The translations under genes and the position numbers were made by a program. Positions 1-64,000 of a DNA stretch of 64,000 bases are shown in pieces. The DNA lies in the NCBI RefSeq assembly GCF_023028105.1, contig NZ_CP095491.1, forward strand, positions 2,728,001 to 2,792,000, read 5' to 3'. The stretch is from Halosolutus gelatinilyticus (GTDB lineage: Archaea > Halobacteriota > Halobacteria > Halobacteriales > Natrialbaceae). The notes beneath the pieces are model-generated. The model was not told where the DNA came from. It saw only the letters and a program-made list of their open reading frames with translations, and did no database searches. Numbering within the stretch: the first letter of the stretch is position 1; the number at the start of each line of letters is the position of its first letter.

Positions 1-41
1 TCGATCTCTCGTTCTTCACCGATTGCGTTGAATGCACTCAT
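1..41 (-). CDS. korB: 2-oxoacid:ferredoxin oxidoreductase beta subunit, N-terminal fragment
   Basis: Only the first 13 codons are inside the window. They read MSAFNAIGEEREI from an ATG whose complement is at 39-41. This N-terminus is the usual one for haloarchaeal beta (thiamine-diphosphate-binding) subunits of 2-oxoacid:ferredoxin oxidoreductases, from memory of the family. The gene starts two bases after the stop of the alpha-subunit gene at 44, so the two are surely one operon (alpha first). The catalytic domain is outside the window. Confidence 0.75.
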   Translation of the reverse strand, partial: MSAFNAIGEEREI

Positions 42-43
42 GG

Positions 44-1951
44 TTAATCACCTGCTGCGGGTTCGATGCGTACCTGTGCGGTCGGTTCGCGGTCCTCGTC
101 CGCGATGTTGACCTCGTACCCCTCGACGACCTCCGCAGGTTCGAATGGGTTCCCGTTGTACTTGAGCAGGCTGGTCATCCTGTCGCCGAAGCGACCGAGT
201 TCCTTCTGGATGAGACCGCGGAACTGCGCCGTCGCGTTCATCTCGACGACCATCGCCTCGTCGACGCTCTCGAGGAACTCCTCGACTTCGGCTTCGGGGA
301 ACGGCATCATGTCGGAGACGCTCAGTCCCTTGACCGAGTGGCCGCTCTCGTTCAGGCGGGAAACGGCTTCGACGACGGCACCCTGGGAGGAGCCCCAGGT
401 GATGATGCCGTACTCGGCCGTCTCGTCGCCGAAGTAGGTCTGGTTCGACTCGTGTTCCTCGTCGAGTTCCTCGCGGATCGCCTCGAGTTTCCCGATCCGG
501 CGGTCCATCTGGTAGACGCGGTTGTCCGGGTCCTCGCTGATGTGTCCAACGGGGCTGTGCTCGTTACCCGTCGCGAGGTAGCGTCCGCCCTTCTGGCCCG
601 GCAGCGATCGCGGGCTGACGTGTTTGTCGTTGTCGGGTTCGTACTCGAAGCGGTGGAACTTCCCGGAAGCGTCGTGGGCGGCCTCCCGGAGTTCCTCCTC
701 GGTGAGCGTCGATCCCAGGTCGGGTTCGGGCTCACGGTCGAAGAACTCGACGTCGACGTTCGTGTTCTCGCCGGAGAGCTTCTGGTCGTAGATGAGGATC
801 GTCGGGATCTGGTACTCCCAGGCGATGTGGAACGCGAGTCGGGTTTGCTCGTAGGCCTCCTCGATGTTCCCCGGCGCGAAGACGACCCGCGAGGAGTCGC
901 CCTGGCTCGTATAGAGGACGAACTCGAGGTCGCCCTGCTCGGGTTTCGTCGGCATCCCGGTCGAGGGACCGGCGCGCATCGACTCGACGAGCACGATCGG
1001 CGTCTCGGTCATCTCGGCGAGACCGAGCGGTTCGCTCATCAGCGCGAAGCCGCCGCCGGAGGAGCCGGACATGGCCTTCGCGCCGGCGTGGCTCGCGCCG
1101 ACGGCCAGCGCGGCCGCGGCGATCTCGTCTTCGACCTGTTCGGAGACGCCGCCCATGTCGGGGAAGTTCTGGCTGAGGATGGTGAACACGTCCGTCCACG
1201 GCGTCATCGGGTAGCCGGCGATGAAGCGACAGCCGCCGTCGATCGCGCCGTAGGCGATCGCGTTCGAACCGGACAGCAGCGCCTGCTCGGTCTCGTGTTC
1301 GCCCGTCGGGATGCGGAGGTCGTGTTCGACCTCGATCTCGTCGCCGACCATCTCGTAGGCTTCGTGGAGGATCTCGAGGTTCGCCTCGAGGACGTCCCCG
1401 GACATCGCGTCCTCCATTAGGTCCTCGATGTGCTCGAGATCCATCTCGAGCAGCCCCGCCGTCACGCCGACGCCGGCGGTGTTTCGCATGACCTCGCGGC
1501 CGTGTTCCTTTGCGAGGCTGCGAAGGTCGACCGGATAGACGTGCCAGCCGTTCTCCTTGGCGCGTTTCTCGAGATCGAGTTCCGCGACGTCCTCCTCGCT
1601 GAGGAGCCCCTCGTCGTAGACGATGACGCCCCCCTCGCGAAGATCGTCCAGGTTCTCCGACAGCGGCTTGATCTCTTCGTTGCCGTAATACGCTTCCTCC
1701 TGGGGGTTCCGGGCGAACGAGTCGCCGAGCGCGAGCAGGAAGTTGTAGCCGTCACCCCGTGACTGTACCTCGTGGCCTGCCGCTCGGATCTCGACGTACG
1801 TGTGACCGCCGCGGATTCGCGATGGATAGTGGCGGTGTGTAAATACGTGGAGCCCCGAGCGCATCAGCGCCTTTGCGAAATTCTGGCTCGTCGAGTCGAT
1901 TCCGTCGCCGGAACCGCCTGCGATTCGCCAGATGAGTTCGTCGTCGCTCAT
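44..1951 (-). CDS. korA: 2-oxoacid:ferredoxin oxidoreductase alpha subunit (gamma-alpha fusion)
   Basis: The 635-aa protein is a haloarchaeal KorA/PorA subunit. With the beta subunit it oxidatively decarboxylates pyruvate or 2-oxoglutarate to the acyl-CoA and passes electrons to ferredoxin; haloarchaea use this in place of NAD-linked 2-oxoacid dehydrogenases. Residues about 1-190 are the gamma domain (GGSGDGID near the start, then SRIRGGHTY). Residues about 220-600 are the alpha (pyrimidine-binding) domain with the AGYPMTPWTD and GSSGGGFALM segments. The start ATG at 1951 puts the gamma motif at the usual distance. Pyruvate and 2-oxoglutarate specificity cannot be separated from this subunit alone, so the symbol korA is provisional. 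The beta subunit follows two bases downstream. Confidence 0.92.
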   Translation of the reverse strand: MSDDELIWRIAGGSGDGIDSTSQNFAKALMRSGLHVFTHRHYPSRIRGGHTYVEIRAAGHEVQSRGDGYNFLLALGDSFARNPQEEAYYGNEEIKPLSENLDDLREGGVIVYDEGLLSEEDVAELDLEKRAKENGWHVYPVDLRSLAKEHGREVMRNTAGVGVTAGLLEMDLEHIEDLMEDAMSGDVLEANLEILHEAYEMVGDEIEVEHDLRIPTGEHETEQALLSGSNAIAYGAIDGGCRFIAGYPMTPWTDVFTILSQNFPDMGGVSEQVEDEIAAAALAVGASHAGAKAMSGSSGGGFALMSEPLGLAEMTETPIVLVESMRAGPSTGMPTKPEQGDLEFVLYTSQGDSSRVVFAPGNIEEAYEQTRLAFHIAWEYQIPTILIYDQKLSGENTNVDVEFFDREPEPDLGSTLTEEELREAAHDASGKFHRFEYEPDNDKHVSPRSLPGQKGGRYLATGNEHSPVGHISEDPDNRVYQMDRRIGKLEAIREELDEEHESNQTYFGDETAEYGIITWGSSQGAVVEAVSRLNESGHSVKGLSVSDMMPFPEAEVEEFLESVDEAMVVEMNATAQFRGLIQKELGRFGDRMTSLLKYNGNPFEPAEVVEGYEVNIADEDREPTAQVRIEPAAGD

Positions 1952-2223
1952 GGGTAGATCTGTGGCCTGTTGGCCAACCGTACCGGAGTTTCGGACCAGT
2001 GTACCTAAAGCCTTTGCTATAGATTATCATGCATCTATCGTGAAGAATGAACAACCATCCAATTCACCACACTGTCAGGATTAGTTTGTATGGGAAATTC
2101 GTGAAGAAAGTCCCGGAACCGAGAGGGCAAACCGATCGATAGGCGGCACAGCCGTCTCTCCTAACAGTTCCGGACGGCGGACCCACCAGCACGTTTTTTG
2201 TAACGCCCGGGGAGCTAGTTAAT

Positions 2224-3012
2224 ATGTGCTACATTGTCAGGACGCCGAAACGAAGGGCGGGAACAGCGTCCGGAACACTCCGCTCGTGGGCCGTCGACGA
2301 GGGGGATTCGGTCGAACGGGGCGAGACGATCGCACGGGTCGAATTCGAATCGAGCGCCGACGAAGCCGAACCGAGCGGAACCGCGGTCGAAGCCCGCGAT
2401 CGCGGCGTCCTCCGACGGATGTATTTCGACGCCGGCGCGGCGGCACCGCCGGGAACGCCGATCGGGATCGTCGGGCCGGCGGACGCGGACGTCGCCGAAC
2501 TGGAAGCCGAAGCGGCGGCCGAACTGGCCGAAATCGTCGCGGAGGCGACGGCGATCCCCGAAACCGGAGCCGAAGCCGGCGAGTCGACGACCGACGCCGT
2601 CGACACGGAGATGCCCGCCCGGACGCTCACCGCGCACAATCCCGAGGGGGTGGCGGGGACGATCGAGGCCGGTTCGTTCCGGTGGCGGTTCGACGAACCC
2701 GAGGCGGCCGGCGGCTCGGAGCTGGGACCGACGCCCGTCGACGTCTTCCTCGGCGGGTTCGCCGCCTGTCTGTCCCTGAGCGTGCGCTTCCAGGCGAACA
2801 AACGCGAGGCGTCGGTCGGGGCGATCGACGTGACGGCCGACGCCGAGCCCGAACGCGGCTCCGTCGATCGACTCGCGGTGACGGTCGAACTCGAGACCGA
2901 CGCCGACGCCGAGACGGTCGAACGCATCGTCGACCTCGGCGAGCGGGGCTGTCACGTCTCGCAGTTGCTCCGGGAGGATCTGCCGCTCGAAGTGAACTGG
3001 GAACGGACCTGA
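2224..3012 (+). CDS. Lipoyl/biotinyl-like domain fused to OsmC-family domain
   Basis: The 262-aa protein has an N-terminal biotinyl/lipoyl-fold segment (residues about 10-85: SWAVDEGDSVERGETIARV ... GVLRRMYFDAG ... GTPIGIVGP), an Ala/Glu-rich linker (about 90-130) and a C-terminal OsmC/Ohr-type domain (about 135-262: GPTPVDVFLGGFAACLSLSV with Cys182, then RGCHV with Cys243). OsmC proteins are thiol peroxidases that use two such cysteines and, in the studied cases, are reduced by dihydrolipoyl proteins. Here the lipoyl-like domain has no lysine at the hairpin where one would be modified; the only lysines are near residue 9 and in the OsmC domain. It may therefore be a docking or structural domain. 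The ATG at 2224 is the first in frame. Monocistronic as far as can be seen. Confidence 0.85.
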   Translation: MCYIVRTPKRRAGTASGTLRSWAVDEGDSVERGETIARVEFESSADEAEPSGTAVEARDRGVLRRMYFDAGAAAPPGTPIGIVGPADADVAELEAEAAAELAEIVAEATAIPETGAEAGESTTDAVDTEMPARTLTAHNPEGVAGTIEAGSFRWRFDEPEAAGGSELGPTPVDVFLGGFAACLSLSVRFQANKREASVGAIDVTADAEPERGSVDRLAVTVELETDADAETVERIVDLGERGCHVSQLLREDLPLEVNWERT

Positions 3013-3064
3013 GCGTTCTGGAGCGACGGATTCGATCGCGCGCCGAGCCGGTCGAACCCGCCGG

Positions 3065-3859
3065 TCACACCCCCGCAACGGCGGCCGGTTCGGTCGCGAC
3101 GAGGCTGCGGTAGTACGCGACCAGGTACGTGTACGTGAGGCCGGAGGCGATCGTTCCGAGAACCAGCGTCAACCCGACCGACAGCGCGAACCTCGATCCG
3201 GAGGTGACGACGATAGCTCCCGCCTCCGTGGTCTCGGTGGCCGTCAGGTAAAGCGCCATCCCCGGCCCCTGACCGATCGCGGAAATCGCGAGGGAGACGA
3301 GCGAAAAGCCGACGGCGCTGACGAAGTTTCGGCGCACGAGCGCCGCGCTCCGGCTCAGCGAATCGATCGCCCCGACCCCGCTGACGACGATCGCCGCGTC
3401 GTAAAACTGCAGAAACAAGACGACGAGGCCGACCAGGAGGCCGACGAGGCCGAACACGACGATCACCGCGGCGCCGACGCTCCCGCTCGCCGCCACCGTT
3501 CCGACCCCGACGACCGCCGCCGCAATGACGCCGGCGAACGACACGCTGATCACGATCACCGCGAACACGATCGTCGCGGCCAGCAGCGAGACGTAGCTCG
3601 CTTTGCCGCCGCGAACGAACGCGCCGAGATCCGTCGAGCCCGCGAGCGCTTCGTTCGCCATCGTGAGCAAGCCGCCCAGAGGGAACGGAAACACGAAGAT
3701 CCATGGAAGCCACAGTACCGCCGCGATCACGGAACTGACGTACGCGTTGACGACGACGGAGACTTCACCCAACCCGACCAGGAACAGGGCCCCCACCAGG
3801 ATGACGGGATTCGATCGAAACGCGGCCCACGCGGTCGACAAGTCACGTATCGCGCTCAT
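3065..3859 (-). CDS. Multi-pass membrane protein, uncharacterised haloarchaeal family
   Basis: The 264-aa product starting MSAIRDLSTAWAAF has about six or seven long hydrophobic stretches (for example ILVGALFLVGLGEVSVVV near residue 20, and repeated Val/Ala/Gly-rich segments to the C-terminus) and no catalytic motif I recognise. It resembles the haloarchaeal membrane family whose genes are annotated only by DUF numbers, sometimes linked to the glycerophosphodiester phosphodiesterase membrane domain; I cannot confirm that here. An in-frame start 30 codons upstream exists, but the internal ATG at 3859 begins the typical amphipathic N-terminus. The gene converges with the OsmC fusion gene and ends 53 bases from it. 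Confidence 0.75.
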   Translation of the reverse strand: MSAIRDLSTAWAAFRSNPVILVGALFLVGLGEVSVVVNAYVSSVIAAVLWLPWIFVFPFPLGGLLTMANEALAGSTDLGAFVRGGKASYVSLLAATIVFAVIVISVSFAGVIAAAVVGVGTVAASGSVGAAVIVVFGLVGLLVGLVVLFLQFYDAAIVVSGVGAIDSLSRSAALVRRNFVSAVGFSLVSLAISAIGQGPGMALYLTATETTEAGAIVVTSGSRFALSVGLTLVLGTIASGLTYTYLVAYYRSLVATEPAAVAGV

Positions 3860-3973
3860 TCCCGGATAGATGAAGTACCGACTGTAAATAGTTGCTGTAC
3901 CCAGTTTCCGGAAAGATGCCTGGACGGGAACTCGTGGACGCACCCGCACCCGATCGAAGGAGACGGCCCCCGA

Positions 3974-4834
3974 CTATCGGTGGAGTTCGCGGAGTCGCCT
4001 GATACGTTCGTGCGTCGGCGGGTGGGTGGCCCGCGGCGGGACGATCGCCGAACTCGGAACGATACAGAAGGCGTTGAATCCCGCGACGCGTCGGAGGTCG
4101 GTCTCCGGCGGGGCCGATCCGTGGAGGGTCGCGAGCGCGCTGGCGAGAGCGTACGGATCGCCGGTGATCGCGACCGCGCCCCTGTCGGCGGCGAACTCGC
4201 GGTACCGGGAGAGCACGGCGATGCCGGGGAGACTCACGAGGTAGATCGGGAGCCCCACGAACAGCAGGTAGATCCCGATCACCAGCGGCCAGCCGAAGAC
4301 GAACGACGCGGCCGAAATGGACCTGCCGGCCAGCGAGAGTACCATCGCGGAGACGGCCATCGGGAACCCGGCGACCGTCATGACCGACGAGTCGGCGTTT
4401 TTGAGGTGGGCCAGTTCGTGCGCGAGCACCGCCTCCAGTTCGTCCTCGGAGAGCGCCTTCAGGAGGCCGGTCGTCACGCAGACGACCGTCCGATCGCCCG
4501 TTCCCGCCGAGAGGGCGTTCGCTTCGTCGCTCGGAATCACGGCGATCGGCGGGACCGGCAGGTCGGCCTGCCGTGCCAGTCGCTCCACCGCATCGTGGAG
4601 TTCCGGGTGCTGGTCGCGGTCGATCGCGATCGCTTTCGTCGCCAGGTACGCGATGCGATCGGCCTGCGTGACGCTCACGGCCAGCGCGATGAGCAAGACC
4701 GCGCCGAAGCCGACGGCGATCCGATCGGAGAACACCGTTACGACGACGCCGAAAAGGGCGGCGTAGCCGAGGAGTGTCAGGGCGAGCGCGAGGACCATTC
4801 GTCCCTGGAGGCGGCGATCGGACGTCCAGTTCAT
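3974..4834 (-). CDS. htpX: M48 family zinc metalloprotease, HtpX-like
   Basis: The 286-aa membrane protease has two N-terminal transmembrane helices (residues about 12-32 and 38-55), the zinc motif HELAH at residues 139-143 (AVLAHELAHLKNAD), two further hydrophobic segments (about 155-205) and the downstream third-ligand helix YREFAADRGAV. HtpX enzymes degrade misfolded membrane proteins with the active site on the cytoplasmic face. At 286 aa it has the usual family length. The start MNWTSDRRLQ is preceded on its strand by an AT-rich segment (CTATTTGAA at about 4856-4864) suitable as a TATA element. It is transcribed in the same direction as the upstream aroC, 135 bases away. Confidence 0.9.
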   Translation of the reverse strand: MNWTSDRRLQGRMVLALALTLLGYAALFGVVVTVFSDRIAVGFGAVLLIALAVSVTQADRIAYLATKAIAIDRDQHPELHDAVERLARQADLPVPPIAVIPSDEANALSAGTGDRTVVCVTTGLLKALSEDELEAVLAHELAHLKNADSSVMTVAGFPMAVSAMVLSLAGRSISAASFVFGWPLVIGIYLLFVGLPIYLVSLPGIAVLSRYREFAADRGAVAITGDPYALASALATLHGSAPPETDLRRVAGFNAFCIVPSSAIVPPRATHPPTHERIRRLRELHR

Positions 4835-4969
4835 AGTCGAACTACTCGCGGACAGTTCAAATAGCTATCTAGTCCGTGCGTTCGGAGAGCGCCGATCCGT
4901 TCCGCGGACGACGTCCGTTCGATCGCGCCACACACGGCGTTTTTCGGGACCTGGGACGCCGCGGAGTCG

Positions 4970-6121
4970 CTACTCGTTGTGCGGGTTGCTCGGGTGGTAG
5001 TCCGTATCGTACTCGCCGGGCCGATCGTCGACCCGATCGGGGTTCATCCGGCCGGACAGGAGCATGAAGTCGACCAGCGTCAGCGCGAGCATGGCCTCGA
5101 CGACGGGGACGCCTCGGGGCGGGAGGACGGGGTCGTGGCGGCCGATCACCTTCTCCTCTTTGATCTCGCCGGTCTCCCAGTCGGCGGTCTGCTGGGTCTT
5201 CGGGATCGACGTGGGCGCGTGCAGCGTCACCTCGCCGTAGATCGGTTCGCCGCTCGAAATGCCGCCCTGGATGCCGCCGTGGTCGTTCTCGACGGGCACC
5301 GGATTACCCTCGTCGTCGAACTCCCAGTCGTCGTTTCGCTCGTAGCCGGTCCACTCGGCGGCCTCCGCGCCGAGGCCGAACTCGAAGGCCGTCGTCGCCG
5401 GAATCGCCATCATGGCCTGACCGAGTCGCGCCGACAGCGAGTCGAAGCGCGGCGCGCCAAGGCCGACGGGGACGCCCCGGGCCTCGAAGTAGATGCTGCC
5501 GCCGATCGAGTCGCCCTCCTCCTGGTAGTCCTCGATCAGCTCTTGCATCTCCGCGGCGGTCTCCGGGTGGGCGCAGCGAACGTCGTTCTCCTCGCTGTGC
5601 TCGAACAGCTCTTCGAAGCTCACGTCGGGCGCCTCGACGTCGCCGATCTGGTTGACGTGCGCCTTGAGTTCGACTCCCTCGAGTGAGAGCAGCTTCTTCG
5701 CGATCGCGCCCGCCGCGACCCAGTTGACCGTCTCCCTGGCCGAGGAGCGGCCGCCGCCGCCCCAGTTGCGCGTGCCGAACTTCGCGGAGTAGGTAAAGTC
5801 GCCATGAGAGGGCCGGGGTGCAGTGATGAACGGTTCGTACTTGCCGGATCGGGCGTCCTTGTTCTGGATGACCATGCCGATCGGCGTCCCCGTCGTGTAG
5901 CCGTCCTGGACGCCCGATTTGATCGAGACGGCGTCGGGTTCGCCGCGGCTGGTCGTGATCATCGACTGGCCGGGTTTGCGTCGATCGAGGTCCGCTTGGA
6001 TGTCCTCTTCGGACAGTTCAAGGCCGGCCGGACAGCCGGAGACGGTACAGCCCATCGCCTCTCCGTGGCTCTCACCGAAGGTGGTCACCTGAAAGAGACG
6101 ACCGAAGCGATTGCCGTTCAT
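4970..6121 (-). CDS. aroC: Chorismate synthase
   Basis: The 383-aa enzyme converts 5-enolpyruvylshikimate-3-phosphate to chorismate with reduced FMN, the last step of the shikimate pathway. Family marks are FGESHG near residue 13, DLDRRKPGQS near 50, the SSARETVNWVAAGA segment and VIGRHDPVLPPRGVPVVEAM near the C-terminus. The longer open frame to 6217 has 32 extra residues without family similarity, so the ATG at 6121 (MNGNRFGRLF) is taken as the start. AroA (11581-12873) and TyrA (18334-19131) in this window catalyse the preceding and a following step, but each gene has its own promoter region. Confidence 0.96.
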   Translation of the reverse strand: MNGNRFGRLFQVTTFGESHGEAMGCTVSGCPAGLELSEEDIQADLDRRKPGQSMITTSRGEPDAVSIKSGVQDGYTTGTPIGMVIQNKDARSGKYEPFITAPRPSHGDFTYSAKFGTRNWGGGGRSSARETVNWVAAGAIAKKLLSLEGVELKAHVNQIGDVEAPDVSFEELFEHSEENDVRCAHPETAAEMQELIEDYQEEGDSIGGSIYFEARGVPVGLGAPRFDSLSARLGQAMMAIPATTAFEFGLGAEAAEWTGYERNDDWEFDDEGNPVPVENDHGGIQGGISSGEPIYGEVTLHAPTSIPKTQQTADWETGEIKEEKVIGRHDPVLPPRGVPVVEAMLALTLVDFMLLSGRMNPDRVDDRPGEYDTDYHPSNPHNE

Positions 6122-6285
6122 TACGACCTGCTCGGGGGCGCGGACACTTAGCCCTGCAGGGTTCGCGCAATACGGGCCTCGGTCGCGACATTGGTCGGCC
6201 TCGACGCGCCGCATCACGGTTCGAAGCGTTAGCGGGCTGACGGGCCGACAGTGGGTTTATCCGCGGCACCCGCCATGATATTCGC

Positions 6286-9200
6286 ATGACCGAGCGGGCA
6301 ACCGACTCCGGGCCACCGGCCCATCCGGCGGCGAGCGAGACGGCGCTCCGGTGGTACGGAACGCTGGCCGAAACCGTCGACGGTGGCGTGTTCCACCTCG
6401 ACGCTGACGGGGCCCTCGTCGCGGTCGACGAATCGTTCGCCGAATTGATCGGAGACACCCGCGCGGGTCTCCTCGACGATCGGCGGCGAAGCCCGTTCGC
6501 CGATCGCGATCTCGAACGGATTCGGCGGCGACTCGACGACTGCGAGCGCGGCGGCGCCGCGGTCGCGGAGTGCGACCTCGCGCTCCGCGCCGGTGACGGG
6601 ACGGCCGTCCCGTGTTCAGTTCGAGTTTCGCGTCTCGAGACCGACGGCGCGAACCGCGGAACGATCGGCATCGCTCGGGAGCGCGCGGAGACGCCTCGAA
6701 AGGGGATCGAGACGCCGCTCGATCGCTCCCCGGCGTCGGTCCCGCACTCGGACTCCGGGACGCCCCTGCTCGACGGTGCGCTGCGATCGGTCTTCGATGA
6801 CGCGGCCGTCGGCGTCTTCGTCCTCGACGACGCGTTCGACGTCGCGTGGATCAACGAGACGGCGAGACGGTACTTCGGGCTCGACCGCGAGGCCGTCGTG
6901 GGTCGTGACAAGCGCGAACTGATTCGGGACACCCTTCGGCGGCGGATCGATGGCGGCGAGGCGTTCGCGGAGACGGTGTTCGCGACGGACGACGACGACA
7001 ACTACGTCGAGCGCTTCGAGTGCCACGTCACCGCCGGCGAGGACCGCGAGGAGCGGTGGCTCGAATACCGGAGCAAGCCGATCGAGTCGGGGCCGTACGC
7101 CGGCGGCCGGGTCGAACTGTACTACGACGTCACCGGCCGCCGCCGCCACGCCGGCCGGTTGCAACGGCTCAACCGGGCCGTCCACGAGTGGCTCGAGGGG
7201 ACGACCCGCGAGGAGATCGCCGAGCGCGCGTGTCGACACCTCGTCGACGTGCTCGGGCTGGACATCAACGGCGTCTTTCTGGCCGACGACGCGGCCCGAG
7301 CGCTCGAACCGATCGCCTGGTCCGACCGATCGGAGGCGCTCTTCGACGAGCTACCGACGTTCGAGGAGGGAGACGGGATCGCCTGGCGCGTCTTCGAAAC
7401 CGGCCGCGAGGAAGTGTACGACGACGTGACCACGGAGCCGGCCGTCTACGACCCGAACACGCCGATTCGAAGCGAGATCGTGCTCCCGATCGGGGATTAC
7501 GGGATCATCATCGCCGGCTCCGAGCGACGAGCCGCGTTCGGAGAGAACGACCTGACGCTCGCGCGGATCGCCGCGTCGAGTCTCGAAGTGACGTTCGATC
7601 GGCTCCGACACGAACGGCGGTTGGAGCGGGAGCGAGCCCAGACAGAGAAACTGCTCCAGACCGCGCCGATCGCGATCGCGGTCGAGGACGCGTCCGGCGA
7701 GACGATCCTGTCGAATCGACGCGCCGACGGCGTCCCCGGCTTTCCGACGTGGGAGCGGGCGGGGTCGTCGACCGGGACCGAGGAGTGGGACCTCCTCGAC
7801 GACGGCGGCGATCCGCTCGATCCAGCGGAGACGCCCGCCGCGCGCGTTCGAGCGATCGGCGAACCGGTGATCGACGAGGAACTCGCGCTCGATCGGCGAT
7901 CGGCGTCGGAGACGCGGTGGTACTCGGTCAGCGCGGTTCCGGTGTACCGCCCCGACGGGTCCCTCGAACGGGTCGTTTCGACCGGCGAGGAGATCACCCA
8001 TCTCAAGGAGCACGAGCGGCGACTCGAACGGCGCAAGCGGGAACTCGAGAGCGAACTCGGCGAGATCTTCGGCCGGATCTCCGACGCCGTCTACGCGCTC
8101 GACGAGGAGTGGCGGTTCACGCACGTGAACGATCGCGCGGCGGAGTTGCTGGACCGATCCAGGGACGAGCTGGTCGGCGGCAACGTCTGGGACATGTTCC
8201 CGGAGGCCGGCGAATCCGACCTCTACGAGCAGTACCACGAGGCGATGGAGCGCCAGGAACCGGCCTCGTTCGAGTACTACTCCGAACCGCTGGGCTTCTG
8301 GGCGCAGGTGAACGTCTACCCGTCGGAGACGGGGCTGTCGGTGTACTTCAGGGACGTCTCGGAGCGAAAAGCGCGCGTCCGCCAACTCGAACTCAGCGAG
8401 CGGCGGTACCGGACGCTGGCGGAGGACTTCCCCAACGGGATCGTCGTCCTCTACGACGACGACCTCAGGTACACGCTCGCGGCCGGACAGGCGTTCGACG
8501 AGATCCCGCCGTCCGAACCGGCGGTGGAGGGACGACGGCCGACCGACGTCTTCCCGCCCGAGACCGCGGCCGAACTCGAAACCGCGTACGAGGCGGCACT
8601 CGACGGCGACGAGCGAACGCTCGAGATCGAGTACGCCGATCGGGAGTGGTTGGTCCACGCGGCGCCGATCACCGCCGACGACGGGACGGTGCTCAACGGA
8701 CTGGCGACCGCACAGGACATCACCGAGCAGAAGGAGCGAGAGCGCGACCTCGCGAAGTACGAGACGATCGTCGAGACGATGGAAGACGGGGTTTACGCGC
8801 TCGACGGCGACGGCCGATTCACGACGGTCAACGAGGCCTACGCGGCGCTGACCGGGCACGATCGCGAGGACCTGCTCGGGAGCCACGGCTCGATCGTCGT
8901 CGACGAAGCGGTGATGGGACTCGCCGAGCAGATCGCCGCCGACGCCGACCGGTCGACGATCGAGACGGAACTCGAGACGAAAACCGGCGATCGAGTCCCG
9001 ATCGAGGCGACCGTGACGAGAGCGACGACGGTCGACGACGAGCGCGAGCGAATCGGCGTCGTTCGCGACGTGACGGGCCGGCTCGAGCGCCAGCGCAAAC
9101 TCGAGGCGAGCGAAGAGCGGTACCGGACGCTCGTGGAGAACTTCCCGGGCGGCGTCGTCGCGCTGTTCGACGACGACCTGCGGTACACCGCCGCCGGGGG

Positions 9201-10152
9201 TCGGCTCATCGGCGACCTCGGGATCGATCGAGAGACGACGATCGGCCGGTCGATCTCCGATCACTATCCCGACGACCTCGCCGACGAGGTCGAACCTCAC
9301 TTCGAGGCCGCCCTCCGGGGTGAAGAGCGCTCCTTCGAAGTCGCGTACCGGGGTCGGGAGTTGCTCGCGCACGCGCTGCCGATCGAACCCGCCGGCGAGG
9401 AGCACCGAGGGATGCTCGTCGTCCAGGACGTCACTGCGCGACGGGAGTATCAGCGCAAACTCGAGACGTCGAACGAACGGCTCGAACAGTTCGCCTACGC
9501 CGCCAGCCACGACATCCAGGAACCGCTGCGGATGGTCACGAGCTACCTCCAGTTGCTCGAACGCCGCTACGCCGACACCCTCGACGAGGATGCGCGGGAA
9601 TTCATCGACTTCGCCGTCGACGGCGCCGACCGCATGCGCGAGATGATCAACGGGTTGCTCGAGTACTCCCGCGTCGAGAGCCAGGGCGAATCGTTCGAAC
9701 CGGTCGACCTGAGCGCCGTCGTCGACGACGTCCGGACGGACCTCCAGCTACAGATCGAGGAGAGCGACGCCGCGATCGCAGCGGGGCCGCTCCCGCGGGC
9801 CTCCGGCGATCGCGGGCAGCTTCGACAGGTGTTCCAGAACCTGCTGGCCAACGCGATCGAGTACAGCGGCGACGAGCCGCCGAGAGTCGAGATCGCGGCC
9901 GACCGGCGCGGCGACGAGGTGGTGGTCTCCGTCCGCGACGAGGGGATCGGCATCGATCCGGCCGACGCCGATCGCATCTTCGATGTCTTCCAGCGACTGC
10001 ACGCACGCGGTGAGTACGACGGAACGGGCATCGGACTCGCCCTCTGTCACCGGATCATCGAGCGCCACCAGGGCGATATCTGGGTCGAATCCGAACCCGG
10101 CGCGGGCTCGACGTTCTCGTTTACGCTTTCGGCGGTCGATCGCGACGCGTAG
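6286..10152 (+). CDS. Multi-PAS/GAF sensor histidine kinase
   Basis: The 1288-aa soluble kinase has no transmembrane helix. Approximate order: PAS 15-125, PAS 163-285, GAF 291-445, PAS-like 455-575, PAS 590-700, PAS 704-815, PAS 824-935, PAS 940-1055, HisKA 1060-1130 with phospho-acceptor His1075 in ASHDIQEPLRM, and HATPase 1165-1285 with DEGIGID near 1218 and GTGIGLAL near 1247. The PAS units at 704 and 940 both begin RYRTL and continue FP.G.V.L.DDDLRYT, so they look like a tandem duplication. No receiver-domain gene is next to it, so the partner is unknown; haloarchaea have many such orphan kinases. The start ATG at 6286 lies 164 bases from the divergent aroC start. Signal inputs cannot be told from sequence. 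Confidence 0.93.
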   Translation: MTERATDSGPPAHPAASETALRWYGTLAETVDGGVFHLDADGALVAVDESFAELIGDTRAGLLDDRRRSPFADRDLERIRRRLDDCERGGAAVAECDLALRAGDGTAVPCSVRVSRLETDGANRGTIGIARERAETPRKGIETPLDRSPASVPHSDSGTPLLDGALRSVFDDAAVGVFVLDDAFDVAWINETARRYFGLDREAVVGRDKRELIRDTLRRRIDGGEAFAETVFATDDDDNYVERFECHVTAGEDREERWLEYRSKPIESGPYAGGRVELYYDVTGRRRHAGRLQRLNRAVHEWLEGTTREEIAERACRHLVDVLGLDINGVFLADDAARALEPIAWSDRSEALFDELPTFEEGDGIAWRVFETGREEVYDDVTTEPAVYDPNTPIRSEIVLPIGDYGIIIAGSERRAAFGENDLTLARIAASSLEVTFDRLRHERRLERERAQTEKLLQTAPIAIAVEDASGETILSNRRADGVPGFPTWERAGSSTGTEEWDLLDDGGDPLDPAETPAARVRAIGEPVIDEELALDRRSASETRWYSVSAVPVYRPDGSLERVVSTGEEITHLKEHERRLERRKRELESELGEIFGRISDAVYALDEEWRFTHVNDRAAELLDRSRDELVGGNVWDMFPEAGESDLYEQYHEAMERQEPASFEYYSEPLGFWAQVNVYPSETGLSVYFRDVSERKARVRQLELSERRYRTLAEDFPNGIVVLYDDDLRYTLAAGQAFDEIPPSEPAVEGRRPTDVFPPETAAELETAYEAALDGDERTLEIEYADREWLVHAAPITADDGTVLNGLATAQDITEQKERERDLAKYETIVETMEDGVYALDGDGRFTTVNEAYAALTGHDREDLLGSHGSIVVDEAVMGLAEQIAADADRSTIETELETKTGDRVPIEATVTRATTVDDERERIGVVRDVTGRLERQRKLEASEERYRTLVENFPGGVVALFDDDLRYTAAGGRLIGDLGIDRETTIGRSISDHYPDDLADEVEPHFEAALRGEERSFEVAYRGRELLAHALPIEPAGEEHRGMLVVQDVTARREYQRKLETSNERLEQFAYAASHDIQEPLRMVTSYLQLLERRYADTLDEDAREFIDFAVDGADRMREMINGLLEYSRVESQGESFEPVDLSAVVDDVRTDLQLQIEESDAAIAAGPLPRASGDRGQLRQVFQNLLANAIEYSGDEPPRVEIAADRRGDEVVVSVRDEGIGIDPADADRIFDVFQRLHARGEYDGTGIGLALCHRIIERHQGDIWVESEPGAGSTFSFTLSAVDRDA

Positions 10153-10183
10153 CGGATCCGAACCGACGCCCGCCCGATCGAGT

Positions 10184-11452
10184 TCATTCCCGGAGTTGAT
10201 CCAGCCGACACGCTGCGAACGGAACGAGCATCTCCTCGCGAGTGAGTCCGCCGTGCATGCCGATCGACTTCATCGGGCCCCACCACAGTCCCCGGTTTCG
10301 ACGGACCGCGATCAGATCGCCGCACCGACGGGAGAACGTGTCCGACGGCGTCCCCGGGCCAAATAGCCCGCGTTCGATCGCTTGGTCACGGGTGAACGTG
10401 CGCACGTCCAGCCGCGATTCGACGCGCTCGCGCACCTCCTCGAGTCGATCGGGTCGGACGTAGAAGTGGACGTTCCGCGGGCTGCCGGTCGGTAGTCGCG
10501 GGTTCCCGTCGGCGTCGCGCCGGAAGTCCGCCCGGAACGACGACCAGTCGTCCCACTCGCTCATCTCGACGTTTTCCTCGGGGACGGTGTCGACGATCCC
10601 GTGGTCGGCCGTCACCAGCAGCAGGGTTCGCTCGGCCAAGTCCGGGTCGAGGCGGTCGATCAGTTCCCGCCGCAGCCGATCGCAGATCGCCTCCAGGTTC
10701 GCCTCGTACCGTTCGGTGCCCGTCCCCTCGCGGTGTGAGATCACGTCGATCGTCGGCTCGTAGGCGTAGACGTAGGTCCGTCCCGACGCGCCTTCGAGCG
10801 TTCGACGGATCGAGAGCGCGAGGTCGGCGACGGTGTCGTAGCCGACGCGCTCGGCGCCCTCGGTCGTCGCGCGCGTGTACCCCGAGTCGACGAACGTCGA
10901 CGGCTGGATCGCGTAGGCGTCGATTCCCGCCTCCAGAGCGCGGCCGTACAGCGGCTCGCCCTCGAACAGCTCCCGGGCTTCCGAGGAGGGGGACGCCGTC
11001 GCGAGCGGTTCGCCCTCGAGCGTCGTAAACGGCAGCGTCTGGACGATCCGTCCGGCGGAGTCGAGGTACTGGTTCCAGCCGAGCAACCCGTGTTCGATCG
11101 GCGGGCGGCCGGTGTGGACGGTCGTGATCGCCGCCGCAGTCTCGGAGGGGTAGATCGACGTCAGCGGCGTCACCGCGCCGCGATCGGTGATCGCCGAGAG
11201 GAGGCCGTGGTCGTCGTGCGACGCCGTCCAGCGCTCGTAGCCGAAGCCGTCGAGCAGGAAGAGCACGACGTTGTCGACGTCCGTCGGGACGCCGTCGAAG
11301 ACGCCCTCCGGGAGCCGGCGATCGAAGCCGTCGTCGAGCACCGACAGCGCCGTCACCGGGACGTTGGCGAAGCAGTAGTCCTCGTACGACGGAAACCAGT
11401 AGCCGTCGTCCGCCCGTTCGCCGAGCGTCTCCGCGATGCGATCCCGCAGCAT
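10184..11452 (-). CDS. Alkaline phosphatase superfamily hydrolase (nucleotide pyrophosphatase/phosphodiesterase-like)
   Basis: The 422-aa protein carries the superfamily metal and nucleophile signatures: LFLLDGFGYERW (Asp metal ligand), SIYPSETAAAITTVHTGRPP with the Thr/Ser nucleophile region, EHGLLGWNQYL, and TADHGIVDT and MHGGLTREEM for the remaining metal ligands. Members hydrolyse phosphomonoesters or phosphodiesters, or act as cofactor-independent mutases; the substrate is unknown here. No signal peptide is visible, so it should be cytoplasmic. The longer frame to 11488 adds only 12 residues; the ATG at 11452 (MLRDRIAETL) is preferred. The gene ends 31 bases from the convergent histidine kinase. 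Confidence 0.85.
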   Translation of the reverse strand: MLRDRIAETLGERADDGYWFPSYEDYCFANVPVTALSVLDDGFDRRLPEGVFDGVPTDVDNVVLFLLDGFGYERWTASHDDHGLLSAITDRGAVTPLTSIYPSETAAAITTVHTGRPPIEHGLLGWNQYLDSAGRIVQTLPFTTLEGEPLATASPSSEARELFEGEPLYGRALEAGIDAYAIQPSTFVDSGYTRATTEGAERVGYDTVADLALSIRRTLEGASGRTYVYAYEPTIDVISHREGTGTERYEANLEAICDRLRRELIDRLDPDLAERTLLLVTADHGIVDTVPEENVEMSEWDDWSSFRADFRRDADGNPRLPTGSPRNVHFYVRPDRLEEVRERVESRLDVRTFTRDQAIERGLFGPGTPSDTFSRRCGDLIAVRRNRGLWWGPMKSIGMHGGLTREEMLVPFAACRLDQLRE

Positions 11453-11580
11453 GGCACCGCCTACGGACCCGCGATAATAAAGTCCCACCCGGTCGTGTCA
11501 ACGGCACACATACTTCGGGCTGGCCAGGAGCCCGGACGCCGTCCGTCGACCCGCACGCCCGGGGTCGGCTTCGATCGGCG

Positions 11581-12873
11581 TCAGTCCGCGCGGTCGACCG
11601 TCGTCCCCAGATCCTCGAGTACGTCGAAGAAGCCAGGGAAGGAGACGTCGACGTGTTCGGCGCCCTCGATCGTCGTCTCGCCGTCGGCGACCAGCCCGGC
11701 CAGCGCGAGCGCCATGACGATCCGGTGGTCGCCCCGGCCGCGAACCGTCGCTCCTTCGAGCCGGGAGTCGCCGCCGTGGACCGTCAGCGAGTCGCGCTTT
11801 TCGGTCGTCTCGACGCCCATCTCGCCCAGCTCCTCGGCCATCGCGCTCACCCGATCGGTCTCCTTGTAGCGGACGTGCTCGGCGTCCACAATGTGCGTGT
11901 CGTCGTCCGCGACCGCGCCGAGCGTCGCGATCGTCGGCAGCAGGTCCGGCGTGTCCGCGACGGAGACCTCGATCCCCGACAGCGGCGCCGCTCCGACGTC
12001 GATCGTCCCGGCGTCGCGGTCCCACTCGACGTCGGCACCCATCCGATCGACGATGTCGACGATCGCGGTGTCACCCTGCGCGCTCGGCTGCGCGCCCTCA
12101 ACCGTGACCGTCTCGCCGCCGGCGATCGCCCCCGCCGCGAGCAGGTACGAGATCGAGGAGAAGTCGCCGGGGACGCTGTATTCGCCGCCCTCGGGGGCGT
12201 ACCGCTGGCCGCCAGCGACCGCGAACCCTGCCTCCGTCCGCTCGGCCTCGACGCCGAAGTCCGCGAGCAGCTCGAGCGTCACGTCGACGTACGGCGCGGA
12301 CTTGAGTTCCGTCTCGAGGTCGATCTCGACGCCTTCGTCGGTGACGGCGCCGGCCATCAGCAGCGCCGTGATGTACTGCGAGGAGACGTCGCCGGGGATC
12401 GAGACCGCGTCGCCCTCTACGGGTCCGGTGACGACCAGCGGCGCCTGGCCGTTCCCGCGGGTACTGAACGCCTCGCCGCCCAGGTCGGCTATCGCGTCGA
12501 GCAGCGGGCCCTGGGGACGCGATCGGAGGGAGTCGTCGCCGGTGAGGACCGACGTCCCGTCGGCCAGCGCCGCCGTGGCCGTGACCAGCCGCATCGTCGT
12601 GCCGCTGTTACCGCAGTCGATCACGTCGGCCGGGACGTCAGGACGGCCGTCGAAGCCCGAAACCTCCAGCGTGCCGTCGTCGGTGCGGGTGACGTCGCCG
12701 CCGAACAGCTCGACGGCGCGGGCGGTCGCTCGCGTATCGGCGCTCCAGAGTGCGTCGTGAACCGTCGCGCTGTCCGCATACCCCGAGGCGAGGATCGCCC
12801 GGTGGGTGTAGCTCTTCGACGGCGGTGCGCGGGCCGCTCCGCGAACCCGCGACGGAGAGATCGTAACGTCCAT
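11581..12873 (-). CDS. aroA: 5-enolpyruvylshikimate-3-phosphate synthase
   Basis: The 430-aa enzyme transfers enolpyruvyl from phosphoenolpyruvate to shikimate-3-phosphate. Typical marks are [18 protein letters not shown] near residue 18, [12 protein letters not shown] near 90, [16 protein letters not shown] near 335 and [14 protein letters not shown] near 385. The start is the ATG at 12873 ([10 protein letters not shown]); the upstream 74 in-frame codons have no family similarity. The gene is divergent from the M24 peptidase gene, with 157 bases between. It works directly before AroC (4970-6121). Confidence 0.96.
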
Positions 12874-13030
12874 ACGGTGTCTGTGTCCGGCCCCCCTATC
12901 ACGATACCGGTGGTGGTAGTATTCCGAATCATCGTCGCCGAGGCGGACCCGAGCCGGTACCGTCTCCGGTTCGCGCCGTTCTGTCGCCGGAATCCGGGCA
13001 ATTATGTGGCCCGATCGCACATCACCGGAC

Positions 13031-14215
13031 ATGGGTGCCGAGCTTTCACCGCTTCTCTCGTTCCTCGACGACGAGGACCTCGACGGATACCTCATCGACG
13101 ACGACGCGTCGGACTCCGATCAACGGTACGTCTCCGGCTTCGACGCGCCGGACGCCTACCAGACGCTCGTCACCGCGGACGGCGCGGTCCACCTGCTGGT
13201 CTCGGGGCTCGAGTACGGCCGCGCCGCCGCGGACGCCGACGCCGACGCCGTTGCGCGCCGATCGGACTACGCCTTCCAGGAACTGCTCGCCGAGTACGGC
13301 CCCTACGAGGGGAAAATCCGGGGCGTGACCGCCTTTCTGGAGGATCACGATGTCGAGTCGATCGCCGTCCCGCGAAACTTCCCGACGGGAACCGCGGACG
13401 GACTCCGCGATCGCGGGCTTTCGGTCGCGGTCGAACCCGAGGGCATCGTCAAGGGTATCCGCGCGACGAAAACGGACGCGGAGATCGATCGCATCCGATC
13501 GACCCAGCGCGCCAACGAGGCCGCGATGGCGGCGGCGGCGGACCTCATCGCGGCCGCCGAGATCGAAAACGGGGCCCTCGTCCGCGACGGCGAGCCGCTG
13601 ACCAGCGAGCGCGTCAAACAGGAGATCGAGATCACGCTGATCCGCCACGGCTGCGCGCTCGACGACACGATCGTCGCCTGCGGAGCCGACGCCGCCGACC
13701 CGCACGATCGGGGTAGCGGCCCCCTCGAAGCGAACGAACTGATCGTGATCGACATCTTCCCGCGGGACAAGGAGACGAAGTACTTCGCGGACATGACGCG
13801 AACCTTCGCCAGGGGCGACCCCGGCAAGGAGGCCCGCCGCCGATACGAGGTCACCAACGAAGCATTCGAGGCCGCGCTCGAGGCGATCGAACCCGGCGTC
13901 ACGGGTTCGGACGTCCACGACGCGGCTTGCGACGCGATCGAGGCGGCGGGCTACGAGACACTGCGGAGCGATCCGAGCGCCGAAACCGGGTTCATCCACA
14001 GCACCGGCCACGGCGTCGGCCTCGACATCCACGAGCAGCCGAGCGTCTCCCCCGCGGGCGGCGAGCTGGAACCCGGCCACGTGATCACGATCGAGCCCGG
14101 GATCTACGATCCCGCGATCGGCGGCGTCCGCATCGAGGACCTGGTCGTCGTGACCGAGGACGGGTACGAGAACCTGACCGAGTACCCGATCGGCGACGGG
14201 CCGACGATCGAGTAA
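13031..14215 (+). CDS. M24 family metallopeptidase (Xaa-Pro aminopeptidase-like)
   Basis: The 394-aa protein has a creatinase-type N-terminal domain (residues 1-130) and a pita-bread M24 catalytic domain. The five expected metal ligands are all visible: the Asp of VIDIFPRD, the Asp of [11 protein letters not shown], the His of [13 protein letters not shown], the Glu of ITIEPGIYD and the Glu of [11 protein letters not shown]. It should remove N-terminal residues preceding proline in the cytoplasm. An ATG 9 codons earlier (13004) is possible, but [20 protein letters not shown] begins the folded domain. It reads away from aroA. Confidence 0.92.
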
Positions 14216-14286
14216 CGATCGCGTCCGTCGGCGCGTCCGGGGAAGGTCAACGTTGACTGTGCCCGGGATAGTAGTTTCCTCCTGCA

Positions 14287-14550
14287 ATGCTCGAACTGTA
14301 CCAGGCGGAGGGCTGCCCGTTCTGTGCGAAGGCCCGCCAAAAACTGACCGAACTCGGCGTCTCGTACGTCGCTCACAATCCCCGGCTTCCGGGCGAGGAA
14401 GGGGGCGATGTGCTCAACGAGCAAACGTACCGCGAGATGACCGAACTGGGCGGCCAGGATCAGATTCCGTTCTTGATCGACACCGATCGCGAGGAAGCGC
14501 TTTACGAGAGCGACGCCATCGTCGACTACCTGGAGGAACACTACGGCTGA
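14287..14550 (+). CDS. Glutaredoxin/GST-N-type thioredoxin-fold protein
   Basis: The 87-aa protein has a dithiol CPFC motif at residues 10-13 following the first strand MLELYQAEG, the cis-Pro segment QIPFLIDTD near 60 and ESDAIVDYLEEHYG at the C-terminus, all typical of glutaredoxin-like or glutathione-S-transferase N-terminal domains. Haloarchaea use gamma-glutamylcysteine rather than glutathione, so it presumably acts in that thiol system (knowledge plus inference). It lies 71 bases after the M24 peptidase gene and may share its transcript. Confidence 0.88.
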   Translation: MLELYQAEGCPFCAKARQKLTELGVSYVAHNPRLPGEEGGDVLNEQTYREMTELGGQDQIPFLIDTDREEALYESDAIVDYLEEHYG

Positions 14551-14583
14551 ACGGGCCGGCCCGAACCGATCGCCGCCAGCACG

Positions 14584-15639
14584 CTACCGATCGTGCGCGA
14601 TCCGCTCGCCAACGTCGAGCCCGTTCCGCAAGGCGGCGTGGAGTCGTCCCTCGCCGGCGATCCAGTCGCCCAGACAGTACAGGTTCGCGTCCTCGGCGCT
14701 GCGAACCGGCACCTCCGGGACGCCGTCCTCGGGGAGCGCGTACCGCCAGCCGTGGTGGTCGGTCCAGCCGGGATCGGCGAGCCGATCGGCGTCCAACAAC
14801 GCGGCGGTGAGTTCCGCGAGCGTCGCCAGGTTCGATTCGGGATCGTCGTCGGCGTGCGCGACGGACCAGTCGTGATTGGCCTGGACGATCAGCAACGACT
14901 CTCCGTCGGGAACGTGACCCGGTTTACACTCCTCGCGGGCGATCCAGCCGATCTCGTGGTCTTTGTCCGTATTCACCAGCGCGTAGTACGGTTTTTCGAG
15001 TTCGAACGGGTAGTGGTAGATCGCCGTCCAGATCGTCCGGTACGGAACGTCGTCGATCGCCTCGACGAGCGCGTCCCGGCTGTCGGACTCCCACTGGGCC
15101 GATCGGAGCAGCTCGGCCGTCTGCGGGGCCGGCGGGTTCAGACAGAGCACGTCGAACGGACCCCATGTCTCGCCGTCGGCGTCCGTAAGGCGCCACTGGG
15201 GGTTCTCGGTTCCCGAATCGCTCTCTCGGATCACTCGTTCGATCCGCGTCTCGCGGTGGACGGTTGCTGCCGTCCGATCGAACAATCGCGTCGCGATCTG
15301 GGTGAGCCCCCGCCGGTAGGTCCATTTGTGGTCGTCGACGTCCCGTCCTTTGGATACGTTTCCGGCGGCATCGAACGTCCAGATCGGTTCGGTGACGTCG
15401 ACCAGCCCCTCGGTGTCCAGCGTCTCCGTCAGCAACTCGACGACCCGATCGTCGTCCGACGTGACGTAGTTCGCCCCGTAGTCGTAGACGACGCCGTTGC
15501 GGCGCCGCGTCGCGGCCCGCCCGCAGACGCCGCGCGATTTTTCGAGGACGGTCACGGACGCGTCGTCGGTCGAGTCGTCGAGGACGAACGCGGCGGCCGC
15601 GGCCGCCGCACCGGCGCCCACGATTCCGATTCGCGTCAT
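14584..15639 (-). CDS. FAD-dependent oxidoreductase, renalase/amine oxidase-like
   Basis: The 351-aa flavoprotein begins with a Rossmann FAD-binding stretch GIVGAGAAAAAAAFVL (residues 4-20), followed by VLEKSRGVCGRAATRR near 31-46, the renalase-like second motif in which the Arg/Gly cluster contacts FAD. The C-terminus has YCLGDWIAGEGRLHAALRNG, the closing FAD motif. The substrate is unknown; renalase-like enzymes oxidise reduced nicotinamide isomers or related compounds. It starts at the ATG at 15639 and is divergent from the small membrane protein gene at 15818; the two share a 178-base promoter region. Confidence 0.85.
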   Translation of the reverse strand: MTRIGIVGAGAAAAAAAFVLDDSTDDASVTVLEKSRGVCGRAATRRRNGVVYDYGANYVTSDDDRVVELLTETLDTEGLVDVTEPIWTFDAAGNVSKGRDVDDHKWTYRRGLTQIATRLFDRTAATVHRETRIERVIRESDSGTENPQWRLTDADGETWGPFDVLCLNPPAPQTAELLRSAQWESDSRDALVEAIDDVPYRTIWTAIYHYPFELEKPYYALVNTDKDHEIGWIAREECKPGHVPDGESLLIVQANHDWSVAHADDDPESNLATLAELTAALLDADRLADPGWTDHHGWRYALPEDGVPEVPVRSAEDANLYCLGDWIAGEGRLHAALRNGLDVGERIAHDR

Positions 15640-15781
15640 ACGCGCCGATCGGATCTCGTGACGGAAATAGTTGCGCGCAGCTCCGGTGCCTTGCCGAAAT
15701 TCGCGCGGGCGATCGTGGTGATTTTCGCGGGCGGAGCTTCGATGCTCCTTCTCTCCACGATTATCGAACCGATAGTCGACC

Positions 15782-15799
15782 CTGTAATTTAATATACAG
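15782..15799 (+). promoter_or_regulatory. Likely TATA promoter within an inverted repeat
   Basis: CTGTAATTTAATATACAG contains the strongly AT-rich TTTAATATA and has matching 5-bp arms (CTGTA/TACAG). The TATA centre is about 27 bases before the ATG at 15818, the spacing expected for a leaderless archaeal transcript. The flanking arms could be a repressor site covering the TATA box; that part is inference. Confidence 0.5.
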
Positions 15800-15817
15800 T
15801 AACTTCCACAGACATCT

Positions 15818-16279
15818 ATGTATCAACATAAACCCGCTAAAATCGGCGCAGGTATCGGTGCATTCGGCGCGTTGTTCCTTCTGCTGACGACGACACTGCT
15901 CTTTATCGTTCCGCAGGAACTGCTATCCCCGGCGGCGAGCACGGCCTACATCGAAACGTGGTCGCGATCGATCACAACCGTCGGGGGATTCGTATTCTCC
16001 GTCGGGATTCCCCTCGCTTGTACCGCGATCGCATATTATCTGACGGCGGCGGACCACACGCCGGGAAGCGTCGTCGTCGGATTCCTCGTCGGCGGGGTCG
16101 TCTTTATCGTCGGAAATGCGATTCTCGGGGTAACAGTAACCAACTTCTTCGTACACGGTGTCGGCGTCGAGCAGTCGTTACTCGGTCATATGCAACATAG
16201 CCTGTCCGATGGTCTGCGATTGTTCGTAGGGGGGCTCGTCGGGGTCGCCGGTGCGCTCGTCGTTGAGGAATATTCCTAG
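15818..16279 (+). CDS. Small four-helix membrane protein, unknown function
   Basis: The 153-aa protein has four clear hydrophobic helices (about 10-32, 50-72, 85-108 and 128-148 with FVGGLVGVAGALVVEEYS at the end). I see no motif tied to a function. Many haloarchaea encode similar small four-helix proteins. Codon usage is slightly more AT-rich than its neighbours. The start ATG fits a leaderless promoter at 15782-15799. Confidence 0.75.
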   Translation: MYQHKPAKIGAGIGAFGALFLLLTTTLLFIVPQELLSPAASTAYIETWSRSITTVGGFVFSVGIPLACTAIAYYLTAADHTPGSVVVGFLVGGVVFIVGNAILGVTVTNFFVHGVGVEQSLLGHMQHSLSDGLRLFVGGLVGVAGALVVEEYS

Positions 16280-16373
16280 GTGTTCACCGAAGGAACGAAC
16301 ACCAGTACCAGCGCGATAGCGCTCGGTCGTGCTTGGCGTTTACGAGTGATCCAGCGTATTCCGTGAGAAGCCG

Positions 16374-18143
16374 TCAGTCCGCGTATCGTTCGCGTTCCGC
16401 GACGAGGACCTCGGTGCCGTTGCTCGACGCGAACACGCGGACGGTCGGGTCGTCGCCGTTTCCACCGTCGCCGCTATCGTTTTCCAGCTCTTCCGTGGAG
16501 AACTCGATCGCCCCGACGCTCCCCGTCTCCCCGACTTCCGGGATCAGCGTCTCGCCGACGACCGAGCCGTTGTCGGCGTCGAGTACACGAAGCCGGAAGT
16601 CGTCGTCCGTCGCAACGACGGCGATCGCGCGTCCGTCGATCGTGACGCCCGCGCGGATCGGATCGGTGGCGAACGAGCGGGTCGTCTCCCCGTCGACGGT
16701 GAGGTCGACGGCGTAGGCGCTCTCGTTGCCGACGACGTCCCAGCCGGTGCGCTCGGCCTCGACGGTCTCGCGCCAGCCGATCCCGCCGAGTTCGACCGAG
16801 GCGGTCCCGTCGTGGGCGATGACGTCGGCCCGCTCGGCGACGGTCCAGATCTCGCGATCGGAATTGACGACGATCAACCCGTCCTGGGTGGGCTGGAGGA
16901 CCGCCTCCTCCTCGTCCAGATCGCCGGGATCGACGATCGGGCGCTGGCCGCTCGCCGCGTCCTCCTCGTAGGTCACGGTGTAGCCGCCGACGTCGACGCC
17001 GCCGGAGCCGGGGACGGCGTCCGCGCCGACGACGAACAGGTTGAGCGGGACGCTCGGCAGGGCGACGAGCACCGTCACCGAAAGAAGGATCGCGAGCACG
17101 GCGCCGCGGCGTATCTGTCCCGCGGACACCCGGGCGGGCAGGATCCGCGTCGCGATCGACAACGGCCCCGGAAGCGGCCGATCGGAGCCGGCGATCGCGA
17201 CGGTGACCGCCATCGTCAACACGAGCACGAAGGCGACACCGGCGCCGCGATAGAGGACGAAGGTGTCGTTCTCGCCGATCCAGACGAGCAACCAGAGCGA
17301 CTGGACCAGGCCGAGCAGCAGCGTCGCGAAGAAGACCCGCTGGGCGGGCGGGCGAACGTTCCGCCGCCGCAACAGCACCGCGCCGCAGAGCACGCCGAGG
17401 AGGAATCCCAGCAAGTGAGCCTGAAAGCCGATTCCGGCCCACGCCGGGGGCTCCGGCGGGCCGGTCGAGATCGTCTCCCTGAGTACGGGCTCGCTGAGCG
17501 CCAGGTACAGGGTCTGCAGCGCGCTCGCGGCGACGGCGGCGAGCACCGCCGCGATCGGGTAGGTGACGACGGCGAAGCCGACGATCGCGAACACCGCGCC
17601 CGAAAAGCCCAGGCCGGGGCCGAGGCCGAACGTCGACGTCAGGAACGCGGCCGCGAGTAACATCCCGGGGAACACGACGACCGCGCGGATCCAGGGCCGA
17701 GCGAGTAGTCCGTCGCCACCCGAACGATCGCCGGTCCCGGACGCGCCGGAAGCCGATCCCGGTCCGCCGGACCGCCGCGACGGCGCGTAGTGGCTCCATA
17801 CGTACTCCGCGATCGGGGCGAACGCCAGCGTTGCCGCCATATTCGATGCGATGTGGCCGGGCGAGCCGTGGGCGATCCCCGCAGTGAGCAGCCCCGTCGG
17901 GTAGAAGTACGACCACGTGACGTACGGCAGCGTCACCGGATCGCTCCAGTCGCGCAGGCCCGCCTGGGCCAGCGAGTAGAACGCGACGACGATCGCGACG
18001 GTGACCAGCGTTCCCCACGGGACGCCGTAGAGGAGGCGGTCTTCGGCCAGCGATCGCCAGCGCCCGCCGCCGATTCGCCAGAGGAATCCGACTGCGACCA
18101 GTATCGTCACGAACACGGCGACCTGCGTCGGTGTGATCGGCAT
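16374..18143 (-). CDS. Rhomboid-family intramembrane serine protease with C-terminal beta-rich domain
   Basis: The 589-aa protein is a polytopic membrane protein with rhomboid marks: HGSPGHIASNMAATLAF (the conserved H...H..N helix), GFSGAVFAIVG with candidate nucleophile Ser181, and FQAHLLGFLLG with catalytic-type His243. After about eight membrane helices (to residue about 385) comes a soluble domain of about 200 residues rich in strands (VGGYTVTYEED ... DGLIVVNSDREIWTVAERADVIAHDG ... LRVLDADNGSVVGETL), which should be extracellular. Rhomboids cut membrane-anchored substrates; the large C-terminal domain is not part of the core fold. A 10-codon-longer start exists; the ATG at 18143 (MPITPTQVAV) is preferred. 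An 863-codon antisense open frame overlaps and is a shadow. Confidence 0.88.
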   Translation of the reverse strand: MPITPTQVAVFVTILVAVGFLWRIGGGRWRSLAEDRLLYGVPWGTLVTVAIVVAFYSLAQAGLRDWSDPVTLPYVTWSYFYPTGLLTAGIAHGSPGHIASNMAATLAFAPIAEYVWSHYAPSRRSGGPGSASGASGTGDRSGGDGLLARPWIRAVVVFPGMLLAAAFLTSTFGLGPGLGFSGAVFAIVGFAVVTYPIAAVLAAVAASALQTLYLALSEPVLRETISTGPPEPPAWAGIGFQAHLLGFLLGVLCGAVLLRRRNVRPPAQRVFFATLLLGLVQSLWLLVWIGENDTFVLYRGAGVAFVLVLTMAVTVAIAGSDRPLPGPLSIATRILPARVSAGQIRRGAVLAILLSVTVLVALPSVPLNLFVVGADAVPGSGGVDVGGYTVTYEEDAASGQRPIVDPGDLDEEEAVLQPTQDGLIVVNSDREIWTVAERADVIAHDGTASVELGGIGWRETVEAERTGWDVVGNESAYAVDLTVDGETTRSFATDPIRAGVTIDGRAIAVVATDDDFRLRVLDADNGSVVGETLIPEVGETGSVGAIEFSTEELENDSGDGGNGDDPTVRVFASSNGTEVLVAERERYAD

Positions 18144-18333
18144 CGTCGGGTCGTTCGTACCGGGCTGACACAAAGATTTGGAACCGGACGCCCGATCGGG
18201 ACGTACGGGTACTCAATCGGTACTCGTCCGTCTCGACTACCCGCTCGTGCCACCAGACCACCCGCCCGTCCGAACACTCAGCCGAACCGATCGATCGAAC
18301 GGCTTTTGCGACGGCGGCGGATAGGAGACGCCG

Positions 18334-19131
18334 ATGGAGGTACTGATCGTCGGCGCGGGCTCGATGGGGACGTGGTTCGGCGGGGCCGTCGACGCCGACG
18401 TGACGTTCGCCGACGTCGATCGCGACGCCGCGAGCGCGGCGGCCGAAGCCGTCGGCGGCGACGTCGCCGATCTCGACGGGAGCGATCGGTACGACGTCGT
18501 CTGCGTCGCGGTGCCGATGGCCCACGTCGTCGACGCGATCGCGGCCCACGCCGGTCGGGCGGAGCGAGCCGTCGTCGACGTCTCGGGCGTGATGGGAGCG
18601 CCGCTGGACGCGATGGCCGAGCACGCTCCGGAGCTCGAAACGGCGAGTCTGCACCCGCTTTTCGCCCCGGAACGCGCGCCCGGATCGATCGCAGTGGTCC
18701 GCGACGAACCGGGACCGGCGACCGAGTCGATCCTGGAGGCGCTGTCGGCCCGGAGGAACGACCTCGTCGAGACGACGGCGCCCGAACACGACGAGGCGAT
18801 GGAGACGGTGCAGGCCGCGACCCACGCGGCCGTCCTCTCGTTCGCGCTCGCGGCCGAGTCCGTCCCCGAGGGCTTCGAGACGCCGATCTACGCGGAACTC
18901 CGGCGGCTGGCCGAGACGATGACCGAGGGGACGCCGCGCGTGTACACGGACATCCAGCGGACGTTCGATGGCGCCGACGCCGTCGCCGCCGCCGCCGCAG
19001 CGATCGCCGACGCCGACGCCGACGAACTCGAAACGATGTACCGCGAGGCGGCAGCCAAGTGGCACGACGGCCGGCCGGAGTCGGATCGATTCGTCCGATC
19101 CGACGCGAACCTCAGAGGTGACAACGAGTGA
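18334..19131 (+). CDS. tyrA: Prephenate dehydrogenase
   Basis: The 265-aa protein opens with a Rossmann NAD(P) motif GAGSMGTWFG (residues 7-16) and continues with VVCVAVPMAHVVDAI, VVDVSGVMGAPLDAM and SLHPLFAPERAPG, the typical TyrA segments, ending in the helical dimerisation domain. It oxidises prephenate to 4-hydroxyphenylpyruvate on the way to tyrosine. Its stop overlaps the GTG start of the next gene by four bases, so the two are translationally coupled. Confidence 0.9.
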   Translation: MEVLIVGAGSMGTWFGGAVDADVTFADVDRDAASAAAEAVGGDVADLDGSDRYDVVCVAVPMAHVVDAIAAHAGRAERAVVDVSGVMGAPLDAMAEHAPELETASLHPLFAPERAPGSIAVVRDEPGPATESILEALSARRNDLVETTAPEHDEAMETVQAATHAAVLSFALAAESVPEGFETPIYAELRRLAETMTEGTPRVYTDIQRTFDGADAVAAAAAAIADADADELETMYREAAAKWHDGRPESDRFVRSDANLRGDNE

Positions 19132-20669
19132 GCGACCAGCGCGAGGCGATCCGATCGAACGCCAAGTACCTGCGGAACGTCCGACCGATCGATCCGGACG
19201 AAATCTGCGAGTACGTGGAGGGGACGCCGCATCCGGCGGTCGTCCGCCAGCACCTGCGTGAGGATGCGGTCGACCTGGGCCTGCTCGAGCGCGAGGACGG
19301 CACGTTCGTCCCCGTCGAGGACGACCCCGTCCCGCCTCGTCGCGGCCCCATCGAACGGTTCCCCGCCCGCTACGAGTCGCGGGTCGAGGACTTCCTGGTC
19401 GACCGCTACGGGGTGAACTGGCACGAGGGTCCCACGGGCGAGTTGCTCCGATCGACCGTCCGCCGGTTCAAGGCCAGCTACCTCGACGGGCGACGCGTCG
19501 AGTACGACGACGACGTCGCGGCCGGCTACGCGATCTACCACCTGCCGGCCTACTACGCGGCCGTCCAGTACGCGCTGGACGACCTGGCCGATCGCGTCCT
19601 GCTCGATCGCACCCTTCGCGTGCTCGACGTCGGCGCCGGCGTGGGCGGTCCCGCGCTCGGCCTCGTCGACTACCTGCCCGGCGACGCCCTCGTCGAGTAC
19701 CACGCGATCGAACCCAGCGCGGCCGCGGACGTGCTCGACGAACTCCTCGAAGAGACCGGTCGGAACGTCCACGCCACGGTCCACCGAACGACCGCGGAGG
19801 CGTTCGATTCCGACGCGGTTGCTGACGACGATTTTACCCCCGCGCACCCGGACGACGGCTTCGACCTCGTGCTCGCCTGCAACGTCCTGAGCGAACTCGA
19901 GGACCCCCGCGCCGTCGCCGAATCGTACCTCGAACTGCTCGCGCCGGACGGGACCTTCCTCGCGATGGCCCCCGCGGACAAGAACACCAGCATCCAGCTG
20001 CGCGAGCTCGAACGCGAACTCGAAGGTCGGCCGATCGACGTCGCGCTCGACGATCCGGACGAGCTGACCGATCGGCAACGCGGTCGCGCGGGGCGAGTCA
20101 CCGTCTACGGCCCGACCGTTCGGCTCTGGTCCGGGAAGACTCCGTCCGATCGCGGCTGGTCGTTCGACGTCCGGCCCGATCTCTCGGTCCCGTCGTTCCA
20201 GCGGAATCTCGACGAGGCGACGCCTCCGAACGACCCGAACCACGACCCCGGCGAGTTCGTCAACGTCGACGTCCAGTTTTCCTACTCGCTGCTCCGTCTC
20301 GACGGCCGCCGCCGGATCGACCTCGACCCGGATACGTCGGAGTGGGCCCGGATGGCCGACATGGAACGCCACGTCACGAACCGGATCGACCTCGTGGCCG
20401 CGAAGCTCAGCCGATCGCTGAGCGGGGGCGACGATCGCGGCGACGGCCGATCCGGCCGATCGAATCCCCTCTTCAAGATCAGCGACGGCAGCGAGTCGAT
20501 CGACCACTACGCCGTCTGCACGACGGAGACCTCGCTCAACCGCCCGCTGCTCGAGGCCGACTACGGCGACGTCCTCGCGTTCGAGCAGATCCTCGCCCTC
20601 TGGAACGACGACGAGGAGGCCTACAACCTCGTCGTCGACGAGGAGACGATCGTCGATCCGATCGGCTAG
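19128..20669 (+). CDS. SAM-dependent methyltransferase, possibly Rsm22-like
   Basis: The 513-aa protein starts at a GTG that overlaps the end of tyrA. Its centre holds a class I methyltransferase fold: VLDVGAGVGGPALGLVDYL (motif I, from residue about 165), VEYHAIEPSAAA, FDLVLACNVLSELEDP and LAPDGTFLAMAP. The N-terminal 150 and C-terminal 200 residues are specific to a haloarchaeal family. Length and the NVLSEL segment recall Rsm22-type ribosomal methyltransferases, but the zinc-binding cysteines of that family are not obvious, so the target is uncertain. Coupling to tyrA may be incidental. Confidence 0.82.
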   Translation: MSDQREAIRSNAKYLRNVRPIDPDEICEYVEGTPHPAVVRQHLREDAVDLGLLEREDGTFVPVEDDPVPPRRGPIERFPARYESRVEDFLVDRYGVNWHEGPTGELLRSTVRRFKASYLDGRRVEYDDDVAAGYAIYHLPAYYAAVQYALDDLADRVLLDRTLRVLDVGAGVGGPALGLVDYLPGDALVEYHAIEPSAAADVLDELLEETGRNVHATVHRTTAEAFDSDAVADDDFTPAHPDDGFDLVLACNVLSELEDPRAVAESYLELLAPDGTFLAMAPADKNTSIQLRELERELEGRPIDVALDDPDELTDRQRGRAGRVTVYGPTVRLWSGKTPSDRGWSFDVRPDLSVPSFQRNLDEATPPNDPNHDPGEFVNVDVQFSYSLLRLDGRRRIDLDPDTSEWARMADMERHVTNRIDLVAAKLSRSLSGGDDRGDGRSGRSNPLFKISDGSESIDHYAVCTTETSLNRPLLEADYGDVLAFEQILALWNDDEEAYNLVVDEETIVDPIG

Positions 20670-21000
20670 TACTGTGCCTCGAGGCGGCTAGATCTTCCGT
20701 TGAAAGCGTATTCAAAGAGTTCACTGCTGTATCCGTATCTATTGAAACCACTACGAAAGCCCCTGACGTGATCGACCATCCGGGCCTCGCTGCGCGCTTC
20801 CTTCACTTCGTTCAGTCCAGTGCTTACGTCGGCCATCTTCCCGGAGCCAGCAGGGGCTTTCGTAGTGTTGTCCGCGGACGCGGAATACGTTACGCGCCTA
20901 TCAAAACCGATCGCACTACATTGTCCCGATAATCGATCGCGTCGTGCGAACGAGTGTCAAAAGCGGAGGGCTTTTCGCGTCGCCGACAAACCGACTACCT
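20670..21000. other. Intergenic region holding a short inverted-repeat element and the surE promoter region
   Basis: No coding frame of merit is present. The stretch holds the inverted-repeat element at 20749-20867 (separate entry) and, from about 20885, AT-richer sequence before surE. The 17-base arms of the element are the only strong symmetry. Confidence 0.5.
20749..20867. repeat. MITE-like element with 17-bp perfect terminal inverted repeats (copy 1)
   Basis: The ends are CACTACGAAAGCCCCTG (20749-20765) and its exact complement CAGGGGCTTTCGTAGTG (20851-20867). Between them are 85 bases with no open frame. Read on the minus strand, 20845-20820 matches 23 of 26 positions of a core in copy 2 at 48655-48680 (TCCGGGAAGA ... 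CGTAAGCAC), and the ends resemble those of copy 2. Two related copies with conserved ends and core make this a repeat family, possibly moved by a transposase elsewhere in the genome. No target-site duplication is evident. Confidence 0.75.
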
Positions 21001-21810
21001 ATGAGCGACGACCTCGAGATCCTGCTGACGAACGACGACGGGATCGGGAGTACGGGAATTCGGGCGCTGTACAACGCCCTCTCGGAGCGCGCGAACGTGA
21101 CCGTCGTCGCCCCCGCCAGCGATCAGAGCGCCTGCGGCCGATCGATCTCGCACGAAGTCGACGTCCGGGAGCACGAACTCGGCTACGCGGTCGAGGGGAC
21201 GCCCGCGGACTGCGTCGTCGCCGGCCTCGCGGAACTCGGCCCGGTCCCCGACATCGTCGTCGCGGGCTGTAACAAGGGCGCGAACCTCGGCGAGTACGTG
21301 CTCGGTCGATCAGGGACGATCAGCGCGGCGGTCGAAGCCGCCTTCTTCGACGTGCCCGCGGTCGCGACCTCGCTGTACGTGCCGGTCGACGACGAGACAC
21401 CGTTCGAGGAGATCGAACTCACCGCCGAGGACTTCAGCGAGGCGACGCGCGTCACGAAGTTCCTCGTCGAGCACGGCCTCCGGTCGGGGGTCTTCGAGCA
21501 CGCGGCCTACCTCAACGTCAACGTCCCGCTGCCGGACGGCGAGCCGGCGCCGATCGAGATCACGGAGCCCTCGAAGCGATACGAGATGGACGCCGTCCGA
21601 CGCGACGGCGTCGTCCACCTCCACGACCACGTCTGGGAGTCGATGGACCCCGAGTCGATCCCGGACCCCGAGGGAACCGATCGCCGGGCTGTCGCCGAGG
21701 GCCGGATCAGCCTCTCGCCGCTGACGGCGCCCCACACGACGAACCACCACGAGATTCTCGAGGACCTCGTCGCGGCGTACGCGGACCGCGCCGCGTCGAT
21801 CGATCGCTGA
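21001..21810 (+). CDS. surE: 5'/3'-nucleotidase SurE
   Basis: The 269-aa protein begins MSDDLEILLTNDDGIGSTGI with the SurE metal motif TNDDG, then VVAPASDQSACGRSIS, VEGTPADCVVAGL, VAGCNKGANLGEYVLGRSGTISAA and LNVNVP. SurE is a divalent-metal nucleoside monophosphatase acting on 5'- and 3'-nucleotides and short polyphosphate. The frame extends 19 codons upstream, but the ATG at 21001 gives the standard N-terminus. It is monocistronic. Confidence 0.95.
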   Translation: MSDDLEILLTNDDGIGSTGIRALYNALSERANVTVVAPASDQSACGRSISHEVDVREHELGYAVEGTPADCVVAGLAELGPVPDIVVAGCNKGANLGEYVLGRSGTISAAVEAAFFDVPAVATSLYVPVDDETPFEEIELTAEDFSEATRVTKFLVEHGLRSGVFEHAAYLNVNVPLPDGEPAPIEITEPSKRYEMDAVRRDGVVHLHDHVWESMDPESIPDPEGTDRRAVAEGRISLSPLTAPHTTNHHEILEDLVAAYADRAASIDR

Positions 21811-21987
21811 CCGAGGCCACTCCGGTCGGTAGTTCCGGGCCGGGCCGATCGGTAGTTTCGAATCGGCCCACTCGCCGGCGATCGACCGGAATCCGGCGAT
21901 CGTCGGCGGCCGGTCGGCGAGTCCCGATCGATTCACCGGGCGACGTCCGACCGGGGATGGTTTGTATCAGCGGGCCGAACGGGAGGT

Positions 21988-22218
21988 ATGACGACGGTCG
22001 AAATCGAGTACTGCGTCCCGTGCGGCTTCCTCGATCGAGCCGAAGCCGTCCAGCACGCGCTCCTCTCGACGCTCGGCGAGGAACTCGACGCCGTCACGCT
22101 CAGGACGGGCGATCACGGCGTGTTCGTCGTCCGCGTCGACGACGACGTCGTCTTCGACACGGCCGAGGACGCGTTCGACGTCGACGAGATCGTCCGCGAC
22201 GTTCGCGGTCGCCTGTAG
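21988..22218 (+). CDS. SelT/SelW/SelH-family (Rdx) small redox protein
   Basis: The 76-aa protein has the Rdx-family redox motif CVPC at residues 9-12 after MTTVEIEY, the position taken by selenocysteine in some homologues; here both positions are cysteine. The remainder (LRTGDHGVFVVRVDDDVVFDTAEDAF) matches the thioredoxin-like fold of the family with its G.F.V.V and V.....F pattern. The partner is unknown. It has its own promoter region and no close neighbour in the same direction except the winged-helix gene 224 bases on. Confidence 0.85.
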   Translation: MTTVEIEYCVPCGFLDRAEAVQHALLSTLGEELDAVTLRTGDHGVFVVRVDDDVVFDTAEDAFDVDEIVRDVRGRL

Positions 22219-22317
22219 TCCGGCCGCGGCGCCGAGAACCGATCGAAACGGGCTCGATCGGGTGTCGGAAACGTGATTGAATAACCGGCTTGCAGGTCGC
22301 AAGGCACGCGTTATTCG

Positions 22318-22333
22318 GTGACGGAACCGTCAC
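22318..22333. promoter_or_regulatory. Inverted repeat upstream of the winged-helix gene
   Basis: GTGACGGAACCGTCAC has perfect 7-bp arms around AA. It lies 110 bases before the winged-helix gene at 22443; a second inverted repeat, CTTGC...GCAAG, lies at 22289-22303. Either could be an operator, possibly for the small DNA-binding protein itself. There is no direct evidence of binding. Confidence 0.35.
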
Positions 22334-22442
22334 GATACGCATACCCAAACCAACACGCGCACGGACATATATGGTCAGAAACATAAGATCAAGGTAGGTG
22401 CGCGTTCAATCAGCGACAACCTCAACGAAGGGTGACCGACAC

Positions 22443-22838
22443 ATGGTATTCAATACGCTCAAAGCACGGCTCTCGTCTTTCTGGTCCTCCACAGACGCCG
22501 ACGAGGGGCAAACGACGGAGTCGCCACCGACCGCATCCGACGAACCGACACCCGATGATGACGAAACATTAAGTTACGCCGAACAGATCGAGTACGGCGT
22601 CGACGAACGCGAACTCCCCGACGAAGACAAAATTCTCAGATTGCTCGTCAAACGCGGCGGCCGCGTCGACGAAGCGACCGTTCGCGAGGAAACCGGCTGG
22701 TCAGCGGACCGCCTCAAATCGGTCATCGATCGGATGGAGGACGACGACCAGGTCAGCGCCATCACCGTCGGCCGCAAGCGCGTCATCTGCCGGCGCGGGT
22801 TCGAGCCGAAGGGGTATCGATCCCACTTGAACGAGTAG
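22443..22838 (+). CDS. Small winged-helix DNA-binding protein
   Basis: The 131-aa protein has an acidic, Thr/Ser/Pro-rich first half (residues 15-45) and a C-terminal winged helix (about 55-115: DKILRLLVKRGGRVDEATVREETGWSADRLKSVIDRMEDDDQV followed by the wing VGRKRVICR). The pattern is that of haloarchaeal MarR/ArsR-like regulators. The ATG at 22443 (MVFNTLKARL) is chosen over an upstream GTG frame because the amphipathic N-terminus starts there. Inverted repeats lie upstream. The regulated genes are unknown. Confidence 0.75.
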   Translation: MVFNTLKARLSSFWSSTDADEGQTTESPPTASDEPTPDDDETLSYAEQIEYGVDERELPDEDKILRLLVKRGGRVDEATVREETGWSADRLKSVIDRMEDDDQVSAITVGRKRVICRRGFEPKGYRSHLNE

Positions 22839-23187
22839 CTCGTTTCGTTCTGTTTCGTTGCGATCGCCGCCAGTTCTCGGCGGCAGGGTCGGATCGCATC
22901 CGGATGGTTCCACTGTTACCGGAGACGTTTCGGTTTCGCCGCGAACGATTCCGCTTTCGCCGGGCTCGTCCCGTCTCCAGCCGATCGAACGGTCCGTCCA
23001 CCTCGCTCGCTGGCACCCGCCGTCTCTGACGGCGAGCGGCGACTCGACCTCCCATCGGCTCGGGATCGCGGCATCGGAACGCATCGCGGCGAGTGACTGT
23101 CAGCCCCACAAACTATTTGTCGGGGAGTTCCGATTCCCTTGCGTATGTACGGTCCCCGGAGTGACAGGAGTCGACGGGTTCGCAGCA
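22839..23187. other. 349-base non-coding stretch before the helicase-nuclease operon
   Basis: No supported gene. A hairpin at 22866-22884 (GCCGCC/GGCGGC arms, 7-base loop) follows the winged-helix gene and could end its transcript. Near the right end, AAACTATTT at about 23110-23118 is a candidate TATA element for the operon. The remaining sequence is GC-rich with only shadow frames. Confidence 0.4.
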
Positions 23188-25410
23188 ATGTCGGGTGACG
23201 CGTCCGCCCAACGTGCGGGAGACGACCCCGCCCTGCGCGGCGAACTGCGAGTGGCGCCGTTCGAGGGCGGGGCGCTCACGCGTCACGTCGCGACGGCGTA
23301 CGACGAATTACGCGAGACGTACGGGTACGAATTGGTGGATATTCTGGTTGTGAAACGGTTTCCGACGGGGATCGAGGCGCTCTCGCAGGCGCTGGTCGAG
23401 GAACTGGCGCTTCCGAGTCGGCCGAACGTCAAGACGATCGCGCGCCACGCCTCGACGGTGCTGACCGAGCGCGCGCCGGAGACGCGAGTCCTCTCCGAGG
23501 TGGAACGCATCGAAACCCTGGCGATGGTGCTCGAGGGCCACGCGTGGGAGCACGACTACTTCGCGTCGGCCGCCGACCACGAGTCGTTCGGCCGGGACGT
23601 CGGTCGCATCCTGCTCGCCGGAACCTACAGCGGTCAGTTCGATCGGCCGGACGTCGACGCGGGACCGCACGGCGAGTTGCTCGCCGAACTGCAAACCGTC
23701 CGCGACGACTTTCACGACTGGCTCGAGACCCAGGGGTGGGTCGAACGACCCGACGTGCTCCGGCGGGCGACCGCGGCGCTCGCCGACGACGCGGTCCGAT
23801 CGACGATCGAGCGGGAGTTCGAGGCGATCGTCGCCGTCGGCTTCGAGGAGTTCGGCGCGCTCGAACGCCGCTATCTCGCGGCGCTCGCCGAGAACGCGAC
23901 GCTCGTCGCCGTGGGCGAAGAAGACGCGAGCATCGCACGGGTGTGGAACGAACCCGGATCGGTCGCGGATCTCGGCGGCTCCCGTCCCGTCGAACGGGTC
24001 GATCGGCTCCGGGATCGCGAGACGACGACCGATCGGGTCGCCCGCTTTCTGGCGACCGGCGACGAGTCACTACTTTCCGGCTGTGACGACCCGATCTACC
24101 GGATCGCGGAACCCACCTTTCACGAACAGCTGTCGACGATCGCGAACGAGATCGGCTATCTCAGAGCCGAGTACGGCTGGGACTACGACGATATCGCCGT
24201 CCTCGTCAAGGACTCGAACGGACCGATTCGGCGGATCCGCCGCGTTCTTCGGCGGGCCGGCATCCCGACCGCCTCCGCGACCGCGAACGGGCTGGGCGGC
24301 GATCGCGCCGTCCGCGAACTCCACGCCCTCGCGACGTATCACGCGACGACCGATCGCGAGGAACGCGACCGCGCTCGAAAACTCGTCGCCGATCGGCTGG
24401 GACGCTGGCCGCAGGACGCCGTCGACGCCGTTTCGTCGGCGTCGAGCGCGGCAGACAAGCTCGGCCGCTGGATCCTCGAAACGGATCTCAAGCGGCGGAT
24501 CGCCGAGAGCGAGCCGATCGAGGCGCGGGCCCAGTTTCACCACGTCTCGCGGGTGCTGGAGATCGCCGAGTTCGTCGAACGGGCCGATTTCGTGCCGAAC
24601 GGGTGGGACGGCTTTCTGCGCGTGCTCGAGCGGGCGATCACGTACGTCGCCTCGGACACCTACTCGACGAGCGTCGACGTCGAGGAAAACGGCGTGGTCG
24701 TCGACGCCGTGCGGATCTGCAAGCACGAGCGGCGGACGGCCGTCTTCCTCGTCGACGTACACGAGGGCCAATACCCCGAATCGCCCCGCCTGACGCGGCT
24801 CTTCCCGCAGGAGTGGGTCCGGGCCATGCCGGGGTACCCCGGCGTGACGACCCCCGCGGACGCCGACGTCCGATCGACGTTCGAGACGTCGCCCGAGACG
24901 ATCCACGAACCGTTCGAGGCGTACTACGCCGAACTCGCCAGACGCCAGCTGGCGATCGGGGCCCGGGCGGCGGCCGATCGGCTGTACTTCTGTACGGCCG
25001 GGAAGGACGATTCGGCGCTCGGAAGACGACAGCACCCGTCGCGATACCTCGACACCCTCGAAGAACACGCGGGCGTCGAGACGATCGAAATCGGCTCCGA
25101 GGACGCGCCCCGGGACGTCTACTCCCACGGCGAGGCGAGCGCGACCGTGCTCTCGGAGCCGTGGGACCAGCTCGAACGGATCCAGCAGGCCGCCAGCACC
25201 GGTTCCGCCTACGATCTGCGACGGGCCGAGCGGACGCTCGGCGCGATACAGACGCTGCTCGAGTCAGACGACCTCGACCCGCGGTTCGAACAGGCGGTGT
25301 ACGCCCAGATCGATCGGGCGCTCGGCGATGTGGGTGCCGGTCGGCCGGCCAACGAGACGAACGCCGATCGACCGGTTGACGGGACGGAGGTGGATTCGAG
25401 TGGCGAGTGA
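23188..25410 (+). CDS. AddB/RecC-like helicase-fold protein lacking a Walker A (subunit 1 of a split helicase-nuclease)
   Basis: The 740-aa protein resembles UvrD/AddB-type helicases in its later half: DDIAVLVKDSNGPIRRIRRVLRRAGIPTASATANGLG corresponds to the segment around motif IV, and VVVDAVRICKHERRTAVFLVDVHEGQYP to the motif V region. The N-terminal start (ELRVAPFEGGALTRHV), where AddB has a P-loop, has no GxGKT and no DExx box is seen, as in RecC. Its stop overlaps the GTG start of the next gene by 11 bases. An alternative GTG start at 23161 adds nine residues. I infer a structural, RecC-like role in a complex with the next two gene products. Confidence 0.7.
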   Translation: MSGDASAQRAGDDPALRGELRVAPFEGGALTRHVATAYDELRETYGYELVDILVVKRFPTGIEALSQALVEELALPSRPNVKTIARHASTVLTERAPETRVLSEVERIETLAMVLEGHAWEHDYFASAADHESFGRDVGRILLAGTYSGQFDRPDVDAGPHGELLAELQTVRDDFHDWLETQGWVERPDVLRRATAALADDAVRSTIEREFEAIVAVGFEEFGALERRYLAALAENATLVAVGEEDASIARVWNEPGSVADLGGSRPVERVDRLRDRETTTDRVARFLATGDESLLSGCDDPIYRIAEPTFHEQLSTIANEIGYLRAEYGWDYDDIAVLVKDSNGPIRRIRRVLRRAGIPTASATANGLGGDRAVRELHALATYHATTDREERDRARKLVADRLGRWPQDAVDAVSSASSAADKLGRWILETDLKRRIAESEPIEARAQFHHVSRVLEIAEFVERADFVPNGWDGFLRVLERAITYVASDTYSTSVDVEENGVVVDAVRICKHERRTAVFLVDVHEGQYPESPRLTRLFPQEWVRAMPGYPGVTTPADADVRSTFETSPETIHEPFEAYYAELARRQLAIGARAAADRLYFCTAGKDDSALGRRQHPSRYLDTLEEHAGVETIEIGSEDAPRDVYSHGEASATVLSEPWDQLERIQQAASTGSAYDLRRAERTLGAIQTLLESDDLDPRFEQAVYAQIDRALGDVGAGRPANETNADRPVDGTEVDSSGE

Positions 25411-26344
25411 CGCGCCCGCGGAGACGGCCGGGGAGCGGTCCGAGCCGATCGATCTCGCCGAGGTCGAGACCTACCTCCGTTGTCCCCGTCGGCACCAGTA
25501 CGAACACCGGCGGCGGATTCACACCGCGACGCGACGGGACGCGGTCGCCGCGCGGACCGCGATCTACCGGGCGGTGATCACGGCCGCGCTCGATCGGTGG
25601 TCCGCCGCGGCTCCGGATCGATCGACGCTGCGCGAGACCGCCACGGCCGCCCTGTACGAACACTTGGACGGCGCGTCGATCTTCGAGGGCCGACCGGGGA
25701 CCTCCCGGCAGCGCCGCTACGACGAGGCCACCGTTCGAACGGCGGTCGAGAACTACGTAGACGAGCGCGGCGAGGCCCACGCCGAGAGCGCGATCGCGAT
25801 CGGGGAGACGTACGCCTACGCGGCCGGCGGCGAGACCCTCGCCTGTCCCGTCGATCTCTTCAGGGAGGCCGACGGCGGATACGAGATCGTCCGGTTCGTC
25901 ACGACGCTCGACGGCGTCGTCTGGGAGGACCCGTACAGCGATCCGGTTGCGGACTACCGAAGCGGAGAGGGCTTCTACCCCCGAGAGGTCGGGAGCGTCC
26001 TCCGGGCGTACGCGACGATCCACGCGGTCGCCGCGGCCCACGACGTCAGCGCGCACAACGTGCGATTCCGGTACTACGCGATCGCCCAGGAGACCTACCC
26101 CGCCCACGACGCCGGTGGCCGGAACCCCCGACCCGAGGTCGTCGCCGCCGATCGGAACGTCACCGATCCGTGCTGGGACGCCGGCTCCGAGTGCGAAACG
26201 TTGCTCCGGGAGGTGGCCACCTCGGTCGCGGCCCGGGACTGGGATCCCGCCGATCGGTGGGACGCCATCGCGGCCAGATCGTGTCGCGACTGCAAGTACC
26301 GGTCCATGTGTCTCGACTACATCAACGAGGAGGTGCGATTCTGA
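25400..26344 (+). CDS. AddB/Cas4-type four-cysteine nuclease-fold protein with degenerate active site (subunit 2)
   Basis: The 314-aa protein starts at a GTG inside the end of the previous gene. Cys28 (VETYLRCPRRHQYEH) and the C-terminal Cys295, Cys298 and Cys304 (CRDCKYRSMC) reproduce the one-plus-three cysteine layout that holds a 4Fe-4S cluster in AddB and Cas4 nucleases. Between them the nuclease core reads CPVDLF...GGYEIVRFVTT, where an active enzyme would have D...ExK; the lysine is absent. It therefore looks like the C-terminal nuclease domain of AddB, split off and probably inactivated. Its stop is immediately followed by the ATG of the helicase gene at 26345. Confidence 0.72.
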   Translation: MASDAPAETAGERSEPIDLAEVETYLRCPRRHQYEHRRRIHTATRRDAVAARTAIYRAVITAALDRWSAAAPDRSTLRETATAALYEHLDGASIFEGRPGTSRQRRYDEATVRTAVENYVDERGEAHAESAIAIGETYAYAAGGETLACPVDLFREADGGYEIVRFVTTLDGVVWEDPYSDPVADYRSGEGFYPREVGSVLRAYATIHAVAAAHDVSAHNVRFRYYAIAQETYPAHDAGGRNPRPEVVAADRNVTDPCWDAGSECETLLREVATSVAARDWDPADRWDAIAARSCRDCKYRSMCLDYINEEVRF

Positions 26345-29300
26345 ATGGCTGAACGAGACGCGCTCGACGGCACCGGCGCGGCGTCGGACGACGAAGCGGC
26401 CGAGAGCCGGGATGCCCACGGCGACATCGAGGAGATCCGACCCCGAGGCACCCAACCCGACGTCATCGAGGCGGCGGACGATCGGATCATCGTCTCGGCC
26501 GGCGCCGGCACCGGGAAGACCCAGACGATGGCCTGGCGGATCGAGGCCGCGATCGAGGGCGACACCGCGCCCGATCGGATCCTCGTGCTGACGTTCGCGA
26601 ACAAGGCGGCCCACTCCATCCAGGACGACCTGGGCGACCTGCTCGACGACGGTCGAGGGTACGACGTCGACGCCTACACCTACCACTCCTTTTGCCACCG
26701 CCTGCTCGCCGAGTACGCCTACTACTTCGACCTCGACCCCGAGTTCGACCTCGTCACCGAGGACGAGCGCCGCGCGATCATCCAGTCGATCGTCGACGAC
26801 CTCGAGTACCGGTTCGTCGAGCCGATCGACGCCCGGACCGGCGACGATCGGGTGGAACGCGACCTCGTCGACTTCATCGAGGAACTCAAACGGTCGGGAA
26901 TCGATCCCGACGAGGTCGACGCGATCCTCCCCGAGACGGAAACGATCGCCGCCCTGTCGGAACTGGCGAGGCAACTTCGCGACCTAGGAATCCGGCTCTT
27001 CGACACCGATCGCAACCCGGCTCTGAAGGACGATCCGCTGGCCTTCGAGCGCCGGTTCGACGCCTACCGGCGAGTGCTCCGCCACCAGCGATCGAGACTC
27101 GAGGACGGAACGCCGATCGAGGCCGACGTCGCGGGCTACCTGGGATCGATGCTCGAACTGGTCGACGAGGTCGAGGGGCTGTTGCTCGACGGCGCTTCGA
27201 GCTGGTACGAGCGGTTCGTGCCGCAGGCGCTGTTCGCCGGCACCGTCCCGTCGTTCTTCGCGGACACGCATCAGACGCCGATCGGCCGTCTCGTCGCCTA
27301 CGTCGAGCTCCTCCAGGAAGCCCACGACTTCCTGCCGGGCTATCGCGCCTACGAGCGAACCCTGCGCGGCGAGGGCGCCTACCGGTCGATGCTGGATTAC
27401 GACGACCTCATCGGGTTCGCGACGGACTTACTCGACGACGACGGGGTTCGCGAGGAACTCGTCGGCCAGTGGGACGCGATTCTCTGCGACGAGTTCCAGG
27501 ACACCGACGGCGCGCAACTCGAGTTCATCACCCGGCTGGCCGCCGAGTCGGAGCTGTTCGTCATCGGCGACGCGGACCAGGCCATCTACGAGTGGCGGGG
27601 TGCCCACCCCGAGAACATGGCCCGGATCACCGACGAACTCGACGACTTCGCGTCGTACAATCTCGACCTCAACTTCCGATCGCCGGACGCCGTCCTGGAC
27701 CTCGCGGCCGAGCTGCCGGCCGACACGCACGGCCTCGACGCGCACAAGGACGACGTCGAGAACGCCGTCGTCAGGGTCGACGCCGCGGACGACGAGGACG
27801 AGCAGGCGACGCAGGTGAGCACGGCCATCTCCAAGCTGATCAAGGGCGAGTTCTCGTCGATCGACCGGGCCGACCTGGGCGACGTCGCGGTGCTCGTGCG
27901 GACGAACCGGCAGGCGAACCTGGTCGCGAGCCACCTCGACGAGGCCTGTCTCCCCTACGAGCTGCCCCACGACGCGGGCGGCGACGTGTCGCCGGGAATC
28001 GAGACGGTGCTCGCCTACCTGCGGGTGCTGGTCGACCCGCACGACGACGTCAGCCTCAACCGCGTGCTCGCGGTGTTCTACCGGTTCTCGGCGGCCGATC
28101 TGGATCGTCTCAACCGCGGCCCCGGAAGCGCGTACGACGAACTCACCGATCGACCCGCGAGCGAGTTCGACGCCCCCGATCGCGTCGGGCGGGCGCGATC
28201 GCACGTCGAGGAACTGCGCGAGGTTCGGCGCAGCCGCTCGATCTCGGAGCTGTACGCCGAACTCACGTCAACGACGAACTTCGAGTGGTTTCTCACCGCC
28301 GACGAGCGACGCGACCTCGCGGCGATCGAGCGGCTGATCGAGACGTTCGACGAGGGCCGGGTCACGCAGTCGACGCTCACGGAGGCGTTCGTCTCGTACG
28401 TCGAACTGCAGGGCGACCTCGCCGGCAGGGATCGCGGCGGGACGATCGAGACGGCCGAGAAGGCCGCGGACAAGATCAACGTCATGACGATCTTCCAGGC
28501 CAAGGGCCTGGAGTTCGACGTCGTCCTCCTGCCGTTTTTGAGCGCGGACGACTGGCCGCCGCTCCCGCCTGGCCGGTTCCCGAATCCCTACGCGAAGTCG
28601 ACCCACTCGTTCGCGGCGATCGCTGACCTCGTCGAGGGCGATCGCGCGACCTCGCTGCGGACCGACCTCTCGGCCAGGGAGGTCCCCGAGGAGTGGCGCA
28701 TCCTCCACGTCGGAATCACCCGCGCTCGGGAGCGGCTGTTCCTGTTCGGCCGCAACCCGGCGGATCCCGACGTCCCCGCGGCCCAACTGGATGGCTACCT
28801 CCCCGACGAGATCGAGTGGAGCGTCCGCGGGCCCCACATGGACGTCTGGGAGCGGATCACCGACGCCTACGAGACGCTCGACGATCGGTTCACGACCGAT
28901 CTCACCGATCCGATCGACGCCGGGCTGGACCGCGACTCCGTCTCGCTGCAGTACTTCCAAGATCCGATCTCGCTGGACGCGGCGATCGACGAGGCGCTGG
29001 ACCTGGCGAGCCAGCTTCGGGCGGGGACGCTCTCCGGAACCGATCCCGAGGCGATCGGCGTCCGGACCGACCCGACGCGAGACCTCGAGCGGCGGCTCGA
29101 ACGGCGCCACAGCCACAGTTCGATCGAGACCGTGACGGGCTGCGAGCGGCGCCACGTCCTCGATCACGTTCTCTACGCGTTCGAGGATCCGCTCGCCTAC
29201 AGCGTGCCCGACTCGCCCGACGCGACCGGGCCGACGCCGACCGCGGTCGGGACGCTCTTCCACGCCGTCGCGGAGGAGGCGTTTTGGCGCAGCTACGAGA

Positions 29301-29848
29301 GCCGGGACCAGTGGGCCGCCGCCTGCGAGCGGCTCGGTCGCGCGCACGGAACGACGGACGCGATCGACGAGGCGAAGCGGTGCGTCGACCGGTACTTCGA
29401 GACCGCCGCCGCCGACTGGGAGTCGGTCGGGGCGGAGATCCCGTTCGAACTCGACCCGAACGAGTCGGGCGTCTCCGGGACGATCGTCGGCGAGATCGAC
29501 GCGATCGCGCGCGATCTCGACGGCACCGTCGTCGTCCTCGACTACAAAACCGGGAGCCGGCGGATGGCCCCGGAGGAGAGTTCGCAGCTCCTGCTGTACC
29601 TGCTCGCCGCCCGGCGGACGCTCTCGGTGCCGATCGAGGCGGCCGGGTACGTGTACGTCGGCGAGGCCGGCCCCGACGTGCAGCTAGCCGACGCCGAGCA
29701 GTTGCTCGACGCGCGTCCCGCGCTGGACCGCGCCCTTCGGACCGCGGACGAGAGTCAGTTCGGGGACGATAGCGACGGGAGACACTGTTACGACTGTCCG
29801 CACAAGTCACTCGGCTGCGCCTCCGACGAGTTCTACGGGCGCGAGTGA
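26345..29848 (+). CDS. UvrD/AddA-like helicase fused to PD-(D/E)XK nuclease with four-cysteine cluster (subunit 3)
   Basis: The 1167-aa protein is a superfamily 1A helicase: Walker A AGAGTGKT with Lys58, Walker B ILCDEFQD with Asp382/Glu383, motif III VIGDADQAIYEWRGAHP, motif V FQAKGLEFDVVLLPF and motif VI RILHVGITRARERLFLFG. From about residue 925 comes a RecB-type nuclease: Cys933, GEIDAI with Asp1052, VLDYKTG with Asp1066 and Lys1068, and the closing Cys1148, Cys1151 and Cys1158. Both ATPase and nuclease sites look intact. It is the third gene of the operon, with no gap from subunit 2. The expected role is processing double-strand ends for recombination or degrading foreign DNA. Confidence 0.92.
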   Translation: MAERDALDGTGAASDDEAAESRDAHGDIEEIRPRGTQPDVIEAADDRIIVSAGAGTGKTQTMAWRIEAAIEGDTAPDRILVLTFANKAAHSIQDDLGDLLDDGRGYDVDAYTYHSFCHRLLAEYAYYFDLDPEFDLVTEDERRAIIQSIVDDLEYRFVEPIDARTGDDRVERDLVDFIEELKRSGIDPDEVDAILPETETIAALSELARQLRDLGIRLFDTDRNPALKDDPLAFERRFDAYRRVLRHQRSRLEDGTPIEADVAGYLGSMLELVDEVEGLLLDGASSWYERFVPQALFAGTVPSFFADTHQTPIGRLVAYVELLQEAHDFLPGYRAYERTLRGEGAYRSMLDYDDLIGFATDLLDDDGVREELVGQWDAILCDEFQDTDGAQLEFITRLAAESELFVIGDADQAIYEWRGAHPENMARITDELDDFASYNLDLNFRSPDAVLDLAAELPADTHGLDAHKDDVENAVVRVDAADDEDEQATQVSTAISKLIKGEFSSIDRADLGDVAVLVRTNRQANLVASHLDEACLPYELPHDAGGDVSPGIETVLAYLRVLVDPHDDVSLNRVLAVFYRFSAADLDRLNRGPGSAYDELTDRPASEFDAPDRVGRARSHVEELREVRRSRSISELYAELTSTTNFEWFLTADERRDLAAIERLIETFDEGRVTQSTLTEAFVSYVELQGDLAGRDRGGTIETAEKAADKINVMTIFQAKGLEFDVVLLPFLSADDWPPLPPGRFPNPYAKSTHSFAAIADLVEGDRATSLRTDLSAREVPEEWRILHVGITRARERLFLFGRNPADPDVPAAQLDGYLPDEIEWSVRGPHMDVWERITDAYETLDDRFTTDLTDPIDAGLDRDSVSLQYFQDPISLDAAIDEALDLASQLRAGTLSGTDPEAIGVRTDPTRDLERRLERRHSHSSIETVTGCERRHVLDHVLYAFEDPLAYSVPDSPDATGPTPTAVGTLFHAVAEEAFWRSYESRDQWAAACERLGRAHGTTDAIDEAKRCVDRYFETAAADWESVGAEIPFELDPNESGVSGTIVGEIDAIARDLDGTVVVLDYKTGSRRMAPEESSQLLLYLLAARRTLSVPIEAAGYVYVGEAGPDVQLADAEQLLDARPALDRALRTADESQFGDDSDGRHCYDCPHKSLGCASDEFYGRE

Positions 29849-29916
29849 TCGCTTCGCGACGCCGGGGGCGCCGGGGGCACTGGCGATCGCGGCTCCCGCT
29901 CTCGCGTCTGCCGCTA

Positions 29917-30125
29917 CTACTTCCGCGTCCGCCACTCCTCGCGCAACAGGCCGTACCAGTACAGGTCGTGGTAGTCGCCGCGGAACCACGTCGCCTGCTG
30001 GAGCGTCCCCTTGCGCTCGAACCCCAGCGATTCCAGCAGCCCTGTGGAGGCCTCGTTGAAGCTCCCGCAGTGGGCGCTCACCCGACGGAGGTTCACGACG
30101 GGGCGATTGCCTCGGAGTACGATCG
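29917..30125 (-). pseudogene. 3' remnant of a GNAT N-acetyltransferase gene
   Basis: On the minus strand an open frame without a start codon ends in TAG at 29917-29919 and reads NEASTGLLESLGFERKG, then TWFRGDYHDLYWYGLLREEW and RTRK. This is the C-terminal third of a RimJ/RimL-type acetyltransferase (N.AS..LLE.LGF..EG motif). Upstream, similarity ends near 30125 where the island sequence begins, about 60 bases from the end of the nuclease gene. The front two thirds of the gene are missing. This marks a junction where foreign DNA replaced or displaced the chromosomal gene. Confidence 0.8.
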
Positions 30126-30186
30126 GATCGCCGGGTCACGCCGTCGATCGCTTCTCTGTCGGGGATGGGGCGACGCTTCGTCGAAC

Positions 30187-31275
30187 TCAGTCCTCGATGG
30201 TGAGTTTCGACCCGACAGTTTTACTCTCCCGATCACCACCCCTCACATCGCTGTTCCGAAGGTCGCTCAGTGAACGTCCCTCGAACCCCGGATGGCACCA
30301 GAATTTGTATCCGTTTAGCGCGTCGTCCCGGTCCCGTCCAACGAGTTCGTGCAGGAGTTCCTTCGTTAGACCGGTGAACGAGTACACGTTCTCGTCGTGG
30401 TCCCACCGGGCGTTGTCGCTTCGACCGGTATCACCCGTGACGGTGGCCCACCAGAAGTCATCGTCCTCCGACCACTCGAGATCTGCTCCTTCCGGCACAC
30501 GTTCGGGATCGAAATACACCTTCTCGCCGGGTTTCAGCACCTCGCGCTCGAGCAGAACGTTGATGGCCGCAGGTCGGCGCGACGTCTTCCGTTGTTTTTC
30601 TTGTTTCTCCCGGCGCTTCGTCATGTATTCCTCGGCCTCGGCAACCGGAATGACCTGCTGGCTGTTGAGGAGAACTCGACCCTGGTGTTCGTAGGCTTCG
30701 ATCCTCGTACAGGTGATGTCCATTCCGTACTCCTCGATTAGCCACATCACGGGAGCCGTGATTTCAGTCCCGAACCGACCCGCCGCCAGTAAGAGACGAG
30801 GCTTCTGATCGAGTTCGAACTCGGCCCACCCATCACTCGTCAGAACGATCTTTTCCTCCCCTCCCTCGAGAAAATCGACGAAGGTCTGTCCGACTTCTTC
30901 GGGCGTCAGCTCCTCTTCGTTCCGTTCGCTCCAGAACTCGCGGTAGTCCTTTTGGATGTTTTCGGCGGTCAGCGTCGCGCAGTAGCTTGCGTACTTGATG
31001 GCCTGAAGGTCCGTGGTTCGGTCAGCTCTATCGCGTTTGAGCTCGATGACGACCAGCGTTCCCGTCCGGTCGAGGGCGAGAATATCGAGCCGATCCAGCG
31101 TGTCTTCGAAGTTGGCGTACTCGGACGTGATAACCAGCAGGTCGTCGCCCAGGATTCGAGGTTGCTCGATCGCCCATTCTTGGAGATCCTGGCGCTCCAG
31201 TATCCCCAACTCGGACAACGCCTGCTCCTCGATCCCCTCGAGAACGTCGTTTTCATCGTCGATACTGAATATCAT
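30187..31275 (-). CDS. NucS-like PD-(D/E)XK nuclease with RAMA-like C-terminal domain
   Basis: The 362-aa protein has an N-terminal DUF91/NucS-type nuclease: a helix QEWAIEQPRILGDDLLVI (about 32-49), then DRLDILALDRTGTLVVIELK with Asp64, Glu78 and Lys80 as the D-x13-ExK core. A middle helical region with a basic stretch (TKRREKQEKQRKTSRRP) leads to a C-terminal domain (about 240-345) ending NGYKFWCHPGFEGRSLSDLR, which resembles the RAMA domain found beside restriction and modification enzymes. It lies on an island right after a broken chromosomal gene. I infer a defence or DNA-repair nuclease; methylation-directed cutting is a possibility, not shown. Confidence 0.75.
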   Translation of the reverse strand: MIFSIDDENDVLEGIEEQALSELGILERQDLQEWAIEQPRILGDDLLVITSEYANFEDTLDRLDILALDRTGTLVVIELKRDRADRTTDLQAIKYASYCATLTAENIQKDYREFWSERNEEELTPEEVGQTFVDFLEGGEEKIVLTSDGWAEFELDQKPRLLLAAGRFGTEITAPVMWLIEEYGMDITCTRIEAYEHQGRVLLNSQQVIPVAEAEEYMTKRREKQEKQRKTSRRPAAINVLLEREVLKPGEKVYFDPERVPEGADLEWSEDDDFWWATVTGDTGRSDNARWDHDENVYSFTGLTKELLHELVGRDRDDALNGYKFWCHPGFEGRSLSDLRNSDVRGGDRESKTVGSKLTIED

Positions 31276-31291
31276 GTGAGACAGTCATTCG

Positions 31292-32092
31292 TCAGGGATC
31301 AAACTTCTTTCTCTGACTACTCTGCCGGAACGCGCGTAGCAGAAGGCTACGAGACAGAACGGTCCCCTCGCCGCGTCCAGTATCCGTCTCGACGACCTCT
31401 CCAGGGAACGAGCTCACAGTTTGGCGAACAGAACAAACTGCTACAGTGGCCGACGATCCCGCGATCGACACGTTGTACTGATTAGAGGCGCGAGAGTTCG
31501 ATCCGCAGTCCCTAATAGGCGGTGGCTTCTCAGCGAAGCTGCACCGTTGCAGGATTTCGCGCTGACCCTGCGGGTAACAACTGTTCTTCTCGGGGTCGGC
31601 CACGATATCAAACTCCCTCTCGCGGGTGTCGTACGGCTGAATTTCTCCCGTCTGGAGTGCCATACTTTCTCCGAGGGGAGTAGCGATCCAGCACCGATCG
31701 TCCGTGCGGTTAATCGAGGTTTCGGCAGGGGACAAGTGAAGGCCAGTTGTGCTATTGAAATCCGAGAGAAAACAGCTCCACAGTCGCGTCCCACCAGAAT
31801 ACTGGAACGACTCTTCACCTACGTATTCGAGGGCGATCGAGATGCGGGGGGTGTGAACCATCGCTATCTCGATTACCGTTTCTGCCGTAATGTCGAACCC
31901 GATATCAGCGAGAAGTGCGATTTTCCCCTCCTCGGCGATCGGCTCTGGGACTGCTTCCGCCGAGTCGTACGCTCGGATGTCTACGGACTCGAGCACTGCA
32001 AGTACGTCGCTACCCGAAGTCTCGTGATTGCCGTCGCCCCCATCAGTTCGAAGCGTCTCACTGCCGGGGAAACGGGGCAGATCTCGGGTCAT
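31292..32092 (-). CDS. Hypothetical island protein
   Basis: The 266-aa open frame reads MTRDLPRFPGSETLRTDGGDGNHET, then SDVLAVLESVDIRAYDSAEAVPEPIAEEGKIALLADIGFDITAE and a segment with several strands (RISIALEYVGEESFQYSGG). No signal peptide, membrane helix or motif is recognised. The first 190 residues look protein-like (acidic, regular hydrophobic spacing); the last 70 are Ser/Arg-rich and less convincing, so the gene may be decayed at its 3' end. The opposite strand has a similar-length frame with an implausible composition, taken as a shadow. It is adjacent to the nuclease gene with a 16-base gap and may be co-transcribed upstream of it. Confidence 0.45.
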   Translation of the reverse strand: MTRDLPRFPGSETLRTDGGDGNHETSGSDVLAVLESVDIRAYDSAEAVPEPIAEEGKIALLADIGFDITAETVIEIAMVHTPRISIALEYVGEESFQYSGGTRLWSCFLSDFNSTTGLHLSPAETSINRTDDRCWIATPLGESMALQTGEIQPYDTREREFDIVADPEKNSCYPQGQREILQRCSFAEKPPPIRDCGSNSRASNQYNVSIAGSSATVAVCSVRQTVSSFPGEVVETDTGRGEGTVLSRSLLLRAFRQSSQRKKFDP

Positions 32093-32258
32093 AACGCGTA
32101 TTCAACTGTACGGAGGAGGGGTAATAACATGTCCGTCGGATACTGATTGTATCAGTTTAATCGGTACGGCGAGTATGATGTCTGCGAAGCCTATCTTCGA
32201 GGGCATCCGTCCCGTAGTATGTATAGAGCAAGTATCTATTATCAGATGGATATACTGT

Positions 32259-32582
32259 CTATCTTCTTTTCTCAACTCTAATACCGCCGCAACTTCGACA
32301 GGAAGAAATTTCAGCTGAGCTAGTTGTTCGATACTTCTCACCACAAGACTGACAGACGTGACTTATGGGTCCGTTTCGTCGAGTTCGATCGCGTTTGGTA
32401 GTTCGCGTCTCGTCCTCTACTTCGTCTCGTCCAACTAAGTAGTAAAGAATAACGCTGAGTATCCCGCCAAGAAGCGTTGCAAGCACCCAAAGAAACGTAC
32501 TCTGTGAGCTATTGACGCTCGCGTCCAGACCGATCCAAATAGCCAACACAACCCAGACAAATACTATCAGCCACTCCGGCAT
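32259..32582 (-). CDS. Small membrane protein with C-terminal zinc ribbon
   Basis: The 107-aa protein has two hydrophobic helices (residues about 4-19 and 29-49: WLIVFVWVVLAIWIGL and FLWVLATLLGGILSVILYYLV), a basic linker, and a zinc ribbon CQSCGEKYRTTSSAEISSCRSC with two CxxC knuckles. Such two-helix plus zinc-ribbon proteins are common and uncharacterised in haloarchaea. The gene is lower in GC than the chromosome around it. Confidence 0.72.
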   Translation of the reverse strand: MPEWLIVFVWVVLAIWIGLDASVNSSQSTFLWVLATLLGGILSVILYYLVGRDEVEDETRTTKRDRTRRNGPISHVCQSCGEKYRTTSSAEISSCRSCGGIRVEKRR

Positions 32583-32876
32583 AATCGACTATTCAAAACT
32601 CTCATGTGAATATTCTTGGGAAATGTCGGAATAGAAACTAGCCATCTTGCACAGTTTGTACACGTAGTTACCGCGAATGCTGGTCCATGGTCCTAATCTT
32701 TGGACGTAGGAGGTGTCTGTGAACCCGTCTTTGTGGTCACAAGGGCGTCCGCATTGCGACTGTAGCAAACATCTCAAATCATATCGAATAATGACGCCTG
32801 ATGGGAATTGCCGATGATAGGGAAAGTATGGAACTCCTCAAGAACCTATTTCAACCTCAGAAACATTTTTATTATT

Positions 32877-34157
32877 ATGCGAAGACTCGAACTCGTGATT
32901 CCCGCCGAGTACAAAAACGACGTAAGTCGCGTGCTCGATGAAGAGGAAGTCGGCTACACGGCGAGTGGGCCACTCGACGGCCCGGACGAGGCTGAACTCG
33001 TCACCATCTCATTTCCCGCCCCGGTGAACGCGGTCGAACCGATCCTCGATCGGCTCTGGGACTACGGCCTCGAGGATGACGACGCCTCAGTCGTCGTCCT
33101 CCCCGCAGAGAGCATCATCTCAAATCGGGCCGATGCGCTTCGATCCCGGTATTCAAGTTCGGCCGAGTCCGGAACGCGAATCGCACGTGAAGAACTCCTT
33201 GCCCGCGCTCAAAACCTCGTCCCGGGAATGGTCGTCTATTTCGTCATGTTGATCTTAAGCGTCGTTATCGCCGTCGCTGGGCTCGTCGCAAATTCAGTCG
33301 CGGTCGTCGTCGGCTCGATGGTCGTCGCACCGTTGATGGGACCGGCACTGGCGGCAAGCGTGGGTACGGTTGTCGGCGATCGTGAATTATTCGTTCGCGG
33401 TATCAGTATGCAGATATCTGGCGTGGTCGTTTCGGTAATCGTTGCGATCGGATTCGCGAGTCTGGTTCGATATATCCACATATTCCCGGTCGACCAGATA
33501 ATGACGATCGGTGAAATCTCGAGCCGGACGTCGCCGGACTTCCTCGCTCTTGTGGTGGCCATCGCCGCCGGTGCCGCGGGCGCCTACAGCCTCTCTACCG
33601 GCTCCTCGACGAGTCTCGTCGGCGTTGCCGTCGCCGCTGCGCTCGTACCGCCGCTGGGCGTCGTCGGAATCGGACTTGCGTGGGGGAGGCCGATGGTCTC
33701 CATCGGCGCGCTTATTCTGGTACTTGTTAATCTTCTCGCAATTAACCTCGTCGCTATCGCTGGCTTCTATTATCAAGGATACCGCCCACGCAACTGGTCT
33801 GAGATCGGTACCGTCAGGATTGCAGCTCGGAGACGGATCGCAGTCCTCGCGGTTTGTCTTCTCGTACTCTCGTCCTTTTTAGGAGTCGTCACGATTGGAG
33901 AACTTCGAGCGGCAACGATCAGGGAGGACGTTCGGGCCGACGTCACCGAGGTCATCGACAACCCAGCGTACGCCGACGCCAACTTAGTTGAGGTTCAGTT
34001 TATCAGTGACAATTCACTTCCGACTTCTCAGCCTGAACGCGTCGTCGTTACTGTTGGCCATCCCCCGGGGGAATCGTTTCCGGGCCTGCTCAATGACCTT
34101 CGCGACGCAGTCGACGACTCGATCGTGGTCGACCTCAACTTCGAACAGGAGGCCTGA
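32877..34157 (+). CDS. DUF389/TIGR00341 family membrane protein
   Basis: The 426-aa protein begins MRRLELVIPAEYKNDVSRVL, an N-terminal ferredoxin-like domain, followed by about eight hydrophobic helices (residues about 110-345), with the family signature NSVAVVVGSMVVAPLMGP and the later VGVAVAAALVPPLGVVGIGLA. The C-terminal 80 residues form a soluble domain. The function of DUF389 proteins is not established. The ATG at 32877 follows an AT-rich TATTATTATG stretch and is preferred over the ATG at 32808. Codon use is intermediate between island and chromosome. Confidence 0.85.
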   Translation: MRRLELVIPAEYKNDVSRVLDEEEVGYTASGPLDGPDEAELVTISFPAPVNAVEPILDRLWDYGLEDDDASVVVLPAESIISNRADALRSRYSSSAESGTRIAREELLARAQNLVPGMVVYFVMLILSVVIAVAGLVANSVAVVVGSMVVAPLMGPALAASVGTVVGDRELFVRGISMQISGVVVSVIVAIGFASLVRYIHIFPVDQIMTIGEISSRTSPDFLALVVAIAAGAAGAYSLSTGSSTSLVGVAVAAALVPPLGVVGIGLAWGRPMVSIGALILVLVNLLAINLVAIAGFYYQGYRPRNWSEIGTVRIAARRRIAVLAVCLLVLSSFLGVVTIGELRAATIREDVRADVTEVIDNPAYADANLVEVQFISDNSLPTSQPERVVVTVGHPPGESFPGLLNDLRDAVDDSIVVDLNFEQEA

Positions 34158-34242
34158 CGTGATAAGAGAGAAGCCGTGATACGAAACGAGTCGCTGACGA
34201 GGAGATGCTGCGACAGGCACTCCCCAATTGGGAGGGATCGAC

Positions 34243-34620
34243 ATGAGCCGCGATTTCGAACCGATCACGCTCCAGGAGGCGGTCGATCTCTACGTCGCGC
34301 ACCGAGAACTGGAGGTGAGCGCAAAGACGCTCCAGAACCACAAGTACCGGCTCAACGCCTTCGTCGAGTGGTGTAACGAGGTAGGGGATCGACAACCTCG
34401 ACGATCTCAGTGGGCGCGATCTCCATCGCTACTGCGTCCTGCGGCAGCAAGACGTGGACGTCGTCACCCTTCACGGGCAGCTGGCGACGCTCCGTGTGTT
34501 CCTCGAGTTTTGCGCGTCGATCGATGCCGTCGAACCGGGAATGCGCGAGCGCGTGAAGCTGCCCGACGTCGATCGCGACGACGAGCGCCGCGAGCAGGAC
34601 GTCGACGACCTGGTGATCAT
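34243..34620 (+). pseudogene. Tyrosine recombinase (integrase) remnant, frameshifted and truncated
   Basis: From the ATG at 34243, preceded by a good Shine-Dalgarno GGGAGG at 34230-34235, the frame reads MSRDFEPITLQEAVDLYVAH and LNAFVEWCNEVG, the SAM-like core-binding domain of haloarchaeal integrases. Within the G-run near 34383-34388 the frame is lost; one base less restores IDNLDDLSGRDLHRYCVLRQ and LVTLHGQLATLRVFLEF-type sequence in the next frame, which continues to about 34618. The catalytic domain with the R..HxxR..Y residues is absent: sequence of another gene on the opposite strand begins instead. The integrase is therefore dead by frameshift and by deletion. Confidence 0.82.
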
Positions 34621-35796
34621 TCAGCGGGAGCATCTTCGTCCTCCTCGTCGACGTCGTCCTCGAGGTCGTCGCGATCGGCGTCGACGTCCTCGAGGCGGGC
34701 CTGCTCGTTGTGCTGACGAATCCCCTCGGTCGCGATCCGAATCCCCTGCTCGACGCCGTTGAAGTTGCCGAGCAGGAACATCTGCGCGACGTTCCGGTTC
34801 ATGTCCCGGTTCCAGACGACGACGTGCGAGACGAACCACGCCACCGAGACGCCGAACTGCCGGTTGATGTAGTCAGCGACGATCTCCGAGCGGGACAGGT
34901 CCGAGCCCTGCTTCCGGTACTGCTTCACCAAGAGGTCGCACTTACGACGCCACTCGTCGGCCTCGAGGTCGAGATAGTCGCGGGCGTTGTCGGCGTTCTC
35001 GAGGCGCTCTTCGCCGACGTGGTCGAACCAGAAGCCGGGGATGTCCCCGCTGATGAGCGCCTCGACGAGCGCCTTCATCTGCTCCTTGCGCTCGTCCTTC
35101 TCGGGGATCTCCTCGATGTGGTCGATTCCCATCTCGTCGTGAAGGGCGTCGACGGCTCGAAGCATCGAGATCTCTTCGCGGCGATAAGGCCGGTCAGGAT
35201 GTCGCCGGCCTCTCCCTCGAGCATCTTTCCGACGAGTTGTTTCGTGAGTTGTTCCCTCGAGACGCCCGGTAGTCGGTCCATTCCCACCATGCGGAGCCCT
35301 CGCTGGTGTTCGCCGTCGCTGCTGCTTCGCTCGCCAGTGCGTCGATGACCGCCGGGTTCGTCGCGATCGCCGCGACGAGGAACATCAGCGTCGTGATGAT
35401 GAGCGCCTGTCCCGGCGGGATCTCTTCGGTGACGCCCTTCGAGGAAATCCATTCGTCCATCGCGTCGCCGATCTCGAGTTGGTGGGCGAGTTCCTTGTCG
35501 ACCCCCTGCGCCTCGTCGCCGCCGTACTTGGTGATGGCGGCGTTCGAGACGGCGCAGAGGCCGTTTACGTAGTGGTCGCCCATTGTCTTCCCGCCGGCGA
35601 TGTCCTCGAGGGCGTCGTCGTCGCTCGCCTCCTGGTCGACGTCGTCGACGTCGTCGGTCGTCTCCTCGCTCTCCTCCTCGATCCTCTCCTTCACGGCGTC
35701 GAGGTCGATCGCGCCGCCGGAGACGTCGGGCTGCTCCTCCTCGTTCTCGTCCGGCTCGACATCGTCGACGTCGTCCGGGGTGGTTTCGTCGCTCAT
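34617..35796 (-). pseudogene. Uncharacterised virus- or plasmid-type gene broken by two frameshifts
   Basis: Three consecutive minus-strand frames join into one protein of about 393 aa. Frame 1 from the ATG at 35796 (MSDETTPDDVDDVEPDENEE, an acidic start, then MGDHYVNGLCAVSNAAITKY and a hydrophobic helix ALIITTLMFLVAAIATNPAV). Frame 2 from about 35290 (GVSREQLTKQLVGKMLEGEA, GDILTGLIA). Frame 3 from about 35180 (EEISMLRAVDALHDEMGIDH to the acidic end DEEDEDAPAE at 34617). The 1180-base span needs two missing bases to be one frame. I do not recognise the family; the acidic ends and the block of neighbours suggest a haloarchaeal provirus or plasmid. Base-calling errors are an alternative. Confidence 0.68.
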
Positions 35797-36241
35797 TCGA
35801 TCATCGGCACCTCGTCACGGTCGACCGCAGGGCTTGTCTCGTCGTCCTCCTCGAGGTCAACGGGCTGCTGCTGACGGGCGCGGTAGACCCGCCAGACGAC
35901 GAACAGGAGCAACAGCGCCGAGGCGATCACGAGGTACGTCGTGGGGCTCGCCGAGGGGATCAGCGACCCCCCTTCTCCCTGGTCGTCTGTCTGCTCGATC
36001 GGCTCCTCAACCTGCTCGTCCGTCGCTTCCTCGCTGGTCTCGTCCCCCTCGCCGTCCCCGCCTTCGGGGGCCTCGAGGGCGTCCGACCAGGCCCTTCGTC
36101 CCTGGCCTGCTGGTGGTCGTCGTCACCCATCGCGTTGGTGTGGCCCCTGAGCGCCTCGGGAGAGGCGAACGGGGGCTGGTCGTCGTCCCATTCGTCGTCG
36201 TGTTTCTCGCCCCCCTCTACGGGGCAGTAGTAGCCGGTCAT
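35793..36241 (-). pseudogene. Zinc-finger-like plus membrane-anchor gene with one frameshift
   Basis: The ATG at 36241 opens MTGYYCPVEGGEKHDDEWDD and ASPEALRGHTNAMGDDDHQ, a zinc-finger-like segment. Near 36085-36105 the frame changes, and the next frame continues AWSDALEAPEGGDGEGDETS, an acidic stalk, then a transmembrane helix YLVIASALLLLFVVW and a charged tail ending DRDEVPMIE. The stop at 35793-35795 overlaps the ATG of the next gene (ATGA), as in intact polycistrons, which supports the joined reading. One missing base would restore a 149-aa membrane protein. Confidence 0.68.
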
Positions 36242-36245
36242 GGCG

Positions 36246-36601
36246 TCACCAGTCGATTCCTTCTTCGGTCAGGCGCCGATCGCTAAGGATACTGTATGAG
36301 CCTGTGATGTAGCGAGCGAGGCGGCTATTTCTGGTCACTCGATCGTGGCCGTCGAATCCTTTGGGCGGCTCGCCCTCCTGGAGGGTCGATCGATGACGTC
36401 CTCGAGGTCGGGCATCACATGCCACGACTTCTGACCAGCGGGCGTTTCGACCCAGATCACTGGCCAGCCGTCGTGATAATAGTAACCAGCGTACCCTGTT
36501 CCCCAGGTCATTGCGACGATCGTCGCGAAGCCGATCGCGAGCAGGTTGCGGTCGTGATACACGTCGTCGATACTTTTCTCGGACTCGTCGGGTGGGTCCA
36601 T
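36246..36601 (-). pseudogene. Small membrane protein gene with one frameshift
   Basis: The ATG at 36601 opens MDPPDESEKSIDDVYHDRNL, then a hydrophobic segment LLAIGFATIVAMTWGTGYAG and a Tyr/Trp-rich stretch up to SWHVMPDLEDVI. Near 36380-36400 the frame shifts and continues STLQEGEPPKGFDGHDRVTR and YITGSYSILSDRRLTEEGID, ending in TGA at 36246. One missing base gives a 118-aa protein. It ends five bases before the next gene's start, so the three genes were an operon. The family is not recognised. Confidence 0.62.
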
Positions 36602-36689
36602 ACTCCGCTAAACCGGTGTGACACACATCACGGGGGGTAGAATTGAAACTTCAATAACCAGCAAAATACCAATCGAGACGTGTATTTTT

Positions 36690-36709
36690 GTAGGTGTATC
36701 ACCACCTAC
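36690..36709. promoter_or_regulatory. Perfect 7-bp inverted repeat in front of the AbrB-like gene
   Basis: GTAGGTGTATCACCACCTAC has arms GTAGGTG/CACCTAC with a 6-base spacer and ends eight bases before the ATG at 36718. A T-rich stretch (TATTTTTG) lies directly upstream and can serve as the TATA element. A repressor bound here would block initiation, so autoregulation by the following small protein is plausible (inference). Confidence 0.5.
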
Positions 36710-36717
36710 CTCATGTG

Positions 36718-36939
36718 ATGACAACTGCGTCGGCTCGCGCCCAGCAAGCAACTGAGGCCCACCGCGATGATGAGACGATCCCGTGTGGGATGGTTCGTGC
36801 ACAGGAGAGCGGAAACAGCGTCTACTCGATCCTTCCCAGTCCGTTTAGTGATAACGAGGAGATCGAGCAAGGAACACCGCTCTACGTTGCGTATGATGTG
36901 AAAACGGGATCGTTCATCGTGACGCCGATCGAAGCGTAG
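36718..36939 (+). CDS. Small AbrB/SpoVT-like swapped-hairpin protein
   Basis: The 73-aa protein reads MTTASARAQQATEAHRDDET and then MVRAQESGNSVYSILP, EIEQGTPLYVAYD and GSFIVTPIEA. The second part follows the AbrB pattern (strand, G/N turn, SxxxxLP, hydrophobic spacing, G.PL.V, G.f.V.P). Such proteins bind DNA as dimers and often repress their own genes or act as antitoxins. No toxin gene is adjacent. The perfect inverted repeat just upstream fits autoregulation. A GTG start eight codons upstream is less likely because it lies inside the inverted repeat. Confidence 0.6.
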   Translation: MTTASARAQQATEAHRDDETIPCGMVRAQESGNSVYSILPSPFSDNEEIEQGTPLYVAYDVKTGSFIVTPIEA

Positions 36940-37065
36940 CGGTAGTTGAAACACTATTTATCTATTTCAATCTTCCTACGAATATAAACGGACGGATTTG
37001 CTAAGTGCATATGCGAATTGAACGCCGATATCTCTCAAATATTGAACTAGTTCGACATTCTGTGG

Positions 37066-38649
37066 TCATGAGGTGCCGACCGTTCGCTCGAACTTCTGAA
37101 TTCCGTCGTCGCTCCCCGCGACGATCACTTCATCGTCAACTCCAATTGTTGTACGTTCGTCTGTGCAGACAGTGTCACCGCGTGAAACGCCGATGAGGGT
37201 CCATCCATGTTCATCGGTGAGACGAGCGTCTGCCAATGATTTACCGACGAATGGGGCTGCGTCAGCCCGAACAAGACGAATCTGGCTTGTTGGATCAATA
37301 ACCCTTTCACCGTGGACTTCCGTCGCGACCAGTCGAGCGGATACTTGCTGGATGGAGAGAACATAGTCGGCGCCAGCTCTGAACGCTGCTTTCGTTTTCT
37401 CTCCATCTGTTACACGCGCAAGGATTTCGATTTCGCTCGACATTGAGCGAGCTATGGCGATGGTCAACAATGCAGTCGAATCGCCATCAACGGTAACAAC
37501 CAGTGCAGAGGTGTCGTCGATGCTGGCCTTGCGGAGCGTTTCAGGTTCAGTAACGTCACCGATAACGTCGGGGCTACGCCCTTCTGATTCGTCGACAGTT
37601 GTCACTGAGACGCCCGTCGGGAGCGCCTCGACAGCAGCTGTTCCGCCCTCACCAAAACCAGCAACAACGATCTTCGAGGGGGTCTCGATACGTCGTGATC
37701 GGACGCCCGCAACTTCGTTTGTTATCTCATCGATCTCGCTCGTTGGCCCGGCGACAACCAGAACGGTGTTAGGCGTGAGTTTGTCGTTGGGTGACGGCGG
37801 TAGGTGAAGTTTGCCGTTCAACCAACCGGCGATCAGCGTCAGGTCTGGGTGGTTCGCGATCGGCGAGTCGCGTACTTGGACGCCATGAAGCGGGCTATCT
37901 CGCCGGACAAGTATCTCGCGGATATCGACCTTATCGTTGTCGGACTGTTCATCGATCGTGACGGGTGTTGTCGCTTTCTCCGCCAGTCGCTGGCCGATCA
38001 GCGCGTGTGGGGCAACACTTCGATCGACGCCGACTTCTGCAAGCGCCTTTTGCCGGCGGGTCGACTCTGTGAAACTGATCACCCGAAGATCCCCATTGGC
38101 TTCCAGCGCGGTTAACACGACGTTTGCGGTTTTGTCGCCAGCATCGGTGATGAGCAACGCCGCTCGTTCGATCGTAGCACGGTCAAGGTCGGCTCGATCC
38201 TCAGGGTCGCCGTTGATAGCTTGATAGCCGTCATCTGAGAGCCGTTTCGCCTCTTCTTCGTTGGATTCGATGAGGACGTAGTCGATGTCGAGTTCATCGA
38301 GGAGCATGTCCGTGTCACGCTGATACTCCGCGATGACGACATGGTCATTCTTGGTGGTGAGACGGTCATCAAGGTTCAACGGTGTCCGCTCGAATAACGG
38401 GATGACCAAGACACGCAATGTGACGAAGCCGATGATGACACCGGTCAATTGGATCGTCACCATCAGAACGTTCATCACTGGCGTTTCCCAAGGCGAATCC
38501 GCGCCATACCCTGTCGTCGTCATCGTCTCAACCACCGTCTGGAACGACCGGAAGACCGACTGGGGACGGTTTTCGAACACTCGCATCCCCCAATTGTAGA
38601 CGATCGTATAGAAGAGAACGACCAAAGCGAGACCGATCACGAAAACCAC
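37066..38649 (-). CDS. Potassium channel with tandem RCK (TrkA-N/TrkA-C) domains
   Basis: The 527-aa protein has a two-helix pore module (VFVIGLALVVLFYTIVYNW; selectivity filter TMTTTGYGAD; second helix LMVTIQLTGVIIGFVTL), then RCK domain 1 (HVVIAEYQRDTDMLL, from residue about 103, then a TrkA-C unit) and RCK domain 2 (KIVVAGFGEGGTAAV, with a final TrkA-C unit). It should conduct K+ under ligand control. The GTG at 38649 is the first start codon in frame, but the frame stays open upstream to 38751 and reads plausible sequence (SVDDWTSIRELRDSKGLHPR) with no ATG/GTG/TTG. The true N-terminus may therefore be longer, with a lost or unusual start. Confidence 0.85.
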   Translation of the reverse strand: MVFVIGLALVVLFYTIVYNWGMRVFENRPQSVFRSFQTVVETMTTTGYGADSPWETPVMNVLMVTIQLTGVIIGFVTLRVLVIPLFERTPLNLDDRLTTKNDHVVIAEYQRDTDMLLDELDIDYVLIESNEEEAKRLSDDGYQAINGDPEDRADLDRATIERAALLITDAGDKTANVVLTALEANGDLRVISFTESTRRQKALAEVGVDRSVAPHALIGQRLAEKATTPVTIDEQSDNDKVDIREILVRRDSPLHGVQVRDSPIANHPDLTLIAGWLNGKLHLPPSPNDKLTPNTVLVVAGPTSEIDEITNEVAGVRSRRIETPSKIVVAGFGEGGTAAVEALPTGVSVTTVDESEGRSPDVIGDVTEPETLRKASIDDTSALVVTVDGDSTALLTIAIARSMSSEIEILARVTDGEKTKAAFRAGADYVLSIQQVSARLVATEVHGERVIDPTSQIRLVRADAAPFVGKSLADARLTDEHGWTLIGVSRGDTVCTDERTTIGVDDEVIVAGSDDGIQKFERTVGTS

Positions 38650-38935
38650 TAATAGCCGTTGACGTTTCGTGAAATCCCGCGGATGCAGCCCCTTACTGTC
38701 TCTGAGTTCGCGTATTGACGTCCAGTCATCGACACTATGACCCTCCGATCAATTAAATAACCGGTCGACTGTTGCGTGGATGTGCTACGGGAGATGGCTG
38801 TAGCAATATGTTTGCTCCTTGCTTAGGGCGGTGAGCGGTTGACCGGGAACTGTCCTGATGATTCTGAATACCTGTTCCCTGCTCCATAGGGCGTTATACA
38901 GAATTAACTGTTTGACGGTGATATCAACCGGTACC

Positions 38936-39055
38936 ATGCTTTGTCCGCAGTGTCAACACCGACTCAAACCTAGAGCTACCGATAAGAACGTCGGCGGAAA
39001 AAACGTAGTGTTCATCAGCTGTAAAAATTGCAACACTGTCATTGGAGTCTTATGA
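38936..39055 (+). CDS. 39-aa zinc-ribbon micro-protein
   Basis: The protein MLCPQCQHRLKPRATDKNVG ... SCKNCNTVIGVL has two CxxC knuckles (residues 3-6 and 30-33) spaced like a zinc ribbon. The frame continues 26 codons upstream, but that part lacks zinc-ribbon character, and the ATG at 38936 directly precedes the first knuckle. Haloarchaea have many such small zinc proteins; the role is unknown. It sits alone between the channel and the antiporter genes. Confidence 0.6.
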   Translation: MLCPQCQHRLKPRATDKNVGGKNVVFISCKNCNTVIGVL

Positions 39056-39130
39056 CAGTAATATAATAAAACAGTATTTTGAATGTCATGCATACTTACT
39101 ATTTTGTGACACTTCGATGATTTACTGTTG

Positions 39131-40393
39131 TCAGTCGGTGGTTGGTACCTGATCGCGCTCTATCCTGGCGAGATACGGCCCGACGACTGCCCAGAGTGAT
39201 TCGGAATACTGCATCAGCACGCTGCCGAGGATGCTCATCACGAGTACGTATCCCACTGTTAGATCGGGAATCGTCTCGGTCATGATAGGACCGGTACCGG
39301 CCGCTGCGATCGTCGCCGCAATGATCAGTGAGAACTCCCCGCGGGTGACCATACCGGTCGCGACCCGCAGCGATCGCCGCTCGTCGAGATCGTAGATACG
39401 ACCGCCGAGGTAACCGCTAACGAGCTTCGTCGGCGTTGTCACCAGCACGGCGATCGCCAGTACAGCGACCAATCCGAGGTCGACGAATACTCGTGGGTCG
39501 GTCCCGAGTCCGACCCAGAAGAAAAATATCGCCGCGAACACGTCTCGGACCGGCGTCAGCAGCCTCTCGATCTCGTCGACGTGATCGGTGCTTGAAAATC
39601 CCATTCCGATGAAAAAAGCGGCGACGGCCTCACTAACATCCAACAGCAGCGCGATTCCCGCGACAAAGACGACGAGAGCGACCGTCCGGAGTATTGTCAG
39701 TTCCTGGGAGTCGATCGCCAGAAACCGCTGGAAGAATTCGGAACCGTAGAAGACGCCGACGACGAGGATAAGAAGAAAGCCGACAGCAACGCCGATGTCG
39801 GCCGCCGCCTCGCCGAGGTCGCCGCTCCCGATCACGATAGCGGAGACGGTTGCGAGATAGAACGCGATAAACAGGTCCTCAAACACCAGCGTCCCGAGCA
39901 TCGGACTACTCTCGTCGTTGGCGATCCACCCGAGGTCGATCAGCGACTTAGTGATCACCGCGCTTGAAGAGATGTAGACGATCCCCCCGAGCAACACCGC
40001 CTCGACGAGCGACCAGCCTAGCGCAAGGCCGATTATGACTCCGGCTGGAAAATTGATCACCAGGTCGACGACACCCGCCTTTCCGATCCGGTCTCGACTT
40101 TCGAGTAGTCGAGTCATGCTGAATTCAAGACCGAGGAAAAAAAGGAGGAAAACGATCCCGAGCTCGGCCCCGAGTTCGATGAACTCACTCTCAGAGATGA
40201 ACGGCTGCTGGATCTGTACACCGGCATCGCCAAGCGTCAGGGGCGCGAGGGTACCGAGGACATACTCGCTGGCGAGCATGCCACCCACGATGTAAAACGG
40301 GATGACAGACTGTCCAATCCGATTAGCTATTGCTCCCGCAAGGGCCACTGTAACGAACATGGCCCCGATTTCGATCAGGGGTGTCTCCGCCAT
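39131..40393 (-). CDS. CPA2 cation:proton antiporter (KhtU/KefB-like)
   Basis: The 420-aa protein has about twelve membrane helices with CPA2 marks: FISESEFIELGAELGIVFLLFFLGLEFS, then the unwound-helix region AVLLGGIVYISSSAVITKSL and LGTLVFEDLFIAFYLATV (the ED pair), and RGEFSLIIAA near residue 355. It lacks the cytoplasmic RCK domain of full KefB/KefC, but the gene immediately upstream encodes a TrkA-C protein, the arrangement of the KhtT/KhtU K+/H+ antiporter. The start ATG follows the stop of that gene without a gap. Confidence 0.88.
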   Translation of the reverse strand: MAETPLIEIGAMFVTVALAGAIANRIGQSVIPFYIVGGMLASEYVLGTLAPLTLGDAGVQIQQPFISESEFIELGAELGIVFLLFFLGLEFSMTRLLESRDRIGKAGVVDLVINFPAGVIIGLALGWSLVEAVLLGGIVYISSSAVITKSLIDLGWIANDESSPMLGTLVFEDLFIAFYLATVSAIVIGSGDLGEAAADIGVAVGFLLILVVGVFYGSEFFQRFLAIDSQELTILRTVALVVFVAGIALLLDVSEAVAAFFIGMGFSSTDHVDEIERLLTPVRDVFAAIFFFWVGLGTDPRVFVDLGLVAVLAIAVLVTTPTKLVSGYLGGRIYDLDERRSLRVATGMVTRGEFSLIIAATIAAAGTGPIMTETIPDLTVGYVLVMSILGSVLMQYSESLWAVVGPYLARIERDQVPTTD

Positions 40394-40933
40394 CTACGAC
40401 TCGTCGATGTACGACTGTTCGCCGTTCTCTGTAGGTTCGTCGAGGCTCGCTTCGCCGGCTGCGAGGCGTTCGAACTCTTGGTGGCTCTCTCGGTCACCGA
40501 TTGAGACAAGCGTGTCGCCTTCTTCGATTGTGACGTCCGGCGGCGGGTTCTGGATCGTTTCCCCGCCGCGCTGGATGGCGATAATCGAGACGCCAGTCCG
40601 CTGGCGGATACCCGATTCAGTGAGCGTCTTGCCGATCAAGGAGGACTCGGCGGTCACCTTGGCCCACTCGATGATCGTCTCGTCGTCTAATACAGTGCTG
40701 ATCTGGTCATCTCGAATGGGTTGGAAATATGCGCCCTCCATGATCGTGCCGACCTGCCGCGCGAGCTTATCTGATAGCTCGAACACCTTTTCGGAGTCGG
40801 CTTCAGGAGTCTGCCGTAAGAATAGCTCTCGCTTACCCGTGTTGTGGATGACGATGACGAGCTGGGCTTCCCCGTCAAGGTCGATCTCGAACTTCTTTCC
40901 GACCCCAGGAAGATCGGTCTCGTAGACGGCCAT
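40394..40933 (-). CDS. TrkA-C regulatory subunit of the antiporter (KhtT-like)
   Basis: The 179-aa protein begins MAVYETDLPGVGKKFEIDL, the KhtT/YhaT N-terminal domain (GEAQLVIVIHNTGKRELFLR), and carries a TrkA-C domain at about residues 90-165 (SSLIGKTLTESGIRQRTGVSI ... EEGDTLVSIG). In the Bacillus system KhtT gates KhtU in response to nucleotides and pH. It is the first gene of a two-gene operon. The longer frame to 40969 adds 12 hydrophobic residues; the ATG at 40933 matches the family start. Confidence 0.88.
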   Translation of the reverse strand: MAVYETDLPGVGKKFEIDLDGEAQLVIVIHNTGKRELFLRQTPEADSEKVFELSDKLARQVGTIMEGAYFQPIRDDQISTVLDDETIIEWAKVTAESSLIGKTLTESGIRQRTGVSIIAIQRGGETIQNPPPDVTIEEGDTLVSIGDRESHQEFERLAAGEASLDEPTENGEQSYIDES

Positions 40934-41116
40934 ATCGAACAAAGGAACGAAATAGACAAAAGTCCCCATGGTCGTGAGCTGGCGAATATCACATCCGAAT
41001 CATGCGCATACTCGCCTCCACAGTCGGTTTGATCTTACTAACCGAAGTTTGCCGGCTACTGATTGCTTTACCACACATCCCCAGCCGCGGATGCTCGGGA
41101 CGGTAACGATCACCTC

Positions 41117-41138
41117 GACTCAAAAATTATGTTGAGTC
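41117..41138. promoter_or_regulatory. Inverted repeat upstream of the 41173 gene
   Basis: GACTCAA (41117-41123) and TTGAGTC (41132-41138) are perfect 7-bp arms around an AT-rich 8-base spacer. The AT-rich centre and position 35 bases before the ATG at 41173 suggest a promoter/operator. A second AT-rich element (CATATAC) lies at 41151-41157. Confidence 0.4.
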
Positions 41139-41172
41139 AGGCCGAAGCTCCATATACGCCGTTTCAGGACCT

Positions 41173-41394
41173 ATGAAAGAGATTGAATCCATGACAATCC
41201 ATCCATTTGGTGATGGATTGCTTGTTGAACTGATCGGTATTGATGAACATGATGATGTCTCTACAGTGACGATTGAATTTGACATTGTAGATGATAACGG
41301 AGAAGCGGCTGCCCGTGAAGATATTCCCTCAAACTATAAAGAGGACGTTAAGGCAGTTCTTTCCAAGAATGGATATTCGATTTCTAATATCTAA
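41173..41394 (+). CDS. Small hypothetical protein, AT-rich gene
   Basis: The 73-aa protein MKEIESMTIHPFGDGLLVEL ... SNYKEDVKAVLSKNGYSISN alternates strands and a final helix, with balanced acidic composition. It has no recognised motif. Its codons are far more AT-rich than the chromosome, which marks it as acquired. A promoter-like inverted repeat precedes it, which supports real expression. Confidence 0.5.
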   Translation: MKEIESMTIHPFGDGLLVELIGIDEHDDVSTVTIEFDIVDDNGEAAAREDIPSNYKEDVKAVLSKNGYSISNI

Positions 41395-41510
41395 GGCCAC
41401 TCTTTGCTGTATACGCATCTGATATTGATCAGCCGATTCACGACTCAGTCGTAAGAACGAAACTTTGCTCTCGATTACATGCATGAGGGCATCATAGATG
41501 CCCCTATTAC

Positions 41511-42008
41511 TCAGTTCGCGTTACCTTCCCGGTACTTCCACTGTTTCGGATCAGCGCACGGCGGTTTGACGTACCAGTTCCGCCAGCGATGAAGCGCTTC
41601 GCCGGAGAGACCGATCAGCATTGCTCCAAGCGCAACGAATCCCTGCTGCCGGAGAGGCATTAGCGCGTCTGGGAGTTCGTTCTTACTCACTTGCCGAGTC
41701 TCCTGGGCGATACTTCCAGCGTGACGCCGCTGGTAGATTTTCAGGTCTTCCGTCGCGTACTTGAGGCATGCTTCGTACAGTTCACGCAGCTGAGGATCAG
41801 CCGGATAGTACCCGTCGTCCCTACTGTCGACGTCGACGCAACCATACTCAGAGACTACGTCTTGCATCTGCTCCTCGATGACGTCGGTCATCGTCTCGCC
41901 GAGTGATTCGCAGGCGGCCTTGAAATCCTCCTTTAGTTTCGCGTCGACTTTCGCACTGAGACGGGTTTGACCGGCGCTACTGTAGCCTTCGGCACCCATC
42001 CGGCTCAT
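41511..42008 (-). CDS. RHH-like DNA-binding protein with C-terminal hydrophobic helix
   Basis: The 165-aa protein has an N-terminal strand-helix-helix segment TRLSAKVDAKLKEDFKAACE, SLGETMTDVIEEQMQDVV typical of ribbon-helix-helix or MobC-like plasmid proteins, a middle helical part, and near the C-terminus a hydrophobic helix GFVALGAMLIGLSGEAL. The start is set at the ATG at 42008 (MSRMGAEGYS); the frame extends to 42077 but that part overlaps a palindrome. An 18-base perfect palindrome lies 52 bases upstream and may be its operator. It belongs to the small-gene block beside tRNA-Ala. Confidence 0.6.
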   Translation of the reverse strand: MSRMGAEGYSSAGQTRLSAKVDAKLKEDFKAACESLGETMTDVIEEQMQDVVSEYGCVDVDSRDDGYYPADPQLRELYEACLKYATEDLKIYQRRHAGSIAQETRQVSKNELPDALMPLRQQGFVALGAMLIGLSGEALHRWRNWYVKPPCADPKQWKYREGNAN

Positions 42009-42059
42009 CGACGACCACCTGCCGACGTGTACACAGAATCGGGGGTGTTTGACCCCATC

Positions 42060-42077
42060 GTGTTCACGGGTGAACAC
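42060..42077. promoter_or_regulatory. 18-bp palindrome, probable operator
   Basis: GTGTTCACGGGTGAACAC has perfect 8-bp arms around GG. It lies between the SWIM-protein gene end (42160) and the RHH-like gene start (42008). Perfect symmetry of this length suggests a dimeric repressor site; the RHH-like protein is the nearest candidate. Confidence 0.5.
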
Positions 42078-42159
42078 GCAGACGGCGTCGAGATAGACAG
42101 TTTAGCCACACGCCCCCTGGGGGATGCCCGCGGAGGGCTATCGCGCGCGGGTGCGTGCG

Positions 42160-42579
42160 TCATCGGTGGCACACCTCCTCCTGAGCCCGCTCTATGGCGC
42201 CGTCGAATCGTTCTCCGTCGAACGTCTCCCCGGTCATCTGCCGCATTTCGTGCTCGTCGCCGGGGCTGCCATCGGTTTTCTCGACGTCGATGAGTCCGAT
42301 GAAGGCGGCTTTCCTGAGCGTGCAGAGGTGCGCACAGGGACCGTCGTGATACTTCCAGCCTTTGCAGTCGCACCGCCCGATGTACTTGTCCTCCTCTACT
42401 CCGAGGGCGCAGTAGTGGACGTCCTCGCCGCCTCGAAGCGTCACCTTGTAACCGAACCGTCCGAACCGCTCGATCAGCGCGGCGTTGGGTCGGGCTCGAG
42501 TCCACGATCGCGACTGCTCGTCCCGTTCGGTGTGGAAATCGAGTGGTTCTCCGTCCGTCGGTTGCGGAAACGCGCTCAT
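42160..42579 (-). CDS. SWIM zinc-finger protein
   Basis: The 139-aa protein has the SWIM pattern C-x-C-xn-C-x-H in GRCDCKGWKYHDGPCAHLCT (residues about 68-87). SWIM proteins bind DNA or proteins, and short versions are typical of haloarchaeal viruses and plasmids. The start ATG overlaps the stop of the upstream micro-gene (ATGA), so it is the last gene of a coupled chain read from the tRNA side. Confidence 0.78.
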   Translation of the reverse strand: MSAFPQPTDGEPLDFHTERDEQSRSWTRARPNAALIERFGRFGYKVTLRGGEDVHYCALGVEEDKYIGRCDCKGWKYHDGPCAHLCTLRKAAFIGLIDVEKTDGSPGDEHEMRQMTGETFDGERFDGAIERAQEEVCHR

Positions 42580-42698
42580 GATCCTCGATACACCTCCCCG
42601 ACGGGGTGCGGCCCGTTCTCACAGACAATCTGTGGGATACCGCCCGGACTCGTCTCCGGCTTCATCCGGCCGCCGCAGTGAGGGCAGTATCGGGTCAC
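42576..42698 (-). CDS. 40-aa zinc-finger micro-protein
   Basis: From the GTG at 42698 the frame reads VTRYCPHCGGRMKPETSPGG and IPQIVCENGPHPVGEVYRGS. CPHC is a zinc knuckle; a later Cys and His can complete the site. The start overlaps the stop of the upstream micro-gene and the stop overlaps the SWIM gene start by four bases. It is too short for usual gene callers, but the coupling on both sides and the knuckle make it credible. Confidence 0.6.
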   Translation of the reverse strand: MTRYCPHCGGRMKPETSPGGIPQIVCENGPHPVGEVYRGS

Positions 42699-42808
42699 CG
42701 CCCGACACCTCCGCCGTGCAGGGATTGATCACAGTGGCGGTCGCCAAGTGCCCGCCCGGCGAGTTCGTTCAACCCATCGCACTCGCAGCGAAGAATCACG
42801 GTCGACAT
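42695..42808 (-). CDS. 37-aa cysteine-containing micro-protein
   Basis: From the ATG at 42808 the frame reads MSTVILRCECDGLNELAGRA and LGDRHCDQSLHGGGVGR. Three cysteines and two histidines could bind one zinc. A GAGGGGG purine run just before the ATG can act as a ribosome binding site. It overlaps the next gene start by four bases. Function unknown. Confidence 0.5.
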   Translation of the reverse strand: MSTVILRCECDGLNELAGRALGDRHCDQSLHGGGVGR

Positions 42809-42912
42809 ACCCCCTCCTCAAGCGCAGAGCACTTCCGATGGTCGTGGTCGATCGGTAGGCCGCAGTAGTTGCAGACCGGTGCGTAGGGGTCGTACTCCCT
42901 TTGCTCACCGCC
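42796..42912 (-). CDS. Possible zinc-finger micro-ORF, 5' end unresolved
   Basis: An open minus-strand frame ending in TGA at 42796 reads EYDPYAPVCNYCGLPIDHDH and RKCSALEEGVCRP, a CxxC plus HxH plus C zinc-finger-like end. The frame runs open upstream to the tRNA without ATG, GTG or TTG, so the start is not settled and the upstream border given is arbitrary. It overlaps the next micro-gene by 13 bases. It may be the tail of a gene cut by integration beside the tRNA. Confidence 0.35.
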   Translation of the reverse strand, partial: GGEQREYDPYAPVCNYCGLPIDHDHRKCSALEEGVCRP

Positions 42913-43054
42913 CGACGTCGTCGAGGTCCGCCGAGTTTTCCGGTGCTCTCTCTTCCCTACGGCGGTGTCAGAATTAGCCGATTCTACTGATTTCGACCAT
43001 TTAGAACCCTCTCCCGTGCGGTGATACTCATCGCTCGCGGGAATTAATTTCGAG

Positions 43055-43126
43055 TGGACTCGCCGGGATTTGAACCCGGGGCCTCTCCCATGCCAAGGGA
43101 GTGATCTACCGCTGATCTACGAGCCC
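43055..43126 (-). tRNA. tRNA-Ala(GGC)
   Basis: A 72-base cloverleaf can be folded: acceptor GGGCTCG/CGAGTCC, D-arm GATC/GATC, anticodon stem CTCCC/GGGAG with loop TTGGCAT (anticodon GGC), T-arm CCGGG/CCCGG with loop TTCAAAT, discriminator A. CCA is not encoded. There is no intron. The 3' end faces the island, the usual integration side for tyrosine recombinases. Confidence 0.96.
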
Positions 43127-43155
43127 TCGATCGCAGTAGCAGCTTTCACGCACGA

Positions 43156-43166
43156 CCGTATAAACC
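43156..43166 (-). promoter_or_regulatory. TATA box of tRNA-Ala
   Basis: On the minus strand GGTTTATACGG lies about 35 bases upstream of the tRNA 5' end at 43126, the expected position for a haloarchaeal TATA element with a short leader. Confidence 0.6.
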
Positions 43167-43259
43167 CCTCGATATTCGCCGACAGCGTGGGGGAACCGCT
43201 ATCGTGCTGATCGCTCACGGACCCCAAAACGGCTCCGATCGAAACCCGCATTCTCCGAA

Positions 43260-44516
43260 CTATTGTTTCAGGTGTTCGATTCGCGCGTACCGGCCCGCTC
43301 GCCAGCCGGTGATCGCCGCGACGATCGTCCCGACGACGATCGCGAGGACGAACCCGATCGCGTACACGACGGGCGAGGTCTGTAGGAGGTTGTCGAACCC
43401 CACTACGGAAGCAGCCAGGGCGTTCAGCCCGTCGGCGATCGGGCGGGTAGCGAGGAGGCCGGCCAGGCCGCCGAGGACGCCGACGACGACCCCCTGGACG
43501 GCGATCGTGCCCGCGAGCAGCCAGCGGGAGAGGCCGATCGCTCGGAGGGCCGCGAGTTCGCCGCGCTGGCGGGCGGTCGCGAGCGCGAAGACGTTGACCG
43601 TCAGCGCGATACCGCCGACGACGGCGAGGACGATCAGCGTGGCGCCGCTGGCGATGATCACGGGTCGATCTTCGATCATCGATTCGACCTGCTCGTCGCT
43701 CGTGCGGACGTCGTAGTCGGGGTACTCCGCGGCGAGGTCGTCCCGTACCGCGTCCCGATCGGCGTCCTCCGTCACCTCGGCGGTGATGAACGTCGCGCGA
43801 TCGGTGCCGCTCGTCCCGGCGACGGTCTGGAGGTCCGCGAACGGGACCGTGATCGCCTGCGAGCCGAGGAACTGCGAGTGGTAGGCGGAGATGCCGACGA
43901 CGGTGAACTCGTACTCGGGTGCCGTCTCGCGGCTCGTTCCGACGTAGATCGTGTCGCCGACCTCGGCGTCGTGGGCTTTGGCGATCCGCGGATCGAGGAT
44001 GATCTCGCCGTACTGCAGTTCGTCAGATCGTCTCGCGGCGGCTTCGTTCGCGGCTTCGAATTCGAATCCGCCGCCGGCTTCGTAATTGAACCTGTCGTGG
44101 GTCTCCTGGACCCCGACGGCGGGGTAGCGCTCCAGTGACCCGGGATCGGTCCCCACGTACACCTCGTGCATCGCGATCGGGCTCGCTGACCGGATGTCCT
44201 CTCGCTGGTTGATCTCCGCGATGGTGCCGTGGGCGCCGTCGATCGGGTTCTCCGTGCCGCTGGCGGATCGGTCGACCGGGTCGTTCGAGATCCAGATGTC
44301 ACGATTGGCGTTCTGGAGCCCCTCCTCGCCCTTCTCGATGACGCCGACGCCGAGGCCGGCGAGCAGCGTCATCGAGAGCACGGCCAGCATCACCGCAAGG
44401 ACGGTGAGCACGGTCCGGCCCGGCGACCGGCGAAGCTGTGCGAGCGCGATCCCGACGACGGCGCTCGCCCGCGTCTTCGCGCCGCGGACGCCCGTCGTCC
44501 CCTCGCGGACGCTCAT
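43260..44516 (-). CDS. ABC transporter permease, FtsX/MacB type (second)
   Basis: The 418-aa protein has the MacB/LolC layout: one N-terminal helix (VLTVLAVMLAVLSMTLLAGLGVGV), a large extracytoplasmic domain (residues about 70-270: GDTIYVGTSRETAPEYEFTV and similar), and three C-terminal helices with the FtsX signature QRGELAALRAIGLSRW. It overlaps the upstream permease gene by four bases. With that gene and the ATPase it forms an exporter for lipoproteins, peptides or lipids; the substrate is unknown. Confidence 0.9.
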   Translation of the reverse strand: MSVREGTTGVRGAKTRASAVVGIALAQLRRSPGRTVLTVLAVMLAVLSMTLLAGLGVGVIEKGEEGLQNANRDIWISNDPVDRSASGTENPIDGAHGTIAEINQREDIRSASPIAMHEVYVGTDPGSLERYPAVGVQETHDRFNYEAGGGFEFEAANEAAARRSDELQYGEIILDPRIAKAHDAEVGDTIYVGTSRETAPEYEFTVVGISAYHSQFLGSQAITVPFADLQTVAGTSGTDRATFITAEVTEDADRDAVRDDLAAEYPDYDVRTSDEQVESMIEDRPVIIASGATLIVLAVVGGIALTVNVFALATARQRGELAALRAIGLSRWLLAGTIAVQGVVVGVLGGLAGLLATRPIADGLNALAASVVGFDNLLQTSPVVYAIGFVLAIVVGTIVAAITGWRAGRYARIEHLKQ

Positions 44517-45805
44517 CGGCTCACCTCCTGAAGGACGGACGTCCGGGCGGCGACCGCGATCGGATAGGGGACGGCGACGAGCCCCGAAAACAGCGCGACG
44601 ACGATCGCGTACGGGACGAACAGCGGGTGAAAGGCCGCGACGGACCCCGGTCCGGCGGTCACGCCGGCGACCGCGTTCAGGACGGCGATCCCCGCGATTC
44701 CGAGCCCGATCCCGAGGAGCGCGCCGATCAGCGTCGTGGCCAGCGTCGTCAGCGCGACCACGAGGAGCCGACCGTGGGTGGGGATCCCGACGGCTTCGAG
44801 CACGGCGATCGAGCGCCGGTCGTCGTCGACGGTCATGCCGACGGTCGTCGCGACGAACGAGGCGCAGATGACGACGCCGACGACGAGCGCGAGCAGACTC
44901 GTCGCGAGCGCCAGGCCGTCACCGGCCAGCGCCGACGGGTCGTGCCCGTCAAGCGGGTCGACGCTGGCGCTCGGGTACGCCTCGGTGGCGGCCGCCTCCG
45001 CGGACTCGACATCCCCCCAGACGAGGAGGTGATTCGCGAGGTCGCCGTTGTCGGCGCCGGACGCCGACTGGAGGTCGTGCAGGTGGACGACGGCGACCGG
45101 CGTCCCGCTCGCTGATTCCGACTTGCCCGCCGTCTCGATCGCGGACACGTTCCACGCCGCGTCGCCGTCCGAATCGGCGTTCGAGGGGGTAAAATCGTTC
45201 GACTGGGCGAGGTCGTCGCCGGTCGACGCGTTGAGGCGCTCCGCGGCCGCGCGCGACAGGACGATCTTACGGTCGGACGGGCCGGCGTTCGAGCCGGTCG
45301 CGTCGCGACGGTCGCCCGACTCGAGTTCGTCCGTCGGGAGGCCCGCGACGGTTCGTGACTGCTCGTCGGGGACGACGCCGACGAGGAGAACGGTCTTCGG
45401 CTCACCGCCGTCCGATTGGAGCTGGACCGTCTCGTAGAGGACGGGCGAGGCGTGATCGACGCCCTCCTCCGATCGGATCGTCTCGGCCCGCTCGCTCGCG
45501 GCGCCGAGTCGCGGTCCCTCGACCTCGTCGACGGTCGACAGCGTCCCGCTGTCCGCCGGTGCGACCCGGACGTCGGCGTCGGTCTCGGTCGCGATCCCGC
45601 CGCCGGCAAGCGACAACGCGATCCCCGTCACGAGCAACAGCAGCGCGATCGTGAGGGCGACGGCGCTGACGGTCGCGAGCACCCGCCCCGATCGCGTCTT
45701 CGTCGCTCGCTTCCAGAGGCGAACGATCGTCACGCCGACGAGTCCACGCCAGCGGCTCCGGCGCGTGCCGGCGTCGTCGCCGTACGCCGGATCCTCACCG
45801 CCCAT
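44513..45805 (-). CDS. ABC transporter permease, FtsX/MacB type (first)
   Basis: The 430-aa protein has an N-terminal helix (VSAVALTIALLLLVTGIALSL), an extracytoplasmic domain to about residue 265, and C-terminal helices including LALATSLLALVVGVVICASFV, with the FtsX segment DDRRSIAVLEAVGIPTHGRL. Its start overlaps the end of the ATPase gene by 11 bases and its end overlaps the second permease by four, so the three are one operon. Confidence 0.9.
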   Translation of the reverse strand: MGGEDPAYGDDAGTRRSRWRGLVGVTIVRLWKRATKTRSGRVLATVSAVALTIALLLLVTGIALSLAGGGIATETDADVRVAPADSGTLSTVDEVEGPRLGAASERAETIRSEEGVDHASPVLYETVQLQSDGGEPKTVLLVGVVPDEQSRTVAGLPTDELESGDRRDATGSNAGPSDRKIVLSRAAAERLNASTGDDLAQSNDFTPSNADSDGDAAWNVSAIETAGKSESASGTPVAVVHLHDLQSASGADNGDLANHLLVWGDVESAEAAATEAYPSASVDPLDGHDPSALAGDGLALATSLLALVVGVVICASFVATTVGMTVDDDRRSIAVLEAVGIPTHGRLLVVALTTLATTLIGALLGIGLGIAGIAVLNAVAGVTAGPGSVAAFHPLFVPYAIVVALFSGLVAVPYPIAVAARTSVLQEVSR

Positions 45806-46553
45806 CCTCGATCACCCGTCCGTCCCGGAGCGTGACCACCCGATTGGCGACGGCGAGCGTGCTCGGGTCGTGGGAGGCGACGACGATCGCGCGGTCGCGT
45901 CCGACGTCGGTGAGCAACTCGAGCACGTCGGTCCCGGTGTCAGTGTCGAGTTCGCCCGTCGGTTCGTCGGCGACGACCACGTCCGGGTCCGTCGCGAGCG
46001 CTCGCGCGATCGCGACTCGCTGTTGTTCGCCGCCGCTGAGTTCGCCGGGGAGGTGCGTGACGCGGTCGGCGAGCCCGACCGCGTCGAGCAGCGCCGTCGC
46101 CCGCTCGCGCCGGTCGGATTTCGGGATTCCCCGCTGGACGAGCGGGAGCGCGACGTTCGCCCGCGCCGAGAGCGACGGCAGGAGGTGAAAGCGCTGGAAA
46201 ACGATGCCGACGTGCCGGCGCCGAAGCCGCGTCCGCCCACGGCCGGAGAGGCTCGTCAGATCCGTCCCGCACAGTTCGATCGTCCCCGCCGTCGGCACGA
46301 GGAGGCCGGCGATTGCGTGGAGCAGCGTCGACTTGCCGCTCCCGCTGGGGCCCTGGAGACCGACGATCGTCCCCGGACGGACGTCGAGGGAGACCTCCCG
46401 AAGCGCGGTCACCGATCGGTCTTTCCCCGGACGAAACCGCCGGCTCCCGGTTCCGTACTCGTGAGAGACGGCGTCGAGACGAACCACCGCCTCGCCCTGC
46501 TCGTCGGTGCTGTGCGGCGAAAGCGACGGCGATGTCCGATCGAATTGTGTCAC
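45795..46553 (-). CDS. ABC transporter ATP-binding protein, LolD/MacB type
   Basis: The 252-aa ATPase has Walker A GPSGSGKST, a Q-loop VFQRFHLLPSL, signature LSGGEQQRVAIARAL and Walker B DVVVADEPTGELD, the GELD ending typical of the LolD/MacB class. The start is taken as GTG at 46553 (VTQFDRTSPSL); the frame extends to 46751 but that part is arginine-rich and unlike the family. It powers the two FtsX-type permeases that follow. Confidence 0.9.
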   Translation of the reverse strand: MTQFDRTSPSLSPHSTDEQGEAVVRLDAVSHEYGTGSRRFRPGKDRSVTALREVSLDVRPGTIVGLQGPSGSGKSTLLHAIAGLLVPTAGTIELCGTDLTSLSGRGRTRLRRRHVGIVFQRFHLLPSLSARANVALPLVQRGIPKSDRRERATALLDAVGLADRVTHLPGELSGGEQQRVAIARALATDPDVVVADEPTGELDTDTGTDVLELLTDVGRDRAIVVASHDPSTLAVANRVVTLRDGRVIEDGR

Positions 46554-46861
46554 GGATTGCTCTTGGGCGACCGGACGCAGGCCGGGGCTATTGTTTCGGA
46601 CTCGTTTGCCACAGATCAGGCGGCAGTTTCGCCGTCCGCGGCTGCGACGGGTGAGCGATACCCCCTCGTTCGAGGATCGGACGCCGCTGCGTCCGCCCAG
46701 GGCTCCCGAGCGCCGCCGTATCCGCGGATCGGGCCGAGTTTCGCGTCGCACAACTGGCTCGCGCCGATCGCGAATCGTGCGCGCGATCGGTTCGCGGCGA
46801 TCACGAACGGTGGCAAGAAATTAGACCCAGACTATCGTCTAGTGCCAACGTATACCAGACC

Positions 46862-48463
46862 ATGAAACAGGAGATGCGTACCACCGACTTCCTGGACCGG
46901 GCGGTCGACCTGTACGGGGACGTTACCGGCGTCGTCGCGCACGACGGCACCGAATACACCTACGACGAGGTGAACGATCGGGTCAATCGGCTGGCTCACG
47001 CGCTCGTCGACAGCGGGGTCGAACAGGGCGATCGCGTCGCGTTGCTCGCGCCGAATACGCACTACTTTATCGAGGCCCTGTACGCGACGAACAAACTCGG
47101 CGCCGTGTTCGTTCCGCTTAACTACCGGCTGGCCACGGGCGAGTACGAGTACATCTTGAACGACTGCGAGGCGGGAACGCTGATCGCGGACTACGACTAC
47201 GCCGAGAAGGTCGAACCGATCCGCGACGAGATCCCGGCGGAGACGTTCGTCGGGTACCGGGCGGACGAGATAGCCGGCGACGACTGGCGCGACTACGAGG
47301 CGTTCATCGACGGTCGGTCCGCAGCGGAACCCGACCGGCCCGATATCAGCGAGGACGACGACGCCAGCATCAACTATACTTCCGGGACGACGGGCGATCC
47401 CAAGGGTGTCGTCAGAACCCACCGCACCGAACACTGGCACGCGCTGGTGCTCAACCAGCACATGGAGATCAGGGACGACGACACCTACCTCTGGACGCTG
47501 CCGATGTTCCACTGCAACGGCTGGGGCCACACCTACGCGATCACGGGCACCGGCGGCACGCACGTCTGTCAGCGGACCTTCGACGCCCAAGGTGTGTTTG
47601 ATCGCGTGCGCGAGGACGACGTCACGTTCATGTGCGGCGCGCCGACGGTGCTCAACAACCTCATCGCGTACGCCGAGGAACACGCCGACGTCGAGACGAC
47701 CGGCGATCGCGACGTCCGCATCGCCACGGCCGGGAGCGCGCCCGCGACGGCCACGATCGAGACCGTCGAGGACGAGTTCGGCTGGCGGATCATCCACATC
47801 TACGGCCTCACCGAGACCGCGCCGATCATCACGACGAGCAACTCGCCGCGCCGCCTCGCCCAGCGCGGGCGCGAACTCAAGGTGAAACAGGGCTTCGGGA
47901 CGCTCTGCACCGACGTCCGGGTCGTCGACGAGGACGGCGAGGACGTCCCCCGCGACGGCGCGACGATCGGCGAGATCGTCGTCCGCGGGAATCAGGTGAT
48001 GGACCGGTACCTGAACAAGCCCGACGCCACTGAGGAGGCTTTCAACGATCGCGTCGAGGGCTACTTTCACACCGGCGACCTCGCGACGATCGACGAGGAC
48101 GGCATGATCGCCATCCAGGATCGCAAGAAGGACATCATCATCTCCGGCGGGGAGAACATCTCGAGCATCGAGGTCGAGGATATCCTCTACGACCACCCGG
48201 ACGTCCTCAAAGCCGCCGTCATCCCCGTCCCGAGCGAGCAGTGGGGCGAGACGCCGAAGGCGCTGGTCGTCCCGAAGGACGACGCCGATCTCGACGAGGA
48301 GGGCGTCGTGAGCTTCGTCGGCGAGCACCTGGCGAGCTACAAGAAGCCGACCAGCGTCGACTTCGTCGACGACCTCCCCGAGACGGCCACCGGCAAGGTC
48401 CAGAAGTACGAACTTCGCGAGGAATACTGGGACGACGAGGCGCGCAAAGTCGGTCAGCAATAG
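46862..48463 (+). CDS. AMP-forming acyl-CoA synthetase (fatty acid-CoA ligase)
   Basis: The 533-aa enzyme carries the adenylate-forming marks: NYTSGTTGDPKGVVRTH (P-loop-like A3), IYGLTETAP (A5), GYFHTGDLATIDEDG (A7), DRKKDIIISGGENISSIEVE (A8) and the final TATGKVQKYELR with catalytic Lys (A10). The sequence is closest in style to medium/long-chain fatty acyl-CoA ligases (AlkK type). It activates a carboxylic acid to acyl-AMP and then acyl-CoA. It is divergent from the ABC operon. Confidence 0.92.
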   Translation: MKQEMRTTDFLDRAVDLYGDVTGVVAHDGTEYTYDEVNDRVNRLAHALVDSGVEQGDRVALLAPNTHYFIEALYATNKLGAVFVPLNYRLATGEYEYILNDCEAGTLIADYDYAEKVEPIRDEIPAETFVGYRADEIAGDDWRDYEAFIDGRSAAEPDRPDISEDDDASINYTSGTTGDPKGVVRTHRTEHWHALVLNQHMEIRDDDTYLWTLPMFHCNGWGHTYAITGTGGTHVCQRTFDAQGVFDRVREDDVTFMCGAPTVLNNLIAYAEEHADVETTGDRDVRIATAGSAPATATIETVEDEFGWRIIHIYGLTETAPIITTSNSPRRLAQRGRELKVKQGFGTLCTDVRVVDEDGEDVPRDGATIGEIVVRGNQVMDRYLNKPDATEEAFNDRVEGYFHTGDLATIDEDGMIAIQDRKKDIIISGGENISSIEVEDILYDHPDVLKAAVIPVPSEQWGETPKALVVPKDDADLDEEGVVSFVGEHLASYKKPTSVDFVDDLPETATGKVQKYELREEYWDDEARKVGQQ

Positions 48464-48569
48464 GACGCTCGGGCGGACTTTTCGATCGGCCTTTTGATGG
48501 GGACCGGCGATCGCGATCGAGTAGAGGTGCGATCAGATACTGCCGTAGACCCTCGATAACTGCTGAAAG

Positions 48570-48857
48570 CACTACGAAAGCCCTCGATTCCCTTTCCACC
48601 CGTATCGGCTGATTGGACTGCCACCGCGGGCGGGACTGAAAGGGGCTGGCGGTATCCGGGAAGACGGGCGCCGTAAGCACCGACCGAAGTGAGGTCGTTC
48701 GAAAGACGCTCCGCGTCTTTCGTGATCTTCAAAAGAGCGCAATGCGCTCTTTTGGACCTCGCCGAGCTTCGCTCGGTTCAGTGACGAGAGACCGCAGGTC
48801 TCTCGAACCACGCGCAGCAAGCCCCTCGACTGGATACCGCCAGGGGCTTTCGTGGTA
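48570..48857. repeat. Structured repeat element with hairpin array (copy 2)
   Basis: Ends: ACTACGAAAGCCC (48571-48583) and, complemented, ACCACGAAAGCCC at the right end (48844-48856), 12 of 13 matching. An inner inverted repeat CTGGCGGTATCC (48646-48657) / GGATACCGCCAG (48832-48843) is perfect. Inside it are five hairpins in a row: 48681-48696 (CGACC/GGTCG), 48700-48722 (10-bp arms, CGAAAGACGC, loop TCC), 48730-48754 (11-bp arms, CAAAAGAGCGC, loop AAT), 48762-48776 (CCGAGC, loop TTC) and 48785-48805 (9-bp arms, CGAGAGACC, loop GCA). The core 48655-48680 matches copy 1 (23 of 26). No open frame. It could be a mobile element whose ends and interior form a multi-branched fold in DNA or RNA. Confidence 0.75.
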
Positions 48858-48980
48858 TTCTCAACTGCGTCAGCGCTGTGAGATCACGACCTGACCGATA
48901 CCGATCGATCGCGTGGCGCAACCCTTTAGTCGGTGCTCGCGATACACCCGATGGGAACCGCACGGCCGCAAATCTGACTC

Positions 48981-49032
48981 GCCGCCGATTCTGGCGGCTT
49001 GGGATTGCGGAAGTGCACCCGGCGAGAGCCGG
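48981..49032 (+). promoter_or_regulatory. Two hairpins in the rps15 leader
   Basis: GCCGCC/GGCGGC with a 6-base loop (48981-48998) and CCGGC/GCCGG closed by a GAGA tetraloop (49019-49032) lie 49-100 bases before the rps15 start. If the transcript starts near 48950 they are in the leader. Bacterial S15 controls its own mRNA through a folded leader; whether an analogous control exists here is speculation. Confidence 0.35.
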
Positions 49033-49080
49033 TTACACGCGAGACGCGACTGCGGTCAGTGCGATTCCTATCCTCTACCA

Positions 49081-49548
49081 ATGGCACGAATGCACACCCG
49101 CCGCCGTGGCTCGTCCGGCTCGGACAAGCCGGCGGCAGACGAACCCCCGGAGTGGAGCGACGTCGACCCCGAGAAGATCGAAGAGCGGGTCGTCGAACTG
49201 GCGGAGCAGGGCCACGATCCCAGCCAGATCGGGATCGCGCTGCGTGACGAAGGCGTCACGGGCACGCCCGTTCCGGACGTCAAACTGGCGACCGGCAAGA
49301 AGATCACCGAGATCCTTGAGGAGAACGACGCGAAAGCGGACGTTCCCGAGGATCTCCGGAACCTGATGGAACGCGCCGTGCGCCTGCGCGAGCACGTCCA
49401 GGCCAACCCGCAGGACCACCAGAACAAGCGCGCTCTGCAGAACACCGAGTCGAAGGTTCGCCGCCTGGTCACCTACTACCGCGGCGACGAACTCGAGCCC
49501 GACTTCACGTACTCCTACGACGTGGCCAAGGAACTGCTCGAAGGCTAA
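49081..49548 (+). CDS. rps15: 30S ribosomal protein S15 (uS15)
   Basis: The 155-aa protein is archaeal S15: MARMHTRRRGSSGSDKPAAD start, the archaeal N-terminal extension (EKIEERVVELAEQGHDPSQI, GIALRDEGVTG) and the C-terminal helical core (LRNLMERAVRLREHVQANPQ, SKVRRLVTYYRG). It binds the central domain of 16S rRNA. The ATG at 49081 gives the universal start. It is first in a conserved cluster with the RecJ-like protein, Pcc1 and S3Ae. Confidence 0.97.
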   Translation: MARMHTRRRGSSGSDKPAADEPPEWSDVDPEKIEERVVELAEQGHDPSQIGIALRDEGVTGTPVPDVKLATGKKITEILEENDAKADVPEDLRNLMERAVRLREHVQANPQDHQNKRALQNTESKVRRLVTYYRGDELEPDFTYSYDVAKELLEG

Positions 49549-49563
49549 CCGACTATCCACCAG

Positions 49564-50757
49564 ATGTCCACCGAGGGTCGATCCGCCGAACAGACGTCCG
49601 CCGCGGCCGCCATTGAGAGCGCGAGCTTCGTTCGGTTCGTCACGCGAGCCGATGGGGACGGTCTCGCCGCGAGCGGCCTGCTCGCCCGATCGCTGGCCGA
49701 TCGCGGGACGCCGTTTCAGGTGACGATCGGCCGCACCGTCGCGTCGCGGACCGCCAAAGCGGCGGCGAGCGCCGACACCGATCGCGCGGGCGACGAGACG
49801 ATCGTGATCGGAACCGCCGACGCCGACGTTCCCCGCGTCGGAACGACGGACCGTCCCGCCACCTTCGCGGCCTGCGAGATCGTGCGGGAACTCGGCGCGA
49901 CGCCGGATCCGATCCTGGCGCTCGCCGGCCTCGCGGCCGCCGGGATCGACCCCGGCGCGGGCGAGAGCGAGTGGCTCCTCGAGGCCGCTCGCGATCGGGG
50001 ACTCATCGATCGACGGCCCGGAGCCGTCGTTCCGACCGCGGACCCGGTAGACGGAATCGCCTACTCCACGCGCGTTCGCGCGCCGTGGTCCGGCGATCCG
50101 GAGGCGACGCGCGAGGCGCTCGGAGCCGTCGCCGACGCGGCCCGCGACGACCCCGAGTCGCTCGACGGAGACGACCACCGGGCGATCGGCTCGGTCGTCG
50201 CGCTCGACGCGGTCGGCGACGAGACGGCGTCCGAGACGGCCGCGACGGCGATCCAGCGCGCGTTGCGTCCGTACGCCACCCCCGACGGCGCGTTCGCCAC
50301 GATCGGCGGCTACGCCGACGTGCTCGCAGCGGCGGCCCGGACCGAGCCCGGGACCGGCGCCGCGCTTACGATGGGCCACGACGCCGTCGACCCGGCGCTC
50401 TCGGCGTGGCGCGAGCACGGCCGTCGCGCCCACGCCGCGCTCGACGAGGCGTCGACCGGACGGTACGACGGCCTGTTCGTCGTCGGCACCGACGGCGGCC
50501 CCGTCGAGGCGATCGCCCGCGTCGCCGCGGCCTACCGCTCTCCGGAGCCGACCGCGCTCGCGATCGGCGACGGCGAGGCGGGACTGGCTGCTCGCGAGGA
50601 CGACCTCGGCGCGACCGTCGAGGCCGTCGCCCGCGAACTCGCCGACGAGACCGACGGCGAGGTCGAGTACGACGGCGCCCGCCGACGCGGCTACCTGCGC
50701 TACGACCCCGACGTGGACGAGTCGACGATCATCGCGACGGTGAGGGGATTCCGATGA
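49564..50757 (+). CDS. RecJ/DHH-family-like protein with degenerate catalytic motifs
   Basis: The 397-aa protein has the overall shape of archaeal DHH phosphoesterases (RecJ/GAN-like), with VRFVTRADGDGLAASGLLAR at residues 22-41 in place of the usual H-x-D-x-D-G, and a C-terminal DHHA1-like part (GRYDGLFVVGTDGG ... STIIATVRGFR). The motif I His is Arg and no DHH triplet is present, so metal binding is probably lost. Haloarchaea carry several RecJ-like paralogues of which some are inactive partners. It begins 15 bases after rps15 and overlaps pcc1 by four bases. Confidence 0.75.
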   Translation: MSTEGRSAEQTSAAAAIESASFVRFVTRADGDGLAASGLLARSLADRGTPFQVTIGRTVASRTAKAAASADTDRAGDETIVIGTADADVPRVGTTDRPATFAACEIVRELGATPDPILALAGLAAAGIDPGAGESEWLLEAARDRGLIDRRPGAVVPTADPVDGIAYSTRVRAPWSGDPEATREALGAVADAARDDPESLDGDDHRAIGSVVALDAVGDETASETAATAIQRALRPYATPDGAFATIGGYADVLAAAARTEPGTGAALTMGHDAVDPALSAWREHGRRAHAALDEASTGRYDGLFVVGTDGGPVEAIARVAAAYRSPEPTALAIGDGEAGLAAREDDLGATVEAVARELADETDGEVEYDGARRRGYLRYDPDVDESTIIATVRGFR

Positions 50758-51053
50758 GTCGGCGCGCGACGGCGACGATCCGGACGGAACACGACGATCC
50801 AGACGTGCTCGCGCGAGCGCTCGACCCGGACAACACCGACGAGATGGAGACGACCGCGATCGCCCCGACCGAGATCGAGCCGGGAGCGGTCCGCACGCGA
50901 ATCGATCGCGAGACGACGAGCGGACTCCACTCGACGGTCGACGACTACGTCGTCAACGTAGACGTCGCGATGCGGGTTGCACAGCACGCGGAACCGACGG
51001 ACGCGGGACCTGCGTCCGACAGCGATAGCGATCCAGATACCAACAATGAGTGA
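50754..51053 (+). CDS. pcc1: KEOPS complex subunit Pcc1
   Basis: The 99-aa protein MSRRATATIRTEHDDPDVLA, RALDPDNTDEMETTAIAP ... TSGLHSTVDDYVVNVDVAMRV has the Pcc1 fold pattern: two strands, helix and a final STVDDYVVNVDVA helix. Pcc1 dimerises the KEOPS complex that makes threonylcarbamoyladenosine on tRNAs. The start overlaps the RecJ-like gene stop (ATGA) and the end overlaps rps3ae by eight bases. Confidence 0.88.
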   Translation: MSRRATATIRTEHDDPDVLARALDPDNTDEMETTAIAPTEIEPGAVRTRIDRETTSGLHSTVDDYVVNVDVAMRVAQHAEPTDAGPASDSDSDPDTNNE

Positions 51054-51687
51054 ACGATCAGTTTCACGCGCGAAACAGGAGAAGCGGTGGTACACCGTGC
51101 TCGCACCGGAGCAGTTCGACCGGACGGAGCTCGGGCAGACCCCCGCTGACGAACCGGAAAAGGTCTACGACCGAACCATCGAAACGACGCTGGGCGAACT
51201 CACCGACAACGCCAGCGAGAACAACACGAAGCTCACATTCAAGGTGACCGACGTCGGCAGCGACGCGGCGTACACGGAGTTCATCGAGCACTCGCTGACC
51301 CGCGACTACCTGCGCTCGCTCGTCCGCCGCGGCGCCTCCAAGATCGAGGCGTATGTCACTGTCCTTACGACGGACGACTACCGCGTGCAGGTCCAGCCCG
51401 TCGCCTTCACCACCAAGAAGGCCGACGCGAGCCAGGAGCAAGCCATCCGCGAGACGATGGTCGAGATGGTCGAGGACGCGGCCGCCGACCGCACCTTCGA
51501 AGAGCTCATCGACGGCGTCGTCGAGGGCCGGCTCTCGTCGGCGATCTACGGCGAAGCCAAGACGATCTACCCGCTGCGCCGCGTCGAGATCCAAAAGGCG
51601 ACGCTCGAAGCCCACCCCGAGGAAGTCGCCGAAGAAGAGGCGACCTCCGTCGACGTCGACGAGGAAGACGTCGCCGCCGACGACTGA
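51046..51687 (+). CDS. rps3ae: 30S ribosomal protein S3Ae (eS1)
   Basis: The 213-aa protein has the archaeal eS1 start MSERSVSRAKQEKRWYTVLA, the GRT-like TLGELTDNASENNTKLTFKV strand and LRSLVRRGASKIEAYVTVLT, ending in the KTIYPLRRVEIQKATLEA segment and an acidic tail. It is the last gene of the cluster. A T-run GGATTTTTCG at 51745-51754, about 60 bases after the stop, may end transcription. Confidence 0.96.
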   Translation: MSERSVSRAKQEKRWYTVLAPEQFDRTELGQTPADEPEKVYDRTIETTLGELTDNASENNTKLTFKVTDVGSDAAYTEFIEHSLTRDYLRSLVRRGASKIEAYVTVLTTDDYRVQVQPVAFTTKKADASQEQAIRETMVEMVEDAAADRTFEELIDGVVEGRLSSAIYGEAKTIYPLRRVEIQKATLEAHPEEVAEEEATSVDVDEEDVAADD

Positions 51688-51881
51688 TCGCGGTCGTCGA
51701 TCGGGTCCCGATTCTCGATTCGCGGTCGACTCTCGACTGCCGATCGGATTTTTCGACGCGACGGTCGCGGCTTCGCGAGCGATAGCCGGACTCATCCGAC
51801 GCTGGCAACGCGCCGTCCGACAGCCGCTGCTACGGCCGGTAGCCCCATCCAGATCGGCGTCGCGACTCGATCGGTTGGTCC

Positions 51882-51922
51882 CTAAAAAACACCGTATACC
51901 TCGTGTACCCCTACCCGAGGTA
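51882..51922 (-). terminator. Hairpin plus T-run downstream of the halocyanin gene
   Basis: On the minus strand a hairpin with arms TACCTCG/CGAGGTA (51922-51897, 12-base loop) is followed by GGTG and TTTTTT (51887-51882). It lies 53 bases past the halocyanin stop and has the shape of an intrinsic terminator. A TATA-like AATATAAATAC sits between stop and hairpin and remains unexplained. Confidence 0.45.
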
Positions 51923-51974
51923 ATTCGAGCATTTGCCCGCCAATATAAATACTTTCTGTCGTGTACCGGATCGG

Positions 51975-52412
51975 TTACTCCGTGACGACGATCGTTCCTT
52001 TCATCTCGGCTCGTTCGTGCGGAATGCAGACGTACTCGTAGGTTCCGGGGACGTCGAAAGTGTGCTCGAACGTCTCGCGCGTCCCGAGTCGGCCGCCGCG
52101 GCTTTCCCCCCAGGCGTCGTAGGCGTCGGCCTGGTTCTCGAAGCCGCCGGTCGCGAAGTACGTCGCGTCGTCGGGGATGAGTTCCTCGTAGGCCGTCACC
52201 GTGTGGACGGCCTCGCTCGTGTTCTTCCAGACGACGGTCTCGCCGACGCGCACCTCGTACGTCTCGGGGACGAACTCGGTTCGCGTCATGCCGATGTCGC
52301 AGGACTCGCCGTCGCACGGGTCGCCGCCGGACAGGTTGAGAACGGACGAACAGCCGGACAGGCCGGCGGCGGTGCCGGAGCCGAGGGCGGCGAGCAGGGC
52401 GCGCCGATTCAT
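51975..52412 (-). CDS. Halocyanin (Tat-exported blue copper lipoprotein)
   Basis: The 145-aa protein begins MNRRALLAALGSGTAAGLSGC, with twin arginines and a lipobox ending at Cys21, so it is probably exported folded and lipid-anchored. The cupredoxin fold has copper ligands His70 (EAVHTVTAY), Cys129, His132 and Met137 (YVCIPHERAEMKG). It carries electrons outside the membrane. The insertion with FENQADAYDAWGESRGG is longer than in simple plastocyanins. The long in-frame extension upstream is antisense to the next gene and is not used. Confidence 0.92.
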   Translation of the reverse strand: MNRRALLAALGSGTAAGLSGCSSVLNLSGGDPCDGESCDIGMTRTEFVPETYEVRVGETVVWKNTSEAVHTVTAYEELIPDDATYFATGGFENQADAYDAWGESRGGRLGTRETFEHTFDVPGTYEYVCIPHERAEMKGTIVVTE

Positions 52413-52598
52413 ACGCGACGATTGGGCGAGTCGCGATATAACGACCCTGGTTCGGCCGTCGAACACGTTCGGCGCTGGCCGGACCGCCGGTTCGCTCCTC
52501 GGTCTGCGACGTCGGTTCGACCCCGTTTCGCGATCGACCGTCGGCGATTGCGATCCGAACGAAAACACGTAAGGTATCGGCCGGTCGAAACCGGGAGT

Positions 52599-53327
52599 AT
52601 GCTTCCCCGCTTCGTCGGCCGCCTGGGCGCGGCGGACGCGGTGACGATTGCCAACGCCGCGCTCGGCTTCGTCGCCGTCGTCGTCGCGTTCGTCGACATC
52701 CACCTCGCCGCCCGGCTCATCCTGCTGGCGGCGATCGCGGACGGGCTCGACGGCATCCTCGCGCGGCGCTACGGGGGGACCGATGCGGGGCCGTACCTCG
52801 ACTCGCTCGCGGACGTCGCCTCCTTCGCCGTCGCCCCCGCCGTCCTCGCCTTCGTCGTGGTCCGCGGCGGCCTCGGGATCGGCTTCGATCGCGTCACGCC
52901 CGAGTTCCTGCTCGTAGCGGCCGTCAGCGCGCTGTTCGTCGCGATGGCCGTCACCAGGCTCGGACTTTACACGGCGTACGACACGACCGGCGCGTACACC
53001 GAGGGCGTCCAGACGACGCTCGCGGCGACCGTCATCGGCGCGTCGATCCTCGCCGGCGTCGCCGACCCGCGGCTCGTGCTGGCGATCACCGGCGCGTTCT
53101 GTTACCTGATGGTCTCGCGCATCCCGTACCCGGACCTGCTCGCGCGCGACGCCGCGATCATGGGCGTCGTCCACGCGCTCGCGATCCTCGTCCCCGACTT
53201 CGCCGGCCGGACGTTCCCGTACGCGCTCCTGACGCTCGGCATCGCGTACATGACGCTGAGCCCCTGGTTCTACTGGCGCGACGACGAGCCCCAGCCGGCC
53301 GAGACGGGCCTGCATGGAAACGCTTAG
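52599..53327 (+). CDS. pssA: CDP-alcohol phosphatidyltransferase (archaetidylserine synthase-like)
   Basis: The 242-aa membrane enzyme carries the complete CDP-alcohol signature at residues 48-72: D48-G-x2-D51-G-x2-A55-R56-x7-G64-x3-D68-x3-D72. About seven helices follow. The pattern and size match the haloarchaeal archaetidylserine synthase, which transfers serine onto CDP-archaeol; glycerol or inositol as the acceptor cannot be excluded. The ATG at 52599 is preferred over a longer frame that overlaps the divergent halocyanin gene. Confidence 0.88.
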   Translation: MLPRFVGRLGAADAVTIANAALGFVAVVVAFVDIHLAARLILLAAIADGLDGILARRYGGTDAGPYLDSLADVASFAVAPAVLAFVVVRGGLGIGFDRVTPEFLLVAAVSALFVAMAVTRLGLYTAYDTTGAYTEGVQTTLAATVIGASILAGVADPRLVLAITGAFCYLMVSRIPYPDLLARDAAIMGVVHALAILVPDFAGRTFPYALLTLGIAYMTLSPWFYWRDDEPQPAETGLHGNA

Positions 53328-53393
53328 GAACGTGCTGACACGACCTGTACGCATGGTCACTGTCACGCGTCGGCGCCGTCCGGAGGTGGAAGT

Positions 53394-54764
53394 ATGAGCG
53401 ACGAAGACGCTGATACGGAATCGTCGAACGATGCCGAAGACGCCGAGCAGACGGCAGATGCGGACGCAGAGGCGGAGTCGGTCGATCTCGACGCGATCCG
53501 ATCGGACCTCACAGCCCTCGAAGACGACCTCGAAGGGCTCGCCGCGGACCTCGAGGCCGCCGAGACCGAAGACGACCTCGACGTCGTAGAGGAGGACATC
53601 GAGGCCTTCCGATCGGACCTCGAGACGATCGAGGTCCCGGAGCCGCCGGAGGAAGAGGCGGAGGACGAAGACGAGGACGAGGAGTCGGTCACGCCGGAGG
53701 AGGAACTCCAGGAACGGTACGACGACATCGAGAGCGACGTGTCGGACCTCGAATCCGATCTCGAAGACCAGCGCGGTCCCTACGCCGAGGACGTCGTCGG
53801 CGAAATCGACGGCGTGAGCGCCACGATCACGGGAACCCGCTGGACCGAGGAGGGGAACGCGGAACTGATCGAGGCCGTCGACGGCTTCCTCGCCGAGCTA
53901 AACGACCTGCTCGGAAGCGCCGTCACCCTGGTCGACGAGGGCGAGGACGTCTCGGAACAGCTGGACGCCACCCTCGATTCCGCGGTCGAGGCGGTTGAGG
54001 GCGCCGATCTCGACCCCGACGACGACGCGGAGACGATCGCCGGCCTGCTCGACGCGACCGACGGCCTCGAGAGCGGCGTCGACGACGCCACCGAGTGGAC
54101 GGACCTCGAGATCCGCGAACAGCTGCGCCGCGAGGGGTTCTACGACGTGCTCGATCACGTCAAGGACTTTCCACCCGAGTGGCACGCGCTGAAAGTCCAC
54201 GAAAAGCGGGGCAACGTCGATATGATCCTGCTGGCGCTCGAGACGTTCGACTCTGGCTTCATGGAGGAACACTGCATGGAGGCCTTAGAACGGATGGGGC
54301 CCGAGGAAGCCACCGAACCGATGCTCCAGAAGGCGAACCGCCGGGATCAGGCTGCGATGCGCGTCCTCGGCAAGATCGGCGTCGAGGACGAGCAGGTCGT
54401 CGACACCCTGCTGGACTACGTCGACACCAACCCGAACCTCCAGCAGCCGGCGTTTCGCGCCCTCGGCGAGATCGGCGCCGAGGAGGCGGTCGAACCGATC
54501 GCCCAGCAACTCGTCGCCGACGAAGCGGACGTCCGTAGCTGGGCCGCCCGCGCGCTCGGCCTGATCGGCGACACCCGCGCGATCGAGCCGCTCGCGGACG
54601 TCCTCGAAGACGACGAGTCCGATCGCGTTCGCGCCAGCGCCGCGTGGGCGCTCAACCAGATCGGGACGCGGGAGGCCCTCGAGATCGTCGCCGAGTACGA
54701 GGACGATCGCGCGTACCTCGTCCAGGCCGAAGCCGAGAACGTCGATCTCGAACCGGTCGCCTGA
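53394..54764 (+). CDS. Acidic coiled-coil protein with C-terminal HEAT repeats
   Basis: The 456-aa protein has an extremely acidic, helical first half (residues 1-230, heptads such as LTALEDDLEGLAADLEAAET) and a C-terminal array of HEAT/PBS-lyase repeats from about residue 280 (AAMRVLGKIGVEDEQVVDTL; AFRALGEIGAEEAVEPIAQQ; RSWAARALGLIGDTRAIEPL; RASAAWALNQIGTREALEIV). HEAT arrays mediate protein contacts. The role is unknown, but such genes are widespread in haloarchaea. It follows the phosphatidyltransferase gene by 66 bases in the same direction. Confidence 0.85.
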   Translation: MSDEDADTESSNDAEDAEQTADADAEAESVDLDAIRSDLTALEDDLEGLAADLEAAETEDDLDVVEEDIEAFRSDLETIEVPEPPEEEAEDEDEDEESVTPEEELQERYDDIESDVSDLESDLEDQRGPYAEDVVGEIDGVSATITGTRWTEEGNAELIEAVDGFLAELNDLLGSAVTLVDEGEDVSEQLDATLDSAVEAVEGADLDPDDDAETIAGLLDATDGLESGVDDATEWTDLEIREQLRREGFYDVLDHVKDFPPEWHALKVHEKRGNVDMILLALETFDSGFMEEHCMEALERMGPEEATEPMLQKANRRDQAAMRVLGKIGVEDEQVVDTLLDYVDTNPNLQQPAFRALGEIGAEEAVEPIAQQLVADEADVRSWAARALGLIGDTRAIEPLADVLEDDESDRVRASAAWALNQIGTREALEIVAEYEDDRAYLVQAEAENVDLEPVA

Positions 54765-54878
54765 CCCGTCCAGATCCGGCCGCCCGAATCGATCCGAATC
54801 CCCTCGAATCGCCGCCGACACGCGTTCCTGTTCTGTCGACGCCGGAGTTTAAGTACCGAGGGGCGGCCAGACACGTCG

Positions 54879-56708
54879 ATGTCCGATCGGGCGTCCATCG
54901 TCGGCCTCGTCATCCTGATCGCGAGCGCGATGCTCGCGCTGCCGGTCGGAGCCATCGCGACCGCGTCCGCGACGCCGGAACTGTCGCCGGACGCGATCGG
55001 TCCGGAGTCCGAAGCGCTGAGGGCGAACGCAGACGGAGACGCGGACGGTCTTCGTTGTCCCGCCGATCGCCACCGATCCGATGACCGATCGTCGGCGACC
55101 GTCGGTCCTCCCCGAATCGTCGAACTCTATCCGAACCCGACGGTGCACGGCAACGTCGGCGAGTACCTCGTTCTCGAGACGCCGCCCGAGACCGCTCTCG
55201 AGAACTGGACGATCACCGACGGGCACACGACCGCACGCCTGCCGAACGAGACCGTCTCGGGGCGTATCGCCCTGAGCGCCGATCCCGCCGCGACCGAGCC
55301 GCTGACCGCCGACCCCGTCCTCGAACTCGACGGAACGCTCCGGCTCGCGGTCGACGGCGACGAACTCTCCCTTCGAAACGGTACGACAACGCTCGATACC
55401 GTGGCCTACGATCGAGCGCCGCTCGCGGAACGGTGGTACCGGAGCGATCGAGCGGCCGAAAGCGATTCGGCAGCCGACGCCGCCGCTCGCGGCCGGTGGT
55501 GGCCCCGCGACGCCACCTGTCTCCCCGTCTCGACGTTCGATCCGGAGGAGGCGACGGCGTTCGTGCTCCCCGACTCCCCCGACGTTCCGCGGGAGACGAT
55601 CCGGAACGCCGAGGACCGGCTCCTGCTCGCCGGCTACACCTTCACCGACGAGGCGATCGCCGCCGACCTCGTCGACGCGGCCGATCGCGGCGTCGACGTC
55701 GCCGTCTTGCTGGAGTCGGGTCCGGTCGGCGGCGCTCCCGAGGAAACTCGGACGCGAATCGAGAGGCTCGACGCCGCCGGAATTGACGTTCGCGTCATCG
55801 GCGGCGAGGGTGCCCGATACCGCTACCACCACGCGAAGTACCTCGTCGCAGACGACGCCGTCCTCATCACGACCGAGAACTGGAAGCCGTCGGGCGTCGG
55901 CGGTGCGTCGAATCGCGGCTGGGGCGTCCGCGTTTCCGACGGCGACCTCGCGGACGGGCTCGCGGCGGTGTTCGAGGCCGATTTTGACGGCTGGGACACC
56001 GAACCGGGGCCGGCACACGTCGAGAATGCGTCGTTCGTCGCGGACGACCCCTCGCCGGCCCGCGAGTTCGACGCCGACCACCCTCCAACGACGATGCCCG
56101 TCGAGTCGGCCGAACTCCTGCTCGCACCGGACAACGCCGAGCCGCGGTTGAAGGAGCTGCTCGCGTCGGCCGACGACGAACTGCTCATCGAACAGGCCGG
56201 CGTCGACCCCGACGTCTCCCTGCTCGAAGCGTCGATCGACGCCGCGCGACGCGGGGTCACGGTCCGACTCCTCCTCGACGGGTCGTGGTACGTCGCGGAC
56301 GAACACGAACGCCTTGCAGCGCGCCTCGATCGGGCGGCCGCGCGCGACGACCTCGACCTCGACGTTCGTCTCGTAGACGACGAACGGTGGAACCGGTTCG
56401 AGAAGATCCACGCCAAGGGGATCGTCGTCGATCGAGAGACGGCGGTCGTCGGCAGCGCCAACTGGAACGACAACTCCCTGCGGGAAAATCGAGAAGTCCT
56501 GCTCGTCCTCCACGGCGAAGCCGCGGCCGCCTACTACGCCGACGTCTTCGAAGGCGACTGGGAGCGCGAGGGGTGGTCGTTCCCGATCGAGCTCACGCTC
56601 CCGGTCGTCCTCGCGCTCGCGGCTGCGGCGATCGTCGGGCGACGGTACGTTCGGTTCGGTGACGAACAACGGGCGGTTTCGGAAGCGCCGTCTCGAAAGC
56701 GGCGGTGA
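54879..56708 (+). CDS. Secreted, membrane-anchored phospholipase D-like protein
   Basis: The 609-aa protein has an N-terminal signal-like helix (VGLVILIASAMLALPVGAIA), a lamin-tail-like beta domain (about 85-180: IVELYPNPTVHGNVGEYLVL ... NWTITDG), then two HKD half-sites: His318-x-Lys320-x4-Asp325 (YHHAKYLVADD) and His511-x-Lys513-x4-Asp518 (IHAKGIVVDR), each followed by the GS/TTENW or GSANWND segment. A C-terminal helix LTLPVVLALAAAAIV and a basic tail anchor it. The catalytic domains should face outside. It may act on phospholipids or on DNA; the lamin-tail domain, often joined to nucleases, favours DNA weakly. Confidence 0.88.
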   Translation: MSDRASIVGLVILIASAMLALPVGAIATASATPELSPDAIGPESEALRANADGDADGLRCPADRHRSDDRSSATVGPPRIVELYPNPTVHGNVGEYLVLETPPETALENWTITDGHTTARLPNETVSGRIALSADPAATEPLTADPVLELDGTLRLAVDGDELSLRNGTTTLDTVAYDRAPLAERWYRSDRAAESDSAADAAARGRWWPRDATCLPVSTFDPEEATAFVLPDSPDVPRETIRNAEDRLLLAGYTFTDEAIAADLVDAADRGVDVAVLLESGPVGGAPEETRTRIERLDAAGIDVRVIGGEGARYRYHHAKYLVADDAVLITTENWKPSGVGGASNRGWGVRVSDGDLADGLAAVFEADFDGWDTEPGPAHVENASFVADDPSPAREFDADHPPTTMPVESAELLLAPDNAEPRLKELLASADDELLIEQAGVDPDVSLLEASIDAARRGVTVRLLLDGSWYVADEHERLAARLDRAAARDDLDLDVRLVDDERWNRFEKIHAKGIVVDRETAVVGSANWNDNSLRENREVLLVLHGEAAAAYYADVFEGDWEREGWSFPIELTLPVVLALAAAAIVGRRYVRFGDEQRAVSEAPSRKRR

Positions 56709-56756
56709 TACATCTCCGGTGCGTTGCGCTGAGAACGATTCGTCGGCGCGGCCGAT

Positions 56757-57191
56757 TCAGTCCGCGTGACCGTCGGCTTCGAGTTCGAGGTGCTTGCAGT
56801 AGTCGCGTTCGGGATCGAAACAGTCGGGGCACTGCTCGGGCCGATCGATGATGGTGTCGAGGCGCTCGGCGACGGTGTCGTCGATGACGCTCTCGAGCGC
56901 GCGGGCTTCCTCCCGGAACTCCTCGACTTCGAGGACGTTCGCGAGGAATCGCTCGATGATACAGTACGTCTGGAGGGCGTCGTGAGCGCGTTCGAGGCCC
57001 TCGTTGGTTAGGCTGGCACCCTTGTACTTCTCGTGATCGACGAGCCCTCGACCCTCGAGTTTACCGATCATCTCGTTGACGCTCGCCGGACTGACATCGA
57101 GCAGGTCGGCGAGCGTGCCGGTCGAGGCCGGACCGTCTTCGATGCGCTGGGCGAGGTAGATCGCTTTGAGATACTGATCTGCGGTATTCAT
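56757..57191 (-). CDS. DtxR/MntR/SirR-family metal-dependent regulator
   Basis: The 144-aa protein has an N-terminal winged helix (MNTADQYLKAIYLAQRIEDG, then TGTLADLLDVSPASVNEMIG) and the metal-binding dimerisation domain (LERAHDALQTYCIIERFLAN and EEFREEARALE), with a C-terminal cysteine cluster CPDCFDPERDYC. It lacks the SH3-like third domain. Family members repress iron or manganese uptake when metal-loaded. The neighbours (ferritin-like gene, suf genes) fit an iron role. The ATG at 57191 is the family start. Confidence 0.92.
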   Translation of the reverse strand: MNTADQYLKAIYLAQRIEDGPASTGTLADLLDVSPASVNEMIGKLEGRGLVDHEKYKGASLTNEGLERAHDALQTYCIIERFLANVLEVEEFREEARALESVIDDTVAERLDTIIDRPEQCPDCFDPERDYCKHLELEADGHAD

Positions 57192-57297
57192 TGACTCCCT
57201 CCATCGGTGATTGCGACGTATTCTGTGGCCGGTTCTCGCGGTCGCACGGCGCCTCGAAGCGCGGGCCGGGTGCGTCGAACGACGACTGACGCACCGG

Positions 57298-57792
57298 TCA
57301 TGCTCTGTGCTCCATGATCTCGGTAACCTCCTGGACGCCGTCGCGTTCCTCCTCGCGGATGTCATAGAGCGTTTCGAGGAGCCGATCGCGATCGATCGCG
57401 AACGTCGCGTCCGAGGCTTCGATCGCCGCGATCAGATCGTCGTAGAACTTGTACGCCGTCTCCTCGTTGGCCAGTTGGTCGTAGAGGACGCCGTCCGTGT
57501 CCTCCGGCGGGCCGTACCGGGCGTCGACCAGTTGGTTGATCTCCTCGTATTCGACCGTCTCGGCGTCGAGGTCGTCGACCAGCGCCTCGAGCCGCTCGCG
57601 GTGGTCGGCCGACTCCGCGGCGGCCTCGGCGAGCAGCTCCTCCACCTCCTCGTCGATCGCCTCGCGCTGTTCGGCGGGCAGGGAGTCGAGGTGGTGGGCG
57701 GCGCGTGACTCGACGACCTCCTCGAGCACGACCCCGATCTGCAGCAGTCGGGCGAGCTGGTGGTCGCTCGAGACGCGCTGTCCCAAACTCAT
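57298..57792 (-). CDS. Ferritin-like/rubrerythrin-like protein
   Basis: The 164-aa all-helical protein has a four-helix pattern with acidic and His residues placed as in ferritin-like proteins (VVLEEVVESRAAHHL, ESADHRERLEAL, ANEETAYKFYDDLI, IREEERDGVQEV). Whether a di-iron site is complete cannot be judged by eye. It is read in the same direction as the DtxR-type regulator gene, 107 bases upstream of it, and is a likely target or partner in iron handling. Confidence 0.72.
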   Translation of the reverse strand: MSLGQRVSSDHQLARLLQIGVVLEEVVESRAAHHLDSLPAEQREAIDEEVEELLAEAAAESADHRERLEALVDDLDAETVEYEEINQLVDARYGPPEDTDGVLYDQLANEETAYKFYDDLIAAIEASDATFAIDRDRLLETLYDIREEERDGVQEVTEIMEHRA

Positions 57793-57845
57793 AGCTGGTC
57801 TTCCGTGTGCATGCTACTTAACTTCCTGCATCCGATCGTGGCGAG

Positions 57846-58874
57846 TCAACCCGTGTACCGCCACACGCGTCGGCCGCCGCCGCCGTCGATCGCGTCGACC
57901 TGCTTGAGCGTCCGCTTCAGACACGACCACCAGCCCTCGACCGTCTCGTACCCAGCGGGATGCCTCTCGTACAGCGCGTCGACGAAGTCGGATTTGCGCG
58001 CCCGCCCTCGGTCCTTGAGGAACGCGATCGCTCGGCCGGCGACCTCGCGTCTGGCCTCGACCTCCGCGTCCGACCGACCGGGGACCGACAGCGAGTCGAG
58101 ATCGACGACGTCCGCGCCCGGTCGGATCGTCTCGTCGCCCAACTCGGTGGACGATCGGTACTCGAGGCCGGTTTCGACCGGCCGGTCCAACCGCGATCGC
58201 GTCTTCGCGACCGCCCGTCTGGAGAGTTCGTCCAGCCGATCGAGTTCGACCGTCTCGAGCACGTCCGCGTCCTCAGAGACGGGGTCTCCTCGGATGCGTA
58301 CGACGCGCTCGGGTTCGAGTCCGGACGCGTCGGTCCCGGCTTCGTCGGACGCCGACGTTGATTCCACGTCGGTCGGCCGCGAGTCGGCCGTCCGTTCCCG
58401 CCTACGATCGGAGTCGGTTCGCTCGGTACCGTCGGGGAAATCGACGGTATCGACGGCCCGATCGCGGGAGACGGTGGTCCGCGGCGAGCCGCGAAACTCG
58501 ATCGAGGGATAGCGCTCCGAGCGAGTCCACCCGCTATCGGAATCCCCGCTTGCTCTCGAGCCGTTCGCCGCCGCTTCGTCGTCGGGGTCCGCTGCGGTGG
58601 CGGCCGATTCGTCGGTAGGCGTCGTCGGTTGCGCGTCGGAGTCCGCTCTCTCGTCGCGATCGGCCAGTGTCGCGAGTCGGCGCTCGAGATCGACGATCCG
58701 ATCGCGATACGCCTCGAGAATCCGCTCCGATCCGTCGGGTTCCTCCGTGATCGAGGCGCGGTGCTCGATGATCCATCGGACGTACGCGCTCCGGCTGTCG
58801 AAGCCGATCAGCCGTCGCTCCGTCTCGAGCGTCTCGAACGTCTCGTCGTCCAGTTCGACTGGCAGGGACCGCAT
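57846..58874 (-). CDS. RHH plus winged-helix DNA-binding protein with long disordered linker
   Basis: The 342-aa protein begins MRSLPVELDDETFETLETER ... SAYVRWIIEHRA, a ribbon-helix-helix-like segment (residues 1-42), followed by a short coiled coil (ILEAYRDRIVDLERRLATLA), about 190 residues of Ser/Asp/Arg-rich disordered sequence, and a C-terminal winged helix (about 270-342: AIAFLKDRGRARKSDFVDAL ... WWSCLKRTLKQVDAI ... RRVWRYTG). Two DNA-binding ends on a flexible tether suggest DNA bridging or regulation. It lies between the ferritin-like gene and sufD. Confidence 0.78.
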   Translation of the reverse strand: MRSLPVELDDETFETLETERRLIGFDSRSAYVRWIIEHRASITEEPDGSERILEAYRDRIVDLERRLATLADRDERADSDAQPTTPTDESAATAADPDDEAAANGSRASGDSDSGWTRSERYPSIEFRGSPRTTVSRDRAVDTVDFPDGTERTDSDRRRERTADSRPTDVESTSASDEAGTDASGLEPERVVRIRGDPVSEDADVLETVELDRLDELSRRAVAKTRSRLDRPVETGLEYRSSTELGDETIRPGADVVDLDSLSVPGRSDAEVEARREVAGRAIAFLKDRGRARKSDFVDALYERHPAGYETVEGWWSCLKRTLKQVDAIDGGGGRRVWRYTG

Positions 58875-59054
58875 CGACACCCGGTACACCACTGGCGTAC
58901 TAAAAGGGTCGTCAGACGATCCCCTCGCCGACGATCGTCGAGAGAAAACTCAGGAGCGATCGCGAGCCGTGCGGACGCGGGAGCTACCGCTGCTCGATCG
59001 GCGGAAAACCGAGACGTAGAACCGCAAAATCCCGTTTCGAGGAAGAGTACCCGA

Positions 59055-60275
59055 TCAGTTGCGCTGGCGGAGTCGCGCGGCGACCAGTTCTTCGAGATCG
59101 TCGCGCAGTTCGTCGACGGCGATCTCCTCTAAGACCGGCACGAAGAAGCCCTCGACGAGCATATTGCGCGCAGCGCGCGGATCGACACCGCGGGAGGTCA
59201 TGTACAGCAGGTCCTCCCGGTCGATCTGGCCGACCGTCGCCGAGTGGCTGGCCTCGGTGTCGTGGTTGTTGATGATCAGCTTCGGCGAGGCGTCGGCCTC
59301 GGACTCGTCGGAGAGCATCAGGGTGTTCTCGCGCTGGTAGGAGCTGGTATCCCAGGCGTCCTTGCCGACGTCCTGGACGCCCTCGTAGACCGATCGGGCG
59401 ATGTCGTCAGTGACGCCGCGGGTGACGAGGTCGGCCGTCGTGTGCTCGGCGCGGTGCCAGACCTTCGCGTCGAGGTCGAAGTGCTGGTCGTTGTGGCCGT
59501 AGAAGGCCCCGACGATCTGGGTCTCCGAGGAATCGCCGTTGAGCTCCGTGGAGACGCCGGACTTCGTCAGCTGGGTACCGAGGTTGACCTCGATCCAGTT
59601 GATCGTCGCGTAGGTGTCGGCGTCGCCGCGCTTGAGCGCGAAGTTGTAGGCCTCCTCCGAGAGGTTCTGGAGGCTGCCGTACTGAACCGAACTGTTCTCG
59701 CCGGCGACGACCTCGACGATGCCGCTGTAGTACTGTTCGTCCTGCTCGGCGCCGGTCGACTGGCGCTCTAGGATCGTGACCGAGGAGGACTCCTCGGTGA
59801 CGACGAGCGTGTAGTTGAACAGCGAGCGGGAGTTCTGCTCGGTCCGAATCGTGACGTCCTCGGCGTCGACACCCTCGGGGACGTAGATCACGGTCCCGGT
59901 GCTAAACAGCGCCGTCGAGAGCGCCGTCAGGTAGTTCTCCTGGGGATCGACGACGGAGCCGAAGTGCTCCCGGAGGAGCTCCTCGTGTTCGTCGACCGCC
60001 TCGCTCCAGGGCAGGACGTCGGCCTCATCGGGGCCGACCTGGTCTTTGTTCTCCGCCACGTTCAGCGGGTCCACGAGCGACTCGAAGTCGAGCTCGTGGA
60101 GGTTCGTCCAGTTGCGACCCGGCGTTCGGATGACGTCGGGCATGTCGAGCCCGGAGAGCGCCTCGAGCGCCTCGAGACGCGTCTCGAGCAGCCAGTCGGG
60201 CTCGTCGAGTCCCTCGCTGATTTCGCGTACCTGTTCTTCGGTCAGATTGGCGTGTACCTGCGTTCCTGCGCTCAT
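59055..60275 (-). CDS. sufD: Fe-S assembly scaffold SufD
   Basis: The 406-aa protein is a SufBD-family beta-helix protein: an N-terminal helical part (EEQVREISEGLDEPDWLLET), the strand-rich core, and the C-terminal SHSATVGQIDREDLLYMTSR, GVDPRAARNMLVEGF. It forms the SufBCD scaffold with SufB and the SufC ATPase for 4Fe-4S cluster assembly. It starts one base after the SufB stop and is last in the operon sufC-sufB-sufD. Confidence 0.95.
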   Translation of the reverse strand: MSAGTQVHANLTEEQVREISEGLDEPDWLLETRLEALEALSGLDMPDVIRTPGRNWTNLHELDFESLVDPLNVAENKDQVGPDEADVLPWSEAVDEHEELLREHFGSVVDPQENYLTALSTALFSTGTVIYVPEGVDAEDVTIRTEQNSRSLFNYTLVVTEESSSVTILERQSTGAEQDEQYYSGIVEVVAGENSSVQYGSLQNLSEEAYNFALKRGDADTYATINWIEVNLGTQLTKSGVSTELNGDSSETQIVGAFYGHNDQHFDLDAKVWHRAEHTTADLVTRGVTDDIARSVYEGVQDVGKDAWDTSSYQRENTLMLSDESEADASPKLIINNHDTEASHSATVGQIDREDLLYMTSRGVDPRAARNMLVEGFFVPVLEEIAVDELRDDLEELVAARLRQRN

Positions 60276-60276
60276 A

Positions 60277-61707
60277 TTATCCGAGGCTCCCTTCCATCTC
60301 GAGTTCGATGAGACGGTTGAGTTCGACCGCGTACTCGATCGGCAGTTCCTCCGTGATCGGCTCGATGAAGCCGGCGACGATCATCTTCTTGGCGTCGTCG
60401 TCGTCCAGACCGCGGCTCTGGAGGTAGAAGATGTCCTCGTCGCCGATCTTGCCGACCGTCGCCTCGTGAGCGACGTCGACCTTCGACTCCTCGATCTCCA
60501 TGTACGGCATGGTGTCCGAGGTGGACTCGTTGTCGAACATCAGCGCGTCGCACTCCACCGCAGTGGAGGAGTTCTCGGCGCCGTCGGCGATGTGGACGAG
60601 ACCGCGGTAGTTGGTGCGGCCGCCGTCCTTGGAGATCGACTTGGACTCGATGGTCGACTTCGTGTTCGGCGCGTTGTGGTAGACCTTCGCACCGGTGTCG
60701 ATGTTCTGGCCCTTGCCGGCGAAGGCGATCGTGATGTGGGTGTCGGTCGCGCCGCGCCCCTTGAGGATCGAGCACGGGTAGAGCATGGTGGCCTTCGAGC
60801 CCATGCTGCCGGAGACCCACTCCATCGTGCCGTTCTCCTCGACGATGGCGCGCTTGGTGTTGAGGTTGAAGGTGTTCTTCGACCAGTTCTGGACGGTCGA
60901 GTACTGGACGTGGGCGTCCTCCTTGACGAAGACCTCAACGCCGCCGGAGTGGAGGTTGTGGGTGCCGTACTTGGGCGCGGAACAGCCCTCGATGTAGTGG
61001 ACCTCGCTGCCGGGTTCGGCGATGATGAGCGTGTGCTCGAACTGGCCCATCCCCTCGGAGTTCATGCGGAAGTACGCCTGGACGGGCATCTCGACCGTGA
61101 CGTCCTCGGGGACGTAGACGAAGCTCCCGCCGGACCAGACGGCGCCGTGTAGCGCTGCGAACTTGTTGTCGCTCGGCGGCACGCAGGTCGTCATGAAGTA
61201 CTCCTTGACGAGTTCGGGATGCTCCCGAACGGCCTCGTCCATGTTGCAGAAGATGACGCCCTTTTCCTCCCACTGCTCCTGCATGTTCTGATAGACGATC
61301 TCGGACTCGTACTGGGCACCCACGCCGGAGAGGGCGTTCTTCTCCGCTTCCGGGATGCCGAGCTTGTCGAAGGTGTCCTTGATCTCGTCGGGCAGTTCCG
61401 TCCAGTCGTCGACGCCTTCGCGCTTGTCGACGTCCGGCCGGATGTACGGGACGATCTCTTGGACGTCCAGTTCGGACAGGTCCGGCTGCCCGGGCCAGTC
61501 CGTCGGCATCGGCATGTTCTGGTACTGCTTGAGCGCGCGGAGGCGCCGCTCGAGCATCCAGTCGGGCTCGTCCTTGTCCTCGGAGATCATCCGGATGATC
61601 TCCTCGGTCAGCCCCTTGTCGGATTTTACCGCGGCGTTCTGTTCCTTCTTGAACTCGAACCGCGCTTCGGTGTCGGTTTCTTTGAGGTGATCTTGTTCGG
61701 AACTCAT
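60277..61707 (-). CDS. sufB: Fe-S assembly scaffold SufB
   Basis: The 476-aa protein has the SufB marks: EIIRMISEDKDEPDWMLERR near residue 35, VPPSDNKFAALHGAVWSGGS, YIEGCSAPKYGTHNLHSGGV with the conserved Cys, and SHEATVGKIG-type VAHEATVGKIGDEDIFYLQS at the C-terminus. It is the scaffold on which the cluster is built. No sufS/sufE or sufU gene is adjacent, so the sulfur donor is encoded elsewhere. Confidence 0.96.
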   Translation of the reverse strand: MSSEQDHLKETDTEARFEFKKEQNAAVKSDKGLTEEIIRMISEDKDEPDWMLERRLRALKQYQNMPMPTDWPGQPDLSELDVQEIVPYIRPDVDKREGVDDWTELPDEIKDTFDKLGIPEAEKNALSGVGAQYESEIVYQNMQEQWEEKGVIFCNMDEAVREHPELVKEYFMTTCVPPSDNKFAALHGAVWSGGSFVYVPEDVTVEMPVQAYFRMNSEGMGQFEHTLIIAEPGSEVHYIEGCSAPKYGTHNLHSGGVEVFVKEDAHVQYSTVQNWSKNTFNLNTKRAIVEENGTMEWVSGSMGSKATMLYPCSILKGRGATDTHITIAFAGKGQNIDTGAKVYHNAPNTKSTIESKSISKDGGRTNYRGLVHIADGAENSSTAVECDALMFDNESTSDTMPYMEIEESKVDVAHEATVGKIGDEDIFYLQSRGLDDDDAKKMIVAGFIEPITEELPIEYAVELNRLIELEMEGSLG

Positions 61708-61768
61708 AATTTGATTGTGTATATGGTTACGGCTGCAGGGTTATTACCGTTGTTCTAGCCGAATTCGG

Positions 61769-62674
61769 TTACGCAGCGCCGTAGACCTCGTCGCGGACCC
61801 AGTCGTACCCCTTGTCCTCGAGTTCTTCCGCCAGCGAGGCGTCGCCGCTCTTGACGACCTGACCGTCGAGCATGATGTGGACGTGGTCCGGCTCGACGTA
61901 GTCGAGGATGCGCTGGTAGTGGGTGATCTGGAGGATGCCGGTGCCGACGTTGTCGCGCAGCGCGTTGATCCCGTTCGAGACGTCCTGCAGGCGATCGATG
62001 TCGAGCCCGGAGTCGATCTCGTCGAGCACGGCGATCGACGGCTCGAGGATGGCGGCCTGCAGCACTTCGTTCTGTTTCTTTTCGCCGCCGGAGAAGCCAG
62101 CGTTGAGGTACCGCTGGGCGAACTTTTCGTCCATGTCCAGCTGTTCCATCTTCTCCTGGAGGAGCTGCTGGAACTCGGCGACGCCGACCTCGCCGTCGTC
62201 GGCGGGGCCTTCCATCGGCGAGGTCTCGTAGCCCTCGTCTCCCTCCGCTTCTTCGCCCTCGTCTTCCTCGAAGAGCTCCTCGCGCTCTTCGATCTTGGCG
62301 TTCAGTGCCGTGCGGAGGAAGTTCGTCATCGTGACGCCCTCGATCTCGGCCGGGTACTGGAAGCCGAGGAAGACGCCGAGCGCGGCACGCTCGTTGGGTT
62401 CGAGGTCGAGCAGGTCCCAGGTGCGCTGGTCCTCGTCGATCTCGACCTCGTCGCCGAACTCGTCGTCGTCGAGGTGGAGCAGCACCTCGCCCTCGGTGAC
62501 CTCGTAGGCCGGGTGGCCGGCGATGACCTTCGCGGTCGTCGACTTCCCGGAGCCGTTGGGCCCCATCAGGGCGTGGATCTCGCCCGACTCGACCTCGAGA
62601 TCGACGCCCTCGAGGATCTTCTCGTCGCCCTCCGCCACTTCCGCGTGCAGGTTGCGTAGTTCGAGACGTGCCAT
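61769..62674 (-). CDS. sufC: Fe-S assembly ATPase SufC
   Basis: The 301-aa ABC-type ATPase has Walker A GPNGSGKST (residues 38-46), the signature FSGGEKKQNEVLQ and Walker B SIAVLDEIDSGLD. Compared with bacterial SufC (about 250 aa) there are extra acidic residues, mainly a stretch near 135-165 (LFEEDEGEEAEGDEGYETS) before the helical domain. The ATG at 62674 is the usual start; 11 further codons upstream are not. First gene of the operon; 61 bases separate it from sufB. Confidence 0.96.
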   Translation of the reverse strand: MARLELRNLHAEVAEGDEKILEGVDLEVESGEIHALMGPNGSGKSTTAKVIAGHPAYEVTEGEVLLHLDDDEFGDEVEIDEDQRTWDLLDLEPNERAALGVFLGFQYPAEIEGVTMTNFLRTALNAKIEEREELFEEDEGEEAEGDEGYETSPMEGPADDGEVGVAEFQQLLQEKMEQLDMDEKFAQRYLNAGFSGGEKKQNEVLQAAILEPSIAVLDEIDSGLDIDRLQDVSNGINALRDNVGTGILQITHYQRILDYVEPDHVHIMLDGQVVKSGDASLAEELEDKGYDWVRDEVYGAA

Positions 62675-63008
62675 AGTACTCTGTCGTGTGAAGGGTGGGG
62701 CGTTCACCTCATAACGATTTCGTCTTCGACCGGATCGATTCTCAGTTCGAAAAGAAAACTTCCGACATCGAAAATTCTATCATCTCCGACGGGAGACGCG
62801 GTGACCGGATGGGGGATTCGCTGACGGCCGTCGGTACGCCGGTGGTCTTCCAGTTGACACTTAGCGATCGCTCGAACGGTGACCTGTTCGGAGGTGTATT
62901 AATACGTCTACGGCCCCAATACTAGGCCATCTGGATGGGCATAACCAGCTGTATTGTCATGTCGGAACTAGAATACTCGCCGACGTATCCAACTCGCATC
63001 ACACAATA
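62675..63008. other. 334-base divergent promoter region between sufC and the 7TM sensor gene
   Basis: No coding frame of merit. AT-rich blocks at 62764-62782 (for sufC, minus strand) and at 62896-62906 (TATTAATACG) are candidate TATA elements. I see no strong inverted repeat that would mark a DtxR-type site. Confidence 0.4.
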
Positions 63009-64000
63009 ATGGAGTGGCTATTCATCTTTCTGGGCATTCTCGTCCTCTCGTCGTTCATCTCATTTGGGCTCAGCTACGTCGTGTATCGCAACCGCGACAA
63101 GGAAGGTGCACTACCCCTGATCGGCGTTCTCCTCGGATCCGGAATCTGGACCGGATCGGATGCGGCGATCCTGGCGAGCAACGACCCGTCGACTATGTTG
63201 CGATTACACGCCGTCGGGTTCGTCGGCTCGTCGCTGCTCGTCTTCTCGATTTTCCTCTTCTCGCTCTTGTACACGAACCGGGGGCGGTACCTGACCCGGC
63301 GAACCGTCGCGGCGTTGGCGCTTCCGTTCGTCGTCGTGTTGATATTGGTCTTTACCGATCTGTCGATGGGTCACGGGCTCGTGATCGGGGACTACCGCGT
63401 GGTCTCGGCCGGCGACTTCCTCGTGATAGATCCGACGTGGGGACCGGCGTTCACGATCAACGTCCTCTACTCGTACGCGCTGGTCGTGAGCGCGCTACTC
63501 CTGTACGTGCTCGAGTTCGCTCGCGCGGAGCCGGGGAACCCGCACCGACGACAGTTGATTCTGCTCGCGCTCGCGGTCGGCATCCCCTCGATAGCCAGCG
63601 CGGTGTACATCACTACCGAGCCGCTCGTCGATCCGACGGGGGTTGCACTCGCCATCACCGGAATCCTGTTTTACGCGTTGCTCTTCCGGTTCGAGCTGCT
63701 CAACCTGGTCCCGATCGCCCGCAGCACCGCCATCAAAGAGCTCGAGCACGGCTTCATGGTCCTCGACACCAATGGCCGGATCGTCGACGTGAACAAGTCG
63801 ATGGCGGCGATGAGCGAGTCTTCTCGCGCGGTGCTCGTCGGCTCTCGCGTCGAGGATGCCTACGACGAGCACCCGGAGTTCGTCGAGATGATCGAGGACG
63901 ACGTCGAGACGAATCGGGACTTCTCGGTTCAGTACGACGACGAGCTTCGTCACTTCAACGTCGACGTCTCGAAGGTGCACGCCGCCAACGGGAGGTTCGT
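63009..64000 (+). CDS. 7TM-plus-PAS sensor protein, N-terminal part (cut by the window)
   Basis: The frame from the ATG at 63009 runs open to the edge (330 codons). It reads MEWLFIFLGILVLSSFISFG and shows seven hydrophobic helices to about residue 230 in the pattern of the histidine-kinase N-terminal 7TM domain (helix ends RYLTRRTVAALALPFVVVL and AGDFLVIDPTWGPAF), followed by a PAS domain beginning AIKELEHGFMVLDTNGRIVD. A histidine kinase or GGDEF-free regulator domain presumably follows outside. The family is common in haloarchaea, ligand unknown. Confidence 0.88.
   Translation, partial: MEWLFIFLGILVLSSFISFGLSYVVYRNRDKEGALPLIGVLLGSGIWTGSDAAILASNDPSTMLRLHAVGFVGSSLLVFSIFLFSLLYTNRGRYLTRRTVAALALPFVVVLILVFTDLSMGHGLVIGDYRVVSAGDFLVIDPTWGPAFTINVLYSYALVVSALLLYVLEFARAEPGNPHRRQLILLALAVGIPSIASAVYITTEPLVDPTGVALAITGILFYALLFRFELLNLVPIARSTAIKELEHGFMVLDTNGRIVDVNKSMAAMSESSRAVLVGSRVEDAYDEHPEFVEMIEDDVETNRDFSVQYDDELRHFNVDVSKVHAANGRF

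Follow-up and report, generated by a model that had tools for sequence, protein, structure and literature searches.

A probable AddAB-type helicase-nuclease of haloarchaea with AddB divided between two proteins, one of which lacks the nuclease motif

Three coupled genes of Halosolutus gelatinilyticus (denoted A, B and C), located in the window (the whole stretch of 64,000 nucleotides analyzed here), probably encode an AddAB-type enzyme with a single motor and a single cutter, in which AddB is split into two proteins (A and B) and B is inactive; this enzyme would derive from a two-nuclease ancestor and would be chromosomally fixed in Natrialbaceae. The assignment to the AddAB type, with AddB in two pieces, follows from the matches of A to the helicase-like domain of AddB, of B to the nuclease domain of AddB, and of C to AddA. 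The relation to AddAB that was proposed in the initial annotation is thus borne out by profile, fold and PDB searches, with A plus B equivalent to a single AddB and C the counterpart of AddA. Haloarchaea accordingly appear to gain a previously unrecognized AddAB-type DNA-end enzyme; no description of the trio as AddAB-like was found in the open-access literature, which was the scope of the survey.

Table 1. Positions in the window of the three genes, their diagnostic residues and the upstream gene block
Feature	Position	Strand	Remarks
Gene A	23188..25410	+	740 aa; AddB-helicase-like subunit, SF1A fold, without Walker A/DExx (motor predicted dead)
Gene B	25400..26344	+	314 aa, GTG start; separate AddB/Cas4-type nuclease fold, degenerate catalysis, four-Cys cluster kept
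Gene C	26345..29848	+	1167 aa; AddA-like UvrD motor fused to intact PD-(D/E)XK nuclease, own four-Cys cluster
B Cys28, first cluster cysteine (C-P-R-R)	25481..25483	+	invariant, 102 trios
B Arg57, position of the motif-I His in active relatives (G-x-x-Y-H-E-T-I-E)	25568..25570	+	trio alignment
B Asp152, one catalytic-position acid retained across all homologs	25853..25855	+	homolog alignments
B Arg165-Phe166-Val167, position of Asp-Tyr-Lys in active relatives; (D/E)xK lost	25892..25900	+	
B Cys295, Cys298, Cys304, remainder of the Fe-S type cluster (C-x2-C-x5-C)	26282..26311	+	invariant
C Walker A, GAGTGKT	26501..26521	+	Lys and Thr invariant in homologs
C Walker B, DEFQDTD	27488..27508	+	homolog alignment
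C Cys933, first cysteine of the C cluster	29141..29143	+	invariant
C His973, nuclease motif I	29261..29263	+	invariant
C nuclease active site, Asp1052 ... Asp1066-Tyr-Lys1068	29498..29548	+	invariant
C Cys1148, Cys1151, Cys1158, remainder of the C cluster	29786..29818	+	invariant
Upstream synteny block: dehydrogenase, methyltransferase, SurE, wHTH DUF7343	18334..22838	+	common to Natrialba-type trios

The tight coupling of the three genes noted in the initial annotation is confirmed (all are on the forward strand, with an 11-nt overlap between A and B and no gap between B and C), and in nearly all other trios the stop of one gene overlaps the start of the next by 4 or 8 nt. The conservation of the gene neighborhood, which was to be checked, also holds: the order A-B-C is constant across about 100 haloarchaeal trios, so that the association of these genes is not a matter of chance. 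In all trios, B is a separate gene.

Protein A was described as a helicase-fold protein devoid of Walker A and DExx box, and the alignments, the profile search and the fold match all agree with this description. Both motifs are absent from every aligned homolog of A, and Pfam detects only a weak trace of UvrD_C (E = 0.03). A profile search against the PDB sequences identifies Bacillus subtilis AddB as the best match (3u44_B, E = 6.3e-9), with UvrD and PcrA, and then AdnA, ranking below it. A Foldseek search with the AlphaFold2 model of A (pLDDT 84) recovers the SF1A fold, with E-values of about 1e-21 to UvrD and AddB and the top TMq (0.60) for AddB. The alternative that A is not a helicase-like protein at all, which the initial annotation had itself raised, is ruled out by these profile and fold searches. 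In hhalign comparisons, where the archaeal AddB and AddA profiles come from AddAB pairs in the other classes that make up the phylum, A scores 148 against AddB (98.9%) versus 105 against C, 103 against UvrD-Cas4 fusions and 90 against AddA. Judging from these profiles and the structural model, A is the predicted counterpart of the AddB helicase-like domain, without motor activity.

The complete UvrD helicase, intact nuclease and one-plus-three cysteine arrangement ascribed to C are likewise recovered in the alignment of its homologs. Pfam detects UvrD and PDDEXK_1 domains, and C contains GAGTGKT, DEFQDTD, H973, D1052, D1066-Y-K1068 and C933/C1148/C1151/C1158, with invariance of the catalytic and cysteine positions in 18 homologs. 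With hhalign, C aligns to archaeal AddA over its full length with a score of 645 and to the UvrD-Cas4 fusions, which carry the same cysteine cluster, with a score of 560. Given that C possesses this cluster whereas the archaeal AddA profile examined shows no invariant cysteine cluster, C is not a plain AddA; bacterial AddA is likewise not known to have such a cluster. Both A (weakly, E = 2.8e-4) and C (through its UvrD domain) match models of GajB, a component of Gabija, and no match to GajA is detected in A, B or C.

For B, the initial annotation predicted a separate four-cysteine nuclease fold of the AddB/Cas4 type without the lysine of the ExK motif, and alignment and fold search agree. B matches PF12705 (PDDEXK_1) with an E-value of 3.7e-7 and retains D152 and the four cysteines C28, C295, C298 and C304; the motif-I histidine is replaced by R57 and the D-Y-K motif by R165-F166-V167. 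Foldseek with the predicted model (pLDDT 88) identifies AddB as the best match (4cej_B and 3u4q_B, probability 1.00), AdnA also reaching a probability of 1.00, and the matches after the AddB nuclease domain are RecE, EXO5, AdnA and Dna2. The relation to the AddB nuclease emerges from the fold search only, the profile search of B against the PDB sequences giving no relevant match; against the Cas4 model TIGR00372, B scores 18 bits, below the curated cut-off of 65. The Fe-S cluster of B is putative, being deduced from the cysteines only.

Comparison of 102 distinct trios shows that the state of B is binary, with 47 intact and 55 degenerate copies, that of the window among the latter. All 47 intact B proteins keep G-x-x-Y/L-H and D-N...D-Y-K; DYK is found in none of the 55 degenerate ones, in which the histidine and the acid-x-Lys are both gone and the substitutes vary (RFV, RYR, QYQ, RLT). 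The four cysteines and D152 are retained in 102 of 102 trios. In a tree built from the columns of A and C, with B left out (31 degenerate and 10 intact rows), a single change separates the degenerate from the intact trios (SH-aLRT 100); the trio of the window sits on a long branch, so its fine placement within this tree is unsure. The dN/dS values for close pairs are 0.11-0.38 for degenerate B, 0.05-0.23 for A and 0.09-0.25 for C. The initial annotation had also envisaged that homologs of B might keep ExK, so that this copy would be merely mutated. The first part holds, because the sister clade and a second copy in the same genome do keep the motif, but the second does not, because the loss dates back to the ancestor of a whole clade (55 distinct trios) that evolves under purifying selection. 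Local mutation of B is excluded by this clade-wide loss, which maps to one change on a tree built without B, and a pseudogene is excluded by the dN/dS values and the conserved cysteines. Degenerate B is predicted to be non-catalytic yet conserved, and its gene is not in decay. The intact state is probably ancestral, given that the motif is intact in AddB, the UvrD-Cas4 fusions and C alike.

Among the known systems, AddAB shows the closest correspondence, with AddA, in which an active SF1A motor is joined to a nuclease, resembling C, the inactive helicase-like N-terminal part of AddB resembling A, and the C-terminal four-cysteine nuclease fold of AddB resembling B. The trio differs from AddAB, both that of B. 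subtilis and the archaeal pairs from other classes of the phylum, in that AddB is split into two genes and C bears its own cysteine cluster; moreover, the AddB-type nuclease is catalytically dead in the clade of the window, whereas it is intact in the sister clade. In archaeal AddAB-type pairs of those other classes, the fused AddB adjoins AddA (loci L166, L168, L170, L171, L174 and L176-L178) and contains DYK along with a four-cysteine cluster with C-x3-C-x5-C spacing. The trio of the window resembles RecBCD in having a single nuclease that cuts, together with partners whose helicase and nuclease folds are both dead; RecC likewise unites a dead helicase and an inactivated nuclease domain, the latter forming a hoop for single-stranded DNA (PMC1185551). 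In contrast to RecBCD, there is no RecD-type second motor, as the coupled trio contains no further motor gene; unlike in RecC, the dead folds belong to two different proteins and B retains four cysteines; and the catalytic loss would have arisen separately, from a two-nuclease sister clade. The actinobacterial AdnAB also comprises a UvrD-like motor fused to a nuclease, and the AdnA nuclease is among the top structural matches of B and the sequence matches of the C nuclease; however, AdnA carries its active nuclease within a single fused chain, and both AdnAB subunits combine a UvrD motor with an active nuclease, whereas A and B are separate and B is dead in the clade of the window. The UvrD-Cas4 fusions of the PF12705 branch (PMC5704561) resemble C alone, with a UvrD motor followed by a four-cysteine nuclease in one chain, but they are stand-alone or lie beside restriction genes, and partners akin to A and B are not described for them. 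Taken together, the best reading is that the trio may be an archaeal variant of AddAB that followed a convergent, RecC-like route around one motor-cutter.

Under this reading, C would be the sole motor and the sole cutter, and A, like AddB and RecC, would guide the 3' strand through its inactive helicase channel. The Fe-S fold of B could clamp the broken end or guide the 5' strand, in the manner of the hoop formed by the inactivated RecC nuclease. After unwinding an end, the complex would degrade one or both strands by means of the C nuclease alone. In AddAB, a single SF1A motor serves two nucleases that each act on their own strand, and the inactive helicase domains of AddB and RecC scan Chi (PMC4824097). 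The division of labor after the fashion of RecBCD, and an Fe-S cluster kept in B solely for binding DNA ends, as conjectured in the initial annotation, would fit these precedents; complex formation, the cluster itself, polarity and any Chi-like response are inferred. The enzyme would most likely process DNA ends in Natrialbaceae, where it would be fixed in the chromosome, and would derive from a two-nuclease ancestor that is still present in defense settings.

The genomic settings of the two kinds of trio bear on this role and on the competing view that the trio is primarily an anti-invader degrader, both kinds destroying linear or nicked DNA of plasmids and viruses, and the degenerate kind being a chromosomally resident immune form rather than a repair enzyme. 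Intact trios are patchy in occurrence, some residing on plasmids, and their neighbors include type I restriction, SIR2, DUF262 and Mre11/Rad50-like genes. In one intact subclade, the trio directly follows, in a single operon, genes for a long-A Argonaute (pAgo) and a PLD protein of the AgaP type; among genomes with an Argonaute at least 85% identical to the type of this subclade, the trio is just downstream in 8 of 8, including the genome of the window. The pAgo-AgaP pair has been shown experimentally to provide defense in haloarchaea, in a study that mentions a nearby helicase gene and does not identify the trio as AddAB-like (PMC11442185), and UvrD-Cas4 fusions have been proposed as defense components (PMC5704561). 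The intact sister clade thus points to defense rather than repair, against the explanation preferred here. Degenerate trios, however, occupy fixed chromosomal sites in settings of housekeeping synteny, and none of 54 degenerate trios, that of the window included, has a pAgo, PLD or AAA marker neighbor. A, which 75 of the 194 haloarchaeal genomes encode, is nearly universal in a single family (46 of 50 genomes of Natrialbaceae, the family of the window). The upstream block (Table 1) is common to seven Natrialba-type loci and appears to mark a fixed chromosomal site, outside the machine itself; CBS, Nudix and FolP genes lie near most other degenerate trios. A primarily anti-invader function of the trio appears rather unlikely, if far from negligible. 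With the patterns used, no relative of A was found in IMG/VR, and a reading of viral spread was rejected.

Two further alternatives concern the proteins themselves. That B of the degenerate clade is still a nuclease through shifted catalytic residues is compatible with D152 and H127 being invariant or nearly so and with the purifying selection on B, but the complete lack of an aligned (D/E)xK among the 55 proteins, the varied substitutes, the lost motif-I histidine, and dN/dS values that tend to exceed those of A and C make it very improbable. It is also improbable that A, B and C are co-transcribed without an AddAB-like assembly, with C as a free UvrD-Cas4 helicase-nuclease and other roles for A and B: stand-alone archaeal fusions resembling C do exist, but overlaps couple the three genes in almost every trio, the state of B tracks the tree of A and C, and the closest match of A is AddB, a structural partner rather than the motor within AddAB.

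Returning to the AddAB-type enzyme with an inactive B, a bolder and tentative proposal, about which we are more doubtful than confident, is that an archaeal RecBCD-like single-nuclease enzyme arose from an Argonaute-linked two-nuclease defense AddAB, that its AddB half was divided and the nuclease domain turned into a non-catalytic Fe-S clamp for DNA ends independently of RecC, and that the defense form and the chromosomally fixed form now share one genome. The origin of the one-nuclease design of RecBCD from two-nuclease enzymes is known from the end product alone; here, the loss-of-nuclease step is directly testable because sister clades with active and inactive subunits exist, both represented in the genome of the window, with the degenerate trio in the window and an intact one elsewhere. 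The latter (locus L031, G000:C1:1956000-1972000) has an AgaP-type PLD gene and the gene for an 889-aa Argonaute directly upstream; the trio of the window is without pAgo or AgaP. An active trio that consistently shares an operon with Argonaute and AgaP could provide the unwinding that mesophilic Argonautes lack.

As regards resection, a review describes Haloferax volcanii as lacking both HerA and NurA (PMC7776575), which is at odds with the NurA-domain match obtained here for the H. volcanii control and for 192 of the 194 haloarchaeal genomes. The idea, prompted by that review, that haloarchaea lack HerA-NurA and that the trio is their resection enzyme is not borne out on this account. With NurA-domain proteins almost universal, haloarchaea show no obvious lack of a dedicated resection machine; the trio is not necessarily the principal one and is unlikely to be the only one.

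Several additional loci deserve mention. In nine intact-trio loci (L145:13375-14751 and relatives), a protein adjacent to the trio shows a weak match to DNA_pol_B_exo1, an RNase H-like exonuclease, and partly resembles the haloarchaeal Argonaute of L146. A divergent haloarchaeal version (L045:4901-10572, genome G022) has A and C each split in two, forming four overlapping genes; no B was found at this locus, and a gene combining PLD with an SF2 helicase follows. The genome of the window encodes a further PF12705 nuclease domain outside both trios, in a 915-aa frame (G000:C1:365455-366150). Within the window, the G+C content, about 0.69 up to the trio, drops to 0.54-0.58 immediately beyond it, between 30000 and 42000, with a peak of 0.64 at 34-36 kb; the first gene of this region, which is possibly an inserted element, is NucS_C-like and lies on the reverse strand (30187-31275).

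Follow-up and report, generated by a model that had tools for sequence, protein, structure and literature searches.

Hairpin element between an acyl-CoA ligase gene and rpS15

The window analysed here is a stretch of 64,000 nucleotides of Halosolutus gelatinilyticus (contig NZ_CP095491.1, positions 2,728,001 to 2,792,000). Between a gene at 46862-48463, which from its sequence we take to encode an acyl-CoA ligase, and rpS15 lies a hairpin-rich element, and between the element and rpS15 lies the S15-Halobacteria leader (RF03143; 48951-49016, 85.4 bits). The S15 leader is separate from the element and is present in 121 of the 125 genomes of the host family. When the ligase-S15 spacer was compared in 40 of these 121 genomes, a copy of the element was found in 8 of the 40 other genomes and was absent from most. 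Comparison with 31 copies in the own genome, together with the fold, moved the limits of the element from 48570-48857, as given in the first-pass annotation, to 48568-48859. The features in the window are as follows.

48568-48859, no strand assigned: whole element, arm A missing (ends by comparison with the 31 own-genome copies; fold)
48568-48583, plus strand: terminal helix H1, 5' strand, AGCACTACGAAAGCCC
48844-48859, plus strand: terminal helix H1, 3' strand, GGGCTTTCGTGGTATT
48590-48645, plus strand: arm B hairpin, CCCTTTC...GAAAGGGG (alignment A1 and model R1)
48646-48843, plus strand: arm C, with the 12-bp repeat as closing stem (48646-48657 with 48832-48843)
48669-48680, plus strand: constant strand of arm C, family form CGACGYAAGCAC (alignment A2)
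48812-48821, plus strand: constant strand of arm C, family form GCGCAGCGAG (alignment A2)
48695-48811, plus strand: hairpin module DH1, inserted in arm C and split by DH2
48700-48722 and 48785-48805, plus strand: DH1 hairpins
48727-48781, plus strand: hairpin module DH2, nested in DH1
48730-48754 and 48762-48776, plus strand: DH2 hairpins
20747-20869, no strand assigned: second family copy in the window, H1 with one hybrid arm and no arm B

The row of perfect three-base-loop hairpins described in the first-pass annotation was recovered at 48700-48722 (10 bp, loop TCC), 48730-48754 (11 bp, loop AAT), 48762-48776 (6 bp, loop TTC) and 48785-48805 (9 bp, loop GCA). The 12-bp inverted repeat CTGGCGGTATCC/GGATACCGCCAG with a spacing of 174 bases was likewise present as described, and the terminal repeats noted there were found as outer repeats of 20 nt at 80%. 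Triloop hairpins with a stem of at least 7 bp number 3 within 288 bp versus 16 across the 64 kb, and none of 5000 first-order Markov sequences held more than one of them. Compared with shuffles, the RNA fold of the element had a z score of -8.3, and the DNA folds of its two strands had z scores of -8.5 and -8.3. The statement that the element contains no open frame is literally incorrect, as two mechanical ORFs, one of 82 aa and one of 92 aa, run across it on the minus strand; these ORFs do not look coding, however, because the element family varies freely in length and in its stems. The window copy is a family member in which arm A is absent and arm C is enlarged, and the hairpin array is made of two smaller hairpin modules nested within arm C. 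Its arm B is the family copy G000:C1:2776584-2776645. In the second copy at 20747-20869, the single arm resembles a hybrid of two arms, and the closing stems are unmatched.

Dispersed copies in the genome and in the class

BLAST of the element against the host chromosome (4.76 Mb, 4 contigs) returned 91 matches, all on contig C1, which correspond to about 40 places. Pairing of the ends gave 36 candidates, from which 5 spurious pairs were dropped, leaving 31 copies with both ends and an inverted terminal repeat consensus of CGATTGAGAACACCACGAAAGCCCC. The end motif occurs at least 39 times in forward and at least 42 times in reverse orientation, and its reversed control had no match among those listed. 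The own-genome copies are intergenic, stand beside unrelated neighbours and have no fixed gene relation: by rough counts from a simple ORF caller, the genes around the 31 copies are tandem in 13, divergent in 12 and convergent in 6, and those around other gaps in the same stretches are tandem in 45, divergent in 23 and convergent in 22.

The arm-B model, with 43 candidates scored per genome, found relatives in 46 of the 125 genomes of the host family, and a half-element model, with 12 candidates scored per genome, had matches in 214 of the 292 genomes and 61 of the 78 genera of the class; both figures count genomes, not copies. A scan with a 22-base pattern of one genome per species (84,980 species) returned 77 stretches, all but one haloarchaeal by title, with named copies in Natronococcus pandeyae LS1_42 and Haloterrigena salina JCM 13891; the exception, a Lachnospiraceae match, was rejected as a lone chance match. 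Partial matches were found in 11 haloarchaeal plasmid records, none reaching 80% coverage, and there was no match to the element in phages. No Rfam family fits the element. The family was not met in the literature searched, which had subscription journals mostly outside its reach, and family sequences sought in published text gave two matches, both due to chance.

Modular anatomy of the element

Among 106 distinct copies bounded by both ends, lengths range from 78 to 443 bases and cluster at about 95, 175, 265, 320 and 440, in steps of roughly one arm. In a full copy the order is H1, arm A, arm B, arm C, H1', and the junction leaves no base unpaired (CCC/CTG..CAG/CCCC..GGGG/CTG..CAG/GGG). Arm A usually has the sequence type of arm C in reverse complement, and the A-B-C class accounts for 42 of the 106 copies. 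In arm C, the constant strands CGACGYAAGCAC and GCGCAGCGAG flank a variable apical hairpin. H1 changes between genera together with its partner strand: the pairs are CACG/CGTG in the host family, CAAG/CTTG in G323, CATG/CATG in G162 and CTCG/CGAG in G304. In other families of the class (L380-L384, L388-L390), single half-elements follow a conserved stretch ..GAGGGACGA..GAGTCGGCTGGGGAGG.., and a second, one-sided form of the element therefore exists.

Modules like DH1 and DH2 also stand free of the element in the own genome and in G001 and G002. DH1 is uninterrupted in L144 and, outside the element, in L090, L048, L034 and L040; hairpins related to DH2 lie outside it in L041, L038 and L042. The nest of DH2 within DH1 recurs in two further own-genome copies, L067 (96% to the window copy across 180 bases) and L068 (86%); the closing arm stem of L067 differs in sequence from that of the window copy, yet is self-complementary. 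The DH1 pattern has 24 sites; we claim no copy number for it, because hairpins on both sides were present in just 3 of the 15 loci examined. In L090 (G000:C1:3213501, at about 2985-3065), a tRNA gene on one side and a duplicated tRNA 3' end on the other enclose a DH1 double hairpin, which possibly marks an integration site. In L040 (G002:C1:1407979), a reading frame for a TnpB zinc ribbon is closely followed by another DH1 double hairpin.

Compensatory change in the stems

The stems were compared in an alignment of arm B (A1; 23 of the 31 best-oriented arms used) and in an alignment of the half-element (A2; 30 of 45 used, from 68 non-redundant among 100 found). In the 30 half-elements, 94.9% of cells were paired, and changes on both sides occurred in 12 of 17 pairs. 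The covariation score was 0.550, versus 0.140 for shuffled alignments and at most 0.070 for slid partners. Variation among copies without compensatory change, which would have spoken against a structured element, was thus not what we observed. Furthermore, 114 arms less than 85% alike contained 95 distinct 7-base stems.

In 33 two-armed copies, 418 of 462 cells were paired within arms and 181 of 462 between arms A and C. Because within-arm pairing exceeds A-C pairing, single arms, not one long foldback, were kept as the structure. On the other hand, when one symmetric copy was folded as DNA, the structure predicted to be lowest in energy was an A:C foldback and not the junction. In palindrome correction, one strand of a stem is copied from the other, and this would also yield compensation. 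Compensation alone is therefore no proof of selection.

Inversion between orthologous copies

From 124 copies, 48 orthologous pairs were identified by both flanks, and 8 were dropped (same locus or wrong ends). The 40 pairs kept fall into 11 groups, two of which are uninformative, and arm B is oppositely oriented in 6 of the 9 informative groups. The inverted segment differs among pairs. Between G095 and G096, which have matching flanks, the whole 265-bp element is inverted; between G102 and G105, the inversion at the S15 locus is confined to the 64-bp arm B; and between G073 and G070, 168 bp are inverted and one arm is missing.

Strand bias and loop type

G.T and A.C oppositions in the stems were counted on each strand. 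On the strand running outward from arm B, G.T exceeded A.C by 34 to 12 over eleven positions, and by 27 to 11 when only the seven variable positions were counted. Counted on the consensus fold, the outward strand had 53 G.T versus 30 A.C, with the other strand as its mirror image; the same count for the S15 leader was 19 to 1. Strand bias was absent in arm B (41 to 39) and in H1 (170 to 175). The RNase P control gave 25 to 13 in sense and 29 to 13 in antisense, so that the S15 leader is the sole usable control; an earlier S15 control, before it was redone on alignments, had shown no bias (16 to 17). A strand test by folding without G.U (108 to 112) was discarded because the RNase P control was likewise unbiased (22 to 33). 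Thus, one strand of the element is modestly favoured, much less so than in a known RNA.

Of 67 perfect hairpins in the element, 44 have 3-base loops, compared with 148 of 763 in the flanks. Among these triloops, GNA/TNC loops make up 25 of 44 in the element versus 12 of 148 in the flanks, and in 24 of these 25 the closing pair on the GNA strand is C-G. In short arms, the outward strand has GNA in 36 cases and TNC in 2. GNA loops on G-C stems are described, in the part of the source available to us, as extraordinarily stable DNA mini-hairpins (PMC4686876). Since the triloops of the element are of the DNA-stable type and its strand bias is far below that of the RNA, a folded DNA strand is favoured as the form in which the element acts.

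Ends and mobility

No target duplication was found in the 31 own-genome copies, where the highest z score over 392 offsets and lengths was 2.9. The element ends span 25 bases. IS6-type ends were seen only in G304, where near-identical copies lie within IS6-type ends of about 48 bp. In this genome, duplications of 8-9 bp flank 4 of 7 sites (L376, L378, L379 and L400), and an ORF fragment of the DDE_Tnp_IS240 type lies behind one IS6-type end. From the IS6 ends and the duplications, we conclude that the element can travel as IS6-type MITE cargo in G304. In most genomes seen, the conserved core occurs without IS6-type ends. A TnpB/omegaRNA origin was rejected, as the single TnpB match of the own genome has no half-element nearby.

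Discussion

The copies described here are dispersed and intergenic; they have inverted terminal repeats and compensated stems, and their arms are modules set about a junction. Between orthologues they undergo inversion and arm exchange, and in one genome they have transposed as cargo of IS6-type ends. The first-pass view that the element is neither a terminator nor a simple MITE agrees with the dispersed copies and the compensated arms. On balance, we lean towards the view that it belongs to a family of small mobile repeats that is old in the haloarchaea, is non-coding and non-autonomous, and acts via folded single-stranded DNA. The working form would be a folded single DNA strand, exposed either at a replication fork or in the course of mobilisation, with every arm forming a hairpin whose cap is often a GNA triloop. 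On such hairpins, a polymerase or nuclease could copy one strand of a stem from its partner, arms could be swapped or segments flipped between their inverted repeats, and a recombinase or transposase acting in trans could move the whole element. The foldback predicted as the lowest-energy DNA fold counts against the junction form of this reading. Also against it are the lack of target duplications in the own-genome copies, the lack of a clean empty site, the outward G.T excess, which would be expected of an RNA as well, and the copies that keep their position across genera. We also entertain, more tentatively, a class-wide self-inverting junction element in which the selected form is the folded DNA, the arms are exchanged, corrected and flipped as hairpin modules, and the movers are changeable (own ends mostly, IS6-type ends in G304).

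The first-pass annotation had named an RNA, a structured transposon end set and a recombination substrate as candidates. The orthologue inversions, together with IS6-type mobilisation in another genome, favour the latter two; an RNA is less probable, the modest outward G.T excess being a point in its favour. As an RNA, the half-element (from the 3' strand of B via the arm to the terminal GGGGCTTTC) would be transcribed outward and selected, and the symmetric element would be two such units back to back. The class-wide occurrence of the half-element, its lone directional forms outside the host family, the covariation, the constant purine-rich internal loop and both outward-strand counts fit this explanation. 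We nevertheless regard it as unlikely, as the strand bias is far under that of the S15 leader, the arms and arm B flip among orthologues, the loops are of the DNA-stable type, the relation to genes is not fixed and Rfam holds no matching family. The flips themselves, and the nested inverted repeats, would suit an inverton in which a recombinase turns arm B or the whole element, for example to alter expression of a neighbour. However, some 40 copies stand by unrelated genes in every arrangement, the arms change in sequence and not in orientation alone, and an unsystematic look met no linked recombinase gene, which makes an inverton quite improbable.

We give equally little chance to an ordinary MITE of an IS6-type element. 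This description holds for G304, with its ends, duplications and IS240-type DDE fragment, but the own-genome copies end in CGATTGAGAACACCACGAAAGCCCC without duplication, the core occurs without IS6-type ends in most genomes seen, and compensated arms are unexplained by an ordinary MITE. That the element serves the ligase gene or rpS15 as a regulatory leader or a terminator is scarcely credible: it does lie between the two genes with the RF03143 leader following, and 8 of 40 other genomes have a copy in the same spacer, but the S15 leader is separate and nearly ubiquitous in the family, the spacer lacks the element in most of the genomes compared, and the dispersed copies beside unrelated genes refute this explanation.

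In its relation to known systems, the element resembles IS6-type MITEs in the G304 copies only, and its core is common across genera regardless of the ends. Bacterial REP/BIME repeats and REPINs are intergenic, palindromic, mosaic and of alternating orientation. The element shares these properties and differs in its much longer arms around a junction, its free but compensated stems and its terminal repeats. The nearest named class, compared by description only, is that of the small mobile repeats (SMRs) of Haloquadratum. According to the portion of the report available to us, SMR-A and SMR-B of Haloquadratum walsbyi have terminal repeats unrelated to transposons, no duplication and no transposase, occur in tens of copies of about 80-110 bp and have an enigmatic mover, and SMR-A targets palindromes of IS605-type elements (PMC3119063). 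Like the SMRs as described there, the element has inverted terminal repeats and tens of copies, is too short for a transposase and shows no target duplication in the own-genome copies (G304 differs). Unlike the SMRs, which that account defines by sequence families, it measures 78-443 bases, has modular compensated arms, is intergenic and is class-wide. PATEs, which have IS605-type ends, are without inverted terminal repeats in the same portion of the report (PMC3119063); on that description the element resembles them in its palindromes near the ends and in the absence of target duplication, and differs in its inverted terminal repeats and in the TnpB locus being without a half-element.

The family is a structured repeat in most of the sampled haloarchaeal genomes that is matched by no Rfam family. 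Its free yet paired stems and the orthologue flips offer a natural test of hairpin-DNA copying, correction and inversion in archaea, and its ends, arms and copies provide a concrete handle on the movement of small mobile repeats that lack a transposase.

Some copies hold an identical position across genera, and this positional conservation could reflect a function. Copies at the S15 locus occur in G022, G023, G024, G025, G097, G102 and G105, and G118 carries a compact variant. A clean empty site was not found at this locus, where the spacers of the congeners G001 and G002 hold no element and are too divergent; G026 and G027 hold remnants. In the ligase-S15 spacer of G001 (L136), the place that the element has in the own genome is taken by five near-identical tandem units, each about 27 bases long.
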